The notes under the pieces: model-generated
What the model saw: only the letters and a program-made list of their open reading frames with translations
Told to the model about the DNA's origin: nothing
The model's database searches: none
Made by a program: the position numbers and the translations under genes
Assembly: GCA_019636345.1 (NCBI GenBank)
Contig: JAHBXQ010000005.1
Span: 186,001 to 250,000 of the forward strand
Length of the DNA stretch: 64,000 nt
Origin: Pirellulales bacterium
Lineage (GTDB): Bacteria > Planctomycetota > Planctomycetia > Pirellulales > Lacipirellulaceae
Direction of reading: 5' to 3'
In this document: positions 1 through 64,000 of the stretch, piece after piece
How positions within the stretch are numbered: position 1 is the stretch's first letter
How the letters are laid out: each line of letters starts with the position of its first letter

Positions 1-744
1 CCGCCCGTGCGAGTACGGGACCAGCCGATCGGCCGTGCCGTGACTCTGCAAAAGCGGGCCTTGGTACGTGCTGATCCGCTGCTCCGAGGGATAGCGATTC
101 CGCATGAGCCAGCGCACAGGCAGCCAGGGATAGTGCGTCGCGGCCGTCGCGCTCATGTCGGCGAACGTATTCTGCAGAACGAGTCCCCGCGCTCCTTGTC
201 GCGCGGCGAGATTGGTCGCGACGCCCCCTCCCAGCGAGCGGCCGATGAGGACAATCTGGTCGGGGCGACATTGGCTTCGCTCGGCGAGCCAACGCTGCGC
301 GGCGAGACCGTCCTGCAGCACTCCGTCCTCGTCGGGGGTTCCTTCGCTCCGACCGTAACCGCGATAGTCGAAGAGAAAGACGTTGGCGCCGAGTTGGGAC
401 CGCAAACGATTCCCAAGCGAAAGTCCTTGCGCCACGTCCTCGCCGTTGCCGTGACAATACAGCACGACCGTCTGCGATTCCGGCGCCGGAAAGAACACCC
501 CGTGGAGCTTGGTTCCGTCGGCCGCTGAAAACCAAACATCCTCGCACGAACTGCTTGTCAGGGGTGCGAATCGACGGGGGGGCGGCTGATAGACCAATCG
601 CCTTTCCAGCAGCATCATGGCAAGGCACACGCCGACGTACATGACAAGCAACGACCGGGCTGCTCGTTTCGCCTTCCCGGGCAGCGTTCGCCGAGGAGGG
701 TCGTTCGGGCTCTCCGTCGACGAACGCGCGGCTTCGCTCTCCAT
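1..744 (-). CDS. Alpha/beta hydrolase, membrane-anchored (C-terminus outside the window)
   Basis: Reading from the ATG at 744 the frame stays open to base 1, so 248 residues are visible and the end is missing. Residues 31-47 form one hydrophobic segment that probably anchors the protein. The hydrolase core follows: oxyanion-side HGNGE at 98-102, D-Y-R-G-Y-G at 126-131, nucleophile elbow GRSLGGG with Ser170, and a candidate catalytic Asp239 in HGTADRLVPY. The catalytic His lies beyond the edge. It sits 5 bases downstream of a clear paralogue (750-1571), so the two are a tandem duplication and probably one transcript. Substrate is unknown; the family (BEM46/YfhR-like) includes esterases and peptidase-like hydrolases. 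Confidence 0.85.
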   Translation of the reverse strand, partial: MESEAARSSTESPNDPPRRTLPGKAKRAARSLLVMYVGVCLAMMLLERRLVYQPPPRRFAPLTSSSCEDVWFSAADGTKLHGVFFPAPESQTVVLYCHGNGEDVAQGLSLGNRLRSQLGANVFLFDYRGYGRSEGTPDEDGVLQDGLAAQRWLAERSQCRPDQIVLIGRSLGGGVATNLAARQGARGLVLQNTFADMSATAATHYPWLPVRWLMRNRYPSEQRISTYQGPLLQSHGTADRLVPYSHGR

Positions 745-749
745 GCCGA

Positions 750-1571
750 TCATCCCTCGCTCGCTTGAAGGCTTTGCCCGTTCCTTTCCGCTCGCGTCCC
801 GCGGGGGGGCAAACGGTCGAGCCAGTCGGCCAGTGTCGCGTCATACTCCGGCGGCTGCGGGTCGTTGTGACGACCCTCCGGAATCGTGAAAAACTCCTTC
901 CAGGGACTGGGACAGGCGTCAAACAACTCGCGGCCCATCGCGTAGGGGACGACTTCGTCCTGCGTGCCATGGCTCGCGAGGAGCGGACCGCAGTAACGGC
1001 GAATGTCCTCAATCGACGGAAACTCGTTGCGCATCAGCCACCGCACCGGGAGCCACGGGAAGTGATACGCCGCGGCGTCCTGCAGTCGGGCGAAGGTCCG
1101 CTCGAGCACCAGCCCCCGCACTTCGTGCCGAGCCGCGAGCCCGACCGAGACCCCGCCCCCCAGCGAATGACCAACCGCGACGACCTCGGCAGGGTCGATC
1201 CCCGCACGCGCAGCCAGGACAAGTTGCGCCCGCCGGGCGTCGGCGATCGTCAATTCGGCAGTCGGTCGTCCTTGGCTTTTGCCGTAACCGCGGTAGTCCC
1301 AGGCAAAGGCTGCGACCCCGACCCGCTCGCGCAATTCCAGCAGCCGCGGGGCGAGTCGGGCGACGTGCTCGCCGTTGCCGTGGCTGTACAACAGGAAGGC
1401 CCGCGGCGCCGGATGCAGCATGTACCACCCGTGAAGCCGCGTGCCGTCCTCGCCCGTGAAGACGAGGTCTTCGTAGGGCAAGTCCGCAGGCTCCCAGTCC
1501 CCCGAGCGACGGCTCGGGGCGGGGAAGACGAGCATGCGTTCCAAGAGGTGAATCATCGGGCCGGCGAGCAT
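750..1571 (-). CDS. Alpha/beta hydrolase (BEM46/YfhR-like)
   Basis: 273 residues, full length for a single-domain alpha/beta hydrolase. Visible landmarks are HGNGE at 64-68, WDYRGYG at 91-97, nucleophile motif GHSLGGG with Ser136, acid Asp205 in HGTQDEVVPY, and His235 in EGRHND, so the catalytic triad appears complete. The short hydrophobic start (MLAGPMIHLLERMLVF) may be a weak anchor rather than a cleaved signal. It lies immediately upstream of a second hydrolase with the shared sequence PWLPVRWLMRN, showing a recent tandem duplication. No pathway partner is adjacent, so the substrate cannot be named. Confidence 0.88.
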   Translation of the reverse strand: MLAGPMIHLLERMLVFPAPSRRSGDWEPADLPYEDLVFTGEDGTRLHGWYMLHPAPRAFLLYSHGNGEHVARLAPRLLELRERVGVAAFAWDYRGYGKSQGRPTAELTIADARRAQLVLAARAGIDPAEVVAVGHSLGGGVSVGLAARHEVRGLVLERTFARLQDAAAYHFPWLPVRWLMRNEFPSIEDIRRYCGPLLASHGTQDEVVPYAMGRELFDACPSPWKEFFTIPEGRHNDPQPPEYDATLADWLDRLPPRGTRAERNGQSLQASEG

Positions 1572-1692
1572 TCAGGATGAACGAAGGACGCCTCGGCGTC
1601 GCATCATTCTACGCAGGCCGACCGGGGAAGATGAGCCTGCGAAACGACGCACTTTCGGACGCTGCCGACCGATTTCCCCGGCCGTTCGCGGT

Positions 1693-2319
1693 CTAGCGAA
1701 TCGTCCGCTGCTCGTACACGGCGCGCAGCAATTCGTCGACGTCCTTATATTTCTTCTTCCGCTCGAGGGCCGCTTCGACAAGCCGCCGGGCGTCGGCCTC
1801 GCTGTGACCCAGGGTGCGGAGCGCTTCGAAGGTCTCGGCGGCGACGTCGCGAGCGACGCCATCGACCTCGGGGAGTTCGCGGCCGACGAGCAGGGCGAAC
1901 TTCGGCATCTTGCGGCGCAATTTGGCGATGACGCGATCCGCCGTTGCGGGGCCGATGCCCGGGAGCGCCGCCAAACCCTTTGAGTCCTGGTCCTCGATCA
2001 GCGCCGCCACCTCCTGCACCGGCCGAACCATCGCACGCAGGGCCTTCTTCACTCCGACGCCATCGACCTGACAGATGAGTTCGAAGAACTCCCGCTCGGC
2101 CGAGTTGAGAAACCCGACCAATCGCGGCGTCAGGCGGCCCCCCTGCGCGCTCCCCTCGATGTACTCGATTGTGTGGAGACTCACCTCGCGGCCGATCTGC
2201 CCCTGCAAGTAGCGCCGGGCAAACTCGGGGATGAGCACCTCGTACTCGAACGCCCCCACGGCGAGGGTGAGCTCCTCGCCAACGACGGTCACGGGCTTGC
2301 CGGTGATTTTGGTGATCAT
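1693..2319 (-). CDS. ruvA: Holliday junction branch migration protein RuvA
   Basis: RuvA binds four-way DNA junctions as a tetramer and loads the RuvB motor during recombinational repair. The start at 2319 gives 208 residues, normal for the family, and begins [10 protein letters not shown] as expected for the N-terminal OB fold; an upstream in-frame start would add 24 unrelated residues. The helix-hairpin-helix signature is visible as [16 protein letters not shown], and the C-terminal RuvB-binding helix ends in [16 protein letters not shown]. ruvC lies just upstream on the same strand with 125 bases between, giving the order ruvC-ruvA; ruvB is not in the window. Confidence 0.95.
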
Positions 2320-2444
2320 AAGGGGAAGATCTTGAGGCGTGAGTCTTGAGACGTGAGCGAGAATCGGACCAAGGGGAGCACGGGGCGTCAAGGCGAATGC
2401 CCGCCGTCGGCAAGCTTGCTGGCACGCGACTCAGCCGTCAGGCC

Positions 2445-2921
2445 TCACGGCTTGCCCGTCCATGCGTGGCACATCGCGATCGCCAGCGCGTCGGCGACGT
2501 CGGCCGGCTCGGGAAGGGCCGACAGCCGCAGTTCCCGCTGCACGGCCTGCTGCATCTGCGACTTCGGCGCCCGGCCGTTGCCGGTGAGGGTCTTTTTGAC
2601 CTGCGTCGCCCCGTAGTCGAACACCGGCGCCCCGGCCTGCGTCGCCGCGAGCACGATCACCCCTCGGGCGTGCCCCATAAGCAGCGCCGTCGTCGGTCGG
2701 TCGTAGTGGGCGTAGAGTTTCTCGAGCGCGACCGCATCCGGCGCGAGCGACTCGATCACCTCCCGAATTCCGTCGTAGATCTCCAGCACCCGCGCGGGAA
2801 GATTCCCCTTCGACCGTCCGCGCACGATTCCCGCCTCGACGAGTTTCAGCGTTCGACCCGTCCGGTCGACGACCCCGTAACCAGTCGTGTTGAGGCCAGG
2901 ATCGACGCCGAGGATTCGCAT
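2445..2921 (-). CDS. ruvC: Crossover junction endodeoxyribonuclease RuvC
   Basis: RuvC is the metal-dependent resolvase that cuts Holliday junctions together with RuvAB. The 158-residue product has the family start MRILGVDPGLNTTGYG with the catalytic Asp7, the conserved Glu in VALEKLYAHYDRP, and the C-terminal acidic pair in PADVADALAIAMCH. All four catalytic acids are therefore present. It is followed by ruvA on the same strand. Confidence 0.96.
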   Translation of the reverse strand: MRILGVDPGLNTTGYGVVDRTGRTLKLVEAGIVRGRSKGNLPARVLEIYDGIREVIESLAPDAVALEKLYAHYDRPTTALLMGHARGVIVLAATQAGAPVFDYGATQVKKTLTGNGRAPKSQMQQAVQRELRLSALPEPADVADALAIAMCHAWTGKP

Positions 2922-2939
2922 AAGTTTCGTCCGAGTTCG

Positions 2940-3350
2940 CTAAGGCAAACTCAGCATGACCCCTTTGCCGACAACCGCGACGCGATGGCCCGTCGCCTCG
3001 ATCGGATAGCTGTAGTTGTCGGACCAATTGACCATTCCGCCGTTCTCCTCGATCCGGACATGTCCGACGCAAACCTTCAGTTCGCCGCGACAACGCCCGG
3101 CAAGCCAATCGGCGATGGATTGCTTCTGGAATTTCGCGGACGCGACGTCCCAGGAGCCGGCATCGTCGATTTCAGCGTGGATCGTTGCAAAGGAGTCGTC
3201 GAGCATCGCGCGCCCGAAGCGATAGTCGCCGCCTTCGAGCGTCTCCCGGAACTTGGCCGCAACACTGCTGGGCCGCGTTTGCCAATAGCAAATCAGCGCA
3301 GCGAAAGTGAGCAGGACAAGAAGCGTCTTGAGTGAGAATCGGAGTTTCAT
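2940..3350 (-). CDS. Hypothetical protein with R-F-S-L leader and one membrane segment
   Basis: 136 residues starting MKLRFSLKTLLVLLTFAAL, a basic leader followed by a hydrophobic stretch. This leader type is very common in Pirellulales small proteins. The rest is soluble with the segment QSIADWLAGRCRGELKV near the middle. It ends 18 bases upstream of ruvC and could be co-transcribed with it. A broken paralogue with the same leader and the matching W-L-x-G-R-x-R-G segment lies upstream at 3584-3887. I recognise no domain and cannot give a function; I infer export or inner-membrane anchoring from the leader. Confidence 0.7.
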   Translation of the reverse strand: MKLRFSLKTLLVLLTFAALICYWQTRPSSVAAKFRETLEGGDYRFGRAMLDDSFATIHAEIDDAGSWDVASAKFQKQSIADWLAGRCRGELKVCVGHVRIEENGGMVNWSDNYSYPIEATGHRVAVVGKGVMLSLP

Positions 3351-3383
3351 GCGACGTGCTCCGGCGCCCTCTCTCGCGGCCCC

Positions 3384-3560
3384 GGAGGGGCCATGTCGTG
3401 TAGCCAGGGGCGAAGCCCCTGGAAATCGGCGAGAACGTGTTCTCGTTTCGCCCCACGGGGGCGAGGTCAGCAGATTGACTTCGCCAGCTGGGGCGACGAA
3501 TCCTTCGTATGGCGCTCACCAGGGGCTGGCGCCGCTGGCTATTGACGGTCAACCTGTTGT
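3384..3560. repeat. Intergenic repeat element with palindrome
   Basis: The spacer between the leader protein and its decayed paralogue contains a perfect palindrome CCAGGGGCGAAGCCCCTGG at 3404-3422 (8-base arms, 3-base loop), the string CCCCACGGGGGCGA near 3450, and a second CCAGGGGCT-type half at about 3519. Conceptual minus-strand translation reads like the FSPISRGFAPGYTTWPLRG strings that I associate with small spurious planctomycete ORFs, so I take this as an interspersed repeat. Element boundaries are approximate. Confidence 0.5.
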
Positions 3561-3583
3561 GCCTTACGAAACTCTGCCGCAAC

Positions 3584-3887
3584 TCACTTTCGCAATACCT
3601 GTTGCTGGGACACTTCGATGGTTCGCGAACCCCAATCCCTTTGGATCGCGAAATCGCCTACTTCCATCGTGCCGGACGTCGCGATGGCCGGTGCGACCGC
3701 TTCCACGAACCCTGTCTATCCAGAAGTCATGCGTACGGTGATAGTGCCGCGCTGCCGGCCGCAGAGCCAATCCCAAACAGTTTGCTTGACAGGAACGAAT
3801 GCGCCGCAAACTTACGCCGCTCGGCGTTCCAATTGTCGAGCGTTCGCTCTCCGGCGTTAGCGATCTGAGCGAGAAACGCGGCTTCAT
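3584..3887 (-). pseudogene. Decayed paralogue of the 2940-3350 protein
   Basis: The region starts MKPRFSLRSL, matching the MKLRFSLKTL leader of the intact neighbour. Sense then continues in other frames: ERTLDNWNAERRKFAA in the second frame and QTVWDWLCGRQRGTITV in the third, the latter matching QSIADWLAGRCRGELKV of the intact gene. The third frame has an internal stop after RMTSG and then runs to a stop at 3584. The hydrophobic part after the leader is missing. Two frame changes plus an internal stop make this a broken gene, unless base errors are present. Confidence 0.5.
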
Positions 3888-3909
3888 GGACGCCCTCCTG
3901 GCAAACAGA

Positions 3910-4179
3910 CTACAACGACCTCAGCAACCGTTCATATTCCGCATGCTTGCCGATCCAAAACCAGACGACTTCGTCGCCGTCGACGAGTGCAACGGCCCGA
4001 TAGTCATCGTTGACGCGGGCCGAGTAAACGGGGCGCGTCGGATGGACTCGCTTGAATTGCAGGCTGTTGTGTTGTGGGTTATTGCGAAAGCGGCGGTAGG
4101 CAGCATGGGCTCGGTACTGAATCGATTGGGGGAGCTTTGCGAGCGCCTGGCGGAATCCTTCCGTCGTGTGCGAGGTCAT
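3910..4179 (-). CDS. RelE/ParE-type toxin of a type II toxin-antitoxin pair
   Basis: 89 residues with the fold signature of the RelE/ParE superfamily: an N-terminal helical hairpin (TTEGFRQALAKLPQSIQYRA), a central strand with VYSARVNDDYRAVALV, and the C-terminal strand VVWFWIGKHAEYERLL. RelE-like members cut mRNA on the ribosome and ParE-like members poison gyrase; sequence alone does not decide which. Its ATG overlaps the stop of the upstream antitoxin by four bases (ATGA), typical of translational coupling. The stop codon is at 3910. Confidence 0.82.
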   Translation of the reverse strand: MTSHTTEGFRQALAKLPQSIQYRAHAAYRRFRNNPQHNSLQFKRVHPTRPVYSARVNDDYRAVALVDGDEVVWFWIGKHAEYERLLRSL

Positions 4180-4394
4180 AGCGAGTCGGGATCGAGCGGC
4201 AGGGTCTTGCCGGCGCGGTGCTCGGCGAGCGCTTGGTCGGCCATCCGCTCCAACAGTTCAGGTGAACGTGCGAACAACTCTTGCCAGCGTTCTTCCGAAC
4301 TCAATTCTTCCAGCATCCATGCGCCGAATCGATCCTGTTCGTCGGGCGACAATTGCTGCGCCTTCTCAAATGCTTCTCGAAGTTTGGTCGTCAT
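4176..4394 (-). CDS. Antitoxin of the RelE/ParE-type pair
   Basis: 72 residues from the ATG at 4394: it begins MTTKLREAFEKAQQLSPDEQ and ends LPLDPDSL. A longer frame from 4514 adds a basic stretch that overlaps the end of cysS and looks spurious. The N-terminal helix resembles antitoxins paired with small RelE/ParE toxins, where the C-terminal half wraps the toxin. The gene precedes the toxin and overlaps it by four bases, so the antitoxin is translated first. No DNA-binding domain is obvious at this length, so autoregulation is uncertain. Confidence 0.75.
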   Translation of the reverse strand: MTTKLREAFEKAQQLSPDEQDRFGAWMLEELSSEERWQELFARSPELLERMADQALAEHRAGKTLPLDPDSL

Positions 4395-4498
4395 CGCTCG
4401 CACCCGCGGGTGGTTTGTCAGAGAACTGACTGCTGATTTCTTCCCATTGTACCATCTCCCTTGGAAGTTGGCTCGCCCGAAGCCTCGATCTCCCCTTG

Positions 4499-6295
4499 CT
4501 ACCCTCGCACCCACTCAGTTCCCCCGGCGCGATCTTCGAGGGCGACCCCGATCGCTTTGAGGCGATCGCGGACCGCGTCGCTGGTGGCGAAATCCTTGCT
4601 TGCGCGGGCCGTCGCGCGGAGCTGAATGAGCAGTTGCATGACGCCGTCCAAGGCTCCCTCTCCGCCGCCGGTCCATTCGGCGCCTGTCGGGCGGTCCTCG
4701 ATGACGATTGCCAGCGGCTTCAGCCCGTCGCGGATCGCGTCGGCGGTCGCGAAATTCTTCGCGGCCCGGGCTTCGGCCCGGAGGCCGATCACCACCCCCA
4801 TCGCGGCGGCGAGCAGGTCGGCGTCGGCGCCTCCCCCGGCTGACGCCGGGGGCTCGAGGAAGAGGCCGAGCGTGTTCGCGAGTTCCTTCAGCGTGACCAG
4901 CAGCGATTCAAACGTGGCGACGCCCTGCGGATTGCTCGCGGCGTCGGTTTCCAGTTTGTGATCATCGCAATATTTGTTGACGATCTTTGCCAGTTCAAAA
5001 AGCTCGGCGATCGCGCCGCCCGTGTTGAAGTCGTCGTCCATCGCCGCGATGAACTTCTCCCGGCAGGCGGCCGCGGCGTCGAGCGCCGGATCGCCGGACG
5101 GTTGCGGCTTAGCGGCGTCTCGACCGTTGGGCGCGGTCAGCTCGTAGAAGTCGCGCCCCGTGACGCGGTTGTAACGCTTGAACAACCGATAGAACGACTC
5201 GAGCCCGACGCCGGCCTCCTCGATCGCCGGTTCGCTGAACAGCACCGTGCTGCGGTAGTGGGTGCGCAGGAGGAAGAAGCGGATTCGCTCGCCCCCTTGT
5301 TTGGCGATGAGTTGGGCGAGGCCGCCGGCGCCTTTGCTGCGGCTCATTTTGCCGCTGACGGCGTCTTCTCCGGGAGCTGACGCTTCCCGGCTCGTTGCGA
5401 GCGCTGAAGCGCCCTCGCCGGCGCGTTCGGCCTTGCCGCCGATCTTGCCGGCGGTTGCGTCGCGGCGCAACAGGCCGTTATGGGCCCAGTACAGGGCGAA
5501 CGCTCGCTCGTGGCAGCACTCGCTTTGGGCGATTTCGTTTTCATGGTGCGGAAACACCAGGTCGAGCCCGCCGCCGTGAATGTCGAACGTTTCGCCGAGC
5601 AGCTTCTTGCTCATCGCCGAGCATTCGATGTGCCATCCGGGACGACCCGGCCCCCAGGGACTGTCCCACGACGGCTCGCCCGGCTTGGCGCCCTTCCACA
5701 GGGCGAAGTCGGCCGCGTTTTGCTTGCGCCCCGCCGCCCCGCCGCCGTCTCCCTGCATTCCCTCGACCGTACGGTTTGAGAGCTTGCCGTACGCGCGGTC
5801 CTTCATCACGTTGAAAAACACGTCGCCGTCGGCCGCATAGGCGAACCCCCGGTCGACGAGCGACTGGGTCAGGGCAATGATCTCGTCCATGCACTCGGTC
5901 GCGCGGGGGAAGTGGTCGATTTGGTCGACCCCTAGCGCCGCAAGATTGTCGTGATAGTCCTTGATGTTCTCCTCGGCGACGTCGAACATCGTGATGCCGC
6001 GCTCGGCGGCCTTGTTGATCAGCTTGTCGTCGACGTCGGTGATGTTGACGACCCAGGTCACCTCGTAGCCCGAGTAGGTCAGGTACCGCTTGATGCAGTC
6101 GAAGATCACCGGCCCGACCATGTGACCGATGTGGGCTTTGTCGTACACCGTGGGCCCGCACAGGTAGATCCCGACCCGACCCGGCCGAACCGTGCGGAAC
6201 GGCTCTTTCTTCTTCGAAAGCGTGTTGTAGATCGTCAGCGACGAGTGCGGATCGGAGAGTTGCATGGAATCGATCTTTTCGGCGGTCGCGGGCAT
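4499..6295 (-). CDS. cysS: Cysteinyl-tRNA synthetase with inserted segment and duplicated C-terminal module
   Basis: Class I synthetase that charges tRNA-Cys. Visible: LCGPTVYDKAHIGH (HIGH motif), zinc-site region with SPWGPGRPGWHIECSAMS, and HHENEIAQSE. The product is 598 residues, against roughly 460-500 usual. Two things explain the excess. About 35 extra residues (KAERAGEGASALATSREASA) sit just before KMSRSKG, a variant of KMSKS. The C-terminal helical module appears twice in a row: LRAEARAAKNFATADAIRDG...EDRPTGAEW and LRATARASKDFATSDAVRDR...EDRAGGTEW. Both oddities coincide with palindromic repeats in the DNA (5370-5390 and 4833-4852). The frame is uninterrupted, so the gene should be functional. 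Start at 6295; the Met at 6265 is also possible. Confidence 0.95.
   Translation of the reverse strand: MPATAEKIDSMQLSDPHSSLTIYNTLSKKKEPFRTVRPGRVGIYLCGPTVYDKAHIGHMVGPVIFDCIKRYLTYSGYEVTWVVNITDVDDKLINKAAERGITMFDVAEENIKDYHDNLAALGVDQIDHFPRATECMDEIIALTQSLVDRGFAYAADGDVFFNVMKDRAYGKLSNRTVEGMQGDGGGAAGRKQNAADFALWKGAKPGEPSWDSPWGPGRPGWHIECSAMSKKLLGETFDIHGGGLDLVFPHHENEIAQSECCHERAFALYWAHNGLLRRDATAGKIGGKAERAGEGASALATSREASAPGEDAVSGKMSRSKGAGGLAQLIAKQGGERIRFFLLRTHYRSTVLFSEPAIEEAGVGLESFYRLFKRYNRVTGRDFYELTAPNGRDAAKPQPSGDPALDAAAACREKFIAAMDDDFNTGGAIAELFELAKIVNKYCDDHKLETDAASNPQGVATFESLLVTLKELANTLGLFLEPPASAGGGADADLLAAAMGVVIGLRAEARAAKNFATADAIRDGLKPLAIVIEDRPTGAEWTGGGEGALDGVMQLLIQLRATARASKDFATSDAVRDRLKAIGVALEDRAGGTEWVRG
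4833..4852. repeat. Palindromic repeat inside cysS, C-terminal part
   Basis: CCCCCGGCTGACGCCGGGGG is a perfect hairpin with 8-base arms and a TGAC loop. It is read through in frame in cysS as part of EPPASAGGGADAD, just before the duplicated C-terminal modules. The central octamer GCTGACGC is shared with the second palindrome in the same gene. Confidence 0.75.
5370..5390. repeat. Palindromic repeat inside cysS, before the KMSKS motif
   Basis: A 21-base imperfect palindrome with arms CCGGGA and TCCCGG and the core GCTGACGC. It encodes part of SREASAPGED within the extra segment that separates the catalytic domain from KMSRS. Its core matches the palindrome at 4833-4852, so both are probably copies of one repeat family. 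Confidence 0.7.
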
Positions 6296-6409
6296 GGCGG
6301 GCGTGTGGGTGATCGGCAGGAAGGGGTCAGTTGGAAAGCAGCAATCGCAAACAAGCCGCGAGTTCCCAACTCGCCGGGAAAAGGCTGCGTGACGGCGCGG
6401 CCGCGCCGA

Positions 6410-6895
6410 TCAAATCATCTCGATCAACGTCACGCACCGCGCCGCGATCAGTTCCCCGCGGCCGATCTCGCCAGCGCCTTCGCCGGTCTTCGCTTTGACG
6501 TTGACCTGGGAGGCGTCGACCTCCAGGATCGCGGCGATTCGTTTGGCGATCGCCTCGCGAAAGGGCGAGAGTTTGGGGCGCTCGGCCGAGACGACGCAGT
6601 CGAGGTTCACCAAGCGATAGCCGCCGTTGACCACGCGGTCGTAGGCCAGCCGCAGCATTTCGGCGGAGTCGCGATTGCGGTTTCCTTCCTCCGTGTTGGG
6701 AAACATGTGTCCAAGATCGGGCAGCCCGGCGGCTCCCAGCAGCGCGTCGGTGACGGCATGAAGCAGCACGTCGGCGTCGCTATGGCCCGCCAAGTGCTTG
6801 TCGTGCGGCACGTCGAGTCCGCCGATCCGCAGCGGGCCTCCCTCGGCCGTGCGATGGGAATCCTCGCCCAAGCCGATGCGGAAACTGGTCGCCAC
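6410..6895 (-). CDS. ispF: 2-C-methyl-D-erythritol 2,4-cyclodiphosphate synthase IspF
   Basis: IspF closes the cyclodiphosphate ring in the MEP isoprenoid pathway. Visible: FRIGLGEDSHR at the N-terminus with the metal-binding Asp and His, LAGHSDADVLLHAVTDALLGAA (zinc His and substrate residues), DLGHMFPNTE, and VNVKAKTGEGAGEIGRGE near the end. A GTG start at 6895 gives 161 residues, the normal size, and begins directly before FRIGLGE. An ATG at 6970 would add 25 residues not expected in the family. It follows cysS upstream on the same strand with a 114-base gap. Confidence 0.93.
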   Translation of the reverse strand: MATSFRIGLGEDSHRTAEGGPLRIGGLDVPHDKHLAGHSDADVLLHAVTDALLGAAGLPDLGHMFPNTEEGNRNRDSAEMLRLAYDRVVNGGYRLVNLDCVVSAERPKLSPFREAIAKRIAAILEVDASQVNVKAKTGEGAGEIGRGELIAARCVTLIEMI

Positions 6896-6999
6896 GTGCG
6901 CCCCGAGGTCGTTGTGAGGGAAAGGCCGCCAAACTGGGCGAAGTATATCGGTTGCCGCGCAGGGCGACAACGCGAGTCGCCGCAGCGCCGGCTTCCGGC

Positions 7000-7863
7000 T
7001 CAGCCCGCCGCAACGGGCGCGGGGGTCGGCGTCGCCGCCAAGTCGACCGTCACCCGACTGGGTTGCCGCGCGGGTTCCTGCAGCCGGACTTCAAGCCGCA
7101 CGCCGTGGGCGTACGCCTGCAAGACCTTAATGCGGGCGTCGGGCCCCTCGGACGCTTCCGCCTCGACCTCGGGGACGCGCTCCAGCGGGGGGCAGAACCC
7201 CACGTGAAGCACCGCGTGTCGCTGGCCGGGGACGAATTCGGCGCTCACCGTCCCGTAGACGCTTTCGACTCCCTGCTCGTCGCGGACGCGAAACAGTTGC
7301 TGAAGCAAGTCGTCGCGCGGCTCGTCGGCAAGCGCCGCTTCTCCAAGGTCCGGCGTCGAGCCGGAGGGGTCGGCCTCGCCATGTGACGCGACTCCCCCTT
7401 GCGCTGCGGGCTCGGCGGCGCCGCTGGCGCCGCGATCAAAGAAGATTTGCCGACGAAACTGATCGGCGATCAACAGCGGCAGCCAGACGATCCACTCGGA
7501 AGTACGGTCGCCCGGGTAACAACAGCCGACCGCCAGCAGCAGGAGCGCCGCCGAGCCGGTCCAGCCGAGCGCCTGGTCTTGCCAAGCGAGCCGCGGCGTC
7601 GCAGCGCGGGGCCACAGGTGCCGCCACACGCGGCGACCGCCGTCGACGATCACCACGGCCGTGATCGCCGTGGTCAGAAGCAGCGCCAGCGGGAGCGGCT
7701 CCTCGGCCGGGCCGAAGAGGCGGCGAATCGAGAGCACCGCGCCGACCGCGAAGATCGCCGCCAGCCCCGCGAGCAACGCAAGCAACGCCCGGCGATCGCG
7801 CACTGCGTGCCGGGGAAGAAGATCAAGCTTCGCCAATTCTCGCAGCGTGAGCATGGCGGGCAA
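7000..7863 (-). CDS. Hypothetical multi-pass membrane protein
   Basis: 287 residues. Residues from about 25 to 135 carry four hydrophobic segments (LLALLAGLAAIFAVGAVL, LALLLTTAITAVVIV, ALGWTGSAALLLLAVG, WIVWLPLLIAD). The C-terminal half is soluble after an Ala/Gly/Pro-rich linker, with a predicted beta domain around GTVSAEFVPGQRHAVLHVGF. The linker DNA holds a perfect palindrome with 8-base arms at 7415-7433. The next gene on this strand is ispF, about 100 bases away. I do not recognise the family. Confidence 0.65.
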   Translation of the reverse strand: MPAMLTLRELAKLDLLPRHAVRDRRALLALLAGLAAIFAVGAVLSIRRLFGPAEEPLPLALLLTTAITAVVIVDGGRRVWRHLWPRAATPRLAWQDQALGWTGSAALLLLAVGCCYPGDRTSEWIVWLPLLIADQFRRQIFFDRGASGAAEPAAQGGVASHGEADPSGSTPDLGEAALADEPRDDLLQQLFRVRDEQGVESVYGTVSAEFVPGQRHAVLHVGFCPPLERVPEVEAEASEGPDARIKVLQAYAHGVRLEVRLQEPARQPSRVTVDLAATPTPAPVAAG

Positions 7864-7927
7864 GATACCATGCGGCGGAGGCCGATGCGAACACGGCGCC
7901 GTGACTTTTGCACACGATCAAAGCGCA

Positions 7928-7963
7928 AAGGCGAGCGGGGGACGAATGCCCGCCGCTCGCCTT
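7928..7963 (-). terminator. Probable terminator of metK
   Basis: An 11-base inverted repeat (AAGGCGAGCGG and CCGCTCGCCTT) with a 14-base loop lies 36 bases after the metK stop. On the minus strand the stem ends in CGCCTTTGCGCTTTG, a weak T-rich tail, so efficiency is uncertain. Confidence 0.5.
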
Positions 7964-7998
7964 GAAGCTTGGCCGCCGATCGCGACGCCGCGGGTGCG

Positions 7999-9177
<1,179 letters not shown>

Positions 9178-9337
9178 GGGCGCTTCTCCCTGGGATGTGC
9201 CGAGCGGCTCGCCGACGAGCTCGCAGGGCCGTTGTATGAGACTTGGTCTGGAATGGCTGGGGGGGCGAGCGAGGGGGATGCTCGCCGTGGGCGCACAGGC
9301 ATGGCTGACGCGCCACCGCAGGATTATGTAATCTTTT

Positions 9338-9367
9338 AGTATACGGTCAGGAATTCGCCCTCGACAA
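9338..9367 (-). promoter_or_regulatory. Candidate promoter for metK
   Basis: On the minus strand TTGTCG at 9367-9362 and TATACT at 9343-9338 are separated by 18 bases in an AT-rich patch unusual for this region. It would give a leader of about 155 bases before the metK start. Confidence 0.3.
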
Positions 9368-9465
9368 CGGGTCGCGGGCATATTCTCGACCCTAGCCCGG
9401 CCGTACCGAGCGTCGCATAATCTACGGCTGGATCGATGCCCGCGACGGGCTTGGCGGAGGGAAGA

Positions 9466-9582
9466 ATGGCTCGTTGGCCGCGACAAGTCTGGACCACGAT
9501 TTACACCTACGGGATCATCTTCCTGGGGTTCCCGTTGCTGTGCCTGTTGGCGTACGCCTGGGTGCGAGGATGGCTGTCTTGA
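9466..9582 (+). CDS. Small single-pass membrane protein (38 residues)
   Basis: ATG at 9466 is preceded by an excellent ribosome-binding site (GGAGGGAAG). The product begins [11 protein letters not shown], continues with one hydrophobic helix ([20 protein letters not shown]) and ends WVRGWLS. Its TGA at 9580-9582 shares a base with the ATG of the next gene (TGATG), so the two are translationally coupled. The positive-inside N-terminus suggests a type II-like orientation. Function unknown; it may be a membrane partner or a leader peptide for the sugar-nucleotide enzyme. Confidence 0.65.
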
Positions 9583-11021
9583 TGAGTACGACCCCGAGTC
9601 CCACGGCCCGCCAGGAACTGGCAGCTCGCTTGCAGGCGTGCGGTCAGCAGCACTTGATCGCCTTCTGGGACGAACTCGACCCCGCCGGGCAGGCCACGTT
9701 GGCCGGGCAAATCGCGGCGATCGACTTTCCGTTCGTCGCATCGCTGTTCCGCGGCGAGGTCGCGGCTCCCGACTGGGCCGCCCTCTCCCGCCGAGCCGAG
9801 CCTCCCGTGGCGATGCGGCTGGCCGAACGCGAAGCGGGCCAAGCCTCCAGCTTCGGCGTGACCCCGGTCGCGGCCGTCGCGCGAGGCGAGGAGGCTCTCA
9901 GCGCGGGGACGATCGGCGTGCTGCTTACCGCCGGCGGACAAGGAAGTCGGCTCGGGTTCGAGAAGCCCAAGAGCCTCTACCCCATTGGCCCGTTGTCGCA
10001 CGCGACGCTGCTGCAAATCCATGTTGAGAAGGTCCGTGCCCTGGCCATGCGCTACGGCAAGCCGCTGCCGTTGTACCTGATGACCAGTCCCGCGACGCAC
10101 GACGATACGGTCGCGTTCCTGTCCGAGCACGACAACCTGGGAATGCCCGCGGACGATCTGGTCGTGTTCTGCCAGGGGACGATGCCCGCGGTCGACGCGG
10201 CGACGGGCCGGTTGCTGTTGGCCGAAAAGGGGTCGTTGTTTCTGAGCCCCGACGGCCACGGCGGCACGATCAAGGCGCTCGAGTCGAGCGGCGCGATCGA
10301 CCACATGCGGCGCCGCGGGATCGAGCACCTGTTCTATTTTCAGGTGGACAACCCGCTGGCCCCGATCGGCGACGCCGAGTTCGTCGGCTACCACCTGCTG
10401 GCAAACAGCGAGTTGACATCGCTCGCCGTGGCAAAGCAGGATCCGCACGACAAGCTGGGGAACTTTGCTCAGATCGGCGACCGACTCCACGTGATCGAGT
10501 ACAGCGATTTCCCCGCCGACGTCGCCGAACGCCGCGACGCAGCGGGAGAACTCGTCTTCTGGGCCGGCAGCGTGGCGATCCACATGTTCGACGTCGCGTT
10601 TATCGAGCGGTCGCTGACGCTCAAGGACTCGCTGCCGTTTCACGTCGCTCGCAAGAAGGTGCCGTTCGTCAATGAGCGCGGCGAGTTCGTCGAGCCGTCC
10701 GAGCCGAACGCGCTAAAGTTCGAGCGATTCATCTTCGACCTGCTGCCGCACGCCCGGCGGCCGATCGTCGTCGAGTACGCCGAAGCCGAGAGCTTCGCCC
10801 CCTTGAAGAACGCCCCGGGGGCGCCCAAGGACACGCCCGAGTACGTCCAACGGTTCCTGCTCGACCAACATCGCCGCTGGCTGACGGCGGCGGGCGCCGA
10901 TGTCGCCTCGGAGATCGACGTCGAGGTCAGCCCCCTGTGGGGAGTCGACGCCGCCGCGGTCGCCGAGCGCGTCGAACCCGGGATGCAGTTCGTCGAGTCG
11001 CAGTACCTGCGCGACGAGTAG
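9582..11021 (+). CDS. UDPGP-family UTP:sugar-1-phosphate uridylyltransferase
   Basis: 479 residues from the ATG at 9582, chosen because it overlaps the stop of the preceding small gene and because longer frames run into that gene in another frame. The UTP-binding signature [17 protein letters not shown] is at about 110-126, with [10 protein letters not shown] and [14 protein letters not shown] following, the pattern of eukaryote-like UDP-N-acetylglucosamine/glucose pyrophosphorylases (UAP1 type) rather than bacterial GalU or GlmU. It should make UDP-GlcNAc or a related UDP-sugar for envelope polymers. The exact sugar cannot be read from sequence. Confidence 0.88.
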
Positions 11022-11102
11022 ACGCCGGCGAGGGAACGACAGAGACTTGAAGATCGGATTTCGTTCTTGGCAAATTCTCCCGCGCACGCTCCGCTGCCAG
11101 TC

Positions 11103-11690
11103 ATGTCCTACGAAGTCGAACAAAAGTTCCGCGTCGACGACCTCGCCGCGATCCGTGTGCGGCTTGAACAGTTCGGCGCGACGCAGGGCGAGACGTGCGA
11201 CCAGTCCGACTCCTACTTTCGGCATCCGGTCCGCGACTTCGCGGCGACCGACGAGGCCTTTCGGCTCCGCCGCAGCGGGTCTTCCGGAGTGCTGACGTAC
11301 AAAGGCCCGAAGCTCGATGCGACGACCAAGACGCGGGTCGAGCACGAGACGCGACTCGCGGACGGGACGGCAAACCTCGCCACGGCCGACGCCATGCTGC
11401 AGGCGCTGGGGTTCGCCCCCACGGCGGTCGTCGCCAAGCGGCGCGAGACGTGGTCGTTCCCAGGCGTCGGCGGACCGATCGAGGTCGCCCTCGACGAGGT
11501 CGTCGGGGTCGGCACGTTCGTCGAACTCGAACTCGCCGTCGCTGAACCTGACGCCCGCTCGGCTGAGCCGGAGCTGGACGCGGCCCGTACGAACCTCGCC
11601 GCGGCAGCGGCGGCGCTGGGGCTCGATCCCGGCCGCTCGGAACGGCGCAGCTATCTCGAACTGCTGCTGGCGTCCGGCTCGCCATCGTGA
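11103..11690 (+). CDS. CYTH-domain protein (class IV adenylate cyclase-like)
   Basis: 195 residues beginning MSYEVEQKFRVDD. The ExExK signature of the CYTH fold (E-V-E-Q-K) is intact, and downstream strands supply the expected basic and acidic residues: FRLRRSGSSGVLTYKGP, TRVEHETRL, VVAKRRETWSF and IEVALDEVVGVGTFVELEL. The family binds triphosphates in a beta tunnel and includes CyaB-type cyclases, thiamine triphosphatases and inorganic triphosphatases. The size and VGTFVELE motif resemble CyaB, but activity cannot be settled here. It follows the UDPGP gene by 81 bases and may share its transcript. Confidence 0.8.
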   Translation: MSYEVEQKFRVDDLAAIRVRLEQFGATQGETCDQSDSYFRHPVRDFAATDEAFRLRRSGSSGVLTYKGPKLDATTKTRVEHETRLADGTANLATADAMLQALGFAPTAVVAKRRETWSFPGVGGPIEVALDEVVGVGTFVELELAVAEPDARSAEPELDAARTNLAAAAAALGLDPGRSERRSYLELLLASGSPS

Positions 11691-11782
11691 GGCGGCTCGC
11701 TTACCTGCAGCGGGCCTGAACGCGATTCACGCCGGCGGGGCTGCGGATCGTGCCGACAATAGCGTGAGCTCAGTACCACGCT

Positions 11783-11986
11783 TCACGGTTTTGGCTTTCC
11801 TGCGGCCCAAGTTTTCTTGACCGGCTCGGCGAACCCCTCGACAATCCAGGAGTTCTTGTCGGGGACGGTCCGAATCACGACTCGTCGACGCTCTTGCCCA
11901 TAGTCGACAGATTTGTTGTAAGAGTCTCCGGTCCTCGTCGACGAACTTGGCGTTGCATCAGTCGGCGGCGAACGTTTACGCCGCCC
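11783..11986 (-). other. Possible small gene or gene remnant
   Basis: The 322-base gap between the CYTH gene and the next plus-strand gene contains a minus-strand open frame without ATG whose end reads like real protein: SVDYGQERRRVVI, then RTVPDKNSWIVEGFAEPVKK, ending in GKPKP at 11783. No family is recognised. It may be the 3' remnant of a lost gene. Otherwise this gap shows only the leader of the 12013 gene. Confidence 0.22.
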
Positions 11987-12012
11987 TCACTCCCTTTTTT
12001 TCGGAGCAAGTT

Positions 12013-12360
12013 ATGAAGAAGCGTTCCGCTCTCCTCGGCCTCGTGCTCGCCGGCGCCGGCATCGGCCTCGTGCTTCCCGCGGTCGTCGTGGCCCTGACGA
12101 CCGATTCGGCGGTCGCCGACTGCGGCAAATGCGGCGACAAGAAGGAAGAAGACGACGACGAAGCCCGGTTCGACGGCGACTGCGACAAAAAGAACGAAGG
12201 CGAGCTCCTCGCCGACTGCAAGAAGGGCGAAAAGCACGACTCCGACGAGCAGGTTCGCTACGACGGCGACTGCGACAAGAAGAACGAAGGCGAGCTCCTC
12301 GTCGACTGCAAGAAGGGCGAGAAGCACGACTCCGACGAGCAGAGCGTCTTGCTAGCCTAA
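12013..12360 (+). CDS. Small secreted protein made of two tandem charged repeats
   Basis: 115 residues from the ATG at 12013, after GAGCAAGTT. Residues 1-36 are a classical signal peptide (MKKRSALLGLVLAGAGIG, then VVVALTTDSAVA). The mature part has CGKCGDKK and an acidic run, then two almost identical units: RFDGDCDKKNEGELLADC... at 52-80 and RYDGDCDKKNEGELLVDC... at 82-110, each ending KKGEKHDSDEQ. The period is 30 residues (DNA 12166-12255 and 12256-12342). Each unit carries two cysteines among Asp, Glu, Lys and His, which would suit disulphides or metal binding. No known domain; a terminator follows. Function unknown. Confidence 0.7.
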   Translation: MKKRSALLGLVLAGAGIGLVLPAVVVALTTDSAVADCGKCGDKKEEDDDEARFDGDCDKKNEGELLADCKKGEKHDSDEQVRYDGDCDKKNEGELLVDCKKGEKHDSDEQSVLLA

Positions 12361-12401
12361 TCGGCCAGCGTCGCTTTCGCTCACAATTTGATCCCGTCTT
12401 G

Positions 12402-12446
12402 CGGGGCGCAGTCGGGGAGCATCACCTCGGCGGCGCCCCGTTTTTT
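12402..12446 (+). terminator. Rho-independent terminator of the tandem-repeat secreted protein
   Basis: Arms CGGGGCGC and GCGCCCCG enclose further partial pairing (GTCGGGGAG with CTCGGCG) and are followed by TTTTTT. It lies about 40 bases after the stop codon. Confidence 0.7.
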
Positions 12447-12611
12447 CTTGCGCTGCAGAGGCCACGTGCACTACGGCGGTCAACTGGCGTCTGCGGCTGA
12501 TAGCTGATCGCCGTCGGCTCGCCGAACGCCGTCCCAACTGAACTTCCCCCCCCGGTCCCGCTTTGCCATACTCCGCCCCCTTGCCAGCATGTGCAACAAG
12601 GATCCCGGGCG

Positions 12612-13826
12612 ATGGAACTGTTTTTCTCAGTCGGCGAACCGAGCGGCGACCTGCACGGAGCGAACCTGATCGCAGCGTTGCGGCGACGGCTTCCCGAGTG
12701 TCGATTCGTCGGATACGGCGGCCCCCGAATGGCCGCCGCGGGGTGCGAATTGCACGCCGACCTCACGCAACTGGCCGTCATGTGGGTCGCGCGCGTGCTG
12801 GCGAACTTGCATCGATTCATCGGACTTTTGCGGTCGGCCGATCGTTACTTTCGCGATCACCGGCCCGACGCGGTCGTGCTGATCGACTACCCCGGGTTCA
12901 ATTGGTGGATCGCCCGCCGCGCCAAGGCGCGCGGGATCCCCGTGGTGTACTACGGCACTCCGCAGGTCTGGGCCTGGGCGAGCCACCGGGTCAAGAAGAT
13001 GCGGCGGTACGTCGATCACGTCCTCTGCAAGCTGCCGTTCGAGGAGAAGTGGTTCAACGACCGCGGCTGTCGGGCGACCTACGTCGGCCACCCCTACTTT
13101 GACGAGCTCGTCGCGCGGACGCTCGACGCCAAGTTCGTCGCCGAGATGGCCGACGACGCGGGACGACTGGTGACGATTCTCCCGGGCTCGCGCGATCAGG
13201 AAATCGCCGGCAACGCCCGCGATCTGATGCGCGCGGCGCAGCGGATCGCCGCTCGGGCTCCTCGTGTTCGCTTCGCGGCTGCCGCCTTCAACGCCCGTCA
13301 AGCCGCGACCGTGGCGCGTCTGGCCGACGAGTTGGAAGTGCCCGTCGAGGTGTTCGTCGGGCGGACGCCCGAGTTGATCGCCGCGGCCGATTGCTGCCTC
13401 GCCTGTTCGGGGTCGGTGTCGCTCGAGCTGCTTTACCACGCCAAGCCGAGCGTGATCCTGTACCGCATTTCGTGGTTCGGCTATCAGGTTCAGCGATGGT
13501 TTCGCCGGGTGCGTTACATCACCCTGGTCAATCTGCTGACTGCCGAGGACCCGTTCACCGCACGTCCCGCCGGGCACTATGACCCGGGCGATCCCCGCGA
13601 CGCCCACGTGCTGCTCCCCGAGTACCTGACCTGCGAAGACCGCTCGCGCGACCTGGCCGACCATGTTCTGCAGTGGCTGACCGACCATGCCGAGCGGAGC
13701 CGCGTCGAACGGGGACTGACCGAGTTGGCAAGCCGCGTAGGCCAGGGGGGGGCGTCCCACCGCGCCGCCGATTACATCGTCATGGCGCTGGCCGACCAGC
13801 AACTGGCCCGGCGAGCCGCGGCATAG
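12612..13826 (+). CDS. lpxB: Lipid-A-disaccharide synthase LpxB
   Basis: Glycosyltransferase (GT19) that joins 2,3-diacylglucosamine-1-phosphate to UDP-diacylglucosamine in lipid A synthesis at the inner membrane. 404 residues from the ATG at 12612, beginning with the signature MELFFSVGEPSGDLHG. Further family features are FVGYGGPRMAAAG, YYGTPQVWAWASHRVKKM, LPFEEKWF and the nucleotide-binding region CSGSVSLELLYHAKPSVILYR. It shows that this planctomycete has the lipid A route. No other lpx gene is adjacent. Confidence 0.95.
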   Translation: MELFFSVGEPSGDLHGANLIAALRRRLPECRFVGYGGPRMAAAGCELHADLTQLAVMWVARVLANLHRFIGLLRSADRYFRDHRPDAVVLIDYPGFNWWIARRAKARGIPVVYYGTPQVWAWASHRVKKMRRYVDHVLCKLPFEEKWFNDRGCRATYVGHPYFDELVARTLDAKFVAEMADDAGRLVTILPGSRDQEIAGNARDLMRAAQRIAARAPRVRFAAAAFNARQAATVARLADELEVPVEVFVGRTPELIAAADCCLACSGSVSLELLYHAKPSVILYRISWFGYQVQRWFRRVRYITLVNLLTAEDPFTARPAGHYDPGDPRDAHVLLPEYLTCEDRSRDLADHVLQWLTDHAERSRVERGLTELASRVGQGGASHRAADYIVMALADQQLARRAAA

Positions 13827-14004
13827 TGCGACAGCGCTCGGCCCAAACCGCACGCGGCACGGGCTCGCCGGAAAAACACGACTTCCCGTTGCGGCGTCTC
13901 CTCGCTGGAACTGCGATCGATTGCAGGAGCCCCTGCGGGACGACTGCCCCCATCGCAGCAAAATGCGGTCACGACAACGGCGGGGCCCCGGTACAATCGC
14001 GACC

Positions 14005-14802
14005 ATGATTTTTGCCGAGCCTCCCCCGTCGCCGTACGACCTGCGTTTCCGAGCCTTTGGGTTTCCGGTGCGGGTCCATCCGTACTTTTGGCTCGTCGCC
14101 GGGTTGCTGGGAATCGGGTTCGGCAGGAAGGAAAAAGAGGTCGAGCCGGCCGACTTCATGATTTGGGTCGCGGTGATGTTCGCCTCGATCCTGGTCCACG
14201 AGTTGGGCCATGCGTTCGCCCAGCGGCATTTCGGCGGGCGGCCCTGGATCACGCTCCACGCGATGGGAGGGCTCGCCTCGTGCGACGACTGCGATCGCTC
14301 GCCGCGGAGCCAGATCTTCATTTCGTTGGCTGGTCCTTTTGCGGGCTTTGCCGTGGCGCTGGCCGCGGTCGTGCTGCTCCGCGGAACAGGACACGTCGTG
14401 GGGTATCAGTTTCGCGAGGACAAAATCCCCTCCGCCGCGGATGTCGGGGCACTGGAAGGCCTCCGCATGCTCGGCGGCACGCTGTACTGGAACAAACTCG
14501 CGAATCCCCGCATGAGCGAGCTTGTGGGGAACGTCTTCTGGTTGAATATCCTGTGGGGTGTCGTCAATCTGCTTCCGATTTATCCGCTCGACGGCGGTCG
14601 CGTGTCGCGGGAGCTTTGCACGCTCGCCGGCAATCCTCGTAACGGAATCATTCTCAGCCTGCGAATTTCCATCTTCGCCGCCGCAGCCATGGCCGCCGTC
14701 GGTATCGTCGCCTGGGGCAGCTTGTTCACGGCCGTACTGTTCGGCAGTCTCGCCTACAGCAATTACCAGACGCTGCAGGCCTACTCCCGTCACGGCTGGT
14801 GA
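14005..14802 (+). CDS. Site-2-protease-like M50 membrane metallopeptidase
   Basis: 265 residues from the ATG at 14005. The zinc motif HELGH lies in a membrane helix (ASILVHELGHAFAQRHFGG), and the third zinc ligand is the Asp in NLLPIYPLDGGRV. Several more hydrophobic helices surround these (WLVAGLLGIGF, SLAGPFAGFAVALAAVVLL, ISIFAAAAMAAVGIVAW). No PDZ or CBS domain is present, so it belongs to the small stand-alone group. Such enzymes cut within membranes, often to release regulators, but the substrate is unknown. It lies about 180 bases after lpxB on the same strand. Confidence 0.85.
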   Translation: MIFAEPPPSPYDLRFRAFGFPVRVHPYFWLVAGLLGIGFGRKEKEVEPADFMIWVAVMFASILVHELGHAFAQRHFGGRPWITLHAMGGLASCDDCDRSPRSQIFISLAGPFAGFAVALAAVVLLRGTGHVVGYQFREDKIPSAADVGALEGLRMLGGTLYWNKLANPRMSELVGNVFWLNILWGVVNLLPIYPLDGGRVSRELCTLAGNPRNGIILSLRISIFAAAAMAAVGIVAWGSLFTAVLFGSLAYSNYQTLQAYSRHGW

Positions 14803-16207
14803 CCCGCGGTCGGACAATCGGCCGGACGGAGTGAATGGTCGACGGCTTGATGGCCGTCGGTGAACGGCCAACGGCTGGCAATCGCCTTCTTGCCCAAGAT
14901 TGCGCTGCTGAAGAGCCGAGAGAGCGACAAGGCATACAGGACTCAGGCAAGGTACGCTCTCCCCAACGGCTCAACCGATGGCGATCCGCGCCTTCCCTTC
15001 AGAAGTTCCCCCCGCACCGCACTGCGACGCCAGAATCATCGCAACGGAACGACGCCAAACGTCTCAGTTTGAGACAATCGAGGCGACCTTCGCCCGTTTG
15101 TTGCGATAGCGCACGCCCCTCGCCGCAACGTCGTCGCACCTTGCGATCTCAATTCGCATGGCGCACAAGGAGCGATTCGTAGCCGACTCGATCTGGTCAT
15201 GTCGAGCATGGAATCAATGCGTCGGCGGTCGTTGAAATGGTCGCTTGATCATCAAGAACAGGGCATCGCGAAAAAAATTTCCGAAATTTTTTTTCGTGTC
15301 CGTGGTCGCTCCGACGACTGCCGAACAAGCAGGGGCGAACACCTTGTCGTCGCTCCGGATGTCACTCGTTGCGAGTCGCTCACGAGCCGTTTCCAAGGAG
15401 GAGCGCCGACGACTCCGACTGGTTGTCGCCCGTTCCACGCTGAGAAAGAACCGACGGTCGGCGCACATCGATCTCGTCGTCGCAGCGGTGCGATGAGCTC
15501 GTGTCCGCAGTCGCGTAGGAGCGCCGGCTACGGGTCGTGCAAATCGAGCAGAGAGTCGAGTCAAAGCCGAGCCCGGCTCCCCGTCGTCTTGAGAAATCGC
15601 CGAGAAACAGCGAGGTTTGTGCGATTCTCCCGGCGAATTGACCAGTCCCCAAGCCCGCAGGTCAGGGCCCCGCCGATCCCGTTGCGGAGCGCCCGGCGAC
15701 GACTCTCGAGCACGAGCGCAGCGTTGCTTGGGACGGTTCAACTTCACTGTCGTCGCGAGCGCCAGGCGAGATCGGCGTGTTCGATTCGCGACGCTCACCG
15801 ATCGTCGTCGAGTCTCAGATCATCGCGCTGCACGGTGCGTACGACGACGACTTCAACGACACTCGGCGGCGCCGCTGAACGCATCGGCGCCAAGGTCGGC
15901 GCGGTCAAACTCGTCTTGACAACTCGCTGCGCACGGCGTTTCCTTGTGGAAAATGTGTTGCAGAAAAAACGCCGATGCGTACAAATACGGCGATAGAGGC
16001 ATGGAGGCGATCGATCGATTGCAACAAGAACGTGCGAAGCGCGCTCTTGCGACTTGTCAAACGACGACGCCCTAAGCCGCTTGCGAAAGAGAAACGGCAG
16101 GTCGCCCTGGAAGGGCGGCGGGATTTCTTTTGCGGCGGTCGCGTCCGATTCAACCTCGTGAGTTGCGAGGCGGCGCGAGCGCCAAGGTACTTTAAGGAGG
16201 ATTGACT
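14803..16207. other. 1.4 kb stretch without a credible gene
   Basis: Open frames exist on both strands but translate to Arg/Ser/Thr/Ala-rich strings without domain logic, an effect of abundant CGA and TCG words. Landmarks seen: hairpin GGCCGT/ACGGCC at 14852-14869 after the peptidase gene; GTCTCAGTTTGAGAC near 15060; CTTGATCATCAAG at 15243-15255; a 10-base-arm A/T palindrome at 15271-15293; and TTGACA at 15916-15921 as a possible -35 box without a good -10. I found no tRNA T-loop, RNase P or tmRNA signature. It may hold a long leader or an unrecognised RNA for the downstream H1-like gene. Confidence 0.5.
15271..15293. repeat. Perfect A/T palindrome in GC-rich noncoding DNA
   Basis: Arms AAAAAAATTT and AAATTTTTTT around a CCG loop. 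In RNA it would act as a bidirectional A/U hairpin; in DNA it is an intrinsically bent A-tract pair. Such a run is rare in this GC-rich window. Confidence 0.6.
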
Positions 16208-16414
16208 GTGGCCAAGAAGAAGAAGGCAGCCAAGAAGACGGCCAAGAAAAAGGCCGCCAAGAAGAAGACAGCCAAGAAGAAGGTCGCCAAGAAGGGCGCC
16301 AAGAAGAAGGCCGCCAAGAAGGGGACCAAGAAGAAGGCCGCCAAGAAAAAGGGCGCCAAGAAGAAGGCCGCCAAGAAGAAGACGGCTAAGAAGAAGACCG
16401 CCAAGAAGGCGTAA
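16208..16414 (+). CDS. Lysine/alanine-rich histone-H1-like protein
   Basis: 68 residues composed almost wholly of AAKK and TAKK blocks, resembling the C-terminal tail of histone H1 and bacterial H1-like proteins that condense DNA. The start is fixed by the ribosome-binding site AAGGAGG at 16194-16200: GTG at 16208 has 7-base spacing, whereas the TTG at 16202 would be only one base away. The gene stands alone, preceded by 1.4 kb of noncoding DNA and followed by a strong terminator. I infer nucleoid binding by charge; there is no folded domain to confirm it. Confidence 0.8.
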   Translation: MAKKKKAAKKTAKKKAAKKKTAKKKVAKKGAKKKAAKKGTKKKAAKKKGAKKKAAKKKTAKKKTAKKA

Positions 16415-16484
16415 CTGCGACGATTAGCGCCATGCGATCGCTCGGGCGGAGCCCGACGAACCGTGCGGCACGCTCGTTGATCTC

Positions 16485-16526
16485 AAAAGGGACCGTCGCC
16501 CTTCGGGGCGATGGTCTCTTTTTTTT
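16485..16526 (+). terminator. Strong rho-independent terminator of the H1-like gene
   Basis: GGGACCGTCGCCC, a TTCG tetraloop and GGGCGATGGTCTC form a 13-base stem followed by eight T. A shorter hairpin TCGGGCGGAGCCCGA lies upstream at 16442-16456. The rest of the 341-base gap to the next gene shows nothing else. Confidence 0.88.
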
Positions 16527-16755
16527 CTGCACGACACGGCAATCGAAGGCTCGCCCCGATCCGCAGCGACCGTCGGCGCAAGGAGCCGCCTCGGTCCCGG
16601 GGGGGTCGTCGCAGACGGCCGAGGCGCCGCTGACACGGCGCTAGCGATTTGGCAGGTCAACTTCTGGGGATCAGCGGCGACGAAAGCCTGCGCCGAGGCG
16701 AGAAAATGCGTCACCCGCGGCTGGCGATATTCGGCTCAGGCACTTGAGACGAAGT

Positions 16756-18309
16756 CTAATCCTTCCCCTCGTGCGCCACGCTTGGCCAATACTCCTGGAA
16801 ATCGAAGTCCGGGCTGTTGTCGAGGTCGTGACACTCCATGCACATCTTGACCGTCGGGCCGAGCGCCTGACCTTCCTTGTTCCCCTCATTCTCGACCAGC
16901 TTGAGCCGCATACCGGCGCGGAGCGCGGCGATCTGCTCGTCGGTCGCATCGACCTCGCCGCTCTCGGCGGCCACGTGCGCGGCGCCGGGACCGTGACAAT
17001 TCTCGCATCCCTGGCCGACCAGTTCCGGCGTTTCGGTCAGGCCGAAGTACCCGGACGCATACGGGTAATACTGCTGCGGGTTCCAACCCGTGACATGGCA
17101 GCTCAGACACTCGGGGTCGTAGTGTCGAGGGGGGTCGATCTTGACCAGCGTGTCGGTGGCATGCGCGTGCGGAGTCGCTTCGAAGATCTCCGTAGCCGTC
17201 GTGTGACAATCGGCGCACGTGGCCGAACCGACGAACTTGCCGTCCGGGTGCGAGGTTCCCGTCAGCCCCAGCCCGGCCAATCCCATCGTCTCCAATTCGC
17301 TCTGGTAGTCGGCGAGCTTCTTCTGCATCTCGGCGGCGTCGCCGAACCGGGCGTCGAGCGGCACGCGCTGATACCGCACCGGGTTCTCGGGGTCCCGAAA
17401 GTACAGCCCCAGTACGATGACGTACATCCCCTTGTGTCCGGCGTCGATGAGCTGCGACTTGCTCCCCTCGATCGCTCCGGCCCGGGCCGGCGGCTCCTCG
17501 GCTCCGCCCGCCGTCGCCACGTACTGAAACTGCGGGAACTGCCGAGCCAAGTCGGCCGCCTCCTGCGGCGTGCCGTGGACCAGCAACACTTGCAGGTCGC
17601 ACTTCTCGGCGTTCAACTTCGGCGCCACGGCCGCGAGGGCCTGGGCCGGGTCCTTGACGACGATTTCGCCCCCTGGGGGGATCTTTGCACAGTGCTCGGG
17701 CCCCAGCACGGCCGTCACGCCGATGCGCTTGCCCGCCGCGGCAATGACGCGGTACTCGTTCATCAACTCGTTGCCGTAGTCGGGGAGCGACACGTTGGCC
17801 GAGGTGAACGGATTCGCCGCCGGGTCGAGATTCAACAGGGCCACGCCCAGCCCGTCGCCGCTGAGCTCCAGATCATGGGCGCCGATGGCGACCGCGTCGT
17901 ACTGCATCGCGGCCAGCGACTCGGCCGCATAGCGGAACTTGATCTCCGCTTGCACGCCGACTCGCTTCGAGAGTCCGCCGACGTCGAACGACGCCAGCGG
18001 CCAGCCCTGCTTGCGGAGTTGCTCCATCAGGAACATCCGTCGCTTGAAGCCCCCCTTCTGATTCTCAAGTCCCGCGCAACCGCACGGTTCGAGATATCCG
18101 TCGAGCTCGCCGGAAAACACCAGCGCCAAGTCGGGTTTCGGCCAGTCCTCGAAGATCGGGCCGTTCACTTTCACAGGGTCGATCGCAGGCTTGCCGCCGC
18201 CGGCGACGAGCGTCACGGGCAATGCGGGACGCTGCCTCGCATTCTCGTCCCGCACCCAGCCCCAGGCCGCCAGCAACAAGAACAATCCGCACGCAAACCC
18301 AAAGCGCAT
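16756..18309 (-). CDS. Secreted metallophosphatase-like / tetraheme cytochrome c fusion
   Basis: 517 residues from the ATG at 18309, which directly precedes a signal peptide (MRFGFACGLFLLLAAWGW). The N-terminal two thirds resemble the UshA/SoxB-type metallophosphoesterase fold (LALVFSGELDGYLEPCGCAG, YDAVAIGAHDLELSGDG, VLLVHGTPQEA), with a CGC pair near the start. The C-terminal third has four CxxCH heme sites: CADCH, CLSCH, CENCH and CMECH, as in cytochrome c554-like proteins. A periplasmic electron-transfer role is likely; substrate is unknown. It is the last gene of a probable minus-strand group with the DUF1573 gene, 202 bases away. Confidence 0.85.
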   Translation of the reverse strand: MRFGFACGLFLLLAAWGWVRDENARQRPALPVTLVAGGGKPAIDPVKVNGPIFEDWPKPDLALVFSGELDGYLEPCGCAGLENQKGGFKRRMFLMEQLRKQGWPLASFDVGGLSKRVGVQAEIKFRYAAESLAAMQYDAVAIGAHDLELSGDGLGVALLNLDPAANPFTSANVSLPDYGNELMNEYRVIAAAGKRIGVTAVLGPEHCAKIPPGGEIVVKDPAQALAAVAPKLNAEKCDLQVLLVHGTPQEAADLARQFPQFQYVATAGGAEEPPARAGAIEGSKSQLIDAGHKGMYVIVLGLYFRDPENPVRYQRVPLDARFGDAAEMQKKLADYQSELETMGLAGLGLTGTSHPDGKFVGSATCADCHTTATEIFEATPHAHATDTLVKIDPPRHYDPECLSCHVTGWNPQQYYPYASGYFGLTETPELVGQGCENCHGPGAAHVAAESGEVDATDEQIAALRAGMRLKLVENEGNKEGQALGPTVKMCMECHDLDNSPDFDFQEYWPSVAHEGKD

Positions 18310-18511
18310 CGCAGGTGCATCCCATGAACGAGGGGGTGGCGCATCAACGAGGGCGAATCGGGCCGTCCGGGCAAGCGGCTCCTGCCCTCCACGATCCGCT
18401 GTCGCCAATCCTACCGCCTGCCGCATGCCCCGGCTACGGGGCTGGGCGAGAGCGAAAACGCGGCAGCGGCGGCATCATGCTTGACAAACGCCTTGTTCGG
18501 CGAGTTGTCCG

Positions 18512-19708
18512 CTACGGCTTGACGACGAAAAACACCCGCAGCCGCATCTCGGGCATGTCGGGGTGGGTCGTCTTGATCACGACCCGCCCTTCGCCCCCCT
18601 GCTCTTCGCCGAAGCGGACCATCGGACGCGTTCCCTTGGGGATCGACAAAGTCAGCGGGAATCGTTGCAGCGCGTCGCTCAGGCGGTTCGCCTCGCCGAG
18701 TTCGGCCTGGAGTTCGCGCGGCTCGACGCTGTCCACTGCAAGCTCGGTCTCGGCCACGTGCTCGCCGCGGACGTTGATCCAGATCGTTGCTCGCCCCCCC
18801 TCGGCGCTGGCAACCGGAGGCAGGCGCAGCAGCCCCTCCGCTTCGTTCCAGCCCGGGCCGTACGCCGACAGATCGCCGCGGACCGAACCGTAGATCGGCA
18901 CGACCAGTCGCCCGGCCTTCTTGAGATTGGTTTCCAAGCGCAACGTGCCGGCGAACCGCCCCAACACCCCCTCGGGGCGATAGCGCACCCGCACCCTCGC
19001 GGCGGCGCTGGCAGTGGGAGTCGGCAGTTGGTCGCTCGGCACGGGCTCAATCTCGACTTCCATGAACTTGGCGAGATCTGGCTCGACGATCTCGTGAGAC
19101 TCGATTTTGACCTCGGGCTCAACGAACGCCACGACCAAAAGCTCGCTCTCGCCGACGTCTCCGACGCGAATCGGACCGAAATTGAGTTGCGACGGCGCGA
19201 GGGTCGACGACTCGACCACCTCCCCCTCGACGGTCAACTCGATCCGCGACCTGCGCAGGTCGTTCGTCTCGAAGGTCCCGCCGTGACGAAACGGGCCGGC
19301 GGCGGTCTTGGCTTCCCACTCAAGGGTCGCAATCCCCGCCTCGCCGGGGGGGACCGTGATCGAGTCCCCGACGTCGACCGCCTTGCCGGCGAGTTCGACC
19401 TTCGTGCATTTGCAAGTGTGGGAGAGGAACGACACGCTCAGCGGCGCCGACCCGACGTTGCGGATCACGAAGTCGTGCCGCATGAGGGCGCCTTGCTCCA
19501 TCTTGTCGAAGTGGAACGTCGGCTCCTCGATCTCGGCGACCGGGCCAGGGCCCGGAGGTTGGTCTCGTTTGGATGGCGTCGACCGAGACGGAACGTCGCT
19601 TTCGGGCTGGCGAAAGGTCCACGGCCGGGCGTCGTAGTACCCCAGGGCGGCCCCCAATCCAACCCCGGCGACCAGCGCAGCAATCGTCAGCGTCAGCAAT
19701 CGTCTCAT
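18512..19708 (-). CDS. DUF1573-domain exported protein
   Basis: 398 residues. An N-terminal hydrophobic segment (LLTLTIAALVAGVGLGAALG) is a signal or anchor. The DUF1573 immunoglobulin-like domain is seen at about 60-160: FHFDKMEQGALMRHDFVIRN, VGSAPLSVSFLSHTCKCT and PPGEAGIATLEW, a pattern typical of the family, with the conserved C-x-C. Further beta-sandwich repeats follow. The family is widespread in planctomycete and Bacteroidetes envelopes but has no assigned biochemical role. The neighbour downstream is the multiheme cytochrome and upstream the DUF4416 gene, with short gaps. Confidence 0.82.
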   Translation of the reverse strand: MRRLLTLTIAALVAGVGLGAALGYYDARPWTFRQPESDVPSRSTPSKRDQPPGPGPVAEIEEPTFHFDKMEQGALMRHDFVIRNVGSAPLSVSFLSHTCKCTKVELAGKAVDVGDSITVPPGEAGIATLEWEAKTAAGPFRHGGTFETNDLRRSRIELTVEGEVVESSTLAPSQLNFGPIRVGDVGESELLVVAFVEPEVKIESHEIVEPDLAKFMEVEIEPVPSDQLPTPTASAAARVRVRYRPEGVLGRFAGTLRLETNLKKAGRLVVPIYGSVRGDLSAYGPGWNEAEGLLRLPPVASAEGGRATIWINVRGEHVAETELAVDSVEPRELQAELGEANRLSDALQRFPLTLSIPKGTRPMVRFGEEQGGEGRVVIKTTHPDMPEMRLRVFFVVKP

Positions 19709-19787
19709 GGCAAGAAGCTCGCGTCGGTCGACAAGAAAACGGCAGCGTCTCAGTGTACGACTCGCTGCTGAACCCCGTCAAATCGCC

Positions 19788-20318
19788 CTACCGCCGCCGA
19801 CGAAGCAGGTCGCGGCATTGGGAGAGGAAATCCTGAAAGTCGTCCCGCCGATAGTCGGGATAAGTCCACGGCATCGGCCGCCACCGGCCGTCGCGGTAGC
19901 TGAGCGTCACTTCGGCGTAGATGCCGTCGGACAAATAGATGCGGTGAGCGTGGTCTTTGGTGCTCGCCAGCACCAACTTGGCAAGCGTGACGTACCCCGG
20001 ATCGAGATTGAGCGGACGCAGTTCGGGATGCGTGCCGCGGGCCGCGTACTCGGCCTCCCATTCGTTGGTCAGCCGCTTGACCGCGGGCAGCCGCCCCGGA
20101 TCGAGCGGAGATTCGAACGCCCAGAACTGCTTCTTGAGTTCGGCGCCCATCTCCACGGCGTAGTATTCGGTCTCGGTGAAATCGAACGCCGGGCTGACCG
20201 CCGCCGTCGGACCAAATTCCGCACTCGCGCGCTCAAGCCCCCACGCAAGCGCCGCTTCGTAGCGACTGCTCGCGGCAACGAGCAGCAACGCCGGTTTGGG
20301 GGGGTGGATGGCGCCCAT
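19788..20318 (-). CDS. DUF4416 family protein
   Basis: 176 residues, soluble. It begins MGAIHPPKPALLLVAASSRY and has the family blocks FDFTETEYYAVEMGAELKKQ, LDPGYVTLAKLVLASTKDHA and HRIYLSDGIYAEVTL. DUF4416 proteins of this size are found in many deep-branching bacteria; no activity is established. It lies 79 bases upstream of the DUF1573 gene on the same strand. Confidence 0.82.
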   Translation of the reverse strand: MGAIHPPKPALLLVAASSRYEAALAWGLERASAEFGPTAAVSPAFDFTETEYYAVEMGAELKKQFWAFESPLDPGRLPAVKRLTNEWEAEYAARGTHPELRPLNLDPGYVTLAKLVLASTKDHAHRIYLSDGIYAEVTLSYRDGRWRPMPWTYPDYRRDDFQDFLSQCRDLLRRRR

Positions 20319-20387
20319 CGCGGACAGATTACAGGACGGAAGGACGCCAGACCGCGTGGCGATCCGGCTCAGCCTCCACTGTACGAT

Positions 20388-20418
20388 CCCCCTAGCCGGA
20401 GGGCCACGCCCTAGGGGG
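20388..20418. repeat. Palindromic repeat after proS
   Basis: Arms CCCCCTAG and CTAGGGGG enclose a 15-base loop with GGAGGG. It lies 9 bases beyond the proS stop on the minus strand, where it could act as a transcript-end hairpin; there is no T-tract. Confidence 0.55.
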
Positions 20419-20426
20419 CGCTGCGC

Positions 20427-21941
20427 TCAATACGCCTTCGCAAACACCCCGCGACGCGTGCTCGGCTGCCCGGTGAAGAGGCACTTGCCCGGTTCGTCCT
20501 CTCCGTCCAGCGGGACGCAGCGGACGGTCGCCTTAAGATCCTTGAGTTTCGCGTCCATCTCCGCCGAGTCGACGAAGTGGCAGTACGCCAGCCCGCCGTG
20601 GATCTCCGGTTGGTCGGCGTTCTTGGGCGTGAAAAATTTCTCGAACTCAGCCAGCGAGTCGATCTTCACCGTTGCAGCCGTGCGAGCAACGGCGGCGCGG
20701 TCGAACAGCGATTGCTGAATCTCGCCCAGCAACCGGCCGATGCCGACCACGAAAGCGTCGCGGCCGATCTTGGCCGGCTTGTCGGCGGAGTCGCGGCGGG
20801 CGGGCATCAGTTCGCCGCCGGCGATGTCGCGGGGGCCGATCTCCAGTCGCACCGGGACGCCTCGCTTGACCCATTGCCACTTCTTGTCGCCGCCGCGCAG
20901 ATCGCGGTCGTCGACTCGTACTCGAACCGGCTCGCCGTCGTACTGCTGTGCGGCCAGATCGCTCTTGAGTCGCTCGCAGAACGGCAGCACCGCGGCCCGC
21001 TCCTCGTCGTTGCGGTAAATCGGCAGGATGACCACGTGCGCAGGGGCCAGCTTCGGCGGCAGCACCAAGCCGTCGTCGTCGGCGTGCGTCATGATGAGCC
21101 CTCCCACGAGCCGGGTCGAGACGCCCCAACTGGTCGTCCAGGCATACTCGAGGTCGCCCGACTCGCTTTGGAACTTGATCTCCTGCGCTTTCGAGAAGTT
21201 TTGCCCGAGGAAGTGGCTGGTTCCGGCTTGCAGGGCTTTGCGGTCCTGCATCATCGCTTCAATGCTGTAGGTGGCCACGGCTCCGGGAAACCGCTCGCCG
21301 GCGGTCTTCTCCCCCTTGATCACGGGCATGGCCATCGAGCCTTCGGCGAACTCGGCGTACACGTCGAGCATCTGTCGGGTCTCGCGCTGCGCCTCCTCGG
21401 GAGTCGCGTGGACGGTGTGTCCTTCCTGCCACAGGAACTCGGTAGTCCGCAGGAACATCCGCGTGCGCAATTCCCAGCGAACGACGTTCGCCCATTGGTT
21501 GATCAGGATCGGCAGATCGCGGTACGACTGCACCCAGCGAGCGAACGTGGCGCCGATGATCGTCTCGCTCGTAGGGCGGACGATCAGCGGCTCGTCGAGT
21601 TTGGCGCTCGGGGCGGGCTGAAGCCCCCCTTTGCCGTCAGGTTCCAGGCGGTGATGCGTCACCACCGCGCATTCCTTGGCGAACCCCTCGACATGCTCGG
21701 CCTCCTTCTCCAGGAAGCTCATCGGGATGAACAGCGGGAAGTACGCATTTTCGTGTCCCGTGGCCTTGAACATCGCGTCGAGCCGGCGCTGGATGTTTTC
21801 CCAAATCGCATAGCCCCACGGCTTGATGACCATACAGCCGCGAACGTCGGAGTTCTCGGCCAAGTCGGCGGCCTTGACCACCTGCTGGTACCACTCGGGG
21901 TAGTTCTCGTCGCGGGTCGGCGTGATGGCGGTGCGAGGCAT
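20427..21941 (-). CDS. proS: Prolyl-tRNA synthetase, archaeal/eukaryote-like type
   Basis: Class II synthetase charging tRNA-Pro. 504 residues, the short form without the bacterial editing insertion. Class II motif 2 region reads LIVRPTSETIIGATFARWV and NVVRWELRTRMFLRTTEFLW, followed by QEGHTVHATPEEA; SFLEKEAEHVEGFAKE near 75-90 is typical of this group. An anticodon-binding domain (HVVILPIYRNDEERAAVLPF) and a C-terminal region ending in A-Y complete the ProS type 3 architecture. It is divergently arranged with the HD-domain gene across a 255-base spacer. Confidence 0.95.
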   Translation of the reverse strand: MPRTAITPTRDENYPEWYQQVVKAADLAENSDVRGCMVIKPWGYAIWENIQRRLDAMFKATGHENAYFPLFIPMSFLEKEAEHVEGFAKECAVVTHHRLEPDGKGGLQPAPSAKLDEPLIVRPTSETIIGATFARWVQSYRDLPILINQWANVVRWELRTRMFLRTTEFLWQEGHTVHATPEEAQRETRQMLDVYAEFAEGSMAMPVIKGEKTAGERFPGAVATYSIEAMMQDRKALQAGTSHFLGQNFSKAQEIKFQSESGDLEYAWTTSWGVSTRLVGGLIMTHADDDGLVLPPKLAPAHVVILPIYRNDEERAAVLPFCERLKSDLAAQQYDGEPVRVRVDDRDLRGGDKKWQWVKRGVPVRLEIGPRDIAGGELMPARRDSADKPAKIGRDAFVVGIGRLLGEIQQSLFDRAAVARTAATVKIDSLAEFEKFFTPKNADQPEIHGGLAYCHFVDSAEMDAKLKDLKATVRCVPLDGEDEPGKCLFTGQPSTRRGVFAKAY

Positions 21942-22196
21942 GCGAGTCGCGCGTCTTGAGGCTTGGAAGTGGCAGGGAGCTCGTGCGAGCCAGGGCGTCC
22001 CCGCCCCCGGCCGCCGCGAAGGGGCCCATTCTAGCCCCCCGCCCCCACGTCGGGGAGCGGCGATTCTGGTACGATACGACTTCGCGCCCGCGGCCGGCGA
22101 CCTGGGAGGTCGCGGCTTTTTCGCTGCAGCATGCGTAGTCGCGGCGCGTCGACCTTTCCCTCAACTCCAGCGGCCTTGCGCCTCGCCCCCCGTCCC

Positions 22197-23171
22197 ATGC
22201 CCGATCGTCGCTTCGTCAGCCAGCTTGGCAACAACGACCCTGTTCATCAGGTGTTCCTCGCCTCGGAAAAGCAATTGCGTCCCAATCGCAACGGCAACCT
22301 CTATCTGCAGGTCGATCTGTCCGACAAATCGGGCAGCCTCAACACGCGGATGTGGAACGCCACCGAAGACGACTACCGGGCGTTCGAGAACGGCGACTAC
22401 GTCGTCGTCGAGGGCGCCACGCAATTGTTCCAGGGGAACATGCAACTGATCGCCAATCGCATCCGCCGCGCTCGACCCGACGAAGTCGACGAAGACGACT
22501 TCGTGACGCTGCAGGCGGGGGACGTCGAGCGGTTCCGCGCCCGACTGGTCGAGATCCTCAAGTCGATCAAGACTCCGCCGCTCGCCCGATTGACGAGCGC
22601 CTTTCTCGACGACGAAACGTTCATGGAAAAGTTCTGCCGGGCCCCCGCCGGCATGAAGAACCACCATGCCTATAGGGGGGGGTTGCTCGAACACGTCGTC
22701 AGCCTGTGCGAGTTGGTGCTGGTCGTGGCCCCGAAATACCCGCAACTCGACGGCGACAAGCTGCTCGTGGGAGCGTTCCTGCACGACGCCGCGAAAGTCG
22801 ACGAACTCACGTACGATCGCGACATCGCCTACAGCGACGAGGGACAGCTCCTGGGACACATGGTCATGGGGGTCACGCTGATCGACGAGAAGGTCCGCGA
22901 GGCGATCCGCAAAGACGGCCTGCCGATGCCGGCGCGGCTCGTCGCCGAAATCAAGCACCTGATCGTCGCCCACCATGGCGAATACGAGTACGGCAGTCCC
23001 AAGTTGCCGATGACGCTCGAGGCGATCGCGCTGCACCTCTTGGACAATCTCGACGCCAAGCTTGCAAGCTTCTCGCAACTGATGAAGGACTGCCCCAACA
23101 CGGACAGCCCGTGGACGCAGTATTTCCAGCAAATCGGCCGCAAACTGTACAAGGGCGCCCCCGCAAATTAG
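22197..23171 (+). CDS. OB-fold/HD-domain protein, YhaM-like 3'-5' exoribonuclease
   Basis: 324 residues from the ATG at 22197. The N-terminal OB fold (NRNGNLYLQVDLSDKSGSLN and YVVVEGATQLFQGNMQLI) binds nucleic acid. The HD domain has HHAYRGGLLEHVVSLC and FLHDAAKVDEL with the metal-binding His-Asp, then GHMVMGVTLI and HHGEYEYGSPKLPMTLEA. This order and length match YhaM/CBF1-type exoribonucleases that trim RNA from the 3' end. It precedes RNase R by 136 bases on the same strand, making an RNA-degradation pair. Confidence 0.87.
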   Translation: MPDRRFVSQLGNNDPVHQVFLASEKQLRPNRNGNLYLQVDLSDKSGSLNTRMWNATEDDYRAFENGDYVVVEGATQLFQGNMQLIANRIRRARPDEVDEDDFVTLQAGDVERFRARLVEILKSIKTPPLARLTSAFLDDETFMEKFCRAPAGMKNHHAYRGGLLEHVVSLCELVLVVAPKYPQLDGDKLLVGAFLHDAAKVDELTYDRDIAYSDEGQLLGHMVMGVTLIDEKVREAIRKDGLPMPARLVAEIKHLIVAHHGEYEYGSPKLPMTLEAIALHLLDNLDAKLASFSQLMKDCPNTDSPWTQYFQQIGRKLYKGAPAN

Positions 23172-23307
23172 CCGCGACGCGGCAGCGGAGAGCGACACGG
23201 AGCCGTACCGGTTCGCCGCGGTCGAGGACGCCGCGGCTCGCACACTGTCGGAGACGAACCGCTCAATTCCGATCTCCCGCCTCCGAACTCTCACCCCTCG
23301 CTCCGCC

Positions 23308-25968
23308 ATGTCCGACCTTCGCGACGCAATTCTCCGGCACGTTTCCGACGCAGCGTATAAGCCGGTCAAGCCTGCAGTGATCGCGAAGCGGTTGGGGTTG
23401 GAACCCGACGAAGCGCCGGCGGTGCGCAAGGAGGTCAAGCGACTCATTCGCGAGAATCTGCTCAAGTGGGGGCCGAGCCATCAAGTGATGTCGACGACTC
23501 CTCTGACCGTGCCGAGAGAGGCTAAGGAAGAATCGAAGAAGATCGTTACGGTGAATCTCGATGAGGGCCCCGACGCCGACGCAGGGTCGGACGCCTCTGC
23601 CAGTCAGGCGGAGGGGGACAGCCTCGGCAAACCCCAAAAGCGACGCCAAGGCGAACACGTCGTCGGCGTCTATCGCCGCACCAACAGCGGGTTTGGTTTC
23701 GTCCGTCCCGAGGGAACCCCCGCGAGCGTCGGTCGCGACGCCGACGTCTTCATCCCCGAAAACGCCGCCGGCGACGCCGCCAACGGCGACACGGTCCGCA
23801 TTCGCCTAGGAAAGCTCGGGCGGCAAGGCAAACCCGAGGGGAAGGTCGTCGACGTCGTCGAACGCGCCACCAACAAGTTCGTCGGCGGGTACTTCGAACG
23901 CGACGGCATGGGGCTCGTCGAGGTCGACGGCAAAGTGTTCGCCAACCCGGTGTACGTCGGCGATCCCGGCGCCAAAGGGGTGCAGTCCGACGACAAGGTC
24001 GTCATCGAGATGGTCCGCTTCCCGTCGCATGTCCGCGACGGCGAAGGGGTGATTCTCGAAGTCCTCGGCCAGCGCGGCCAACCGGGGGTCGACACGCTGT
24101 CGATCATTCACGAGTACAACCTCCCGGGCCCGTTCGCCGAGGACGCCCTGGAGAACGCCCGCGAGGAAGCGAAGCGGTTCGAGGCGGAACTCGAAGCGAA
24201 CGGGTGGCTGGGGTCGGAGCGCAACGACGATACGGCCGCTGAGCCGAGCGGCGCTAGTCGCGGGCACACTCCGACGGAAGCTCCAACTGCGGGGTTGGCG
24301 CCTCACGGCGATCGCGCGCCTGCGCGCACCGATCTCACTGCCGAGACGATCATCACGATCGACCCCGCGACGGCCCGCGACTTCGACGACGCGATCTCGC
24401 TCGTGCGACTGGAGAACGGCCATTGGCTGCTGGGGGTCCACATCGCCGACGTGTCGCATTTCGTCCAACCGAAATCGGCCCTCGACCGCGAGGCCCGCGA
24501 CCGCGCCACGAGCGTCTACCTCCCCGACCGCGTGATCCCGATGCTGCCGGAGATCATCTCGAACAACTTAGCGAGCCTGCAGCCGGATCGGGTGCGATTC
24601 GCGATCAGCGCGCGGATCGAGTTCACCGAGGACGGCGTCCGCGTCGGCGCCGACGTGTTCAAAAGCGCGATCAAGAGTTGCCGGCGGTTCACTTACGAAG
24701 AGGTCGACGAATACCTGTGGGCGAAGGGCCTCGCCGAGCCGCCGAAAAAGCACGCCGCAGCCGACAAGAAACTCGGCAAGAAAAAGAAGCACTTGGGCCC
24801 CGTCGGCGAATCTCAGGACTTGGGCCATGACGGTCCCCTTCCCCTGGGCGGAGAGGCGACCGGAACGGAGCCGGCCCCCCCGCAATTGAACCTCGCCCCC
24901 AAGGTCGACGCCCTGCTCGAGCGGATGTTCACGCTCGCAATGACGCTCCGCGAACGCCGCTTCCGCCGCGGGGCGCTGGAACTGTCGATGCCGGAGTTGG
25001 AGATCGATCTCGACAAGGAGGGCCGCGTCGCGGGGGCTCACGTCGAGGAGAGCACCGAGAGCCACCAAGTCATCGAGGAGTTCATGCTGGCCGCCAACGA
25101 AGCGGTGGCCCAGAAGCTCGAAGACGCGGGGCTGTTGTTCCTCCGTCGGGTCCACGGGGCGCCCGACCCGCGCAAGCTTCGCTCGCTGACGAACTTCGTC
25201 AAGGAGTTGGGATTAGACGTCGACGGCCTCGAAAGCCGCTTCGCCCTGCAGCGGCTGCTGGACGAGGCGAAGGGGGACCCGCGGCAACACGCGGTCAACT
25301 TCGCCCTGCTGCGGTCGATGCAGCGCGCGATCTACAGCCCCGAGGAAGAGGGGCACTATGCGCTTTCCAGCGAGTGCTACTGCCACTTCACCTCGCCGAT
25401 CCGCCGCTACCCCGACCTTACAATCCACCGACTCGTCGAGACGCTCGCCGCAGGGAAGAAGCCGACGCAGGACCTCAACGCCCTGTACCTCTTGGGGGAC
25501 CATTGCAGCGAGCGCGAGCAGCGCGCCACCGAGGCCGAGCGCGAGCTGAACAAGGTGAAGCTCTTGAACTTCCTGGTCGACAAGATCGGGACGGAACTCG
25601 ACGGGGTCGTCACCGGCGTCGAGAGCTTCGGCATGTTCGTCACGGGGACCGAGCTTCCCGCCGAGGGGTTCATCCATATCAGCGGGCTCACGGACGACTA
25701 CTACAAGTTCGACCGTGCGGGGCACGTCATCCACGGCTTCCGCAGCGGGAACTCGTACCGGCTGGGAGACCCCGTGCGGGTCGCCGTGGCGGCGGTCGAC
25801 GTGGACCGTCGCGAGCTCGACTTCCGCCTGCTGGGCCGCCTCGGTCCGCCGGGCCCCAAACGCCGCTCCGCTCCTCGCAGCGACGGGGGCCCTAAGACCG
25901 GCAAGCCGAGCAAAGGAAAGAAGAAGCCGAGTAAAGACAAGTCACGCGGCAAGAAACGCCGGAAGTGA
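23308..25968 (+). CDS. rnr: Ribonuclease R with two extra in-frame segments
   Basis: Processive 3'-5' exoribonuclease. 886 residues: winged helix 1-60, cold-shock domain at about 115-180 (GVYRRTNSGFGFVRPEG), RNB domain from about 345 with the catalytic cluster TIDPATARDFDDAISL, FTSPIRRYPDLTIHRLVE, an S1 domain (GVVTGVESFGMFVTGTELPA) and a basic tail (GKKKPSKDKSRGKKRRK). Two low-complexity inserts break the usual spacing: about 308-341 (contains a palindrome in DNA at 24248-24261) and about 476-528 (Lys-rich then Gly/Pro-rich). Both are in frame and leave all catalytic residues intact. It is likely co-expressed with the YhaM-like gene before it. Confidence 0.95.
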   Translation: MSDLRDAILRHVSDAAYKPVKPAVIAKRLGLEPDEAPAVRKEVKRLIRENLLKWGPSHQVMSTTPLTVPREAKEESKKIVTVNLDEGPDADAGSDASASQAEGDSLGKPQKRRQGEHVVGVYRRTNSGFGFVRPEGTPASVGRDADVFIPENAAGDAANGDTVRIRLGKLGRQGKPEGKVVDVVERATNKFVGGYFERDGMGLVEVDGKVFANPVYVGDPGAKGVQSDDKVVIEMVRFPSHVRDGEGVILEVLGQRGQPGVDTLSIIHEYNLPGPFAEDALENAREEAKRFEAELEANGWLGSERNDDTAAEPSGASRGHTPTEAPTAGLAPHGDRAPARTDLTAETIITIDPATARDFDDAISLVRLENGHWLLGVHIADVSHFVQPKSALDREARDRATSVYLPDRVIPMLPEIISNNLASLQPDRVRFAISARIEFTEDGVRVGADVFKSAIKSCRRFTYEEVDEYLWAKGLAEPPKKHAAADKKLGKKKKHLGPVGESQDLGHDGPLPLGGEATGTEPAPPQLNLAPKVDALLERMFTLAMTLRERRFRRGALELSMPELEIDLDKEGRVAGAHVEESTESHQVIEEFMLAANEAVAQKLEDAGLLFLRRVHGAPDPRKLRSLTNFVKELGLDVDGLESRFALQRLLDEAKGDPRQHAVNFALLRSMQRAIYSPEEEGHYALSSECYCHFTSPIRRYPDLTIHRLVETLAAGKKPTQDLNALYLLGDHCSEREQRATEAERELNKVKLLNFLVDKIGTELDGVVTGVESFGMFVTGTELPAEGFIHISGLTDDYYKFDRAGHVIHGFRSGNSYRLGDPVRVAVAAVDVDRRELDFRLLGRLGPPGPKRRSAPRSDGGPKTGKPSKGKKKPSKDKSRGKKRRK
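24248..24261. repeat. Palindrome inside rnr, first insert
   Basis: GCGGCGCTAGTCGC is a near-perfect palindrome (one G-T pair) around GCTA. It lies in DNA encoding the extra segment AAEPSGASRGHTP of RNase R. It resembles intergenic repeats of planctomycetes; that comparison is from memory. Confidence 0.5.
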
Positions 25969-26159
25969 CGCAGCGCCGGCTTCAGGCAACCGCAAAGGCG
26001 AGCAGGACACGAAGCCCTGTCAGAACAAGCGTCGATTCTTCGCGACCGCACTTCTGCCTCGTTGCCTTTCCGGGCCCGAAATCGGGGCACTGGCGACCGC
26101 CGGGCGGACCCGTAGAATAATCGGTCCGGGGCCAGAAACTCACACCGCCGAGCGTCAGG

Positions 26160-27278
26160 ATGTCCGCTGCTTCCCTTCATCGCACGCCGCTCTACGACTG
26201 GCACGTCGCCCACGGCGGGCGGATGGTCGACTTCGCCGGTTGGGAGATGCCCGTCCAGTACGCGTCGATCGTCGACGAGCACCGTGCGACCCGCTCGGCC
26301 GTCGGGTTGTTCGACATCTCGCATATGGGCCGACTGCTGGTGGACGGCCCCGACGCGGGCGCCTTTCTCGATCGGCTCGTCACGCGACGGATTCTCGACA
26401 TGACCCCGGGGCAGGTCCGTTACGCCCTGGTCTGCAACGCCGACGGCGGGGTGCTCGACGACGTACTCGTCTACCAAGTGACCCTCCCCGACGGGGGGCT
26501 CTCCGGCTACGGACTGGTCGTCAACGCCGGCAATCGCGACAAGATCGTCGGCTGGATCGCCCAACAGCGCGGCGACGCCGACCTCACGGTCACCGACGCG
26601 ACGCATGAGTACGCGATGATCGCCGTGCAAGGCCCGCGGGCGATCGAGATGCTCGACGAGCTGGCCGAATGTGAGCTGACCGCCATGCGGTATTATTACG
26701 GCAACATGACCACCCTGTGCGGCTGCCGGGTCTTCTTCAGCCGCACCGGCTACACCGGCGAGGACGGCGGCGAGATCATCTGCGACGCGGGGTCCGCCAC
26801 GCTGATCTGGGAAGAACTGATCGCTCGCGCCGCGAAGCTCGGCGGGGGCCCCGTGGGGCTCGCGGCTCGCGACACGCTGCGGCTCGAAGCCGGCATGCCG
26901 CTGTACGGGCACGAACTGTCCGAGACGATCAACCCCGTGCAGGCGGGACTCGACTTCGCCGTCAATCTGCGCAACCGGGAGTTCGTCGGCCGCGATGCGA
27001 TCGCCCGCCTGCAGCGCGACGAATCGCTGCCGGTGCGCGTCGGGCTGCAACTCGACGGCAAGCGCGCCGCGCGCGAGGGTGCGACGATACTCCGCGGCGA
27101 CGAGCCGGTCGGCCAGGTGACCAGCGGCACGTTCTCCCCCACGTTCGAGCGACCGATCGCGATGGGCTACGTCAAACCCGCCGCCGCCGCCCCGGGAACG
27201 ATGCTCGAAGTCGACGTCCGCGGTACTCGCCACAAAGCTCAAGTCGCCCCCCTGCCCTTCTACCAGCGCGGCAAGTAG
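26160..27278 (+). CDS. gcvT: Glycine cleavage system T protein (aminomethyltransferase)
   Basis: GcvT transfers the methylene carbon from aminomethyl-lipoyl-GcvH to tetrahydrofolate, releasing ammonia. 372 residues, standard length. Signature blocks are LHRTPLYDWHVAHGGRMVDF, WEMPVQYASIVDEHRA, VGLFDISHMGRLLVDGPDA and the folate-site Asp region TLRLEAGMPLYGHEL. It heads a plus-strand cluster gcvT-gcvH-gcvPA-(hypothetical)-gcvPB-lipM. Confidence 0.96.
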   Translation: MSAASLHRTPLYDWHVAHGGRMVDFAGWEMPVQYASIVDEHRATRSAVGLFDISHMGRLLVDGPDAGAFLDRLVTRRILDMTPGQVRYALVCNADGGVLDDVLVYQVTLPDGGLSGYGLVVNAGNRDKIVGWIAQQRGDADLTVTDATHEYAMIAVQGPRAIEMLDELAECELTAMRYYYGNMTTLCGCRVFFSRTGYTGEDGGEIICDAGSATLIWEELIARAAKLGGGPVGLAARDTLRLEAGMPLYGHELSETINPVQAGLDFAVNLRNREFVGRDAIARLQRDESLPVRVGLQLDGKRAAREGATILRGDEPVGQVTSGTFSPTFERPIAMGYVKPAAAAPGTMLEVDVRGTRHKAQVAPLPFYQRGK

Positions 27279-27478
27279 TCGGGCCCTACGTCAGCGACTT
27301 CGCGAAGGCGCAATGCAATCCGCCAAGCCAATCTTGTTTTGAAATAAGACCGCCTTTCCTCGACGCCCCCAATCAACGATATCGCTGCCGCTCGTTCAAT
27401 TGTCCCATCAGAATCGCGCGCCTGTTTGAGCTTTAGCGCCTTTGCGCGAGCTCTCCTGAACCAGCCGGAGATCCGACT

Positions 27479-27865
27479 TTGAAACCCGAAGAACTGAAAT
27501 TCGCCAAGACGCACGAGTGGGTCGCCGTGGGGGCCGACGGGGTGGCCACGGTGGGGATTTCGGCCTTTGCCGTCGAGGCCCTCACCGATTTGGTGTTTAT
27601 GGAGCTTCCCGTCGTCGGTCGACAGGTAGCCCCCGAAGAGGCCTTCTGCGAGGTTGAATCGGTCAAGGCGGTGAGCGACGTCTACGCCCCCGTCGCCGGC
27701 GAGGTGGTCGAGGTGAACGCCTCTCTGCCCGACACTCTGGAAATCCTCGGCAGCGACCCGTACGGCGCCGGCTGGATCGCCAAGATCAAAATGACCGACC
27801 CCGCCGCTGCGGACCGCCTGCTCGACTACGCCGCGTATCAGAAGCAGTGCGAGGAAGAAGGCTGA
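27479..27865 (+). CDS. gcvH: Glycine cleavage system H protein
   Basis: Lipoyl carrier that shuttles the aminomethyl group between the P, T and L proteins. 128 residues. The start is TTG at 27479, supported by the GGAG purine tract 9 bases upstream and by the family beginning (KPEELKFAKTHEWV). The lipoylated lysine lies in CEVESVKAVSDVYAPVAG. The protein must be lipoylated, which fits the LipM-type gene at the end of this cluster. Confidence 0.95.
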   Translation: MKPEELKFAKTHEWVAVGADGVATVGISAFAVEALTDLVFMELPVVGRQVAPEEAFCEVESVKAVSDVYAPVAGEVVEVNASLPDTLEILGSDPYGAGWIAKIKMTDPAAADRLLDYAAYQKQCEEEG

Positions 27866-27963
27866 GGCACGGGGGGATGTTTGATGTGAGATTGTCGACG
27901 TAAGCAGCTCCATCAAGCCCCGCCGCTCAATCTCACGACAACAATCAACGATCGCAAATCTCC

Positions 27964-29334
27964 ATGCCTTACCTTTACAACACCCCCGAGGATCATCGCG
28001 AGATGCTCGCTGCGATCGGAGCCGACTCGATCGACGACCTGTTCGCGCCGATCCCCGACGAGCTGCAACTGGGGCGCGACCTTCAGCTCCCCCCCGCGAT
28101 GTGCGAGTTGGAGCTCGACCAGCACTTGCGCGAGCTGGCCTCCCGCAATCAGCACGCCGGCGCCGCGGTCTGCTTCCTCGGCGGCGGGAGCTACGACCAC
28201 TTCGTCCCCGCGGTGTGCGACGTCATCGGCTCGCGGAGCGAGTTCTACACCTCGTACACCCCCTACCAGGCCGAGGCGAGCCAAGGCAACCTGCAGGCGA
28301 TGTTCGAGTACCAGTCGCTCATCACGCGACTGACCGGCATGGAGGTGTCCAACAGCTCGCTCTACGACGGCGCCAGCGCCGCGGCCGAGGCGGTGCTCAT
28401 GGCGCTGCACGCCGGGGGAAAGCGACGCAAGATCGTCGCCCCGACGACGCTTCATCCTGAGTATCGGCAGACGATCGCGACCTATCTGGAGTTCATCGAC
28501 GCGGAGCTCGTGACGCTCCCCTGCCCCGCGGGGGTGATCGACGCCGACGCCTTGGCCGCGGCGGTCGACGGCGAGACGGCTGCGGTGATTCTGCAGCAAC
28601 CGAACTTTTTCGGCTGCGTCGAGGACGCGGACCGCGTGGCCGCGGGCGCCAAGGCCGCGGGCGCCCTGCTCGTTAGCGTGTTCGATCCGATCTCGCTGGG
28701 GCTCCTCAAGCGCCCTGGCGACTACGGCGCCAACATCGCGGTCGCCGAGGGGCACACGCTCGGCACCCCGATGTCGTACGGCGGACCCTATCTGGGGATC
28801 ATGGCGTGCGACCAGGCGCTGGTGCGCCGCATGCCGGGTCGGATCGTCGGCGAGACGACCGACCGCCGCGGCAAGAAATGCTTCGTCCTCACCCTGCAAA
28901 CCCGCGAACAACACATCCGACGCGACAAGGCCACGAGCAACGTCTGTTCGAACCAAGCCCTGTTCGCCGTCCGCGCGGCGGTGTACCTCTCGTACATGGG
29001 CCCGCAGGGCCTGCGCGAGACGGCCGAGCTGTGCCTCCACAAATCGCGTTACCTCGCCGAGCGGCTTTGCGAGAACGACCGGTTCTCGCTGGCATTCGAG
29101 GCGCCGACGTTCAAGGAGTTCGTCATTCGCGACGCCGAGAACAACGTAGCGGGCCTTCTTCAGCACGCCCGCGAGCAAGGAATCCTCGCCGGCTTGCCGC
29201 TGGGCCGGTGGTACCCGGAGTTGGACGATTGCTTGCTCGTGGCCGTGACTGAGAAGCGGACGAAGGCAGAGATGGACCAATTGGCATCTGCAATCTCCTC
29301 CACAACAGTGGGCGCAGCTGCGGCCTCAATGTGA
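27964..29334 (+). CDS. gcvPA: Glycine dehydrogenase (decarboxylating) subunit 1
   Basis: The P protein decarboxylates glycine with pyridoxal phosphate; in the two-subunit form this is the alpha chain without the PLP lysine. 456 residues beginning MPYLYNTPEDHREML. Family blocks are CFLGGGSYDHFVPAVCDVI, SEFYTSYTPYQAEASQGNLQ, YDGASAAAEAVLMA and SYGGPYLGIMACDQALVRRM. The partner subunit gcvPB follows after one small unrelated gene. Confidence 0.96.
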   Translation: MPYLYNTPEDHREMLAAIGADSIDDLFAPIPDELQLGRDLQLPPAMCELELDQHLRELASRNQHAGAAVCFLGGGSYDHFVPAVCDVIGSRSEFYTSYTPYQAEASQGNLQAMFEYQSLITRLTGMEVSNSSLYDGASAAAEAVLMALHAGGKRRKIVAPTTLHPEYRQTIATYLEFIDAELVTLPCPAGVIDADALAAAVDGETAAVILQQPNFFGCVEDADRVAAGAKAAGALLVSVFDPISLGLLKRPGDYGANIAVAEGHTLGTPMSYGGPYLGIMACDQALVRRMPGRIVGETTDRRGKKCFVLTLQTREQHIRRDKATSNVCSNQALFAVRAAVYLSYMGPQGLRETAELCLHKSRYLAERLCENDRFSLAFEAPTFKEFVIRDAENNVAGLLQHAREQGILAGLPLGRWYPELDDCLLVAVTEKRTKAEMDQLASAISSTTVGAAAASM

Positions 29335-29372
29335 AGGATGTGATCCAATTCGCTACTTAGCGCGAGGACGCG

Positions 29373-29822
29373 ATGTGCTTCTTGTTGTATGCGGGATCAA
29401 GCATCGCATTGCCGCATATCCCCTGGAATGAGGAAATGCGAAGCGTCCACACAGCACACCTGACCGATCACGACAAGGCGGTTACGAACCAGTTTTCATT
29501 GCCTTTTGTCACTTACGTTGGCTCTGATCTGCAATGCGGCTGTGGTTTTCGCAACGCCGAATTTGCGAATGGCAATCTGACCGCCTATGAGTTCTACGGC
29601 AAAGTTCCCGACGAAGACATCGCAAAACAACTGAACCACGACAAACTTCACGCACTCTTGAGCCGTTTACCAACCAATGCCGACTTGGAACTGTTCGGTT
29701 GCTGGGATGGCGACTTTGCTCAACCCGCCGAGAAGTCAGAGAAACTTCCCCTTTCCGAGATACTGGATCAGACGTTTTATTTTCGCGATCGCTATCTCTA
29801 CAGAGTCACGCTTAACCCCTGA
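29373..29822 (+). CDS. Hypothetical protein inserted between the two P-protein subunits
   Basis: 149 residues beginning MCFLLYAGSSIALPHIPWNE. Four Cys residues stand out, including the cluster DLQCGCGFRNAEF and a later ELFGCWDGDF, which could bind metal. No signal peptide or membrane helix. I recall similar MCFLLYAG-type proteins as scattered hypothetical proteins but no assigned function. Its codons use more A and T than the flanking gcv genes, which suggests later arrival. It lies 38 bases after gcvPA and 65 before gcvPB, so it should be transcribed with them. Confidence 0.7.
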   Translation: MCFLLYAGSSIALPHIPWNEEMRSVHTAHLTDHDKAVTNQFSLPFVTYVGSDLQCGCGFRNAEFANGNLTAYEFYGKVPDEDIAKQLNHDKLHALLSRLPTNADLELFGCWDGDFAQPAEKSEKLPLSEILDQTFYFRDRYLYRVTLNP

Positions 29823-29887
29823 ATACATAAGCGACTGGAACAACAGAATCCACTCTCCATGCCTCCGTGGTGAAGTAATCCCTCCCC

Positions 29888-31402
29888 ATGCGTAACACCC
29901 GCGACGCCCAACTGTTGTTCGATCTCTCCAAGCCCGGCCGCCGCGCGGGCCGGCTGCCGGCTTGCGACGTGCCGGTTAAGCCGCCCGCGGAGTTGTTGCC
30001 GGCCGGCGCCCTCGCGACCGCGCCGCCCGCGCTCCCCGAGGTGACCGAGCCGCAGATCGTGCGGCACTTCGTCAATCTCTCGACCTTGAACATGTCCGTC
30101 GACACCCACTTCTACCCGCTGGGGAGTTGTACGATGAAGTACAACCCCAAGCGCAACGAACGGGCCGCGGCGATGCCGGGGTTCGCCGACCTCCATCCGC
30201 TCTCCCCCGACGAGGCGGTCCAGGGGATGCTCCACGTGCTGTACCAGATGCAGCAGTATCTGTCGGAGATCTCGGGCCTGCCGGCGTGCTCGCTCCAACC
30301 GGCGGCCGGGGCGCACGGGGAATACGCGGCCCTGTTGGTGGCGGCCGCCTACTTCCGCGATCGCGGGGAACTTGAGCAGCGCCGCCGGGTGCTTGTGCCC
30401 GACAACGCCCACGGCACGAACCCCGCGAGCGCCGTCATGGCGGGCTTCGACACGGTGGCCGTGAAGACCCTCCCCAACGGCGGGGTCGATATGGACGACT
30501 TCCGCGCGAAGCTCGACGACCGCTGCGCGGTCCTGATGATCACCAACCCCAACACGGTCGGCATCTTCGAACCGAACATGCGCACGATCGCCGACGAGGT
30601 CCACGCGGTCGGCGGGCTGGTCTACCTCGACGGGGCCAACATGAACGCGATCCTGGGGATCGCCCGCCCGGGCGACTTCGGCGCCGACATGCAGCACTAC
30701 AATCCCCACAAGACCTTCAGCGGCCCTCACGGCGGCGGCGGCCCCGGCGCCGGTCCCATCTGCGTCACCGAGGCGCTGGCCCCCTACCTGCCGACGCCGA
30801 TCGTGCGTCGTCGCGGCGTAAGCCGCGACGCGGCGAGCGGAGCGCGCGGCAATTCGCACGAGTACTGCCTCGACCACGACGCCCCAAAATCCATCGGGCG
30901 CGTGCGCTCCTTCTTCGGCAACGTCGGAGTCCTCTTGCGGGCGTACTGCTACATCCGCACGCACGGCCCCGACGGATTGAAACGAGTCAGCGAGAACGCA
31001 GTCCTCAACGCGAACTACCTCTTGGCGCGCGTAAAACACATCCTCCCCGTGCCGCAAGGAGACCGCTGCATGCACGAGTTCGTCGCGAGCGGATCGAAGC
31101 TGAAGAAGGAAAAGGGGGTCGCCGCGATGGACGTCGCCAAGCGGCTGCTCGATTACGGATATCATGCCCCAACGGTCTACTTTCCGCTGACGGTGCCCGA
31201 GGCGATCATGGTCGAGCCGACCGAGACCGAAAGCAAGGAGACGCTCGACGCGTTCGCGCAAGCTTTGTTCCGAATCACCGAGGAGAGTCCCGAACTGCTC
31301 CACGAAGCCCCCCACAGCACGGCCGTCAGCCGTCCCGACGAAGTCCAAGCCGCCCGCTCGCCGTGTTTGTGCGCGCCGTGGACCGAAACTGCCGCCGATT
31401 GA
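29888..31402 (+). CDS. gcvPB: Glycine dehydrogenase (decarboxylating) subunit 2
   Basis: PLP-containing chain of the two-subunit P protein. 504 residues. Landmarks: FYPLGSCTMKYNPKRNE, PAAGAHGEYAALLVA, PDNAHGTNPASAVMAGF and the PLP lysine in YNPHKTFSGPHGGGGPGAGP. Between LPTPIV and HDAPKSIGRVR, where relatives have about 10 residues, this protein carries an extra stretch (RRRGVSRDAASGARGNS) encoded by a perfect palindrome and its flank at 30810-30829. The frame is intact, so the enzyme should still be active. Confidence 0.95.
   Translation: MRNTRDAQLLFDLSKPGRRAGRLPACDVPVKPPAELLPAGALATAPPALPEVTEPQIVRHFVNLSTLNMSVDTHFYPLGSCTMKYNPKRNERAAAMPGFADLHPLSPDEAVQGMLHVLYQMQQYLSEISGLPACSLQPAAGAHGEYAALLVAAAYFRDRGELEQRRRVLVPDNAHGTNPASAVMAGFDTVAVKTLPNGGVDMDDFRAKLDDRCAVLMITNPNTVGIFEPNMRTIADEVHAVGGLVYLDGANMNAILGIARPGDFGADMQHYNPHKTFSGPHGGGGPGAGPICVTEALAPYLPTPIVRRRGVSRDAASGARGNSHEYCLDHDAPKSIGRVRSFFGNVGVLLRAYCYIRTHGPDGLKRVSENAVLNANYLLARVKHILPVPQGDRCMHEFVASGSKLKKEKGVAAMDVAKRLLDYGYHAPTVYFPLTVPEAIMVEPTETESKETLDAFAQALFRITEESPELLHEAPHSTAVSRPDEVQAARSPCLCAPWTETAAD
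30810..30829. repeat. Perfect palindrome inside gcvPB
   Basis: GTCGCGGCGTAAGCCGCGAC has 8-base arms and a GTAA loop and is followed by CGGCGAGCGGAGCGCG. It is translated in frame as part of RRRGVSRDAASGARG. This is the clearest case of a repeat lying within a conserved enzyme domain in the window. Confidence 0.8.
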
Positions 31403-31529
31403 ATCTCACGCCGAGGCGCGGAGATCGCAGAGCCTCGCAGCGGGACGAGACGCGCTCGACGCACGCCAGCATTGCCTTTGCGCCCTCCGCTCCTCTGCGT
31501 GAGACCTGTTCCGAACCGAAGTGCCGTTG

Positions 31530-32330
31530 ATGTCTTCCTGCCTGCTGCTCGTCGATCCGCCTCAGTCGGGCGTTTGGAACATGGCGGTCGACGAGGCGCT
31601 GTTGGCCGCGGCCGACGAGCGGGGAGAGGCGGCGATTCGGATCTACCGGTGGAGCGAGCCGACGTTGTCGCTGGGCTATTTCCAGCGAGCCGCGGATCGC
31701 GCCGCCCACGCCCCGAGTCGCGATTGCCCGATCGTTCGTCGGCACAGCGGCGGGGGGGCGCTCGTTCACGACCGGGAGTTGACGTACGCGATCGCCTTGC
31801 CTGCGACGCACCCCCAGGCGCGGCGGCCTCCCGATCTCTATCGAATCGCCCACGCTGCGCTCATCGAGGCGCTGGCCGAGCAATGCGCCGCCGTGCAAAC
31901 GTTCGCCTGCGGCGAACTGGGATGCGCCAACGACGGCAGCTGTTCAGCGGACGGCCAACAGCATGGCGACGATGATCAGTTCTTGTGCTTTGCGCGGCGC
32001 CACCCGATCGATCTGGTGGCTGCAAACTCGCTCGACGACCCCGCGCCAAAACTGGTCGGCAGCGCTCAACGGCGGCGTCGCGGCGCGCTCTTGCAGCACG
32101 GTTCGCTCTTGCTTGCTCGCTCGACCGCGGCGCCGGAACTGCCCGGCATTCGCGAAGCGTGCGGCGTCGACGTCGACGAGGAGCGACTGATCGCCGCATG
32201 TTTGAAACAATGGACTGCGGCCTTGCAACTCGACGGCCGCAGCGGCGAGCTCTCTACGGCAGTCCGCACCGCTGTCAGCGGGAGCGCCAGCGTGAGATAC
32301 GGCTCGGCAAGTTGGACTCTGCGCCGCTAG
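31530..32330 (+). CDS. Lipoyl-assembly octanoyltransferase/lipoate ligase (LipM-like)
   Basis: BPL/LplA-family enzyme that loads octanoyl or lipoyl groups on carrier lysines such as GcvH. 266 residues from the ATG at 31530 (a GTG at 31521 is also possible). Motifs: NMAVDEALL, LSLGYFQ, IVRRHSGGGALVHDRELTYA, the Cys in FLCFARRHPIDLV at the position of the LipM nucleophile, and KLVGSAQRRRRGALLQHGSLLL. An unusual charged stretch (ANDGSCSADGQQHGDDDQ) precedes the cysteine. Its position after gcvPB suggests it modifies GcvH. Confidence 0.82.
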   Translation: MSSCLLLVDPPQSGVWNMAVDEALLAAADERGEAAIRIYRWSEPTLSLGYFQRAADRAAHAPSRDCPIVRRHSGGGALVHDRELTYAIALPATHPQARRPPDLYRIAHAALIEALAEQCAAVQTFACGELGCANDGSCSADGQQHGDDDQFLCFARRHPIDLVAANSLDDPAPKLVGSAQRRRRGALLQHGSLLLARSTAAPELPGIREACGVDVDEERLIAACLKQWTAALQLDGRSGELSTAVRTAVSGSASVRYGSASWTLRR

Positions 32331-32805
32331 ATGCGCGCGGAAACGGCGCACGCCTCGCACTTCCCTGCGTCGGGGATGGCCAAACGCAGCTCGATCGTGC
32401 TGATCTTCCGTTGACAAATCTCGTTTTTGCGTTGCCTTGGCTCTGCAGCGAATGAGCCTGGAGCCTCAGGGCGAAATCGACCGATGACGCGAGTAGAGGG
32501 CCGATTCTCCCCTCGCCAGCAACCCCTCTACAGAGGGGTATGCCAGTGGGGGTCGGTCGTTAGAATTCCTGCGGAACTGAGAACGACTTTTCGCTATCCA
32601 CCTGCCGCGCTGGTTGTTATGCTCGCACTGGAGTCTGTGGGGGACTCCGGGGCAGCTTTTCGCCAGGATCAGAACGCATCAGCTTGCGTTCGCGGCTGCG
32701 CTTAGCCGGAACGGCGTTTGCAGTCCGTTGCGGCGATGCCGTGCGCATTGGCGCGTTGCGATCGCGCTTGCCCGGTGAATGGGATCCAGACGAACGGACA
32801 AGACG
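32331..32805. other. 475-base spacer before the FHA gene
   Basis: No credible gene on either strand. A hairpin ACCCCTC-TAC-AGAGGGGT occurs at about 32523-32540, without a T-tract. The rest shows no repeat or recognised RNA. Confidence 0.45.
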
Positions 32806-33492
32806 ATGGACGTCATTCTGAAAGTCCTCGAAGGCGCCAAGAACGGCGCCAAGGTCGCGGTCAAGAAGGCCGAATTCACGATCGGCCGCAGCCAGGAATG
32901 TACGCTCTGCGCCGGCTCGAGCGCCGTCAGTCGCCAACACTGCGTCATCCTCCGCAGCGAGAACCGCGTGGCGGTCAAGGATCTCGGCAGCCGCAACGGC
33001 ACGCTTGTCAACGGCGTGAAGGCCGAGGGCGAGGTTGAACTCAAGAGCGGCGACGAACTGATCGTCGGCCCGCTGAAGTTCCTCGTGATGATTACCTCGG
33101 GAATCGCCAACGAGAAGAAGCCGCAGGTCAAGTCCGTCGCCGAGGCGGTCGAGCGCGTGGCGACCAGCAACTCGGGCAACCTCGACGTCGACGACATCTC
33201 GGGCTGGTTGCTCGGCCCCGCGAGCCCGGCCGGCGCCGAAACGCAGACCATGCTGATGGACGACACGAACGCGGGAAAGCTTCAGTCCGCCGTGGCCGAG
33301 GCCCTCGCCAACGACTCCGACGAGTCCGACGTCGCGGAAGAGGCCGAGGCGGAACCGGATGAGGGCGCGGAGGACGGCAAGAAGAAGAAAAAGGAGGCCG
33401 GCAAGCTTCCCAAGTTCTCGTCGCAGCCGCAGACCAAAGACAGCCGCGAAGCCGCGATGGAAGCCCTGCGGAACTGGAATCGGCGCCGGTAA
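32806..33492 (+). CDS. FHA-domain protein
   Basis: 228 residues from the ATG at 32806. The forkhead-associated fold occupies about 1-95: FTIGRSQECTLCAGSSAVSR, QHCVILRSENRVAVKDLGSR and NGTLVNGVKAEGEVELKSGD, with the phosphothreonine-binding Arg, Ser and Asn in place. A long acidic segment (SDESDVAEEAEAEPDEGAED) and a Lys-rich end follow. FHA domains read threonine phosphorylation, so it may be a target adaptor of a Hanks-type kinase such as that at 62233-63738, though distance makes this only a suggestion. Confidence 0.88.
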   Translation: MDVILKVLEGAKNGAKVAVKKAEFTIGRSQECTLCAGSSAVSRQHCVILRSENRVAVKDLGSRNGTLVNGVKAEGEVELKSGDELIVGPLKFLVMITSGIANEKKPQVKSVAEAVERVATSNSGNLDVDDISGWLLGPASPAGAETQTMLMDDTNAGKLQSAVAEALANDSDESDVAEEAEAEPDEGAEDGKKKKKEAGKLPKFSSQPQTKDSREAAMEALRNWNRRR

Positions 33493-33571
33493 GCCGCCGC
33501 GCCTCGATCGGCCCCTCCGCCCGGCGGATCGCCTCCGCCGCGTTTCGCTCACCGACTCTCCGGCGGTCGCC

Positions 33572-33835
33572 ATGGACTTCGAGAGCAAACAGCCCAAACC
33601 TCGAACAGTCAAAGACGCGGCGTTGTTGGGCTTGGCGTTCGACGCCGACGACGGCCAGAAACGGATCACCCGCGGCAAGAACTTTCTCCTCGCGGGCGGC
33701 TCGTCCGAAACCCACGGCCGGATGCAGGAAACGGCCGTCAAACTCAACGAGCGGCTCGACCAAACGGGACGCCGGCTGGCCGACGTCTCTCCCGCCGAGC
33801 TGCGCGACATGATCGAAGACGTACGGCCTCGCTGA
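33572..33835 (+). CDS. Small soluble hypothetical protein
   Basis: 87 residues from the ATG at 33572: it begins MDFESKQPKPRTVKDAALLG and has FDADDGQKRITRGKNFLLAG and a helical end (LDQTGRRLADVSPAELRDMI). No known domain. It follows the FHA gene by 79 bases and ends just before a strong hairpin, so the two form a likely unit. The frame has typical high-GC codon use, supporting a real gene. Confidence 0.65.
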   Translation: MDFESKQPKPRTVKDAALLGLAFDADDGQKRITRGKNFLLAGGSSETHGRMQETAVKLNERLDQTGRRLADVSPAELRDMIEDVRPR

Positions 33836-33868
33836 ACGAGGCTCCCCCCGACGTCGACTGCAAGACAA

Positions 33869-33902
33869 ACAGCCCGGAACGTCGAGCGACGTTCCGGGCT
33901 GT
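33869..33902. terminator. Bidirectional terminator-like hairpin
   Basis: A perfect 16-base stem, ACAGCCCGGAACGTCG with its complement, and a 2-base loop, flanked by AAGACAA and TTGTCTT that extend the pairing. It separates the convergent small gene (ends 33835) and the basic-protein gene (ends 33943), so it can serve both. Confidence 0.8.
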
Positions 33903-33942
33903 CGTTGTCTTCATCGTCGGCGGCGATGGTCGCAAGCGACGC

Positions 33943-34470
33943 TCAGTCGTCGAGCCCGGCGGCGGCGAATTCGTCCTCGATCTCGTCCTGGGCAAAGTCG
34001 GCGGGGTCGGCGTCGCGACCCAACAGCGTCAGCTCGGCTTGCGTGAGTTGCAGGTAGCCAAGTGCGCGAATCACTTCGAGCACTTCGCTGCACGTGGGGA
34101 ACATCCGACCGCTGGTCCGCTTGTACTGGTCCATGGCGTTCATGAACTCGACCTCCGCCTCCGAGTAATCGCGCTCGCAGGTGGTCGGGTCGATCTGCCG
34201 GCGACGCTGGACCTTCTTGCGGCGTTCGAGTTGCGGGGCGCTCTTGGGCGCGTCGGCCCCCTCGTCCCCTCGGCGAGGCTTGCGACGACGGTCAAGCGTC
34301 ACTTCCTCGTCGCCCGCCGACTTGGCTGTCCGCGCCGAGCGGGGCGCCGCGGCGCGCTTCTTCGGGGACGCAACCTGTTTCACGGCCGAGCCCTTGCGGC
34401 CGGCCGAGGCGGTCTTGGCGGGGACGTTGGCGCTCTTCACGGCAGAGGTCTTCTTGGCGGCCACTGGCAA
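33943..34470 (-). CDS. Basic-tailed hypothetical protein
   Basis: 175 residues. The first 90 are Lys/Ala/Arg-rich ([20 protein letters not shown] and [17 protein letters not shown]), similar to H1-like tails. The second part is folded and acidic: [53 protein letters not shown], ending [10 protein letters not shown]. This second part looks like a conserved planctomycete domain, but I cannot name it. DNA or RNA binding is inferred from the basic tail only. Confidence 0.68.
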
Positions 34471-34908
34471 GGTCTCCGTGGGGGGCCCGGCGGTCGGGCA
34501 ATTGCGGGGGGGAGGCGGTCGCGGCGGGGCGAAGCTGGAAAGCTTCCGGCGACGCTAGCAGTCATCGGAAGTCTGCGCTGCGAAAATGCACTGACCAGGA
34601 AAGAAACCCGATTTGCGGGATATTTCCCGTCAGTACGGATTATCCGGATCGCAGAAACCTGCCGGCCATGCGGTTGCCTGGGCGCCAATCGTGACCTAAG
34701 GGGCGATCGTGCGGGCCGCAGTCCCCTTCCAAGCCGACGACCTCCGGCCGCTGCGGGCTGTTCTGCGGGTGCAGGGGGCGTGCGTCTCCGACTCGATTGC
34801 GGCGGCAGACTCGCCTTGCGACGGGGCGTGAGAACCGGTACGGTCCCCACGCGCGATACGGCGATCCCGGCCGCACGTACGCCCCGCTGTTCCGTGGCGC
34901 CGCTTCCT
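34471..34908. other. 438-base divergent spacer with overlapping small hairpins
   Basis: Upstream of both the basic protein (minus) and the TPR lipoprotein (plus). An A/T-richer patch at 34607-34645 holds three adjoining inverted repeats: CCCG-ATTTG-CGGG (34607-34619), CGGGA-TATT-TCCCG (34616-34629, sharing the CGGG) and CGGAT-T-ATCCG (34635-34645). The first two cannot form together. Otherwise no gene or repeat is seen. Confidence 0.45.
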
Positions 34909-35667
34909 ATGCCGAACTCTCTTGGATCTCCGCCTCTCGCCGCTGTTCGCCGCTGCGCGACAGCGCTGGTCGTTTGCTTAACGATCGTAGCGACGGGCTG
35001 CACGCAGATGACCTCGACCGCGCTGAACGCCGAGGGGGTCCGGTTGTATCAGCGGGGGGACTACGTGCAGAGCGTCGACAAATTCCAGAAGGCGATCGCC
35101 GCCAACCCTCGCGAGGGGACCAGCTACTACAATCTCGCCGCGGCCATGCACAAGAGCGGCAAGACTTACAACCGGCCCCAGGACCTGCAGCAGGCCGAGC
35201 GGCTCTACAACCAGTGCCTTGATTACGACGGCAATCACGCCGACTGCTACCGCGGACTGGCCGTGCTGCTGACCGAGACCGGCCGGCAGGACGCGGCGTT
35301 CCGGTTGCTCGACGGCTGGGCGGCGCGTAGCCCGCAGAACCCCGAGTCGCGGATTGAGTTGGCCCGACTGCTCGAAGAGTCGCAGAACTACCCGCTGGCC
35401 ACGACGCGCCTGGTCGAGGCGTTGTCGATCGATCCCAACAACGCTCGGGCGCTGACGGCCCTGGGTCGCCTGCGCGAGATGGCCGGCGACAAGACGCAGG
35501 CCTTGGCGAACTATCAGCGGTCGCTCGCGGCGAACCGGTTCCAACCCGAGGTCGCGGCCCGGGTGGCCGCTCTGCAAGCCGCCGGCGCCGGCAACGCCCC
35601 CATGTTCGCCGCCCCGCAACAACCGACGCGAACCGTCGACCGCTGGAACGACGCGGTCCGGTATTAG
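34909..35667 (+). CDS. TPR-repeat lipoprotein
   Basis: 252 residues from the ATG at 34909; much longer open frames upstream are not coding. A lipoprotein signal is visible (ALVVCLTIVATGC, lipobox Cys near 30), so the protein should be lipid-anchored outside the inner membrane. Tetratricopeptide units follow: AEGVRLYQRGDYVQSVDKFQ, KAIAANPREGTSYYNLAAAM, LYNQCLDYDGNHADCYRGLA and VEALSIDPNNARALTALGRL. The end is Ala/Pro-rich. TPR lipoproteins are usually scaffolds for envelope complexes; the partner is unknown. Confidence 0.85.
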   Translation: MPNSLGSPPLAAVRRCATALVVCLTIVATGCTQMTSTALNAEGVRLYQRGDYVQSVDKFQKAIAANPREGTSYYNLAAAMHKSGKTYNRPQDLQQAERLYNQCLDYDGNHADCYRGLAVLLTETGRQDAAFRLLDGWAARSPQNPESRIELARLLEESQNYPLATTRLVEALSIDPNNARALTALGRLREMAGDKTQALANYQRSLAANRFQPEVAARVAALQAAGAGNAPMFAAPQQPTRTVDRWNDAVRY

Positions 35668-35681
35668 CGATTTGACGCTGG

Positions 35682-36956
35682 CTAAATGTCGGGTTGGGGA
35701 ACGGGGGCCTCAGGCCGAGCGAGTTGTTCGAGCAAATCGCAGGCGGCGATGCGCGATGCGACGCCGTTGCAGCAGCCGGCCAAGTCGCGGCAGCGGGATC
35801 GCACAGCTTCAGACGAAATCAACGGCCCGAGCGCCGCGGCCAGTCGACGGGCCGAGATCCTTTTGCTCGGCACAATCGCGGCCACGCCGAGTCGCTCCAA
35901 GCGCCGGCCGTTGTCGAGTTGGTCGAATCCCAAGGGCGTGACCACCTGCGGGATCCCCGCGGCCAGACTTTGGCCGCACGTGCCGATGCCGCCGTGGTGA
36001 ACAATCGCCGCCGCCCGCGGCAACAGCCGGCTGAACGGCACGAAGCCGAACCGCTCGACCCCCGCGGGAAGGGACGGCGGCAATTGCTCGGCGTACTTCG
36101 TCACGAGCATGCCGCGTCGATCAAGCAACCGACACGCCTGGGCCGCGGCGGCGAAGAACTCCTTCGCCTGCGCGTTGGCCGAACCGGGGGCGAATACGAT
36201 CGGCGGTTCGCCCGCAGAGAGAAAGGTCTCCACCTCCTCCGACATGCTGGCGTCGGTCGCCGCGTCGTACAGCGGGAAGCCGACCTGCCGCACCTGCGGC
36301 GACCAGTCGCCCGGATCGGACGAGAACCATTCGGGGAAGAGCGCCACGATCCGCGTCGGGGAACTCGCCCACGAGGTGAAGACCCGCTTCACCGGCGACA
36401 AGCCGAGCTCGCTCCGCAAGGCGTTCAGCGGCGGGCCGATGAAGCGATCGATCACCAATCGGTCGACCGCCCAGTACAACCCCCGCCGCGCCCACCGCGG
36501 CAGGGCCCAAGCCGGCGGCGATCCGATGAACGCCGGCAAGTCCTCGACGCTGCACAGCGCGATCGGGGCAAAATGGACGGTGGCCAGCGGATTGCCGAAC
36601 CGCTCCTGCAGCAGTCGACTGGCGAAATCGATGCCGTGCGCCGCGTGGATCGTCTCGCCGGGGATGCTGTGCGCGGCCAGCGTGCGGTACAAGGCGGAGA
36701 GGGTCTTGGCCGTGTAGCCGTAGACCACGTGAAATCCGCGCGTGGGATGCCACAGCCGGGGATCGTTCACCAAGCCGAGATAGTCGTCGACGGTCCCCAG
36801 CTCGATGAGCTCGGCCCCCGTTGCCGCGACAACCTCGCGAAAGTAAGGGCTCGCGGCCAGTTGCACGCGGTGACCGCGCTCGACGAGGGTCGCGGCAAGC
36901 CCCGCCATCGGCAGGACGTCCCCGTAGCTTCCCAATCCGGTCAAGATGAAGTGCAT
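35682..36956 (-). CDS. Glycosyltransferase of the UGT/GT1 family
   Basis: 424 residues, GT-B fold. The N-terminus MHFILTGLGSYGDVLPMAGL is the typical acceptor-domain start. In the C-terminal donor domain, IVFAPGSANAQAKEF, FGFVPFSRLLPRAAAIVHHG and HHGGIGTCGQSLAAGIPQVV give the sugar-nucleotide site with HHGG-T. Such enzymes glycosylate lipids, carotenoids or secondary metabolites (MurG- and rhamnosyltransferase-like). No pathway genes adjoin, so acceptor and donor are open. It converges with the TPR gene, 14 bases apart. Confidence 0.87.
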   Translation of the reverse strand: MHFILTGLGSYGDVLPMAGLAATLVERGHRVQLAASPYFREVVAATGAELIELGTVDDYLGLVNDPRLWHPTRGFHVVYGYTAKTLSALYRTLAAHSIPGETIHAAHGIDFASRLLQERFGNPLATVHFAPIALCSVEDLPAFIGSPPAWALPRWARRGLYWAVDRLVIDRFIGPPLNALRSELGLSPVKRVFTSWASSPTRIVALFPEWFSSDPGDWSPQVRQVGFPLYDAATDASMSEEVETFLSAGEPPIVFAPGSANAQAKEFFAAAAQACRLLDRRGMLVTKYAEQLPPSLPAGVERFGFVPFSRLLPRAAAIVHHGGIGTCGQSLAAGIPQVVTPLGFDQLDNGRRLERLGVAAIVPSKRISARRLAAALGPLISSEAVRSRCRDLAGCCNGVASRIAACDLLEQLARPEAPVPQPDI

Positions 36957-37196
36957 GGGCGTCAGATTCAGGGTCAGCGGCTGGATCTCGGAGCCGGCGA
37001 CGACTCCCGAAACGGATGGAGTCGCTGGAAAATCCTCGCATTGCCCGCTAGATACGGCAAGGTGCGAAGCACTCAGAACCGGACCGCACTGCTGCTCCGC
37101 CCTCCGTCGGCGATCGCCGCTCCGCCGCGATGAAACGCCTGCAACCAGCCTTGGCGAAACAGCACGCCGTTGATCGGCGCGGGCCGGGGGACCACA

Positions 37197-38087
37197 ATGG
37201 CGTCAATGCACGAGGCCCCCGACGGGTCGTGCGTTCCCGTCCGCAGTCGCTCCTTCTGGCCGCATATGTCCGCTTCGCACGACGATGACGACGATCTCGA
37301 ACTCGAGCCGATCGATCCGGAGATCCTCGAGCACGAGCGGCGGCGTGCGCAGCAGAAATCGGACGACGCCCTGGCCCGCGTCGATTTCGAGGACGTCTTT
37401 CACGAAAAGGAGAGCGAGCCGCTCGTCGACGTCGAACAGCTCAAGCAGTTCCGCTTTACGATCAAGCATCTGCTCCTGGCGACCGCGGTGCTGGCGATCG
37501 TGCTGACGCTGTTTCAGGTGACGGAGCATTTCTGTTCGGCCGTAGCGATCCTATTCACCGCGACGCTCGCCGGGGGCTGGGCCTACGTCTTCCGCCGCGA
37601 ACGGGCGCTCAAGGCCGAGAAAGAGCGACTGCGGGCCGAGTTCGAGGCAGGTCGCCGGTTGACGACCCCGGCCCCGCCCCCGCCGGACGCGCCGCCGGAA
37701 AGTCCGGCCTTCGAGTTCCGCTTCGCCTTCTCCGCCAAGCAGATGCTCATCGCCCTGACTGTGGCCGCGGTGATGATGGGGGTATTGTCGCTGGCGGCCA
37801 GCAAGGGAACGGTCGCGATGATCCTCGGAATGATCGCGATCTTGGGACTGGTGGCGAGCGCCGTCGGGTTCGAACCGCCGGCGATCTTCGTCCTGGGATG
37901 GTGGCTGCTGTTGGTCTGTTATCTGATCCTGGGACTGTGGCTCGCGATCCGCGGCGACGGCACGGCCTGTCGCGAGCAGGCGCCCCCGCCGCTGGCCGTC
38001 GTGTGCGGGCCGGGCGATTGTCCGCCGCACGAATCCACTTCGTCCGCTCCCGATCGACTCCCCGCTGCGAGCGAACCATGGGCGTGA
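37197..38087 (+). CDS. Hypothetical membrane protein upstream of fhcB
   Basis: 296 residues from the ATG at 37197, preceded by GGGGGACC; a later ATG at 37266 is possible. The N-terminal 95 residues are acidic and soluble (HDDDDDLELEPIDPEILEHE). Then come hydrophobic pairs: FTIKHLLLATAVLAIVLTLF, AVAILFTATLAGGWAYVF, FSAKQMLIALTVAAVMMGVL and IFVLGWWLLLVCYLILGLWL, separated by a charged helical loop and a Pro-rich stretch. The KHLLLA and KQMLIAL openings resemble planctomycete leader-type helices. Its last 10 bases overlap fhcB, implying coupling. Function unknown. Confidence 0.65.
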   Translation: MASMHEAPDGSCVPVRSRSFWPHMSASHDDDDDLELEPIDPEILEHERRRAQQKSDDALARVDFEDVFHEKESEPLVDVEQLKQFRFTIKHLLLATAVLAIVLTLFQVTEHFCSAVAILFTATLAGGWAYVFRRERALKAEKERLRAEFEAGRRLTTPAPPPPDAPPESPAFEFRFAFSAKQMLIALTVAAVMMGVLSLAASKGTVAMILGMIAILGLVASAVGFEPPAIFVLGWWLLLVCYLILGLWLAIRGDGTACREQAPPPLAVVCGPGDCPPHESTSSAPDRLPAASEPWA

Positions 38088-39349
38088 AAACCAAATCGCC
38101 GGCGCCGAGCGTCGTCCGCATGCCGCACGTCTGCACGGGGTGCGGACTGCTGTGCGACGACGTGGTGCTGGAGTTGCAAAGCGGCGCCATTGCCGCGATC
38201 TTGCCTCCCTGCCCGGTGGCCGAGGACGCCTTGCGACCCCGCGGGGCGCCTCCCCTGGCCGCCTGCACTATCGACGGCGCCCCGGCGTCCTACGACGACG
38301 CCGTCGCCGCAGCGGCCGAGACGCTGCAGTCGGCCCGGTTGCCGCTGGTGACGGGGCTCCACCGAGCCACCATCGAGGCGATCCGCGCCGCGATCGAGAT
38401 CGCCGATCGGGTGCGCGGCTCGATCGACCCCGTCGATCCGACCGGCTCCAGTTACGACGCAACCGCAGCCCAAACCGTCGGCGTCGTCACGGCCACGATC
38501 GGCGAAGTCGCCCAACGTTCTGACGCGATCGTCTGGTGGTTCGCCGACCCCGACGCGACCCACCCTCGACTCCGCGAACGGCTGTCGCGTCCGGGAGAGC
38601 GACACTGGCTCGCCGTCGGCGCCGCGGGGAATCTGCCCGGTTCGACCCCGCTGGAGCAGATCCCTGCGGAGAGCGCGTTCGACGCGGCGGTCGTGTTGCG
38701 GGCCCTCGTGGTCGGCGCCCCGCTCGACGCCGAGCGGGCTGCCGCCGTCACTGGAGTCGACGCGGCGGCGTGGCAAGCGCTGGCCGACCAGTTGTCTGCG
38801 GCGCGCTACGCGGCGCTGGCGTACGACGACCGTACGCTCTCGCCCCCGGCAGCGACGGCCCTGGCCGAACTGGTCGTCGCGCTCCACGGCCGCACGCGAT
38901 GCGTCGCGTTGCCGCTGGGCCGACCTGCCAACGCGGTCGGAGCGGTGCAGACGCTGTTGTGGCAAACTGGCTTTCCCGGGGCCGTGAGCTTCGCCGCCGG
39001 GTATCCCGAATATCGTCCTGGCGAGGGAACGACAGCGGCTTTGTTGACCTCCGGCGAGGTCGACGCGGCGCTCGTCGTCGGCGCCGATCTGCTGGGACCG
39101 CAAAACGAACTGCCGACCGCCGCCACCGATGCGCTGAGGCGAACGCCGCTGGTCGCGCTCGACGACGCGGCCAGCGAAACGATGCAGGCGGCCCGCGTCG
39201 CCTTCGCCGTTCCGCAGTTCGAGACGAGCGCCGCGGGGACCGTGTTCCGCACCGACGGCATCCCGCTGCCGCTCGAGGCCGCGATCCCCTCGTCCCTCCC
39301 CTCCGCAGCCCACGTGCTGCGCGACATCGCCGAACGCCTGCCGCGGTGA
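38078..39349 (+). CDS. fhcB: Formyltransferase/hydrolase complex subunit B (FwdB-related)
   Basis: 423 residues from the ATG at 38078. Related to the molybdopterin-domain subunit of archaeal formylmethanofuran dehydrogenase: CTGCGLLCDDVVLELQSGAI at the N-terminus, then TGLHRATIEAIRAAIEIADR, DAIVWWFADPDATHPR and the C-terminal TAASAGTVFRTDGI-type end (SAAGTVFRTDGIPLPLEA). In methylotrophic bacteria the Fhc complex hydrolyses formyl-methanofuran analogue to formate and FhcB has lost the redox cofactor; the short, cofactor-poor sequence here fits that. fhcA is 2.8 kb downstream and fhcC 21 kb downstream. Confidence 0.82.
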   Translation: MGVKTKSPAPSVVRMPHVCTGCGLLCDDVVLELQSGAIAAILPPCPVAEDALRPRGAPPLAACTIDGAPASYDDAVAAAAETLQSARLPLVTGLHRATIEAIRAAIEIADRVRGSIDPVDPTGSSYDATAAQTVGVVTATIGEVAQRSDAIVWWFADPDATHPRLRERLSRPGERHWLAVGAAGNLPGSTPLEQIPAESAFDAAVVLRALVVGAPLDAERAAAVTGVDAAAWQALADQLSAARYAALAYDDRTLSPPAATALAELVVALHGRTRCVALPLGRPANAVGAVQTLLWQTGFPGAVSFAAGYPEYRPGEGTTAALLTSGEVDAALVVGADLLGPQNELPTAATDALRRTPLVALDDAASETMQAARVAFAVPQFETSAAGTVFRTDGIPLPLEAAIPSSLPSAAHVLRDIAERLPR

Positions 39350-39375
39350 GAGCCAAGTTCGCGACGCACGGTCGC

Positions 39376-41166
39376 TCATCCGCCGCCGGTCTGAGAGTTC
39401 TGCACATGCTCGATCCACGCCGCGACGCTGCGTTCGAGCACGTCCAGCGGGACCGATCCGCCGGCGAGGACCGCGTCGTGGAAACCTCGGACGTCAAACC
39501 GCTCGCCCAACTCCGCCTCGGCCTGGGCGCGGAGCGAGCTGATTTTCATCTGTCCCACCTTGTACGCGAGCGCCTGCCCCGGCCAGCCGATATATCGGTC
39601 GATCTCCGCCTCGATGTTGTGAAGCGACTCGGCGGAGTTCTGCTTCATGAACTCGATCGCCTGAGCGCGGGTCCAACCCAAGTCATGCATCCCCGTGTCG
39701 ACGACCAGCCGGCACGCCCGCCACATCTCCATCGACAGCCGGCCGAAGTCGCTCCGCGGGTCCTCGTACATGCCGACCTCCAATCCCAATCGCTCGGCGT
39801 ACAGCGCCCAGCCCTCGATGAACGCCGTGAAGTTGGCGTAGCGCCGAAATTCGGGCAGGTCCTCCATCTCCTGCTGCAGGGCGATCTGCAGGTGGTGCCC
39901 CGGCACCGCCTCATGCAGGGCGAGCGACTCGAGCGCGTACAACGGACGCGACTTGAGGTTGTAGGTGTTCAGGTAGAACGTCCCCGACTTGGTCCCGTCC
40001 CCGGTGGGCCGCATGTAGTACGCGCTGGTGGTCCGCGGCGCGATGTACGCGGGAATCGGCTTCAGCCCGTACGGCATCCGCGGCAGCTTGCCGAACAAGG
40101 CGGGCAGCTCGCCGTCGATTCGCTTGAGGATCGTCGCCGCCTCCTTGAGCAGCTCCTCGGGGGTCTCGGCGTAGTAGCGGGGTTCGTTCCGCAGGTGGTC
40201 GATGAACGCCGCTAAGTCGCCGTCGAACTCGACCTTGGCGACAATCGCGGTCATCTCGCCTCGCAAACGCTCAACCTCAGCCAGGCCCAGGCGGTGGACC
40301 TCCTCGGGGGTCACGTCCAGCGTGGTGAACATCCGCACGCGGTGGCGATAGAACTCCCGTCCCCGGGGCAAAGCCGAGGCGCCAATCGTACCCCGCGCCG
40401 CCGGCACGTACTCGTCGCGCATGAAGTCGCGAAACAAGCGATATCCCGGCACGATCCCCTCGGCGATCGCCGCGCGGGCCGCGGTGCGCAGTCGCTCGTG
40501 CTCGCTCGCCGGGACGGTCGGAGGAATCGCGACCAGGGGTTCGTAGAAGACGCTCTTGGCGGGGTCGTCGACGACGTGCGTTTCGACCGCTTCCTCCCAC
40601 CCCTTGAGAATCACCGCCGGCAACGTCCGCTCGGCCGCGACGCCGGCCCGCATCAGCTCGACATGCCCGGCGGCAAACTCCGGAAACGCCCGGAGCCGAG
40701 CGACGTAGTTCTCGAAGTCCCGTGTCGTCGTCAGGGGGATCTGCGTGCGGACGTCGGGGAACTCGATGTGAAATCCCGAGCGATTGGTGATCGGGGTCAG
40801 GTGGCTCTGGAACTCGTACTCGGCGAGCCCTTCGCGAAGCTGTCGAGCGAGGACGTCGTAGTTCGTTTGCTCGGCCGGCGGCAAGTCGGTTCGCACGATC
40901 GCAGTCAATCGCTGCTGGAACTTCACGTCGGCCGCGCGCCGCCGCGCCGCCGCCGCCAGCGAGACCTCCGGCAGTTTGTCGTCGGCGCGGCGATCGCCGA
41001 CCGACGTGGCAAAGAGCGGATCCTCGACGAGGCCGAACTCCCACATGTCGTCGAGCAACTTGCGAAACTCCGAAACCGCGTCGCCGCAAGCCGCCTCGCC
41101 GCCGCAAACGACGACCAGCGCGAGCACAACACTGCCGAATCGACGAATCATCGCAAGACCTTTCAT
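39376..41166 (-). CDS. DUF885-family secreted peptidase-like protein
   Basis: 596 residues. The signal peptide is MIRRFGSVVLALVVVCGGEA (Met at residue 6 is an alternative start). DUF885 landmarks are YYMRPTGDGTKSGTFYLNTY, the zinc-site motif ESLALHEAVPGHHLQIALQQ (HExxxGHH), NFTAFIEGWALYAERLGLEV and GWPGQALAYKVGQMKI. The family resembles M32/M3-like metallopeptidases; several members cleave short peptides. It converges with fhcB (26 bases between the stops). No specific substrate can be named. Confidence 0.87.
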   Translation of the reverse strand: MKGLAMIRRFGSVVLALVVVCGGEAACGDAVSEFRKLLDDMWEFGLVEDPLFATSVGDRRADDKLPEVSLAAAARRRAADVKFQQRLTAIVRTDLPPAEQTNYDVLARQLREGLAEYEFQSHLTPITNRSGFHIEFPDVRTQIPLTTTRDFENYVARLRAFPEFAAGHVELMRAGVAAERTLPAVILKGWEEAVETHVVDDPAKSVFYEPLVAIPPTVPASEHERLRTAARAAIAEGIVPGYRLFRDFMRDEYVPAARGTIGASALPRGREFYRHRVRMFTTLDVTPEEVHRLGLAEVERLRGEMTAIVAKVEFDGDLAAFIDHLRNEPRYYAETPEELLKEAATILKRIDGELPALFGKLPRMPYGLKPIPAYIAPRTTSAYYMRPTGDGTKSGTFYLNTYNLKSRPLYALESLALHEAVPGHHLQIALQQEMEDLPEFRRYANFTAFIEGWALYAERLGLEVGMYEDPRSDFGRLSMEMWRACRLVVDTGMHDLGWTRAQAIEFMKQNSAESLHNIEAEIDRYIGWPGQALAYKVGQMKISSLRAQAEAELGERFDVRGFHDAVLAGGSVPLDVLERSVAAWIEHVQNSQTGGG

Positions 41167-41188
41167 CGTGACCTCGGGGCATTGACGC

Positions 41189-41208
41189 CCGCGGCTCTCC
41201 AGCCGCGG
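41189..41208. repeat. Intergenic perfect palindrome
   Basis: CCGCGGCTCTCCAGCCGCGG has 8-base arms and a CTCC loop, between the peptidase start and the DinB gene end, both on the minus strand. It lacks a T-tract and looks like a repeat rather than a terminator. Confidence 0.7.
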
Positions 41209-41236
41209 TCAGCCCCGGTTCCTCGGGCAAGGGTTC

Positions 41237-41812
41237 TCATCGCAGGGGTTTCTTGTGCATCAGCCGACGCAGCATCGCGATCTGTCCCGCGTGCACCCCC
41301 TCGTGGTGCGAAGCGTATTCGAGCGAGCCGAGCTTCGTCTGGAACACGGGGTGCGGCGGGTCGACCGTCTCGGCCAGACTCGATTCGGCATACGTCGGCG
41401 CCTCGGCCAGCACGCGTTGGTAGACGCCGTCGAACGTTCGGCGAATCTCGTCCAGCGACGGATTCGCCGTCGGGTCGAGTTGCGGCTGGCTTCCCAGCCC
41501 GAACTGGGCGACGTAAGCCGCCGGAAACCACGCCTCGTCCTCGGGCAAGACGCCGCGGATGCGGCGAAAGCACAGTGAATACTGCGACGCCGCAATGTGC
41601 ATCACCTGCCACGCGACGTGGGTCGGGTACTGCGGGGGCGACCAAAACCACTCCGCGGGCGTCAGATCGGCCAGAAACTGCTCGGTCACTCGCCGTGCCA
41701 GCACGAGCCGCTCCAACGCAATGCTCAAACGCACCGCAACAATCGAACCGCCGTCCGCCGGCGGACAAGGGGCGTCGCCCCCCTGTTGCGAACCACGCTC
41801 TTCCAGTGACAT
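41237..41812 (-). CDS. DinB/YfiT-family protein
   Basis: 191 residues. The ATG at 41812 is chosen because a strong purine ribosome-binding site (GGAGGAGGGGGAA) lies just before it; the longer frame adds 61 odd residues. Four-helix DinB features are LVLARRVTEQFLADLTPAEW, HVAWQVMHIAASQYSL and the end YASHHEGVHAGQIAMLRRLM, with three His able to bind a metal. Family members are thiol transferases or of unknown role. It is divergent from fhcA. Confidence 0.8.
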   Translation of the reverse strand: MSLEERGSQQGGDAPCPPADGGSIVAVRLSIALERLVLARRVTEQFLADLTPAEWFWSPPQYPTHVAWQVMHIAASQYSLCFRRIRGVLPEDEAWFPAAYVAQFGLGSQPQLDPTANPSLDEIRRTFDGVYQRVLAEAPTYAESSLAETVDPPHPVFQTKLGSLEYASHHEGVHAGQIAMLRRLMHKKPLR

Positions 41813-42123
41813 GTTCGTTCCCCCTCCTCCAATTCCCTCGTGGCGAGAATCCAGCCTTCGCGATAGCATAGCGGCGGCCCCGTGGGTTGTCAGTCGCCCG
41901 CAAGCCGCAGACGGGCGATTGCTCCGCACGCACTCCGAGTCGCTCCTTCGCGACGAAGTCGCGGCCAGCGCGGAGCATGGAGGAATCCGGATCACGGACT
42001 GTCAACCGTTGCGACTCGGCCCTCCCCCCTGAGACAACCGCTTTCCCAGCTCTCTGCGTCCTCCGCATAGTCAGCGGTGAATTCCGTTCAACCAATCCAG
42101 CTATTCGCCCCGCGCTTGTTCGC
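41813..42123. other. 311-base divergent spacer between DinB gene and fhcA
   Basis: No gene. It ends with a tag-like string, CTCTGCGTCCTCCGCATAG followed by TCAGCGGTGAATTC at about 42053-42078. Similar Ctctgcg or ctTtgcgcc strings occur before other starts in the window (around 31490 and 60350). Confidence 0.4.
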
Positions 42124-43755
42124 ATGACGTACGCCTTGATCGCCGGCGGAACCGTTTACGACCCGGCTCACGGCGTCGACGGCGAGGTGCGCGACCTGTG
42201 GATCGCCGACGGCAAGATCGTCGCTCCCCCCGACGACCCCGCAGTTCGCCCCAGCCGCACGATCGATGCGGCGGGATTGGCGGTCATGCCGGGGGGGATC
42301 GACATGCACTGCCACATTGTCGGTCCTGCGGTGAACGCAGCGCGGCTCATGTCTCCCGAGGCCCGCCGCCCGCCGCATGCCGAGCCGCGCCGCCCGGGCT
42401 TGCGCAGCGGCACGCGGGGGCTCGTCCCCAGCGCCCAGGCAACCGGCTACTTGTACGCGGGGCTCGGCTACACGACCGCCTTCGACGCGGCGATCGCCCC
42501 GCTTGCCGCCCGGCACGCCCACTGCGAATTCGCCGACGTCCCTTGTCTCGACAAGGGGCTGTACGTGCTGGCGGGCAACAATCGCTACGCCCTGGAATGC
42601 ATCGAGCGCGGCGAGCGCGAGCGACTGCGCCACTTCCTCGCGTGGTTGATCAACCGCGCCGGCGCCTACGCCCCCAAACTGGTCAACCCTGGCGGGGTCG
42701 AGGCGTGGAAGCGCTCCCCCGACGCCGCCAAGACCGGGCTCGACGACCCGGCACCCGGGTTCTCGCTCACCCCACGCGACGTCATCCGCGAGATCGTCGC
42801 CGCCGCCAACGACCTCAACCTCCCCCACCCGGCGCACATCCACTGCAATCAACTCGGCATGCCGGGCAACTGGACGACGACGCTCGAGACGATGCGGGCC
42901 CTCGAAGGGCGCCGAGCCCACCTGACCCACATCCAGTTTCACAGCTACGGCGGCGGGGACGAGGAAGCGATGTCCAGTCGCGTCGCCGAGTTGGCCGCGC
43001 ACGTCAACAGCCATTCAGAACTGACTGTCGACGTCGGCCAAGTCCTGTTCGGCGACGCCATGGCCCTTACGGCCGACGGCGGGGCGGGGTATTTCCTCCA
43101 CCGCCTGTACGGCGATCGCTGGACCAACGTCGACGTCGAGTGCGAAGCGGGCTGCGGCGTCACCCCCATCAAGTACCGCCGCAAGAGCGTCGTGCACGCC
43201 CTGCAATGGGCCATCGGCCTGGAGTGGTACTTGCTGGTCGACGATCCCTGGCAGGTGATGATGAGCACCGACCATCCCAACGGCGGATCCTTTCTGGCGT
43301 ACCCGCAGATCGTTGCGCTGCTGATGGACCGGCAATTGCGGCGCGACGCGCTGGCGAGCCTCCCTCCTGCCGTGCGGAATCGCTCGACGCTCGCCGATCT
43401 CGACCGCGAGTACACGCTGGGCGAGATCGCCACGATCACCCGCGCCGCCCCGGCCCGGGCGCTCGGACTCGCGCAGAAGGGCCATCTGGGCGTCGGCGCC
43501 GACGCCGACGTGACGATCTACACCCCGGGCGCCGACCGCCAGGCAATGTTCGAACTGCCGCGGCTGGTGATCAAAGCGGGCGAGATCGTCGTCGAACAGG
43601 GTGAAGTGCGAAGCGCCCCCACCGGCGATGCACTGTTGATTCGCCCCCCCTACGACGAAGCCGTCGAACCCGCGATCGCCAAGTGGTTCGAGAAGAACTA
43701 CTCGCTGCAGGTGCAGAACTACGGCGTCGGCAATCTTCTCGATTCGCCGCAATGA
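42124..43755 (+). CDS. fhcA: Formyltransferase/hydrolase complex subunit A (FwdA-type amidohydrolase)
   Basis: 543 residues from the ATG at 42124. Amidohydrolase-type subunit: PGGIDMHCHIVGPAVN supplies the HxH metal pair, with LRSGTRGLVPSAQATGYLYA, GLGYTTAFDAAIAPLAARHA, HPAHIHCNQLGMPGNW, HLTHIQFHSYGGGDEEAMSS and DDPWQVMMSTDHPNGGSFLA following, all typical of FwdA/FhcA. In the archaeal enzyme this subunit carries the binuclear metal site handling formate/formyl-methanofuran. Together with fhcB and fhcC it shows an H4MPT-type C1 path. A strong hairpin follows the stop. Confidence 0.93.
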   Translation: MTYALIAGGTVYDPAHGVDGEVRDLWIADGKIVAPPDDPAVRPSRTIDAAGLAVMPGGIDMHCHIVGPAVNAARLMSPEARRPPHAEPRRPGLRSGTRGLVPSAQATGYLYAGLGYTTAFDAAIAPLAARHAHCEFADVPCLDKGLYVLAGNNRYALECIERGERERLRHFLAWLINRAGAYAPKLVNPGGVEAWKRSPDAAKTGLDDPAPGFSLTPRDVIREIVAAANDLNLPHPAHIHCNQLGMPGNWTTTLETMRALEGRRAHLTHIQFHSYGGGDEEAMSSRVAELAAHVNSHSELTVDVGQVLFGDAMALTADGGAGYFLHRLYGDRWTNVDVECEAGCGVTPIKYRRKSVVHALQWAIGLEWYLLVDDPWQVMMSTDHPNGGSFLAYPQIVALLMDRQLRRDALASLPPAVRNRSTLADLDREYTLGEIATITRAAPARALGLAQKGHLGVGADADVTIYTPGADRQAMFELPRLVIKAGEIVVEQGEVRSAPTGDALLIRPPYDEAVEPAIAKWFEKNYSLQVQNYGVGNLLDSPQ

Positions 43756-43760
43756 GAAAA

Positions 43761-43789
43761 CGGCCGCCGAACTGGCCGTTCGGCGGCCG
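43761..43789. terminator. Terminator-like hairpin between convergent fhcA and the Hint gene
   Basis: A perfect 12-base stem (CGGCCGCCGAAC and its complement) with loop TGGCC, 5 bases after the fhcA stop. The T-tract is poor on both sides, so termination may need help. Confidence 0.7.
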
Positions 43790-43826
43790 CAATCATTGTC
43801 GTCGTCGAGTTCTGTTCACCGACGAC

Positions 43827-45821
43827 CTACAACCCCTCCGCCAGCGACTTTGTCGCGCGGACGGCGTTCATCCCCGGAATCGGGGCGAGGGTCGGCTCCG
43901 GGCAGGTGCTGTCGTGCACCAGCACTTTCGATTCGCCGACGAAATACGTGTGGAACTCGTCCACGATCAGGTTGTACGCCTCTTCGCCGTCGAGCAACGT
44001 CGCTTTTGTCAGGCCGACGGCGCCGCCGGTCGAATGCAATGCGAGCCCCGACTTGAGAAAGCGAGCCATGCACCAACCTTCGCCGTTCACCCAGAACCGG
44101 TGGCCGCGGGTGGCGTAAATTTGCTCGCCGCCCGACAGATTCAGTTCCATGAACTTCGTCGGCGGGCGGACGGTCGTGTCTAGTATCGGCCGATATCCCA
44201 GTTCGCCGGTCAGCGGGTTTTGCGACAGCACCATGTCCCCGGGGCCGAGCAATTCGATCCGCTGGGGTCCTTGCTCCGTCCAGACGGGCGTCCCGACGGC
44301 AAAACACTCGTATACGCGAGGCCGCGGACGAGCGCGCGTACGCGGACTCGAATTCGGAGCGCTTCTGCGAGTCGCAGGCCGTTCCGTCGGCTCCACCGTC
44401 GCCGGCTCCAGAGTATAGACGTACTGATAGTCGACGCTGCGATTGGCCGTCTCCTCGACAGGCTTCTCCTCGGGATAGTAGATGTCATTGAAGCCAGCCC
44501 ACCGTTCGCGCCACGCGACCGGGTCGTCCCCCAGATCTTCGCCGGTGATTTCCACGAGCGCGGCAATGATTCGCGCGTTGGCCTCTTCCCGTTGGGCGTT
44601 GGTCGCGGCGACCTGTCTCTCAGCGACCGCCGCTAGCGTCCTGGCCCTCCGAATCTGCATGTTGACCGTGTTGGAGTACTGACGCATCGCTTGGCCGTTC
44701 GCCTCGCCTTGCAGCACCGTGACCGCCTCGAACGAGTCGACATGCTTGCGATCGTTGTCGACGCCGCTTTCGCGGTACGAAGCCATGTAGGACACGTCGC
44801 CTAGCGGGCTGACCGTCAGGTCGATGTCCGCCTCGATCAGCGACGTCAACGATCCCAATAGGAGCGGCATGTAGTCGGTCGGCCGCCGTTCCTTGAGCGC
44901 GGCCGCGGCGGCGCTTCTCACAGCCTCGTTGCCCGAGAACACGGCCGCCTCGGCAAGCAGGTAGGTCGCCTGAAACTGGGGCATGCTGCTCACGGAATCG
45001 AGCATCGCCAAGCACAACTCGTTCCAGTACGCGGCGCCTGCCTCGCGTCCCATCCGGCGTTCCAACCGCTTCTGGAACTGGGCCGTGTCGCGACTGGCTT
45101 CCAGCAGGGCGTCCAGAGCCCCCTCGTCGCGGATCTCACGAAACCGCTCGACCACGGCGGCGCGTCCTTCATTGTCGGCGGTCGCCGCTTCGTTGAGCCA
45201 AGTCTTGAACTTGCGTTGGTAGCGCTTCGTCGCAGCCGCTTGCTGCTGCTCGCGATCGAGCGCCGCCTTCACCTGCTCGTCCGTTCCCAGTCGCCCGCGG
45301 AACGGGCGGAGGCCCAACCGCACTTGAATCGCCTTGTCGTCGGGGACCTCGGCGAGCACTTGCTTCAGGTGGTAACGTTCCTGAGCCTTGAGGCCATTTT
45401 TTTGGCACCAGTCGGCCAGTTCGCGATGGTCCTCGACCGAATCGCCCCGCTGGCTGCGCAGTTGCCGGTACTGCTGCCGCGCCTCGTCGCCGGCGACCGC
45501 GGCGGCCACGTCTTCGGGCATCTGCCATTGGCCGTCGAACTCGACCAGACCGCTCTGCCACTTGGCCTCGGCCGCGGCGTCGGGCGCCTCGCAAGCCGCG
45601 CCCAACAGCGATTCGCGCTTGGCGTTGTCGCCGGCCAACTCCGCCGCGAGCGCGGCTTGAACTAGGTCCTGCGACGACATGCCGGGGACGTCGAGCCGAC
45701 TCCCCGAGGAGTCAGCCCCGCGGGCCGCGGTCGTCGTCAGCGCCGCCAAGGAGACGAGCGAACACCACGCCGCGACGCGCACAAGCGCCGCCGGCCGCCA
45801 GACAAGGAGACGGTTCATCAC
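43827..45821 (-). CDS. Secreted HEAT-like protein with C-terminal Hint (intein-like) domain
   Basis: 664 residues. Residues 1-36 are a signal peptide (ending TTTAARGA). A long helical region follows with HEAT-like features (EAAVFSGNEAVRSAAAAALK, ALVEITGEDLGDDPVAWRER). A Pro/Arg/Ser linker leads to a Hint domain at 506-637: Cys506 in CFAVGTPVWTEQGPQRIELL, LGPGDMVLSQNPLTGELGY, the block-B motif YATRGHRFWVNGEGWCMA and the end YNLIVDEFHTYFVGESKVLV-HD. Pretoxin-Hint domains usually end VHN before a toxin; here the end is His-Asp and only 27 residues remain, with no toxin domain. The Hint domain could cleave at its N-side or anchor the protein. It is transcribed downstream of fusA. Confidence 0.85.
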   Translation of the reverse strand: MMNRLLVWRPAALVRVAAWCSLVSLAALTTTAARGADSSGSRLDVPGMSSQDLVQAALAAELAGDNAKRESLLGAACEAPDAAAEAKWQSGLVEFDGQWQMPEDVAAAVAGDEARQQYRQLRSQRGDSVEDHRELADWCQKNGLKAQERYHLKQVLAEVPDDKAIQVRLGLRPFRGRLGTDEQVKAALDREQQQAAATKRYQRKFKTWLNEAATADNEGRAAVVERFREIRDEGALDALLEASRDTAQFQKRLERRMGREAGAAYWNELCLAMLDSVSSMPQFQATYLLAEAAVFSGNEAVRSAAAAALKERRPTDYMPLLLGSLTSLIEADIDLTVSPLGDVSYMASYRESGVDNDRKHVDSFEAVTVLQGEANGQAMRQYSNTVNMQIRRARTLAAVAERQVAATNAQREEANARIIAALVEITGEDLGDDPVAWRERWAGFNDIYYPEEKPVEETANRSVDYQYVYTLEPATVEPTERPATRRSAPNSSPRTRARPRPRVYECFAVGTPVWTEQGPQRIELLGPGDMVLSQNPLTGELGYRPILDTTVRPPTKFMELNLSGGEQIYATRGHRFWVNGEGWCMARFLKSGLALHSTGGAVGLTKATLLDGEEAYNLIVDEFHTYFVGESKVLVHDSTCPEPTLAPIPGMNAVRATKSLAEGL

Positions 45822-46073
45822 AACACCTCTGTTCCAAAAAGGCCGTATTGAACAGTCGCCGCCGCACGAGCGCGAACCGCCCGTCGGCGCGCAACACTCC
45901 CCCTCCCCAATCGTGGTTGTAGCAGCAACCGCCGGCCAATTGCAACAAAACCGCCCCGTTTGGGGGGAAAACCGGGGGCGTGCAACCGATTTGCCGGCTT
46001 CCGAAAGACCGCGCCAGGCGATTTCCGAGACTTCCGGGCCAATCCCGTGGCAGGCAAGCCTGGAACGTCTGCC

Positions 46074-48215
46074 CTACAAGAAACGCTTCAGCACCTCGTC
46101 GGGCGCCGCGGCGTAGGCGCTGGGCTCCATCGAGCAACTCGCCCGCCCTTGGCTCAGGCTGCGCATGGCGCCCGAGTAGCCGAACAGCTCCGCCAGCGGG
46201 GCCTCGGCATGGAGCACCGTGGCCGTGCCGCGCGATTCCTGCTCGTGAATGATCGCGCGGCGCTTTTGCAGGTCGCCGATCAGGTCCCCCACGAACTCGT
46301 CGGGAGTCGACAGTTCGAGCTTCATGATCGGCTCCAACAGCACTGGCCCCGCCTTGCGCAACGCCGCGTCGAACGCCAGCGACGCGGCCGTGCGGAACGC
46401 GATCTCGGTGCTCTCATTCTCGTGGACCTCGCCCCCCGACACGGTCGCCTTGAGCCGCAGCAGCGGGAAACCCAGCGTGCCCCCGCCGCTCACCGCATTC
46501 TCCAACTCCTCCAGAACCACGGCCAAGTAGTGCTCGGGCAGGCCGTGGTCGGGTGCGACGCTCACGGTGGTCGAGCCCAACGCCGCAGCGAGCGGGCCGC
46601 TCGGCTGCCACGGTTCGACCTGCACGCGGACCTTGCCCGTGTGCTGCACGCCGTTAATCTGGCGATGGCACTCGCCGGTCGCTTCGGCAGGGCCGGCGAT
46701 CGTTTCGCGGTAGCTGACCCGTGGATTGTGGACCTTGACGTTGAGCTTGAAATCGCGCTCAAGCCGGTGCTGAATCACCTCCAGATGCAGCTCGCCCATG
46801 CCGCTGATGAGCGTCTGGCCGGTCTCCTCGTTCTCGCTGGCCGCGAACGTGGGGTCCTGCTTGCGGAGCATGTCCAAGGCGTCTGCCAGTTTCTTCTTGT
46901 CGGCCGTGCTCTCGGGCTCGATCGCCATCGAGACGACCGTCTCGGGAAACTCGATCGACTCCAACAGAATCGGCGACCGAGTGTCGCACAACGTATCGCC
47001 CGTGATCGACTCGCGCAAGCCGATGGCGCCGACGATGTCCCCCGCGAGCGCCTCTTCGAGTTGCTCGTCCCGTTTACTGGCGTGGATGCGCCACAACTGG
47101 GCGACGTTTTCCTTCTGGTCCTTGCCCGGGTTCAGCACCCGGCTGTTGCCGTGCAGCTTGCCCGAGTAAATCCGCACCCAACACAGGTCGCCCGTCTTGT
47201 ACGGCTGCACCTTGAATACGAGTCCGCAGAACGGCTCGTCAGGGTCGGGTTTGCGAATGATCCTGGGCAACTCGGTCGGCTCGGCCGCGTGTTTCTTCGA
47301 TTTGTGGCGCCCCTCGGCCTTGCCGGCCGGATCGACCCCGACGACCGGCGGCACGTCAAGCGGGCTGGGCAGGTACGCCGCCACCGCGTCGAGCACCGGC
47401 TGCACCCCCATCCCATGCAGCGCCGAGCCGACCAGCACCGGCTGAATCCGCAAATGGATCGTCGCGTCGCGGACCGTCTTGTGGATGAGCGCCTCGGGAA
47501 TCGGCTCCTCGGCCAGGGCCAGTTCCATCAACTGGTTGCTGTAGTCGTACAGCGACTCGAGCAACTTCTCGCGATACAGCGACGCCTCGACCGCCAAGTC
47601 CTCGGGGATCTCGGCGACGACGATCTTGTTCCCTTCCTTTCCCTCGGGGAAGGTGAGCAGCTTCATCCGCACTAGGTCGATGATGCCGCGGAAGGGCTCC
47701 TTCACGTGTGCAGGCCCCTGCCCCACCGGGATCTGCAAGGGCACGGGATTGGCGTGGAGCCGACTCTTGATCTCGGCCAACACCGACTCGAAGTCGGCGC
47801 CCTCGCGGTCGAGCTTGTTGATGAACGCCAGCCGCGGCACGCGATACTTGTCGGCCTGCCGCCAAACGGTCTCGCTCTGGGCCTCGACCCCCTCGCGGGC
47901 CGAAAACACGATCACCGCCCCGTCGAGCACCCGCAAGCTCCGCTCCACTTCGGCGGTGAAGTCGACGTGCCCCGGAGTGTCGATCAGGTTCACCTGCACG
48001 TCCTTCCAGGGAAATCGGACGCATGCGCTGTAGATCGTGATCCCGCGCTCCGCCTCCTCGACGTCGTCGTCGGTCGTAGTCGTCCCGCGATCAACCTCGC
48101 CGGCGCGATGCTTGGCGCCCGAGGCGAACAACATCCGCTCAGTCACGGTCGTCTTCCCGGCGTCGATGTGAGCGATGATGCCGAGGTTGCGGAGATGTGA
48201 GAGATTTGCCGACAT
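46074..48215 (-). CDS. fusA: Elongation factor G
   Basis: Translocation GTPase, 713 residues. G1 is AHIDAGKTTVTERML, switch II DTPGHVDFTAEVERSL, and the guanine motif NKLDREG (NKxD). Domains II-V follow, with SGMGELHLEVIQHRLERDF and the domain IV loop GEVHENESTEIAFRTAAS. A His/Lys-rich stretch (GRHKSKKHAAEPTE) interrupts the usual domain G/II linker. It is the third gene of rpsL-rpsG-fusA, but a terminator separates it from rpsG, and no tuf follows; the next gene is the Hint protein. Confidence 0.95.
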   Translation of the reverse strand: MSANLSHLRNLGIIAHIDAGKTTVTERMLFASGAKHRAGEVDRGTTTTDDDVEEAERGITIYSACVRFPWKDVQVNLIDTPGHVDFTAEVERSLRVLDGAVIVFSAREGVEAQSETVWRQADKYRVPRLAFINKLDREGADFESVLAEIKSRLHANPVPLQIPVGQGPAHVKEPFRGIIDLVRMKLLTFPEGKEGNKIVVAEIPEDLAVEASLYREKLLESLYDYSNQLMELALAEEPIPEALIHKTVRDATIHLRIQPVLVGSALHGMGVQPVLDAVAAYLPSPLDVPPVVGVDPAGKAEGRHKSKKHAAEPTELPRIIRKPDPDEPFCGLVFKVQPYKTGDLCWVRIYSGKLHGNSRVLNPGKDQKENVAQLWRIHASKRDEQLEEALAGDIVGAIGLRESITGDTLCDTRSPILLESIEFPETVVSMAIEPESTADKKKLADALDMLRKQDPTFAASENEETGQTLISGMGELHLEVIQHRLERDFKLNVKVHNPRVSYRETIAGPAEATGECHRQINGVQHTGKVRVQVEPWQPSGPLAAALGSTTVSVAPDHGLPEHYLAVVLEELENAVSGGGTLGFPLLRLKATVSGGEVHENESTEIAFRTAASLAFDAALRKAGPVLLEPIMKLELSTPDEFVGDLIGDLQKRRAIIHEQESRGTATVLHAEAPLAELFGYSGAMRSLSQGRASCSMEPSAYAAAPDEVLKRFL

Positions 48216-48233
48216 CGCTTGTTCCGAGAATAA

Positions 48234-48438
48234 ACCGCCAAGGACGCCAACAGCGCCACAGGAAGGGCCTGCTCCTTGCTGTCAATCGTTCTGCAGAGCG
48301 GGAGGACGTTTCCGCATCAGGCAGGCGCATGCCAGTCGCCCGCAATACTTCCTCTTGATCAGATCGTACCCGAATCCCTCGTGTCGATCTGCGTCTATCT
48401 GCAGTTCCTGATTTCCCATACTTGGCGTCCTTGGCGGT
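48234..48438. repeat. 17-base inverted repeat pair in the fusA upstream region
   Basis: ACCGCCAAGGACGCCAA at 48234-48250 is matched exactly by its reverse complement at 48422-48438, 171 bases apart. The same wording (ccaagg / cttggcg) recurs at 63758-63819. It lies in the 327-base gap between rpsG and fusA, in the 5' region of fusA. Confidence 0.65.
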
Positions 48439-48467
48439 ATTGGAACCTGCCGCACCGAGTGCGCACG

Positions 48468-48533
48468 AAAAAAAGCCAGGGGCCGGGGACTGCGGCGCTC
48501 GCGGCGCCGCGGTCCTCAGCCCCTGGCTTTGTT
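48468..48533 (-). terminator. Rho-independent terminator after rpsG
   Basis: A long stem: AGCCAGGGGC pairs with GCCCCTGGCT, with further inner pairing of GGGAC...GCGGCGC, ending on the minus strand in GGCTTTTTTT. It starts about 10 bases after the rpsG stop. It should stop or reduce read-through into fusA. Confidence 0.88.
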
Positions 48534-48542
48534 GAGCGGGCG

Positions 48543-49013
48543 TTACCAGCCGAAGTGGGCGAAGGCCTTGTTCGCGTCGGCCATGCGGTGGACGTTTTCG
48601 CGGCGGGCCATCGCGACCCCTTCGCGGTTGAACGCCGAGACCAATTCGTCAGCCAGCTTCTGGGCAGTCGGACGGCCCTTTTTCTCGCGGACCGCCATCA
48701 GGATCCAGCGGAACGACAGACTCTGCTGCCGGTTGCGATTGACCTGCATCGGGACCTGATACGCGGCGCCGCCGACCCGCTTCGAGCGGACTTCGATCGC
48801 CGGCTTCACGTTCTCGACCGCCTGGGTGAACACGTTGATCGGCTCCTCGTTGGGCAGCCGATCCTTGATGATGTTCAACGCCCCGTAGAACACCTCCTGG
48901 GCGGTGCTCTTCTTGCCGTCGTGCATCAGGCAGTTGATGAACTTGCTGGCGAGCAGCGATCCGTAAATCGGATCGGGCTTCAGGGTCTTGCGACTTGCAG
49001 TGATTCGGGCCAT
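48543..49013 (-). CDS. rpsG: 30S ribosomal protein S7
   Basis: 156 residues, standard length. S7 nucleates assembly of the 30S head by binding the 3' domain of 16S rRNA. Signatures are [60 protein letters not shown] and [17 protein letters not shown], ending in AFAHFGW. It follows rpsL by 139 bases on the minus strand. Confidence 0.98.
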
Positions 49014-49152
49014 GTGGGGAGAGCTGTAAGCTGTTAGCTGAAGGCTCTAAGCAAGAGCGAGGGAAATTGGTTGAACGGAATATGTCGATTGAGCGAACGC
49101 TTGGAACCGTGTTGGCTTCCAAGCTCGCAGCTTGCAGCCGCCAGTCCCGACG

Positions 49153-49518
49153 TTACTTCTTCGCTCCGTACTTGCTGCGGCTCTGCTTCCGGCCGTTGAC
49201 GCCCAGGGTGTCCAGGGCGCCGCGGACGACGTGGTACCGCACGCCGGGAAGGTCCCGCACGCGGCCGCCGCGGACCAGCACGATGCTGTGTTCCTGCAGG
49301 GTGTGCCCTTCGCCCGGGATGTACACGGTAACTTCCTTGCCGTTGGACAACCGCACGCGGGTGATCTTCCGCAGAGCCGAGTTCGGCTTCTTGGGGGTCA
49401 TCGTGCGGACCTGCAAGCACACGCCGCGCTTGAACGGGCAGCGGTCGAGCACCGGCGACTTGCTGAACTTCCGCTTCGCGCGGCGGTTCTTGCGAATGAG
49501 CTGATTGACGGTAGGCAT
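49153..49518 (-). CDS. rpsL: 30S ribosomal protein S12
   Basis: 121 residues from the ATG at 49518, which gives the family start [21 protein letters not shown] longer frame from 49614 is not supported. S12 lines the decoding centre; the accuracy loop reads [20 protein letters not shown]-type ([20 protein letters not shown]) and [20 protein letters not shown] contains the second streptomycin-related block. The Lys at the classical resistance position in PKKPNS is present, as in drug-sensitive relatives. First gene of the str cluster. Confidence 0.98.
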
Positions 49519-50012
49519 GGGCCGAGCCTGGCGAAACCGGGAGCAAGTGAGTCCTATCCTTCCCGGCGAACCGCCGAGAATCCACCAATTTACCGGACCC
49601 CCGCGGAGGGTCAAGGGAGGCCCGAAGCGATTCCCCAGGGCTTTATCAGCCCGAGTCCGTTGGGCTGGGGCAGAGCACTAGGAACGGCAATGCCCCCCAA
49701 TCGGCGCCGGAGGGAGGTTTCACCGCTGTCGGGGGTCTTGTCTCGCCAAGCCGCGAATCTGCCGGCGCCGAGCAGGAACGCCGTTAATGGGCACTGCCCC
49801 TCACGGTTTTCATGACTCAGCCGGCCGGCTGTCGACGCATCTACTGACCGAGGAACATGTTAGGAACTTCCTCCGGCAGCTTCTGCGCGTCCGATGCGAT
49901 TGTCTCGGAACGCCCATTCCTGAATCGCCGTACTGTCGAGGCCACGGTTTGGCCTCTCCGGCGATGTTCGCAATTGATCAACTTCACCTTCCCTAGAACC
50001 ACAGGTCTTGCG
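49519..50012. other. 494-base divergent spacer between rpsL and the fasciclin gene
   Basis: No gene. A hairpin GAGGCCA-CGGTT-TGGCCTC at 49938-49956 lies about 60 bases before the fasciclin start. The rpsL promoter should be here, but I see no clear -35/-10 pair in either direction. Confidence 0.4.
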
Positions 50013-50987
50013 ATGAAACGCTCTCTAAGTTTGCTTCTGTTCGCTGCTGTTGCTCCCGGCTGGCAGTTCGCCCTGGCCGCTCCTTGTTCGTCCTCGGGCC
50101 AAACGACCACCGCCCATCACGTGGCAACGGCCGCCCCCGCGACGGCCCCGACCATCGTCGGAGCCGCCGCCGCTTCCAAGGATTTCTCGACCCTCGTCGC
50201 CGCCGTGAAGGCTGCGGGGTTGGTCGAAACTTTGTCGGGCGACGGTCCGTTCACCGTGTTCGCTCCCACCGACGCCGCTTTCGGCAAGCTGCCTAAAGGA
50301 ACGGTCGCCGAGTTGCTCAAGCCTGAAAACCGCGGCAAGTTGACCGACATCCTCAAATACCACGTCGTCGCCGGCAACGTCCCGGCCAGCGAGGCGGTCA
50401 AGCTCTCCGCTGCGAAGACCGTGCTGGGCAAGTCCCTGCCGCTGAAGGTCGTCGACGGGGGTCTCACCGTCGGCGGGGCCAAGGTCGTGAAGGCCGACTT
50501 GGCCTGCAGCAACGGCGTCATTCATGTGATCGACTCGGTGCTGCTCCCCCCGACTGACGAAGCCGCCGCCGAACCCGCGGCCAAGGACATCGTCGACACG
50601 GCCATCGGAGCCGAGGGCTTCAGTACGCTGGTGGCCGCGGTCAAGGCGGCGGGGTTGGTCGACACGCTCAAAGGCGAGGGACCGTTCACCGTGTTCGCTC
50701 CCACCGACGCGGCGTTCGCCAAGCTTCCGAAGGAAACGCTCGCCGGTCTGCTGAAACCCGAGGCCAAGGCCGATCTGACCAAGATCCTCACTTACCACGT
50801 CGTGTCGGGCAAAGTCATGGCCGCCGACGTCGTGAAGCTTAAGTCAGCCAAGACCGCTGCCGGGGGCGAGCTCGCGATCGCCGTCGGCGAAGAGGGGGTC
50901 AAGGTCAACGACGCCAAAGTGATCAAGACCGACATTGAGTGCGCCAACGGGGTGATCCACGTCATCGACGCCGTGCTGCTGCCGTAG
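50013..50987 (+). CDS. Secreted protein with two fasciclin (FAS1) domains
   Basis: 324 residues. Signal peptide [20 protein letters not shown]. Two FAS1 domains follow, each with the motif [13 protein letters not shown], the H2 region [13 protein letters not shown] or [13 protein letters not shown], and ending [13 protein letters not shown] or [13 protein letters not shown]. The two domains are so alike ([12 protein letters not shown] both times) that they are a recent internal duplication. FAS1 proteins act in adhesion and polysaccharide binding at the cell surface. The gene has its own terminator inside the neighbouring mobA. Confidence 0.93.
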
Positions 50988-51003
50988 TTTTTGCCGCGTG
51001 ACG

Positions 51004-51681
51004 TCACTGTTCGAGCCGGGCCCCGCGGGGGCCCGGCTCTTTTGTTGTCATAACGACTCCCGCGAGGCGACTTGTCGCCTCCGCCGCGGCAAACTCTTCC
51101 GGCGTATTGCAATTCACCAGCATCGCCAGCTCGGGATCGATCTTTCGCAACTCCTCGGCGGCCAACAATTCGACCGTCGTCCCGCGCAGGGCCTCGTGCA
51201 ACGAACGCTTCCCGGCGGCAAGGGCCGCCGTCAGGGCTTCGACGATGTTCGTCCAGTACGCCGCGGTCAACGGATGGAGCCGACCGTCGCTCTCGGGGAC
51301 GACCCCGGCGACCTCCGGGCCGGCGGTCGCCAGCCGCTCCAACAGCCAAGCCAGCGGGGCCGGGCGAACGAGCGGGGCGTCGCACGCCGCGACCAGGGCC
51401 GTCTCGGCGTCGTCTTGCAACGCCGACAACCCGGCGACCAACGCGGCCAGCGGGCCTTGACCGGGAACAAGGTCCCGCACGATTCGCACCTCCCCCGGCA
51501 ACTCAGGCAACGGTTGCTCCGCCGCGGCGACGACGACGATCCGGCACGTCGGCACGATGGCCCCGACGACCTCGACGACGTGCTGCAGCACGGTGCGTTC
51601 GCCCCAGGGCAACGACGCCTTGTCGCGCCCCATTCGCCGGCTGCGTCCCCCGCACAGGATGACTGCTCCGCTGCATGCCAT
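51004..51681 (-). CDS. mobA: Molybdenum cofactor guanylyltransferase MobA
   Basis: Attaches GMP to molybdopterin to form the MGD cofactor. 225 residues with the nucleotide signature AVILCGGRSRRMGRDKASLP and the metal site ALVAACDAPLVRPAPLAWLL. Its final codons (TTKEPGPRGARLEQ) overlap the terminator of the convergent fasciclin gene. It lies downstream of a PEP-CTERM gene on the same strand (68 bases). No molybdoenzyme with an intact cofactor site is visible in the window. Confidence 0.9.
   Translation of the reverse strand: MACSGAVILCGGRSRRMGRDKASLPWGERTVLQHVVEVVGAIVPTCRIVVVAAAEQPLPELPGEVRIVRDLVPGQGPLAALVAGLSALQDDAETALVAACDAPLVRPAPLAWLLERLATAGPEVAGVVPESDGRLHPLTAAYWTNIVEALTAALAAGKRSLHEALRGTTVELLAAEELRKIDPELAMLVNCNTPEEFAAAEATSRLAGVVMTTKEPGPRGARLEQ
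51013..51044 (+). terminator. Terminator of the fasciclin gene, inside the mobA coding end
   Basis: GAGCCGGGCCCC, loop GCG, GGGGCCCGGCTC, followed by TTTTGTT: a 12-base perfect stem with a T-rich tail, 26 bases after the fasciclin stop. The same bases encode the last residues of mobA. Confidence 0.88.
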
Positions 51682-51749
51682 GCCGTCAGTGAAGCAGCGC
51701 CGCCGCGCCGCGTCTAGACTTGGACCGCGCGACGCAAGACCGAGGCGAC

Positions 51750-52580
51750 TTAGCCAAACAGCGCTTGATTGCGGACTTCGTCGCGGTCGCCGGCGGGACG
51801 CTGGCGCCAGGGGCCGATCGCGGCCGCCAGGGCGAGCAACGCCGCGGCAGGTTCCGGGACGGGCTCGACCGTGATCCCTTGCAGCGTGCCGCCGTTGCCG
51901 GCCCGCAGGGCGCCGAACGCGGCGCCCAGTTCGCCGTACGTCAGTCGGAACGTCTGCCCGGCGGCGAACGGGATCGACAGCCCTTGAGCCTCGTCGATCG
52001 GCCCTCCCAGGATCTCCAGCAGGAAGATCGTCTCCCCCGGCAAGACGCCCGCGTCGATCGCCCCCTGCACCGCTCCGGGGACGGTCGTGTCGGCGGCCGA
52101 GTCGAAGAAGTTGTAGCGCACGCCGCCGAAGGTCTCGAGCCGGAAGTACTCGAGCCGTTCGTCGGAGAGCCCGTCGAAGTCGAGCCCCGTGATCCTCCCC
52201 GGACGATCGAACGAGAACTCGACGTATTCCGCCGAACCGGCCAGCGGACTCGCGCCCCCCAAAAGCGACATCGAGAAGGCCAGCACGTCGGTCACGTCAG
52301 GAATCGCCGCGGAGTCGACCCCCAGCCCGGCCGCGCCGTTCGTTTCGCGCAACACGGCGCCCGCGGGACCGGCGGTCAACTCCATCGTGAACTCGCCGCT
52401 GCTCAAGGCGATCGACGCGGGACCGGGAAACCCATTGAGCCCGTTGACGTCGTTGCCGAACGAAAACACGGCGCCATAGCCCGCGGACGCGAACGTCGCC
52501 GCTCCGACAAGCACGAGAGTCGCCGATGCGCAAACCCGCGGCAGCTTTGTCAGCCGATCGAATCGAAACGTCGTTTTCAT
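51750..52580 (-). CDS. PEP-CTERM-sorted exported protein
   Basis: 276 residues from the ATG at 52580. Signal peptide at the start (VCASATLVLVGAATFASAGYG), a beta-rich body (FSFDRPGRITGLDFDGLSDE, LETFGGVRYNFFD), then VPEPAAALLALAAAIGPW as the PEP-CTERM motif and helix. The basic end is atypical: RQRPAGDRDEVRNQALFG instead of a short Arg run, so sorting may be weaker or the helix end shifted. Such proteins are thought to be processed by exosortase and exported with surface polysaccharide. Divergent from another PEP-CTERM gene. Confidence 0.82.
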   Translation of the reverse strand: MKTTFRFDRLTKLPRVCASATLVLVGAATFASAGYGAVFSFGNDVNGLNGFPGPASIALSSGEFTMELTAGPAGAVLRETNGAAGLGVDSAAIPDVTDVLAFSMSLLGGASPLAGSAEYVEFSFDRPGRITGLDFDGLSDERLEYFRLETFGGVRYNFFDSAADTTVPGAVQGAIDAGVLPGETIFLLEILGGPIDEAQGLSIPFAAGQTFRLTYGELGAAFGALRAGNGGTLQGITVEPVPEPAAALLALAAAIGPWRQRPAGDRDEVRNQALFG

Positions 52581-52872
52581 GAGCCTTGCCTGAGGTACGA
52601 AGGGACATCTGCGGAATCGCACCGATCCTCTTCGCCGAGCATGAAGACTCGATGACGAAGAGATGAATTTTTGCGCGCGCATCTTCGCGACGGCCTCGCA
52701 GGGACTTCGTCGAGGTTTCATCGCATCTGAACCATTTCCTCATCGAGCGTCGGTAGCCTCTGGTCCACGTTGCCGCAGTGGGGGCGAAGTCGGGGGCGAC
52801 TTCGCTCCCGCGGCGACGTCGCTCGATGTTGTCTCGCCCCGTTTCTTTCCTCGATGTTGGAGCCAGGACCTC

Positions 52873-53736
52873 ATGACTCGCACGCTCGTTCTTTCGGCCG
52901 TCGTCGCCGCGGCGACCGCATCCGCCGCATCCGCGGCCCCCGTCTCGTACACCGGCGGGGCGTACCTGCAGGACTTCAACGGATTGCCGACCACGCCGAC
53001 GGCCAGCAGCGTCTCGGCGGTCATCCCGGGCAAAGGGCCCCACGACTTCCCGACGACCGGCGTCATGGCCAGCGCCGGGATGGAAGGCTGGACGATGTCC
53101 AACTACGACGGCTCCTCGGTCGACACCGAATACCGGGCCCAAAACGGCTCGCAAGCCGGCAGCGCGGGACGCGGGGTCGTCAGCTTCGGCACGATCAACT
53201 CCGCCGAGCGGGCCCTCGGCGTCCTTGCCACCAGCAACCAAATCAGCCGCTTCGGGCTGGCGCTGATCAACGACTCGAGCACGACCTATGACCAGTTCAC
53301 GCTCGATTTCGTCGGCGAACAGTGGCGCCGAGGCAACGTCGCCGCCCCGGGCAACGCCATCAGCTACGACTGGGCCGTGACCGGCAACTACGGCTCGGGC
53401 GTCGGCCAGGACAACATCAACACCGACGCCGCGTTTGCGAACATCGGCTCGATCGCCTCGCCCAACAACCAACCGGCGCCGACCGAGGTCGCCCTCGACG
53501 GCAATCTCCCGGCGAACCAAGTCGCCGTCTCCAAGACGGTGACGGGCCTCAACTGGACCCCGGGCAGCGTGCTGCTGCTCCGCTTTAGCGGTCAGGACAT
53601 CAGCGGCCAGGACGACGGACTGGCGATCGACGATCTGCGGTTCTCGGCCAGCGCCGTCCCCGAGCCGGGATCGATCGCGCTGGCCGGGCTCGCCCTCGGC
53701 GCGCTGACGATCGTCGGCCGCCGTCGGCGCTCGTAG
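52873..53736 (+). CDS. PEP-CTERM-sorted exported protein
   Basis: 287 residues from the ATG at 52873. Signal peptide MTRTLVLSAVVAAATASAAS. The body is rich in Gly, Asn and Ser (GKGPHDFPTTGVMASAGMEG, GLALINDSSTTYDQFTLDFV, SVLLLRFSGQDISGQDDGLA), consistent with a concanavalin-like or beta-sandwich fold. It ends in a textbook PEP-CTERM: VPEPGSIALAGLALGALTIV then GRRRRS. Function unknown; it should be surface-associated. It is divergent from 51750-52580 over a 292-base spacer in which I see no further gene. Confidence 0.87.
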   Translation: MTRTLVLSAVVAAATASAASAAPVSYTGGAYLQDFNGLPTTPTASSVSAVIPGKGPHDFPTTGVMASAGMEGWTMSNYDGSSVDTEYRAQNGSQAGSAGRGVVSFGTINSAERALGVLATSNQISRFGLALINDSSTTYDQFTLDFVGEQWRRGNVAAPGNAISYDWAVTGNYGSGVGQDNINTDAAFANIGSIASPNNQPAPTEVALDGNLPANQVAVSKTVTGLNWTPGSVLLLRFSGQDISGQDDGLAIDDLRFSASAVPEPGSIALAGLALGALTIVGRRRRS

Positions 53737-54196
53737 TCGCGCGACAAGTTGCACAAGCCGCTGCGCGACGTCGAGCATTCGTTGCGCTGCCCGCGTCGAT
53801 CGACGACTCGGGCTGCGCAACACGTTTGCAGAAGCATTCGCGAAGTTCAGCGAAGTCGTGTGATTCTGTGAGGTTCGTTACGAACAATTTGCTCGTCGCG
53901 AAATCCTCTTTTGTTCTTCAACCGATCTTCACGTCGCCTCGCTATCACGATGCGACACGATTCGCGCATCACACACGCTCTCGCGGATTGTTGACCATCC
54001 CCGCGTCGATCGGGCGCTTGGCAGCGTTATTCTTCGCAGCGTTGTTCAAGGACGACCAGTTTTCCAGCTGACCATCGAGCATTGACGTTTTCCCTCCCCC
54101 CGGCGCGTCGACGTCGCCTGCCAAACCGGCGACGACGTTCAGCGCCTTCTCTCTCGACGCATTACCCCGAGTACGCACACTCCAGAGGACTCTAGG
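53737..54196. other. 460-base spacer between PEP-CTERM genes
   Basis: No gene. The first part is rich in CGTCGATCGACGAC-like words, similar in feel to the long spacer at 14803-16207. The later part (about 53865-54000) is more A/T-rich and could hold the promoter of the 792-residue protein. No clear -35/-10 pair found. Confidence 0.35.
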
Positions 54197-56575
54197 ATGA
54201 AGATGAAATCGTGGCGGCGACGTTGGGCCGCGACCCTGGCCGGCGGATCGTTGGCGCTCGGCGCCGGGCCGCTCCTGGCGGTGGAGATGGCGAACATCAC
54301 GGTGGTCGACGGCGCCATTCCGGAGGTCAATCTCCCTGCCGTTTCCATCGACCCGGGTCAGGCGACGCCGAATTTCTTCGTCGATCCTGCCCTCGGGGTC
54401 GGCGTCTACCCGGTGCGCATCGGCGAAGACTCGACCGACGATTTCTTCAACGGCGTACTGCTGACCACAATCCGCGAGAACCACGCGCGCGCCAACAGCC
54501 TGGGACAGCAATGGTTCGTCGCCAACAGCGTCGCGTTGGCCGACGCTCACAGCCCCACGTCCGCCCCGAGCAATGGAACGTTCCGCGTGATCGTCGACGC
54601 CGTCGGCAGCGGCAACGGCTACGGCACCAGCGGCGTCGCCAACGCCGACGTGGCGGCGGTTTACTTCCCCTTCAGCGAAGGCTGGATCGGCGGGACCACC
54701 CGCTCGAGCGCCAACGGCGGCAATCCCAACGCGTTTTCGTCGCTCAACGGGATCGCGCTGGCGGACATCACGACCCCGTTCAGCGCCCTGTACTACTTGG
54801 ACGTTCCCGGCGTCGAGGACTCTCGTCGGCAGGGCCTCGTGTTCGCCAATCACGCCAAGAACGAAGACAACTACGCCGCCGTGGCGCCCTCGGCCGACGG
54901 CAATCATTTCGTCGTCAGCATCCATCACAGCAACGCCGGCAACCTGGAAGCCGACCCGTTCGCGTTCGTCTACGTCCCCTTCGGCACGCCCAACGTCACG
55001 ATGGCCAGCGTTCACGGCGCTTCCGGGCTCAACGAACAACCGACCGTGATGAACAGCAGCGGTTCGGCTTTCACGATCGTTCGCGAGGGGGCGGGGACGT
55101 ATCGCCTGTCGATCCCCGGTCAGTCGCCGACCTCCGGCACGCTGCTGATGAACTCCGGCGGCACGTACGCCCTGACCGGCGGGTACTCTCAGACCTCACG
55201 CCACCTGATTACGCATCAAGCTGACGGGAACGACTGGATCATCCAAACCACCGACATGGGCAACTCGACGACCCCCTCGTTCGCCCAGACCCCGGCGGCC
55301 GACCGCGGCATGGCGTTTCAGTTCGCCTTCATGCCGTTCAGCGCCCCGCCGACCGGCCCCGGCGCCAACCCCGTCGTCGAATCGTTCAAGGACAAGGTCC
55401 TCGGCTTCAACGTCGACGTCGTCGAGTACGACGGTTCGCTGAACGACGTCCCCGGCCTGGGGGGGAGCGTCACGAGCGGAACCGCCGGCTATCGGTTCGA
55501 CTTCCTGCGGCAAAATCGCGGCGACTTCAGCGTCGCCATCGACGGCGCCTTCCCGGCGCTGTCCGACGGCATCCTGTTCGCCAGCGTCAACCAGGGGCTC
55601 CGCGACAACTCGCTCACCGGCGGCGAACGGGCCTACGGCATGATCGCCGCGGGCGACGCCGGCGGCGGCTGGGAGTTCGCCACCCACATCGCCGATCCCG
55701 GGCTCGGGGTCGCCAGTTCGGTCGAGTTCAACGTGAATTTCTCCGCCGTGCTGATCGGCGGCGACACCCCGTTTCACAAGGCCGCCAACGCGGCGCAATC
55801 GGGCGGTCAGCTCAACGTCTCCCTCCCCGGCGTGAACGCGCTCTCCGACGGCGTGCTGGTCGCCCAGGTGTGGGGCAACAACGACGACTACGCGGTGGCC
55901 ACCCCGGCCTCTGACGGGTCGGGATGGGCCGTCACTACGTACGACAACAACACCGGCCAGAGCAACATGACGGTCAACTGGCTCTACCTCCCCTACACGG
56001 CCGAGAACCTTGTCGCGGGGCGCGTCACGACCGACGGCGACGTGCTCGCCTCGACCAACCCCGCAGGCTTCACGCTCGTCAAGGAAGCACCGGGGACTTA
56101 CCTGCTGACCATCCCCGGCAAGACCCCGGCCGACGGCACGTTGCTGCTGACCCCCGAGGAGACCGGCGGGCTCAACGACAACGTACTCGTGTACGACACG
56201 GCGCCGGGAGGCGCGTTCCGCATCTTCGGCGTCGACATGGTCAGCTACGAGGAAAAATCGGACCTGATCTTCCCGACGCTCGAGGACACGAACTTCACGT
56301 TCGCGTTCATCGACCACAACGCGGCGCCGATCCTCGGCGGGTCGTATCTCGAAGCCGACTTCAATCAGGACGGCAGCGTCGACGCTGCCGATCTGGCCGC
56401 GTGGCAGGGCGCCTACGGCGACGGCGCCCGAGACGGCTCCGACTTCCTCACGTGGCAGCGACAGTACAACGGCGCCTCGGCGACCGCATCGACCGCTGCG
56501 GTTCCCGAGCCTGCCGCCTGGGGGCTGGCGGCAGTCGCCGGGGCCGCCCTGGTCGGCCGGCGTCGGCGGCGCTAG
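54197..56575 (+). CDS. Large PEP-CTERM/dockerin-like surface protein with internal duplication
   Basis: 792 residues. Signal peptide at 1-30 ([15 protein letters not shown]). Two homologous modules are visible, at about 256-340 and 594-690, sharing a pattern Y-x-P-x(n)-[18 protein letters not shown] versus [17 protein letters not shown], and then P-x-x-GTLL. Near the end a calcium-loop pair like type I dockerin ([18 protein letters not shown] and [16 protein letters not shown]) precedes the PEP-CTERM signal ([24 protein letters not shown]). It should be exported and surface-held. Binding partner (cohesin) is unknown. Confidence 0.87.
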
Positions 56576-56729
56576 TCGTCGCTCGCTCGCGCCTGCCGTG
56601 CAGGTTGACGGTCGCCGGGGCGCCGGGCAGCGCGCCCTGGCGGCCCCCTGCGGGGCGAGCCGCTCCCATCGCTCCACGCAGTTGGGACGCTGCTTGGCAG
56701 ATTCGCCCTCACGTTTGAAAGCTGACGAA

Positions 56730-57746
56730 ATGATGACCCGCCTCTCCCCCCTCGCCTCTCCCGTTCTGCAACGTTGTCCGTCGCTATCTCGCCCGGATCG
56801 ACCTCGACACGGTTTCACGCTCGTCGAACTGTTAGTCGTCATCGCGATCATCGGGGTGCTGGTGGCCTTGCTGTTGCCGGCGATCCAAGCGGCGCGCGAA
56901 GCCGCGCGCACTGCCCAGTGCAAAAGCCACATGCGGCAACTCGGGTTGGCGGTGCTCAACTACGAATCGACCTACAAGGTCCTTCCTCCCGCTTACCACG
57001 CCAACAACGGCAAGGTCGGCAATCAGAGCCTGATCGCGTTCCTCCTCCCCTACCTGGAGCAAACCGCTCTGGCCGGACAGTGGAACATGCAGCAGAACTG
57101 GAACTCGACCGCCGGCGAGCCGGCGAATTTCGTCCTGCAGGCTCAATCCGAGATGCCGACCCTCAAGTGCCCCTCGGTTCCCGACGCGGGCCAAAAACGC
57201 CGCCCCAATGCGTGCGACTACGCCGTCTGCGTCCGGTTCGTCGACGGCGCCAACGGGGCCAAGCAACCGCTGGTCGCCGCGCGGCGGATCCGCGATCGCG
57301 GCTCGCTCGGCGAGGACGGCACCTGGATGAGCGTCCTGGGCATCGTCGGCCGCACCGCCGGCACGCCCCCCCGCTGGACCTACACTCCGGTCCGCATCAG
57401 CCGCGTCGTCGACGGCATGTCGAACACCTTCATGCTGTTCGAGCAGGCCGGCGTCCCCGACTACTACGATCAGTTCCGCATGCAGGACTCGACCAAGCAG
57501 GCCCAGAGCGACAGTTGGGCCGACCACGAGACGTTCTTCGACGTCGGCCACAATCTCGCCCAGTGCAATTACAAGCTGTTCAACTGCCACAACGCGGACG
57601 AGATCTACGGCTTCCACGGCAACGGGGCGATGTTCACCATGGGCGATGCCGCCGTGCGACTGGTCCAAGACGACATCGACCCCGACGTCTTCACCTCGCT
57701 GTTCACCCGCGAGGCCGAAGATCTTGCCGATCTCAGCGAGATCTGA
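56730..57746 (+). CDS. DUF1559 protein with prepilin-type N-terminal methylation signal
   Basis: 338 residues from the ATG at 56730 (second ATG at 56733). The pseudopilin leader [20 protein letters not shown] is cleaved before Phe by a prepilin peptidase, with Glu5 present. DUF1559 features follow: [50 protein letters not shown] and the C-terminal [17 protein letters not shown] (the planctomycete DG-type signature in variant form). The family is hugely expanded in planctomycetes and thought to be part of envelope fibres. A small lipoprotein gene follows 85 bases later, a common pairing. Confidence 0.93.
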
Positions 57747-57831
57747 ACTCGACTCCCGCGTACTTCAGTCGGAGCCCGCGATTCGCGGGCAACTGACGGC
57801 AGCCGAACCCGAACAGAGGCACAAACTCGGC

Positions 57832-58272
57832 ATGACCGACACGTTTCGATTCGTCGCGGCGCTCGCCGCTCTTGGCGCCTGCGGGTGCGGCGGCAAGGAC
57901 GCGCGGGCGCCGGTCTATCCCGCCGCCGGCATGGTGACCGTCAACGGTCGGCCGGCCGAGGGAGCCCAGGTCGTGCTGTTTCCGACCGACGAATCGCTCC
58001 GCGGCTCAGGGCGCCCGCTCCCGACCGGCGTCGCGGGGCCCGACGGCCGATTCGAGCTTGGCTCCTACAGGCCCGCCGACGGCGCCCCCGCCGGCGAATA
58101 CCAAGTGACGATCGTCTGGCCAGAAGACCCCAAGACCGCCGACCCGAACAACCCCGAGACTCCCCCGGCCCGCGATCGACTCAATTCCCGCTACGCCGCT
58201 CCGGCCGGCTCGGGCCTGACGGCAACCATCGACGCCGCCCCCACGGAGCTTGCGCCCTTTGACCTCCGCTGA
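57832..58272 (+). CDS. Small lipoprotein with transthyretin/carboxypeptidase-regulatory-like fold
   Basis: 146 residues. The lipobox LGACGCGG gives a lipidated Cys near residue 18. The body (GMVTVNGRPAEGAQVVLFPT, GVAGPDGRFELGSYRPADG and APAGEYQVTIVWPEDPK) is the beta-sandwich that in planctomycetes accompanies DUF1559 genes. It follows the DUF1559 gene closely and likely works with it at the surface. Confidence 0.87.
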   Translation: MTDTFRFVAALAALGACGCGGKDARAPVYPAAGMVTVNGRPAEGAQVVLFPTDESLRGSGRPLPTGVAGPDGRFELGSYRPADGAPAGEYQVTIVWPEDPKTADPNNPETPPARDRLNSRYAAPAGSGLTATIDAAPTELAPFDLR

Positions 58273-58331
58273 CGGAGCTCCGCCGTCCGCGTGATTTCGA
58301 GTCCGAAAATCAGCCCCGTTGAACAACGCCC

Positions 58332-60278
58332 GTGACGAACGCCCCGACCGCCGCATTGCACACGCTGCTCGCCCCGCTCGTCCTCGCCCTGCTCGTTGCA
58401 CCGGCCGGCGCGTCGATCATCATCAGCGAGATCATGTCCAACCCCGCGGGAACCGACAAAGACCTCGCGGCGACCCCGCCCTACGATCGCGAGTGGGTCG
58501 AGATCTACAACACGGGCGACGCGACGATCGACTTGGCCGGCTGGCAACTCGGCAACGGCGCCGCCAACGGGTGGTCGAACCCGTTTCCCCTCGGCACGAC
58601 CCTCGCTCCCGGACGCCCGCTGGTGCTCGCCGGCAGCGCGGCGACGTTCGACGCCAACTGGGGCGCCGGCCTGCCGCGGATCGAAGTCGGCGCCTTCCCG
58701 ACCCTCGGCAACACCAGCGGCACGGTCGCCGTCCGCAACGCCGCGGGAGTCGTACAGGACACGGTCAGCTACCAAAGCTCCGGCGCCTGGCCCACGACGC
58801 GCGGCTCGCAGGGCAACAGCATCGCGCTGTCGCCCCACGCCCTCGACGCGACGGCCAACAACGCCGGCGCCAACTGGCATCCCTCGTCCGGCGGGCTCTA
58901 CGGCGCCCGCTGGGTCAACGGCGGCGGCCACGGCGAGAACAACGGCTCGCCGGGTTACGTGCCGACCTCGTCGCAGGCGCCTTTCGCCGCGTCCCCCGAC
59001 GCGGCTTGGTCGATGGTCGTGCTGCCCGACACGCAAAACTACGCCAAGGACTCGCGCGATCGACCGATCTTCTCGCAAATGACGACCTGGATCCGCGACC
59101 GCCGCGACGAGTTCAACATCCAGCTCGTGCTCCACGAAGGCGACATCGTCAACCAGAACAGCCAAGTCGCGCCCACTAGCGGCGATCAATCGGCCAACCA
59201 GCAATGGGCCAACGCCCGCGCCGCGATGAGCATTCTCGACGGGCACGTCCCCTACGTCATGGCGCTGGGCAACCACGACATGGGGACGACCAACGCCCAG
59301 TCGCGCGACACGCAATTCAACTCGTACTTCCAGACGGCCCAGAACCCGCTCAACTACACGCCCCCGACCGCCGGCTCCCCGGCCGGGGGGATCCTTCGCG
59401 GGGTCTACCAACCGGGCCGGCTCGACAACGCTTACTTCGAGCTGAACGCCCCCGACGGCCGCAATCTGCTGGTGTTCTCGCTGGAGTTCCTGCCTCGCGA
59501 GGCGGTCGTCGCCTGGGCCAACTCCGTCGCCGCCGAGCCGCGTTTCGCAAACCACACGGCCGTGTTGCTGACCCACAGCTATCTCAACGCAAACGACACG
59601 CTCACCAATCCCAACGTGAACAGCTACGGCCTGGGGGGCGACGGCAACGGCGGAGTCGCCTTGTGGAACAAGCTGGTCAAAGTCAACGGAAACTTCGAGA
59701 TGACCTTCAGCGGCCACGTCGGCGGCGACGGGGTCTCCTACGTCCGCAGCCTGGGGGACCAGGGCGCCGCCGTCCACCAGATGCTGCTCAACACCCAGTT
59801 CGAAACCAACGGGGGCAACGGCTGGCTGCGGATCCTCGAGTTTCTCGACGACGGCACGACGGTGCGCGTGCGCACCTATTCGCCGTTTCTCGACTTGGCC
59901 CGCACCGACCCGGCTAACTCGTTCACGTTCCGCCTGTCGCCCCTGCCGGCGCCTGAGTACTCGGCAGCCGACTTCAACCAGGACGGTGCAGTCGACGGCG
60001 CCGACCTGACGATTTGGCAAGAACGCTTCGCCGCGACCGGCGTCCCTGGGAGCCAACAGGGAGACGCGACGGGCGACGGATCCGTCGACGGCAGCGACTT
60101 TCTCGCTTGGCAGCGCCTCGCCGCCCCGGCCGCCGCCTCCGCGGCATCCCTCCCTGTACCTACCCCCGCCGCGCTGCAATTGGCCGCGATCGGAATGACG
60201 TTGTTGCGATGCAGGCGAATCCGTACCGCCGTTGCGGCAGCGCCGCACGATGACGATCGTCATCGCGACCTACGCTGA
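58332..60278 (+). CDS. Lamin-tail / calcineurin-like phosphoesterase / dockerin-like secreted protein
   Basis: 648 residues from a GTG at 58332. Signal peptide (LLAPLVLALLVAPAGAS). A lamin-tail domain comes first (IIISEIMSNPAGTDKD, WVEIYNTGDATIDLAGWQLG). The phosphoesterase domain has all metal motifs: VVLPDTQNYAKD, LHEGDIVNQN, ALGNHDMGT, LLTHSYLN and FSGHVGGDG. Two calcium loops (ADFNQDGAVDGADLTIWQ and GDATGDGSVDGSDFLAWQ) form a dockerin-like pair, followed by a PEP-CTERM-like helix (LPVPTPAALQLAAIGMTLL). It should hydrolyse phosphoester bonds outside the cell while held at the surface. Confidence 0.9.
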   Translation: MTNAPTAALHTLLAPLVLALLVAPAGASIIISEIMSNPAGTDKDLAATPPYDREWVEIYNTGDATIDLAGWQLGNGAANGWSNPFPLGTTLAPGRPLVLAGSAATFDANWGAGLPRIEVGAFPTLGNTSGTVAVRNAAGVVQDTVSYQSSGAWPTTRGSQGNSIALSPHALDATANNAGANWHPSSGGLYGARWVNGGGHGENNGSPGYVPTSSQAPFAASPDAAWSMVVLPDTQNYAKDSRDRPIFSQMTTWIRDRRDEFNIQLVLHEGDIVNQNSQVAPTSGDQSANQQWANARAAMSILDGHVPYVMALGNHDMGTTNAQSRDTQFNSYFQTAQNPLNYTPPTAGSPAGGILRGVYQPGRLDNAYFELNAPDGRNLLVFSLEFLPREAVVAWANSVAAEPRFANHTAVLLTHSYLNANDTLTNPNVNSYGLGGDGNGGVALWNKLVKVNGNFEMTFSGHVGGDGVSYVRSLGDQGAAVHQMLLNTQFETNGGNGWLRILEFLDDGTTVRVRTYSPFLDLARTDPANSFTFRLSPLPAPEYSAADFNQDGAVDGADLTIWQERFAATGVPGSQQGDATGDGSVDGSDFLAWQRLAAPAAASAASLPVPTPAALQLAAIGMTLLRCRRIRTAVAAAPHDDDRHRDLR

Positions 60279-60416
60279 CGCGTCGCTGCGTGGCCCAGAG
60301 ACCTGTTCGCCGCCACAGATCGGGACTGACGTCCTGCGACCTCCTTTGCGCCATGGCGCCTTTGCGCAAGAATGCTTCTCCGACGCCAATCGTCTCGCAG
60401 GAATTGAAGGGCAACC

Positions 60417-61217
60417 ATGTCCCCGCTCGTCATTCGCTCCCTCGGCGCGGCATTCGATCTGGTCGGAACGGCCCCCAAGACGGTTTGCGAACTGTCGCTC
60501 GCCGAGATTCGCCGCTTGCCCGTGCGGCAAGGCAACCGCGACGCGTCGCTGGGCGATTTGTGCGACGTCTCCGGCGACCCCCGGAGCATGCGCTGGCGCC
60601 TGGAGGGAGATTGGTCGCGCGTCACGGGCGTCGGCGCCGGGATGGCGGCCGGCGAGATCGTCGTGGCCGGCGCAGTCGGTCGGCACGCCGGCGAGGGGAT
60701 GACCGGAGGGATGCTCGCGATCGACGGCGACGCAGGGGACTGGCTCGGCGCCGAGATGCGCGGAGGAATCGTCCGCGTCGCGGGCAACGCCGGCGACCAT
60801 GTCGGCGGCGCGCTCGCGGGGAGCCGCCGCGGCATGGCCGGGGGAGCGATCCTCGTCGCCGGGAACGTCGGCGACTTCGCCGGCGAGCGGATGCGACGCG
60901 GGCTCGTGGCCGTCGGCGGCGACACCGGCGATTGGCTCGCCTGCGGAATGCATGCCGGCACCGTGATCGTTTGGGGCGCCTGCGGGGCGCATCTCGCCGC
61001 GGAGATGATCCGCGGCACCGTCGCCGCGCTCGGGCCGACGCCTTCGTTGGGAGCGACGTTCCGCGCCGGCTCGACGGCAGTCTGGCCGATGTTGCCGTTG
61101 CTCCGCCGCGAACTGGAGTCCTTGGGCTTCGCGAAAACGCTTCCGCTTGATCCGCTGCAAATCGTCCATGGCGACTTCCTCCGCGGCGGCCGGGGCGAGG
61201 TGCTCCTCGCCGCGTAG
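60417..61217 (+). CDS. fhcC: Formyltransferase/hydrolase complex subunit C (FwdC-type)
   Basis: 266 residues. Beta-helix subunit related to FwdC and the C-terminal domain of glutamate synthase: repeated G-x-x-x-G-x-x-M-x-x-G units (VGRHAGEGMTGGMLAIDGDA, GDWLGAEMRGGIVRVAGNAG, GDFAGERMRRGLVAVGGDTG). It is a structural partner of FhcA. Its partners fhcB and fhcA are 21 and 17 kb away and fhcD is not in the window. Confidence 0.9.
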   Translation: MSPLVIRSLGAAFDLVGTAPKTVCELSLAEIRRLPVRQGNRDASLGDLCDVSGDPRSMRWRLEGDWSRVTGVGAGMAAGEIVVAGAVGRHAGEGMTGGMLAIDGDAGDWLGAEMRGGIVRVAGNAGDHVGGALAGSRRGMAGGAILVAGNVGDFAGERMRRGLVAVGGDTGDWLACGMHAGTVIVWGACGAHLAAEMIRGTVAALGPTPSLGATFRAGSTAVWPMLPLLRRELESLGFAKTLPLDPLQIVHGDFLRGGRGEVLLAA

Positions 61218-61313
61218 CCGGCTTTGTCAACTGCCTTGAGCAGAGAGCAGCCCTCTGTGCTCCCTGGGTCCCGTGCGGCAAGTCTCGGCGTCGCCCGACA
61301 CCGAGGGCCGCGC

Positions 61314-61640
61314 TCACGCGACGCGACGCGGGGGGCCCGTCTCGAAGCGGCTTTGCTTGATCGACAGTCGGCGGCGATAGGCTCGCGCCCGACAGAGCCG
61401 ACAGGGCGCGAACACCAACCCTCCGCAACCAGGACACCGCTCGGGGGAGCGAACGTCCCGACCGCCCCGAGCCGTCGCAACGGCGTGCTCGCGTCCGTAT
61501 ATGCCGCGATGGCCGCTGGCGATCGCCTGGACGATTCCGCGACTGACGCGCAACTTGCGCGCAATCGCCCGTTGCGAAAGTTCCTCCGCCGCCAGCAAGC
61601 GCGAGATCTCGCAAATCACGTCGATCGACAGCATCAGCAA
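61314..61640 (-). CDS. Helix-turn-helix protein with zinc-knuckle, planctomycete type
   Basis: 108 residues. The N-terminal half is a helix-turn-helix (ISRLLAAEELSQRAIARKLR, VSRGIVQAIASGHRG), similar to resolvase or Fis-like recognition units. The C-terminal half has two Cys pairs (RCPGCGGLVFAPCRLCRARA) for one zinc. I have seen this arrangement as a small, widespread planctomycete hypothetical regulator; that is recollection. Target genes unknown. An acidic protein gene lies upstream on the same strand. Confidence 0.78.
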   Translation of the reverse strand: MLMLSIDVICEISRLLAAEELSQRAIARKLRVSRGIVQAIASGHRGIYGREHAVATARGGRDVRSPERCPGCGGLVFAPCRLCRARAYRRRLSIKQSRFETGPPRRVA

Positions 61641-61711
61641 GGCCCTTTCCGTACTCGCAATTTCAGGTCAATCGGCAAGCGCACGCATCGCCGAGGAGGA
61701 GCAAGGGGAAC

Positions 61712-61954
61712 TCAGTCGTCCTCGTGCCAGTCCCCCTCCCAGAAATCGCCCGGCTCGGGGAACGCTTCCTCGAGTTCGTCATCCGCGGGCCAGGGATCCG
61801 CTAGCGCGTCGGCGGCGGACATGTCGCCTTCGCAGTCGTCCTCGAAGTCGTCGTCGAAACGCGGCTCCTCGTCGGGCCAGTCGGATTCGATGACCGAGCC
61901 GGGGCAATAGCAGGTCGCCGCGAGGGCGCGGGACCGGACAGAACGGGGCGGCAT
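61712..61954 (-). CDS. Very acidic small protein
   Basis: 80 residues with Asp and Glu in about a third of positions: WPDEEPRFDDDFEDDCEGDM, DDELEEAFPEPGDFWEGDWH. No known domain and no signal peptide. It precedes the helix-turn-helix gene on the minus strand by 71 bases. An A/T-rich patch at about 62055-62115 upstream could hold its promoter. It may be an anti-regulator or a chaperone for basic proteins, but this is speculation. Confidence 0.55.
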   Translation of the reverse strand: MPPRSVRSRALAATCYCPGSVIESDWPDEEPRFDDDFEDDCEGDMSAADALADPWPADDELEEAFPEPGDFWEGDWHEDD

Positions 61955-62185
61955 GGCCGACCTCCTCGCAAGGTAAGTGGCGTCCCAGTCGTCACATCGG
62001 CGGCAGGTTCGAAGCGCGGCTTGCGGCCCCTGGCCTCCTCGCCGGACAGGTTTAAATTAGCACACAGCGCGACCACATACTATCCATTTGTACACTATTT
62101 TCTGACGATTATTTCCTGCCCTGGAAAACCGCGAGTTTCGCCGGCCCAAGGGACGAAAGCGCCCGAGAAGAAAGGCTCGAACGTG

Positions 62186-62214
62186 GCTGGGGTCGAGCGA
62201 AGCGAGCCCCCAGC
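62186..62214. repeat. Palindromic repeat after the kinase gene
   Basis: GCTGGGG and CCCCAGC arms flank a core TCGAGCGAAGCGAG, itself a partial palindrome. It lies 18 bases after the kinase stop on the minus strand, with no T-tract, and is worded like an interspersed repeat. Confidence 0.6.
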
Positions 62215-62232
62215 GAAGCGGACGCGCGGCTC

Positions 62233-63738
62233 TCAGATCCCCAGCGCCGTTTGGCTCGCCCGAAAGGCTTCATACAACCGCGGGTCGTCGCTTCGCAGCG
62301 TATCGCGGGCGCCGCTGTCGAGCCGGGCGTTGGCGGCGCGGGCTTCCTCCTTCCGCCCCAATCGCTGATACGCGACGCAGAGCGCCGCGTCGACGAACGC
62401 CCGTTGCCCCGGTTCGGCGCCGGAAGCCGATACGTTCGCCTCGAGCGTCTGCAGTTCCGCGAGGGCCTTGGCAGGGTCGTCCGCTTGCAGCAGATAGAAC
62501 CGCACGAGCCCCTCGCGCGCACGGTCGAGGACATAGGCGTCCTCGTCGGGAAAGTTTTCGGCGACGGCGCGCCACGCCGCCTCGCTCGGGGCGAGCTTCG
62601 CCTGAAAGATTTGCGCCCAGGCCGTATCCCGCTTCTTCACCTCGACCGCGACGGGCCCGGCCAGATAGGAGCGAGGGCGCACCATGACGGCCAACAGCAC
62701 CCCGACCGCCGCGGCGGCGAGATACCACCGCCACCGGCCGCGGCCTTCCGTCCCTTGCTCGGAGAGACTGACGCTGGTCTTCATCAACTCGGCCAGCTTC
62801 GTGGCGGCAAGGCTATGGGTGGCGCTCGACTGCATCCACTCGGCGAGCGACCAATCGCCCGGACCGTCTCCCCATCCCGCGGTCACCGCTTCCTGGGCCA
62901 ACGCCCGCAGATCGGCGAGCAGTTCCGCGGGGCTGCCGTAGCGGGCCTCGGGCTTCTTGGCCATCAGGCGGTGGACGACCCGCGCCATCCCGCTCGGGAC
63001 GTCGTCGCGGACGTTCTCCAACGGCCGGGGAGGCGTATTGAGATGCTGCATCGCGATTGCCAGCGCAGTCTCGCCCGCGAACGGCGGCGCCCCGGCGAGC
63101 AGGCAGTAGCAAGTGACCCCCAGCGAGTAGAAATCGCTCCGGACGTCGACCGCCCGGCCCTCGATCTGCTCGGGGCTCATGTACAGCGGCGTCCCCATCG
63201 CGACGCCGACCTGGGTGAGCGTTTTCGCATCATCGCTTGCCACCCGCGCCAGGCCGAAGTCGGCGACCTTCACCTCGCCCGAGTGGCTGAGCATGATGTT
63301 CTCGGGCTTGACGTCGCGGTGGACGATCCCCAGCTCGGCCGATCGACTCAAGGCGGCGGCCACTTGCCGCAGCACGTCGAGCACCAGCCGCGGCTGCAGG
63401 GCGCCCTCGCGGCGCACGAGTTCGGCGAGGTTCTTCCCACGCACGTACTCCTGGGCGATGAACCGCACCCCCTCGGCCTGACCGACTTCGTAGATCTGCA
63501 CGATGTTGGCGTGCACGAGCGCCGCGGCGGCTCGGGCCTCGTTGAGAAACCGCTCGACGAACACGGCGTCGCCGGCCAGCGCCGCGGGCAGGACCTTCAG
63601 CGCCACTTGCCGGCCGAGCGAAAGCTGCTCGGCCAAGTAGACCTCGGCCATCCCCCCGGCGCCGATCTTGCGCAACACCCGATAGTCGCCAAGTTGGCGA
63701 CCGACGAGTTCGGCAGGTTTCGAATGCGGATCGGGCAT
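62233..63738 (-). CDS. Hanks-type Ser/Thr protein kinase, transmembrane
   Basis: 501 residues from the ATG at 63738 (the longer frame adds repeat-derived residues). The kinase domain covers about 17-285: GAGGMAEVYLAEQ (P-loop), Lys48 in VALKVL, HRDVKPENIM with Asp142, ADFGLAR with Asp160 and the GTPLYMSPEQ activation segment. A single membrane helix at 338-353 (YLAAAAVGVLLAVMV) is followed by an outer helical region resembling TPR units (LARFYLL-type, KALAELQTLEANVSASG). All catalytic residues are present. It could phosphorylate FHA-binding targets. Confidence 0.95.
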   Translation of the reverse strand: MPDPHSKPAELVGRQLGDYRVLRKIGAGGMAEVYLAEQLSLGRQVALKVLPAALAGDAVFVERFLNEARAAAALVHANIVQIYEVGQAEGVRFIAQEYVRGKNLAELVRREGALQPRLVLDVLRQVAAALSRSAELGIVHRDVKPENIMLSHSGEVKVADFGLARVASDDAKTLTQVGVAMGTPLYMSPEQIEGRAVDVRSDFYSLGVTCYCLLAGAPPFAGETALAIAMQHLNTPPRPLENVRDDVPSGMARVVHRLMAKKPEARYGSPAELLADLRALAQEAVTAGWGDGPGDWSLAEWMQSSATHSLAATKLAELMKTSVSLSEQGTEGRGRWRWYLAAAAVGVLLAVMVRPRSYLAGPVAVEVKKRDTAWAQIFQAKLAPSEAAWRAVAENFPDEDAYVLDRAREGLVRFYLLQADDPAKALAELQTLEANVSASGAEPGQRAFVDAALCVAYQRLGRKEEARAANARLDSGARDTLRSDDPRLYEAFRASQTALGI

Positions 63739-63757
63739 GCCGAGTTTGCGTTCACCA

Positions 63758-63819
63758 CCAAGGCACGAAGCACGCCAAGGGGCTTCCAACGCACAACCTG
63801 CGTGCGTTTCGTGCCTTGG
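63758..63819. repeat. 12-base inverted repeat upstream of the kinase gene
   Basis: CCAAGGCACGAA at 63758-63769 and its exact complement TTCGTGCCTTGG at 63808-63819 enclose 38 bases. It fills most of the gap between metF and the kinase. The wording matches the ccaagg/cttggcg family seen in front of fusA. Confidence 0.6.
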
Positions 63820-63829
63820 CGGTTGCATT

Positions 63830-64000
63830 TCACAAACTGGCCGACGAACTGGCCGGCTGAGGCCAGTCGAGCGAGCGGAGGACCCGGCCGGCGGCCTCGG
63901 ATTTGTTGAGCACGTAAAAATGGATCCCCGGCACGCCGGCAGCCAGCAGATCGGCGGTTTGTCGGGTCGCGAATTCGACCCCCGCGTCGAACTGCGCCGC
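63830..64000 (-). CDS. metF: Methylenetetrahydrofolate reductase, C-terminal end only
   Basis: The last 56 residues are visible and the gene starts outside the window. The end GVEFATRQTADLLAAGVPGI and HFYVLNKSEAAGRVL is the typical MetF C-terminus. MetF reduces methylene-THF to methyl-THF for methionine synthesis, linking to metK and the glycine cleavage genes here. Confidence 0.87.
   Translation of the reverse strand, partial: AAQFDAGVEFATRQTADLLAAGVPGIHFYVLNKSEAAGRVLRSLDWPQPASSSASL

Follow-up and report, generated by a model that had tools for sequence, protein, structure and literature searches.

Our analyses indicate that the palindrome lying at positions 5370-5390 of the window (the whole stretch of DNA analysed here, 64,000 nucleotides long) is, with high likelihood, a REP of a class-3 type REPtron that was inserted in antisense orientation in a disordered loop of the cysteinyl-tRNA synthetase gene cysS and was tolerated there. 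According to this scenario, the mobile unit of a planctomycete class-3 type REPtron, a short palindrome that a single-strand HUH/Y1 transposase mobilizes, would have entered a loop, long and disordered beforehand, that immediately precedes the KMSKS motif, and would be read there as nine added residues, TSREASAPG. In several class I aminoacyl-tRNA synthetases of this family, unrelated short repeats would have inserted into such loops on many occasions.

The host gene, cysS (4499-6295, minus strand), encodes a class I cysteinyl-tRNA synthetase (CysRS) of 598 residues, identified by TIGR00435 (cutoff 340 bits, score 452 bits) and by the Pfam domains tRNA-synt_1e (345 bits), DALR_2 and CysS_C. 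The gene is intact, and the single match of a genome search for cysS makes it the only copy found. Both class I motifs are present in addition to the model score, namely HIGH at residue 55 and KMSRS, corresponding to KMSKS, at residues 316-320 (5336-5350, minus strand), the latter being conserved in the CysRS alignment. The best structural match of the CysRS model is 1u0b, the E. coli CysRS-tRNA complex, and the enzyme carrying the insert is presumably active. In other planctomycete CysRSs (L266, L267, L268, L265, L270) the KMSKS motif is degenerate, reading KLAGSKG, KIAGSKG, KISRSKG or KISKSKG, and these proteins carry the same kind of loop alongside it. The C-terminus (4499-4850) contains two similar units (LRAEARAAKNFATADAIRD... 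and LRATARASKDFATSDAVRD...), which are also found in the other aligned family members and look like a duplicated anticodon-binding-like unit.

The palindrome that the original prediction had placed inside cysS forms a genuine stem-loop (5370-5390, plus strand), composed of an 8 bp stem, a TGAC loop and a single bulged base in the 3' arm, with a DNA fold of -7.4 kcal/mol. It is part of a consensus unit, CTCCGGGAGCTGACGCTTCCCGGCTCG (5368-5394, plus strand), of which identical copies are found elsewhere in the same genome (G000), as well as in G007 and G019. The 21-mer palindrome occurs at 15 places of the 5.18 Mb genome when at most two mismatches are allowed, and the extended consensus CTCCGSGRGCTKACGCNTCSCGGCTC at 36 places with at most three, the reversed control giving 0 in both searches. 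The palindrome is therefore repeated elsewhere, contrary to the possibility, foreseen in the original prediction, that it might be confined to cysS. The copies are read in three different frames and are also found in intergenic regions, and several of them form inverted (head-to-head) pairs with a spacing of about 42-57 nt. When 60 distinct copies taken from three genomes are aligned, 95.4% of stem cells are paired, compared to 85.0% in shuffles, and 45 stem cells are doubly changed, compared to 11.2 in shuffles, which corresponds to compensatory changes, while sliding the stem partners by one column leaves about 50% paired; since the search pattern that yielded the copies constrained certain stem positions and not the rest, these counts are not free of selection. 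All the REP-bearing genomes among the 59 searched belong to one family, with 35 copies in G000, 75 in G007, 51 in G019, 15 in G005, seven in G006, four in G003 and one in each of five others; the REP is absent from G001, a congener of G000 whose genome is 72% complete, and from the genomes of other families.

In cysS, the unit ACGAGCCGGGAAGCGTCAGCTCCCGGA (5369-5395, minus strand; 27 nt, or nine codons) encodes residues 301-309, TSREASAPG, six residues before KMSRS, and the REP itself is antisense relative to the gene. The comparison was made with a congener, G001, which has 83% protein identity, a 72% complete genome and no such REP. The cysS loop of G000 exceeds the G001 loop by 24 nt, and after the removal of 27 nt it becomes one codon shorter and aligns cleanly, other placements of a 24-nt gap in the same alignment fitting about as well. 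Several start points score equally, and the boundaries of the 27-nt insertion are therefore approximate, uncertain by several bases. An alignment with the gap split in two pieces was set aside, as the 27-nt deletion aligns more cleanly. Because this removal restores the alignment with the congener but for one codon, comparison of the two sequences indicates that the REP probably added nine in-frame residues to the cysS loop. A step of exactly 27 nt separates the ileS loop of G007, which contains the REP, from that of its congener G019, which lacks it. With 27 nt being a multiple of three and the unit having a stop codon in only one of its six frames, nine extra residues are read. Close by, a short palindrome, GCGCTGAAGCGC (5401-5412, plus strand), covers the ASA codons and is not clearly part of the REP. 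Palindromes with a GCTTCAGC core occupy the cysS loop in some relatives; the idea that they constitute one common REP family was only partly upheld, as the core is enriched in G030 and in G012/G020 and not in G000 or most other genomes.

The segment in which the REP lies has a longer history. The loop between HNGLL (residues 272-276) and KMSRS (5351-5467, minus strand) spans 39 residues, and most non-planctomycete CysRSs have seven residues from HNG to KMSKS. The extension is found in 30 of the 30 aligned family members, at a variable length of 21-59 residues, and a related one is found in the CysRSs of other planctomycetes, showing that the loop segment predates the REP. The alignment of relatives thus revealed a conserved loop, one of the two outcomes that the original prediction had named as speaking against it, and its attribution of the whole segment of about 35 residues to the palindrome must be abandoned in favor of an older, lineage-wide loop to which the repeat supplied about nine residues. 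Its broader proposal, that a repeat had entered an essential gene next to the catalytic loop and had been tolerated, survives as regards a dispersed repeat, read in frame in an intact gene, and fails as regards the origin of the segment. The structural modelling that it had suggested was performed with AlphaFold2 (55 sequences) and gave a CysRS model with a mean pLDDT of 87.8, in which residues 282-314, including those encoded by the REP, fall below 50. According to this model, the loop is probably disordered and outside the folded core, even though it adjoins the KMSKS loop, and this location would explain why the insertion was tolerated.

A candidate for the enzyme that mobilizes the REP is found in the same genome. 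At least five REP copies at C3:456922-457901 surround, on both sides, an ORF of 182 amino acids (L005, 1531-2076; G000:C3:457079-457624), whose product matches the Pfam family Y1_Tnp (E-value 1.3e-4) just below the curated cutoff and scores 25.7 with the NCBIfam model of REP-associated transposases (cutoff 80), the IS200 model also being below its cutoff. The protein contains the motifs THFH (HUH), WTAGG and YVLEKQ. Some of its relatives within the family adjoin 8-bp palindromes in which the loop has 4 nt, for example TNAC. Class 3 Y1 proteins have been described mainly in Planctomycetes and Acidobacteria, with about 178 amino acids and a Y----Q motif, and their genes are flanked by atypical, sometimes abundant hairpins with a CnGA foot (PMC6006769). 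The planctomycete system analysed here resembles these class 3 TnpA(Y1) REPtrons in the length of the protein (182 amino acids, 178 in the published class), in the Y----Q motif (YVLEKQ), in the W[TA] motif (WTAGG, compared with the table of PMC6006769), and in the several genome-dispersed hairpins that flank the gene in a planctomycete host. A CnGA-type motif (CCGA) located 5' of the hairpin may correspond to the published foot; in most copies a single base separates it from the stem, and the cysS copy reads ACGA. A HUH motif is present, in the form THFH, which differs from the published consensus NHVH. The 182-amino-acid protein is a good fit to the class 3 Y1 transposases except for its histidine motif and the CCGA offset, and we infer that this putative class-3 type transposase moved the REP.

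The cysS copy is not the only one inside a synthetase gene. In G000, the REP is also in frame in valS, where a second REP-like unit adjoins it, in ileS and in the gene of a PSCyt1/DUF1549/DUF1553 protein. Among the 160 copies of three genomes, a rule requiring a coding signature on both flanks, the same for all copies, retained five clear host genes, valS, ileS, cysS and the DUF1549 protein gene in G000 and ileS in G007 (an extra G000 row is the DUF1549 site read on its other strand), four of which are class I synthetases. Leaving cysS out, the chance of three of four hosts being synthetases is about 4e-6 under our estimate that synthetases represent about 1% of coding DNA, a value to be interpreted cautiously as the rule is crude and the test post hoc. 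In the three synthetases of G000 the REP is read in three frames, yielding LRELTLPGS, EPGGVSSRS and, in cysS, TSREASAPG. Another type-A REP (G000:C7:221389-221414) either coincides with the start of an ORF that has aspartyl-type tRNA synthetase domains (L131, 1482-3026) or lies immediately ahead of it.

Other repeats occupy the same loops among the relatives. The IleRS loop (GYRGE...QFPADF; L172-L181) is short in many of them and long in others, where it contains in-frame repeats: the REP (type A) in G000 and G007, with a degenerate copy in G012; type-B palindromes, CCCTCCCC-n-GGGGAGGG, in G011, G016, G012, G002 and G013; and short tandem-like repeats in G019, G020 and G015. GGGACGA-like and AATGACG-like tandem units, in frame, are among the sequences filling this loop in relatives. 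In the ValRS loop, G001 has a type-B palindrome and G015 a different palindrome. In G020, a perfect palindrome of 28 nt, GGCCGCTTCAGCGGCCGCTGAAGCGGCC, read as GEAASAAAEAASP, is found twice in LeuRS (L342, 1559-4420) and once in CysRS (L343, 600-2546). The type-B palindromes are themselves dispersed, and the 60 that we examined gave 14 intragenic candidate rows, four of them in ileS and the others in unrelated ORFs. We therefore abandoned the view that synthetases are the sole targets: they are over-represented among the hosts and not exclusive, and the count is biased because the search patterns came in part from synthetase loops. Judging by eye, type-B palindromes also lie in frame in ORFs resembling an aminotransferase and a DNA methylase (L410, L395, L413; G007, G019).

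Several other readings of these data must be considered. The palindrome could result from the codon usage of a GC-rich loop abundant in A, S, G, P and E rather than being a mobile element. The genome has a GC content of 66%, and this reading does fit the second palindrome of the gene, CCCCCGGCTGACGCCGGGGG (4833-4852, plus strand), which folds well and encodes PPASAGG. Its 8-mer core, GCTGACGC, had been taken as a recurrence of the same repeat; the window contains eight occurrences of it, where 7.5 would be expected, and at this site the relatives have the same protein length, often with PPxxAGG. This chance-level count and the constant length lend no support to the proposed recurrence and rule out 4833-4852 as another REP copy or an insertion, and the sequence comparison there is most simply explained by ordinary coding sequence. 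For 5368-5394, in contrast, many dispersed copies match the 27-mer exactly, in three frames and in intergenic regions, with a reversed control of 0, so that codon usage is already refuted for this unit and is, as a general explanation, highly improbable.

A second reading would have the insertion retained for a function, either as a useful loop peptide or as an mRNA or DNA hairpin that tunes expression or slows the translation of the synthetase. It would account for the concentration of intragenic copies in synthetase genes (the four of five clear hosts in three genomes) and for the recurrence of different repeats in the same loops. Nevertheless, the REP is read in three frames in three synthetases, the repeats of the relatives are unrelated in sequence, and the loop varies freely in both length and content, many family members having no repeat there; we consider a retained function to be very unlikely. 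Similarly, synthetase genes might be preferred targets of the enzyme that moves the repeats, through sequence, replication strand or transcription, instead of being simply tolerant, as suggested by their over-representation among the genes with intragenic type-A REPs and by the other palindrome of G020, with its two copies in LeuRS and one in CysRS. However, type-B palindromes are also inside various other genes, survivorship in disordered loops accounts for the same data, and the counts are low, with search patterns selected in part on synthetase loops, making such a preference unlikely. That the loops of IleRS, ValRS, CysRS and LeuRS are genuine hot spots, in which in-frame insertions from unrelated families of palindromes and tandem repeats would recur at the same sites more often than in other genes, by target preference or through an effect on the enzymes, is a tentative idea that we regard as doubtful. 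The insertion of a REP in a tolerant loop remains our preferred explanation: the different frames in three synthetases, together with the unrelated repeats of the relatives, point to tolerance rather than to a selected peptide and suggest that the synthetase loops are recurrent, tolerated landing sites for short repeats, among which the cysS loop would be neutral.

Palindromic repeats read in frame have been reported in other bacteria. The RPEs of Rickettsia are inserted in frame in solvent-exposed parts of ORF products, including the phenylalanyl-tRNA synthetase beta subunit; a given site may be occupied by different elements, and hot spots have already been discussed (PMC3767692). However, the RPEs are described as having 100-150 bp and are known from Rickettsia and Wolbachia, whereas the element described here has 27 nt, a planctomycete host and a linked transposase gene, and therefore does not belong to them. 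The GTAG and CGTC REPs are palindromes of 20-40 bp, mostly intergenic, and some are in frame in genes that include tRNA synthetases of three species (PMC3733652). No unpaired GTAG or CGTC end was found in our 60 aligned copies, in which the letters CGTC fall in the stem and loop, and the CGTC REPs are not linked to a transposase gene, unlike the planctomycete REP. The REPs and REPINs associated with RAYTs in Enterobacteria and Pseudomonas are also dispersed, imperfect, bulged palindromes with inverted pairs and a HUH transposase nearby; they differ by their GTAG foot, absent here, and by their enzyme, since the planctomycete transposase is closer to class 3 and below the cutoff of the NCBIfam RAYT model. 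In the open-access literature, most subscription papers being outside the search, we found no description of identical synthetase loops being filled recurrently. In-frame REPs are already known; what was less expected in these results is that the same loops of the synthetases are used repeatedly.

The in-frame insertion of repeats is known mainly from Rickettsia and from scattered cases of REPs. Here, three essential synthetase genes of one genome contain a 27-nt element to which a candidate transposase is linked, and the filled and empty sites among its relatives provide a natural series of how short mobile DNA becomes protein, in which it may be asked whether the loops of these synthetases are neutral sinks or targets.

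Follow-up and report, generated by a model that had tools for sequence, protein, structure and literature searches.

A conserved promoter-like block and structured leader upstream of an H1-like gene in a Pirellulales bacterium: a probable cis-regulatory module

The sequence at 15949-16210 in the 64,000-nucleotide stretch of Pirellulales DNA analysed here (the window) is, in our assessment, quite probably a module that regulates the adjoining H1-like gene in cis, and the other 1.1 kb ahead of that gene a spacer in which a gene found in relatives was lost or replaced and two palindromes were kept (Table 1). The module is conserved, holds its position ahead of H1-like genes, contains covarying base pairs and is nearly unique within each genome. 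We infer that its block is a promoter, that the sequence after the block is transcribed as a leader, and by what mode it may act.

Table 1. Features of the H1-like locus, in window coordinates
Feature	Position	Strand	Basis or remark
M50 peptidase family gene	13921..14802	+	Upstream neighbour; Pfam search
Gene-free spacer	14803..15940		SGNH-hydrolase-like gene at the same place in 53/68 loci examined
Palindrome P1, TCTCAGTTTGAGA	15062..15074		Retained in g1 and g6 genomes that lack the gene
A/T palindrome, GAAAAAAATTTCCGAAATTTTTTTTC	15270..15295		Similar one at the gene's FFGKKFPGIL codons in gene-bearing relatives
Promoter-like block	15949..15993	+	Sequence conservation; putative promoter role
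5' leader of the H1-like mRNA (putative)	15990..16207	+	Start placed from the -10-like hexamer
Leader hairpin GTCGCCC-TGGAA-GGGCGGC	16101..16119	+	Loop GGA at 16109-16111
U-rich tract after the hairpin	16124..16131	+	Family alignment
Second leader stem	16134..16183	+	Arms 16134-16138 / 16179-16183; family consensus GGUGA...UCACC
Shine-Dalgarno AAGGAGG	16194..16200	+	Strongly conserved in family alignments
H1-like lysine-rich gene	16208..16414	+	GTG start, 68 aa (VAKKKKAAKKTAKKK...)
Intrinsic terminator-like hairpin, 3' of the H1-like gene	16485..16522	+	Terminator prediction

Gene content and composition of the region

The original prediction described the 1.4 kb ahead of the H1-like gene as free of genes, and our searches bear this out. 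No credible gene was detected between the stop codon of the M50 peptidase gene (14802) and the GTG of the H1-like gene (16208). The longest ORFs (15199-15996 and 14835-15182 on the plus strand, 15214-15798 on the minus strand) had no Pfam family match, and a tblastx comparison of the spacer with those of 11 relatives returned a single weak antisense match (L038), which we judge to be compositional. A missed or frameshifted gene was also rejected, since a six-frame HMM and a nucleotide HMM of the gene that relatives carry here matched two short palindromes only. Both the A/T hairpin and the small palindrome at P1, noted at the outset, are real. The abundance of CGA/TCG words was not confirmed as unusual, at 87 per kb in the spacer versus 77 +/- 10 across the window, a weak enrichment (z 2.2 versus dinucleotide shuffles).

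The region falls into two parts. Conservation of positions 15949-16210 extends through the family and, in part, the order, while 14803-15940 is mostly unconserved. A single structured RNA spanning the whole spacer is ruled out, conservation being confined to the last ~260 bases. The earlier suggestions of a long leader and of an unrecognised structured RNA therefore lack support for the whole 1.4 kb, because 14803-15940 is mostly unconserved and is the place of the relatives' gene, but both are supported for 15949-16210, with its conserved position before H1-like genes and its covarying helices that match no Rfam family.

A conserved block ahead of H1-like genes

A DNA search of 59 genomes (this one and its relatives) found a single strong conserved patch, near 15944-16009 and upstream of H1-like genes. 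The core of the block consists of TGTTGCA (15956-15962) and CGTACAA (15978-15984), 15 nt apart. It can be read by eye as a -35 element TTGCAG (15958-15963) and a -10 element TACAAA (15980-15985) separated by a 16-nt spacer, which make a plausible pair, and the block as a whole is a putative promoter.

A model of the block with 49 positions, built from 13 genomes, was used to search 296 genomes of the order. Sites with E <= 0.00185 were found in 61 of these Pirellulales genomes, one such site per genome. We examined 68 loci, made up of all 61 of these and 7 of the weaker matches, which extended up to E 0.5. An H1-like ORF follows the block on the same strand at 65 of the 68 loci (59 of the 61 strong and 6 of the 7 weaker matches). 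The three exceptions were G064 and G033, both at contig ends, and G044, a weak match. A second contig of G033 bears the leader end and the H1-like gene, and in L149, where the block site lies as it does in G064, the start of the H1-like gene is found at the very end of the sequence.

Among 294 genomes drawn from the phylum, matches at E 0.001 occurred in 3, all of them Pirellulales. An exact-pattern scan of 84,980 species yielded 44 stretches, 36 of them with an H1-like gene; the other 8 came from other phyla (six), from a record labelled 'Planctomycetota' and from a 'Rhodopirellula' record. Position upstream of H1-like genes, which the original prediction had proposed to compare across relatives, is thus conserved in both data sets. 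Named carriers include Lacipirellula limnantheis and Adhaeretor mobilis, both of the Lacipirellulaceae (Pirellulales), as well as Bythopirellula polymerisocia. The leader was also found in genera g5 and g7, where a search with a relaxed pattern did not detect the block.

The near-invariance of TGTTGCA and CGTACAA, stricter than is usual for housekeeping hexamers, could mean that the block serves as an operator, or as an ECF-sigma promoter, and not as a housekeeping promoter. TTGCA and TACAA together make a possible imperfect inverted repeat, and a sigma-70 scan of 14700-16600, in which no promoter reached the thresholds, does not call the block. On the other hand, each genome has a single strong block site, and our literature search (including the available part of PMC8103513) yielded no matching motif. 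We regard this reading as a real possibility, somewhat short of an even one.

The order UGPase - LpxB - M50 - spacer - H1-like is kept in most loci, with the M50 gene found in 60 of the 68. A Pfam search assigned the H1-like product to no family. Further upstream, ARAGORN placed a tRNA-Gln at 9890-9981, within the UGPase-like ORF (9474-11021), which is probably a false call, and 11947-12360 encodes a small protein with a signal-like start and acidic CDKKNEGELL repeats.

A structured leader supported across the family

The putative leader is ~220 nt long and ends at the GTG of the H1-like gene; the fold of the window's own leader has a z of -3.98. The GGA-loop hairpin, the U-rich tract, the second stem and the Shine-Dalgarno sequence are shared by 34 family genomes. 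The loop GGA is kept in 33 of these, and a U-rich tract (at least 5 T in 8) is present in 28, compared to 6.1 expected.

Changes on both sides were observed in 11 of the 12 base pairs counted in the 34 genomes. These 12 named pairs were paired in 87.9% of cells versus 34-53% when slid by 1-3 columns, a control biased toward the proposed helices because the pairs were picked after RNAalifold on the same genomes; the alignment itself was made with MAFFT without structure. Double-change cells numbered 53, versus 17.6 in shuffles. An additional outer A/U helix around the hairpin was discarded, being present in 24 of 34 genomes versus a shuffle mean of 18.5, which is not above shuffles overall.

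The covariance search among relatives that had been proposed as a check located the leader in 42 of 43 family genomes (model R2), with strong matches limited to one per genome. In all 7 genomes outside the training set (G005, G007, G008, G019, G024, G029 and G030), the match ends at the H1-like start. Two secondary weak matches were also checked and neither precedes an H1-like gene. Of 29 loci from other families searched with the same model, L111 alone gave a strong match (E 5e-9); most of the remaining 28 gave a weak match or none, so the structure is supported family-wide and not order-wide. The leaders of other families form stems of their own, and after dereplication GGA[AT]G occurs in 11 of 23 of them, versus 5.1 expected from shuffles.

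Neither the window nor the loci of 10 relatives matched any Rfam family at the gathering score; the best match below threshold was Cis52_sRNA, on the minus strand (E 0.023). The leader resembles Rfam cis-regulatory families in that it covaries, occurs as a single copy and goes with one type of gene, and differs from them in this lack of a gathering-score match.

Possible modes of action

In the mechanism that we propose, a dedicated promoter would drive the leader of the H1-like mRNA, which would fold into the GGA-loop hairpin, followed by the U-rich tract, and a second stem that closes just before the Shine-Dalgarno sequence. Most likely, the module would set the amount of the DNA-compacting protein made after transcription has started. 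The hairpin would be the control point, either as a conditional terminator together with the U-tract or as the place where a GGA-binding protein lands, which would also cover the GGA-rich Shine-Dalgarno sequence. The module may therefore work by attenuation, through CsrA or some other protein that binds GGA, or by way of another factor.

As a transcription attenuator, the GGA hairpin and U-tract would terminate transcription in the leader until some signal allows the polymerase through. As in attenuators built on intrinsic terminators, a GC-rich hairpin precedes a U-rich tract in a 5' leader; the hairpin is called terminator-like, its stem covaries and the tract is far more frequent than expected. 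However, the tract is missing in 6 of the 34 genomes (among them G001, G011, G013 and G018) and begins ~3 nt past the stem, which is loose for a terminator. Unlike in such attenuators, the loop sequence is conserved here, and attenuation leaves the retention of its GGA unexplained. No consistent anti-terminator pairing was found when the alignments were inspected by eye, none being kept across genera. We consider attenuation of this kind rather unlikely, though worth keeping in view. A switch based on mutually exclusive pairing of the arms of the hairpin and the second stem was rejected, since by eye it was plausible in some genera and not kept in others.

The apical position of the loop GGA is what CsrA-type translational control would account for, with a CsrA dimer bridging this GGA and that of the Shine-Dalgarno sequence, as in the glgC leader. 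CsrA/RsmA targets such as E. coli glgC share this architecture of an upstream hairpin-loop GGA and a GGA-containing Shine-Dalgarno sequence (PMC7652899, in the part available). GGA[AT]G is also enriched in the leaders of other families, and all 59 genomes searched carry csrA. However, the A of an ANGGAN loop is absent, the base two before the GGA being C, T or G in every one of the 34 genomes, and A.GGA is not clearly enriched in the other families' leaders. The stem, at 7 GC-rich pairs, is also longer than that of selected CsrA ligands, which mostly have four or fewer (same part of PMC7652899). We think this mode unlikely, and because the A of ANGGAN is missing we class the leader as a cis-regulatory RNA whose mechanism is unproven and do not count it among CsrA targets. 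Across the genomes G000-G058, matches to CsrA (PF02599) numbered from 3 to 14 in each, with many paralogues, and 7 in the genome studied here.

A third possibility is feedback, in which the H1-like protein itself, a small RNA or a metabolite would bind the leader. The restriction of strong leader matches to one per genome, before H1-like genes where checked, would fit such a mode, and so would the precedent of chlamydial hctA (encoding Hc1), which is repressed post-transcriptionally by the small RNA IhtA (PMC3469542, in the part available). In both cases the protein concerned is H1-like and binds DNA, and the organisms belong to one superphylum, with post-transcriptional control known there and proposed here; in Chlamydia, however, the regulator is a small RNA that acts in trans by pairing with the beginning of the coding region, in contrast to the long structured cis leader found here. 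By this analogy feedback is conceivable, and we rate it as improbable.

The upstream spacer and its palindromes

The spacer gene of the relatives, present in 53 of the 68 loci, encodes ~275 aa and usually ends 100-165 nt before the block. Its best Pfam matches, SGNH (E 0.026) and Lipase_GDSL_2 (E 0.031), are both below the cut-off. The invariant residues GASN, GND and DPIH are consistent with an SGNH hydrolase. Whole-genome searches did not find this gene in the genome studied here or in G001, G006, G018, G003, G016 and G036, while it was present in G015, which served as the control. The SGNH-like gene appears to have been lost or replaced at this locus with the two palindromes kept.

Palindrome P1 has 2 exact sites in 5.18 Mb, a rarity measured for P1 alone, and is present in 19 of the 68 loci overall. 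The four genomes without the gene in genera g1 and g6 all have P1 (TCTCANNNTGAGA), at 885-932 nt before the block; in gene-bearing genomes that have it, the distance is 888-904 nt and P1 falls in the SQIETRE codons of the gene. This is suggestive of a spacer length kept without the gene, in two genera only. Other gene-less lineages are shorter, with ~530 nt from M50 to block in G003 and G016 and ~220 in G036 and G071. Among gene-less genomes the A/T palindrome was found in G000, G001, G006 and G003, and was not found by pattern in G018. In L032 (G001, the second genome of this genus), P1 near 11340-11366 is extended into a perfect 12-bp inverted repeat, GATTGCGTCTCA-GAT-TGAGACGCAATC.

Whether 14803-15940 is simply what decay has left of the SGNH-like gene, without remaining function, is, in our view, evenly balanced. 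The gene's presence at this place in most loci, its absence from the genome studied here and the alignment of the spacer palindromes with gene positions all suit decay, but beyond the two palindromes the spacer aligns with the gene no better than a reverse-complement control does. The tail of the spacer, considered separately as a remnant of the gene, was rejected on the same control. Decay also sits poorly with the persistence of P1 in the gene-less g1 and g6 genomes, which stay apart in a tree built from M50 and LpxB, at weak support (0.40-0.72). Since P1 is kept in these unjoined lineages, the two palindromes may themselves have a role, and a chromosome-organisation site, as raised by the original prediction, could conceivably lie there.

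Implications for H1-like proteins in planctomycetes

The two palindromes stand 0.6-0.9 kb upstream, within the neighbouring gene in most relatives. A broader and more speculative reading, which we put forward only tentatively, is that of an H1-gene leader family in which one promoter and structured leader per genome, present throughout the planctomycete family and in parts order-wide, would tune chromosome compaction once transcription has begun, with the upstream palindromes, exposed here by the loss of the neighbouring gene, as remote control or chromosome sites of this locus.

We found no account of how H1-like genes of planctomycetes are promoted or of any leader that they have in the literature searched, which was mostly non-subscription and included the available parts of PMC3469542, PMC7652899, PMC8103513 and PMC3440768; within that literature, the control of planctomycete H1-like proteins is apparently undescribed so far. 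The best-known bacterial H1-like gene of the same superphylum is chlamydial hctA, which is held back after transcription (PMC3469542, in the part available). A conserved leader in free-living, cultivated relatives (Lacipirellula, Adhaeretor and Bythopirellula carry the block) would make post-transcriptional control of H1-like genes testable outside an obligate parasite.
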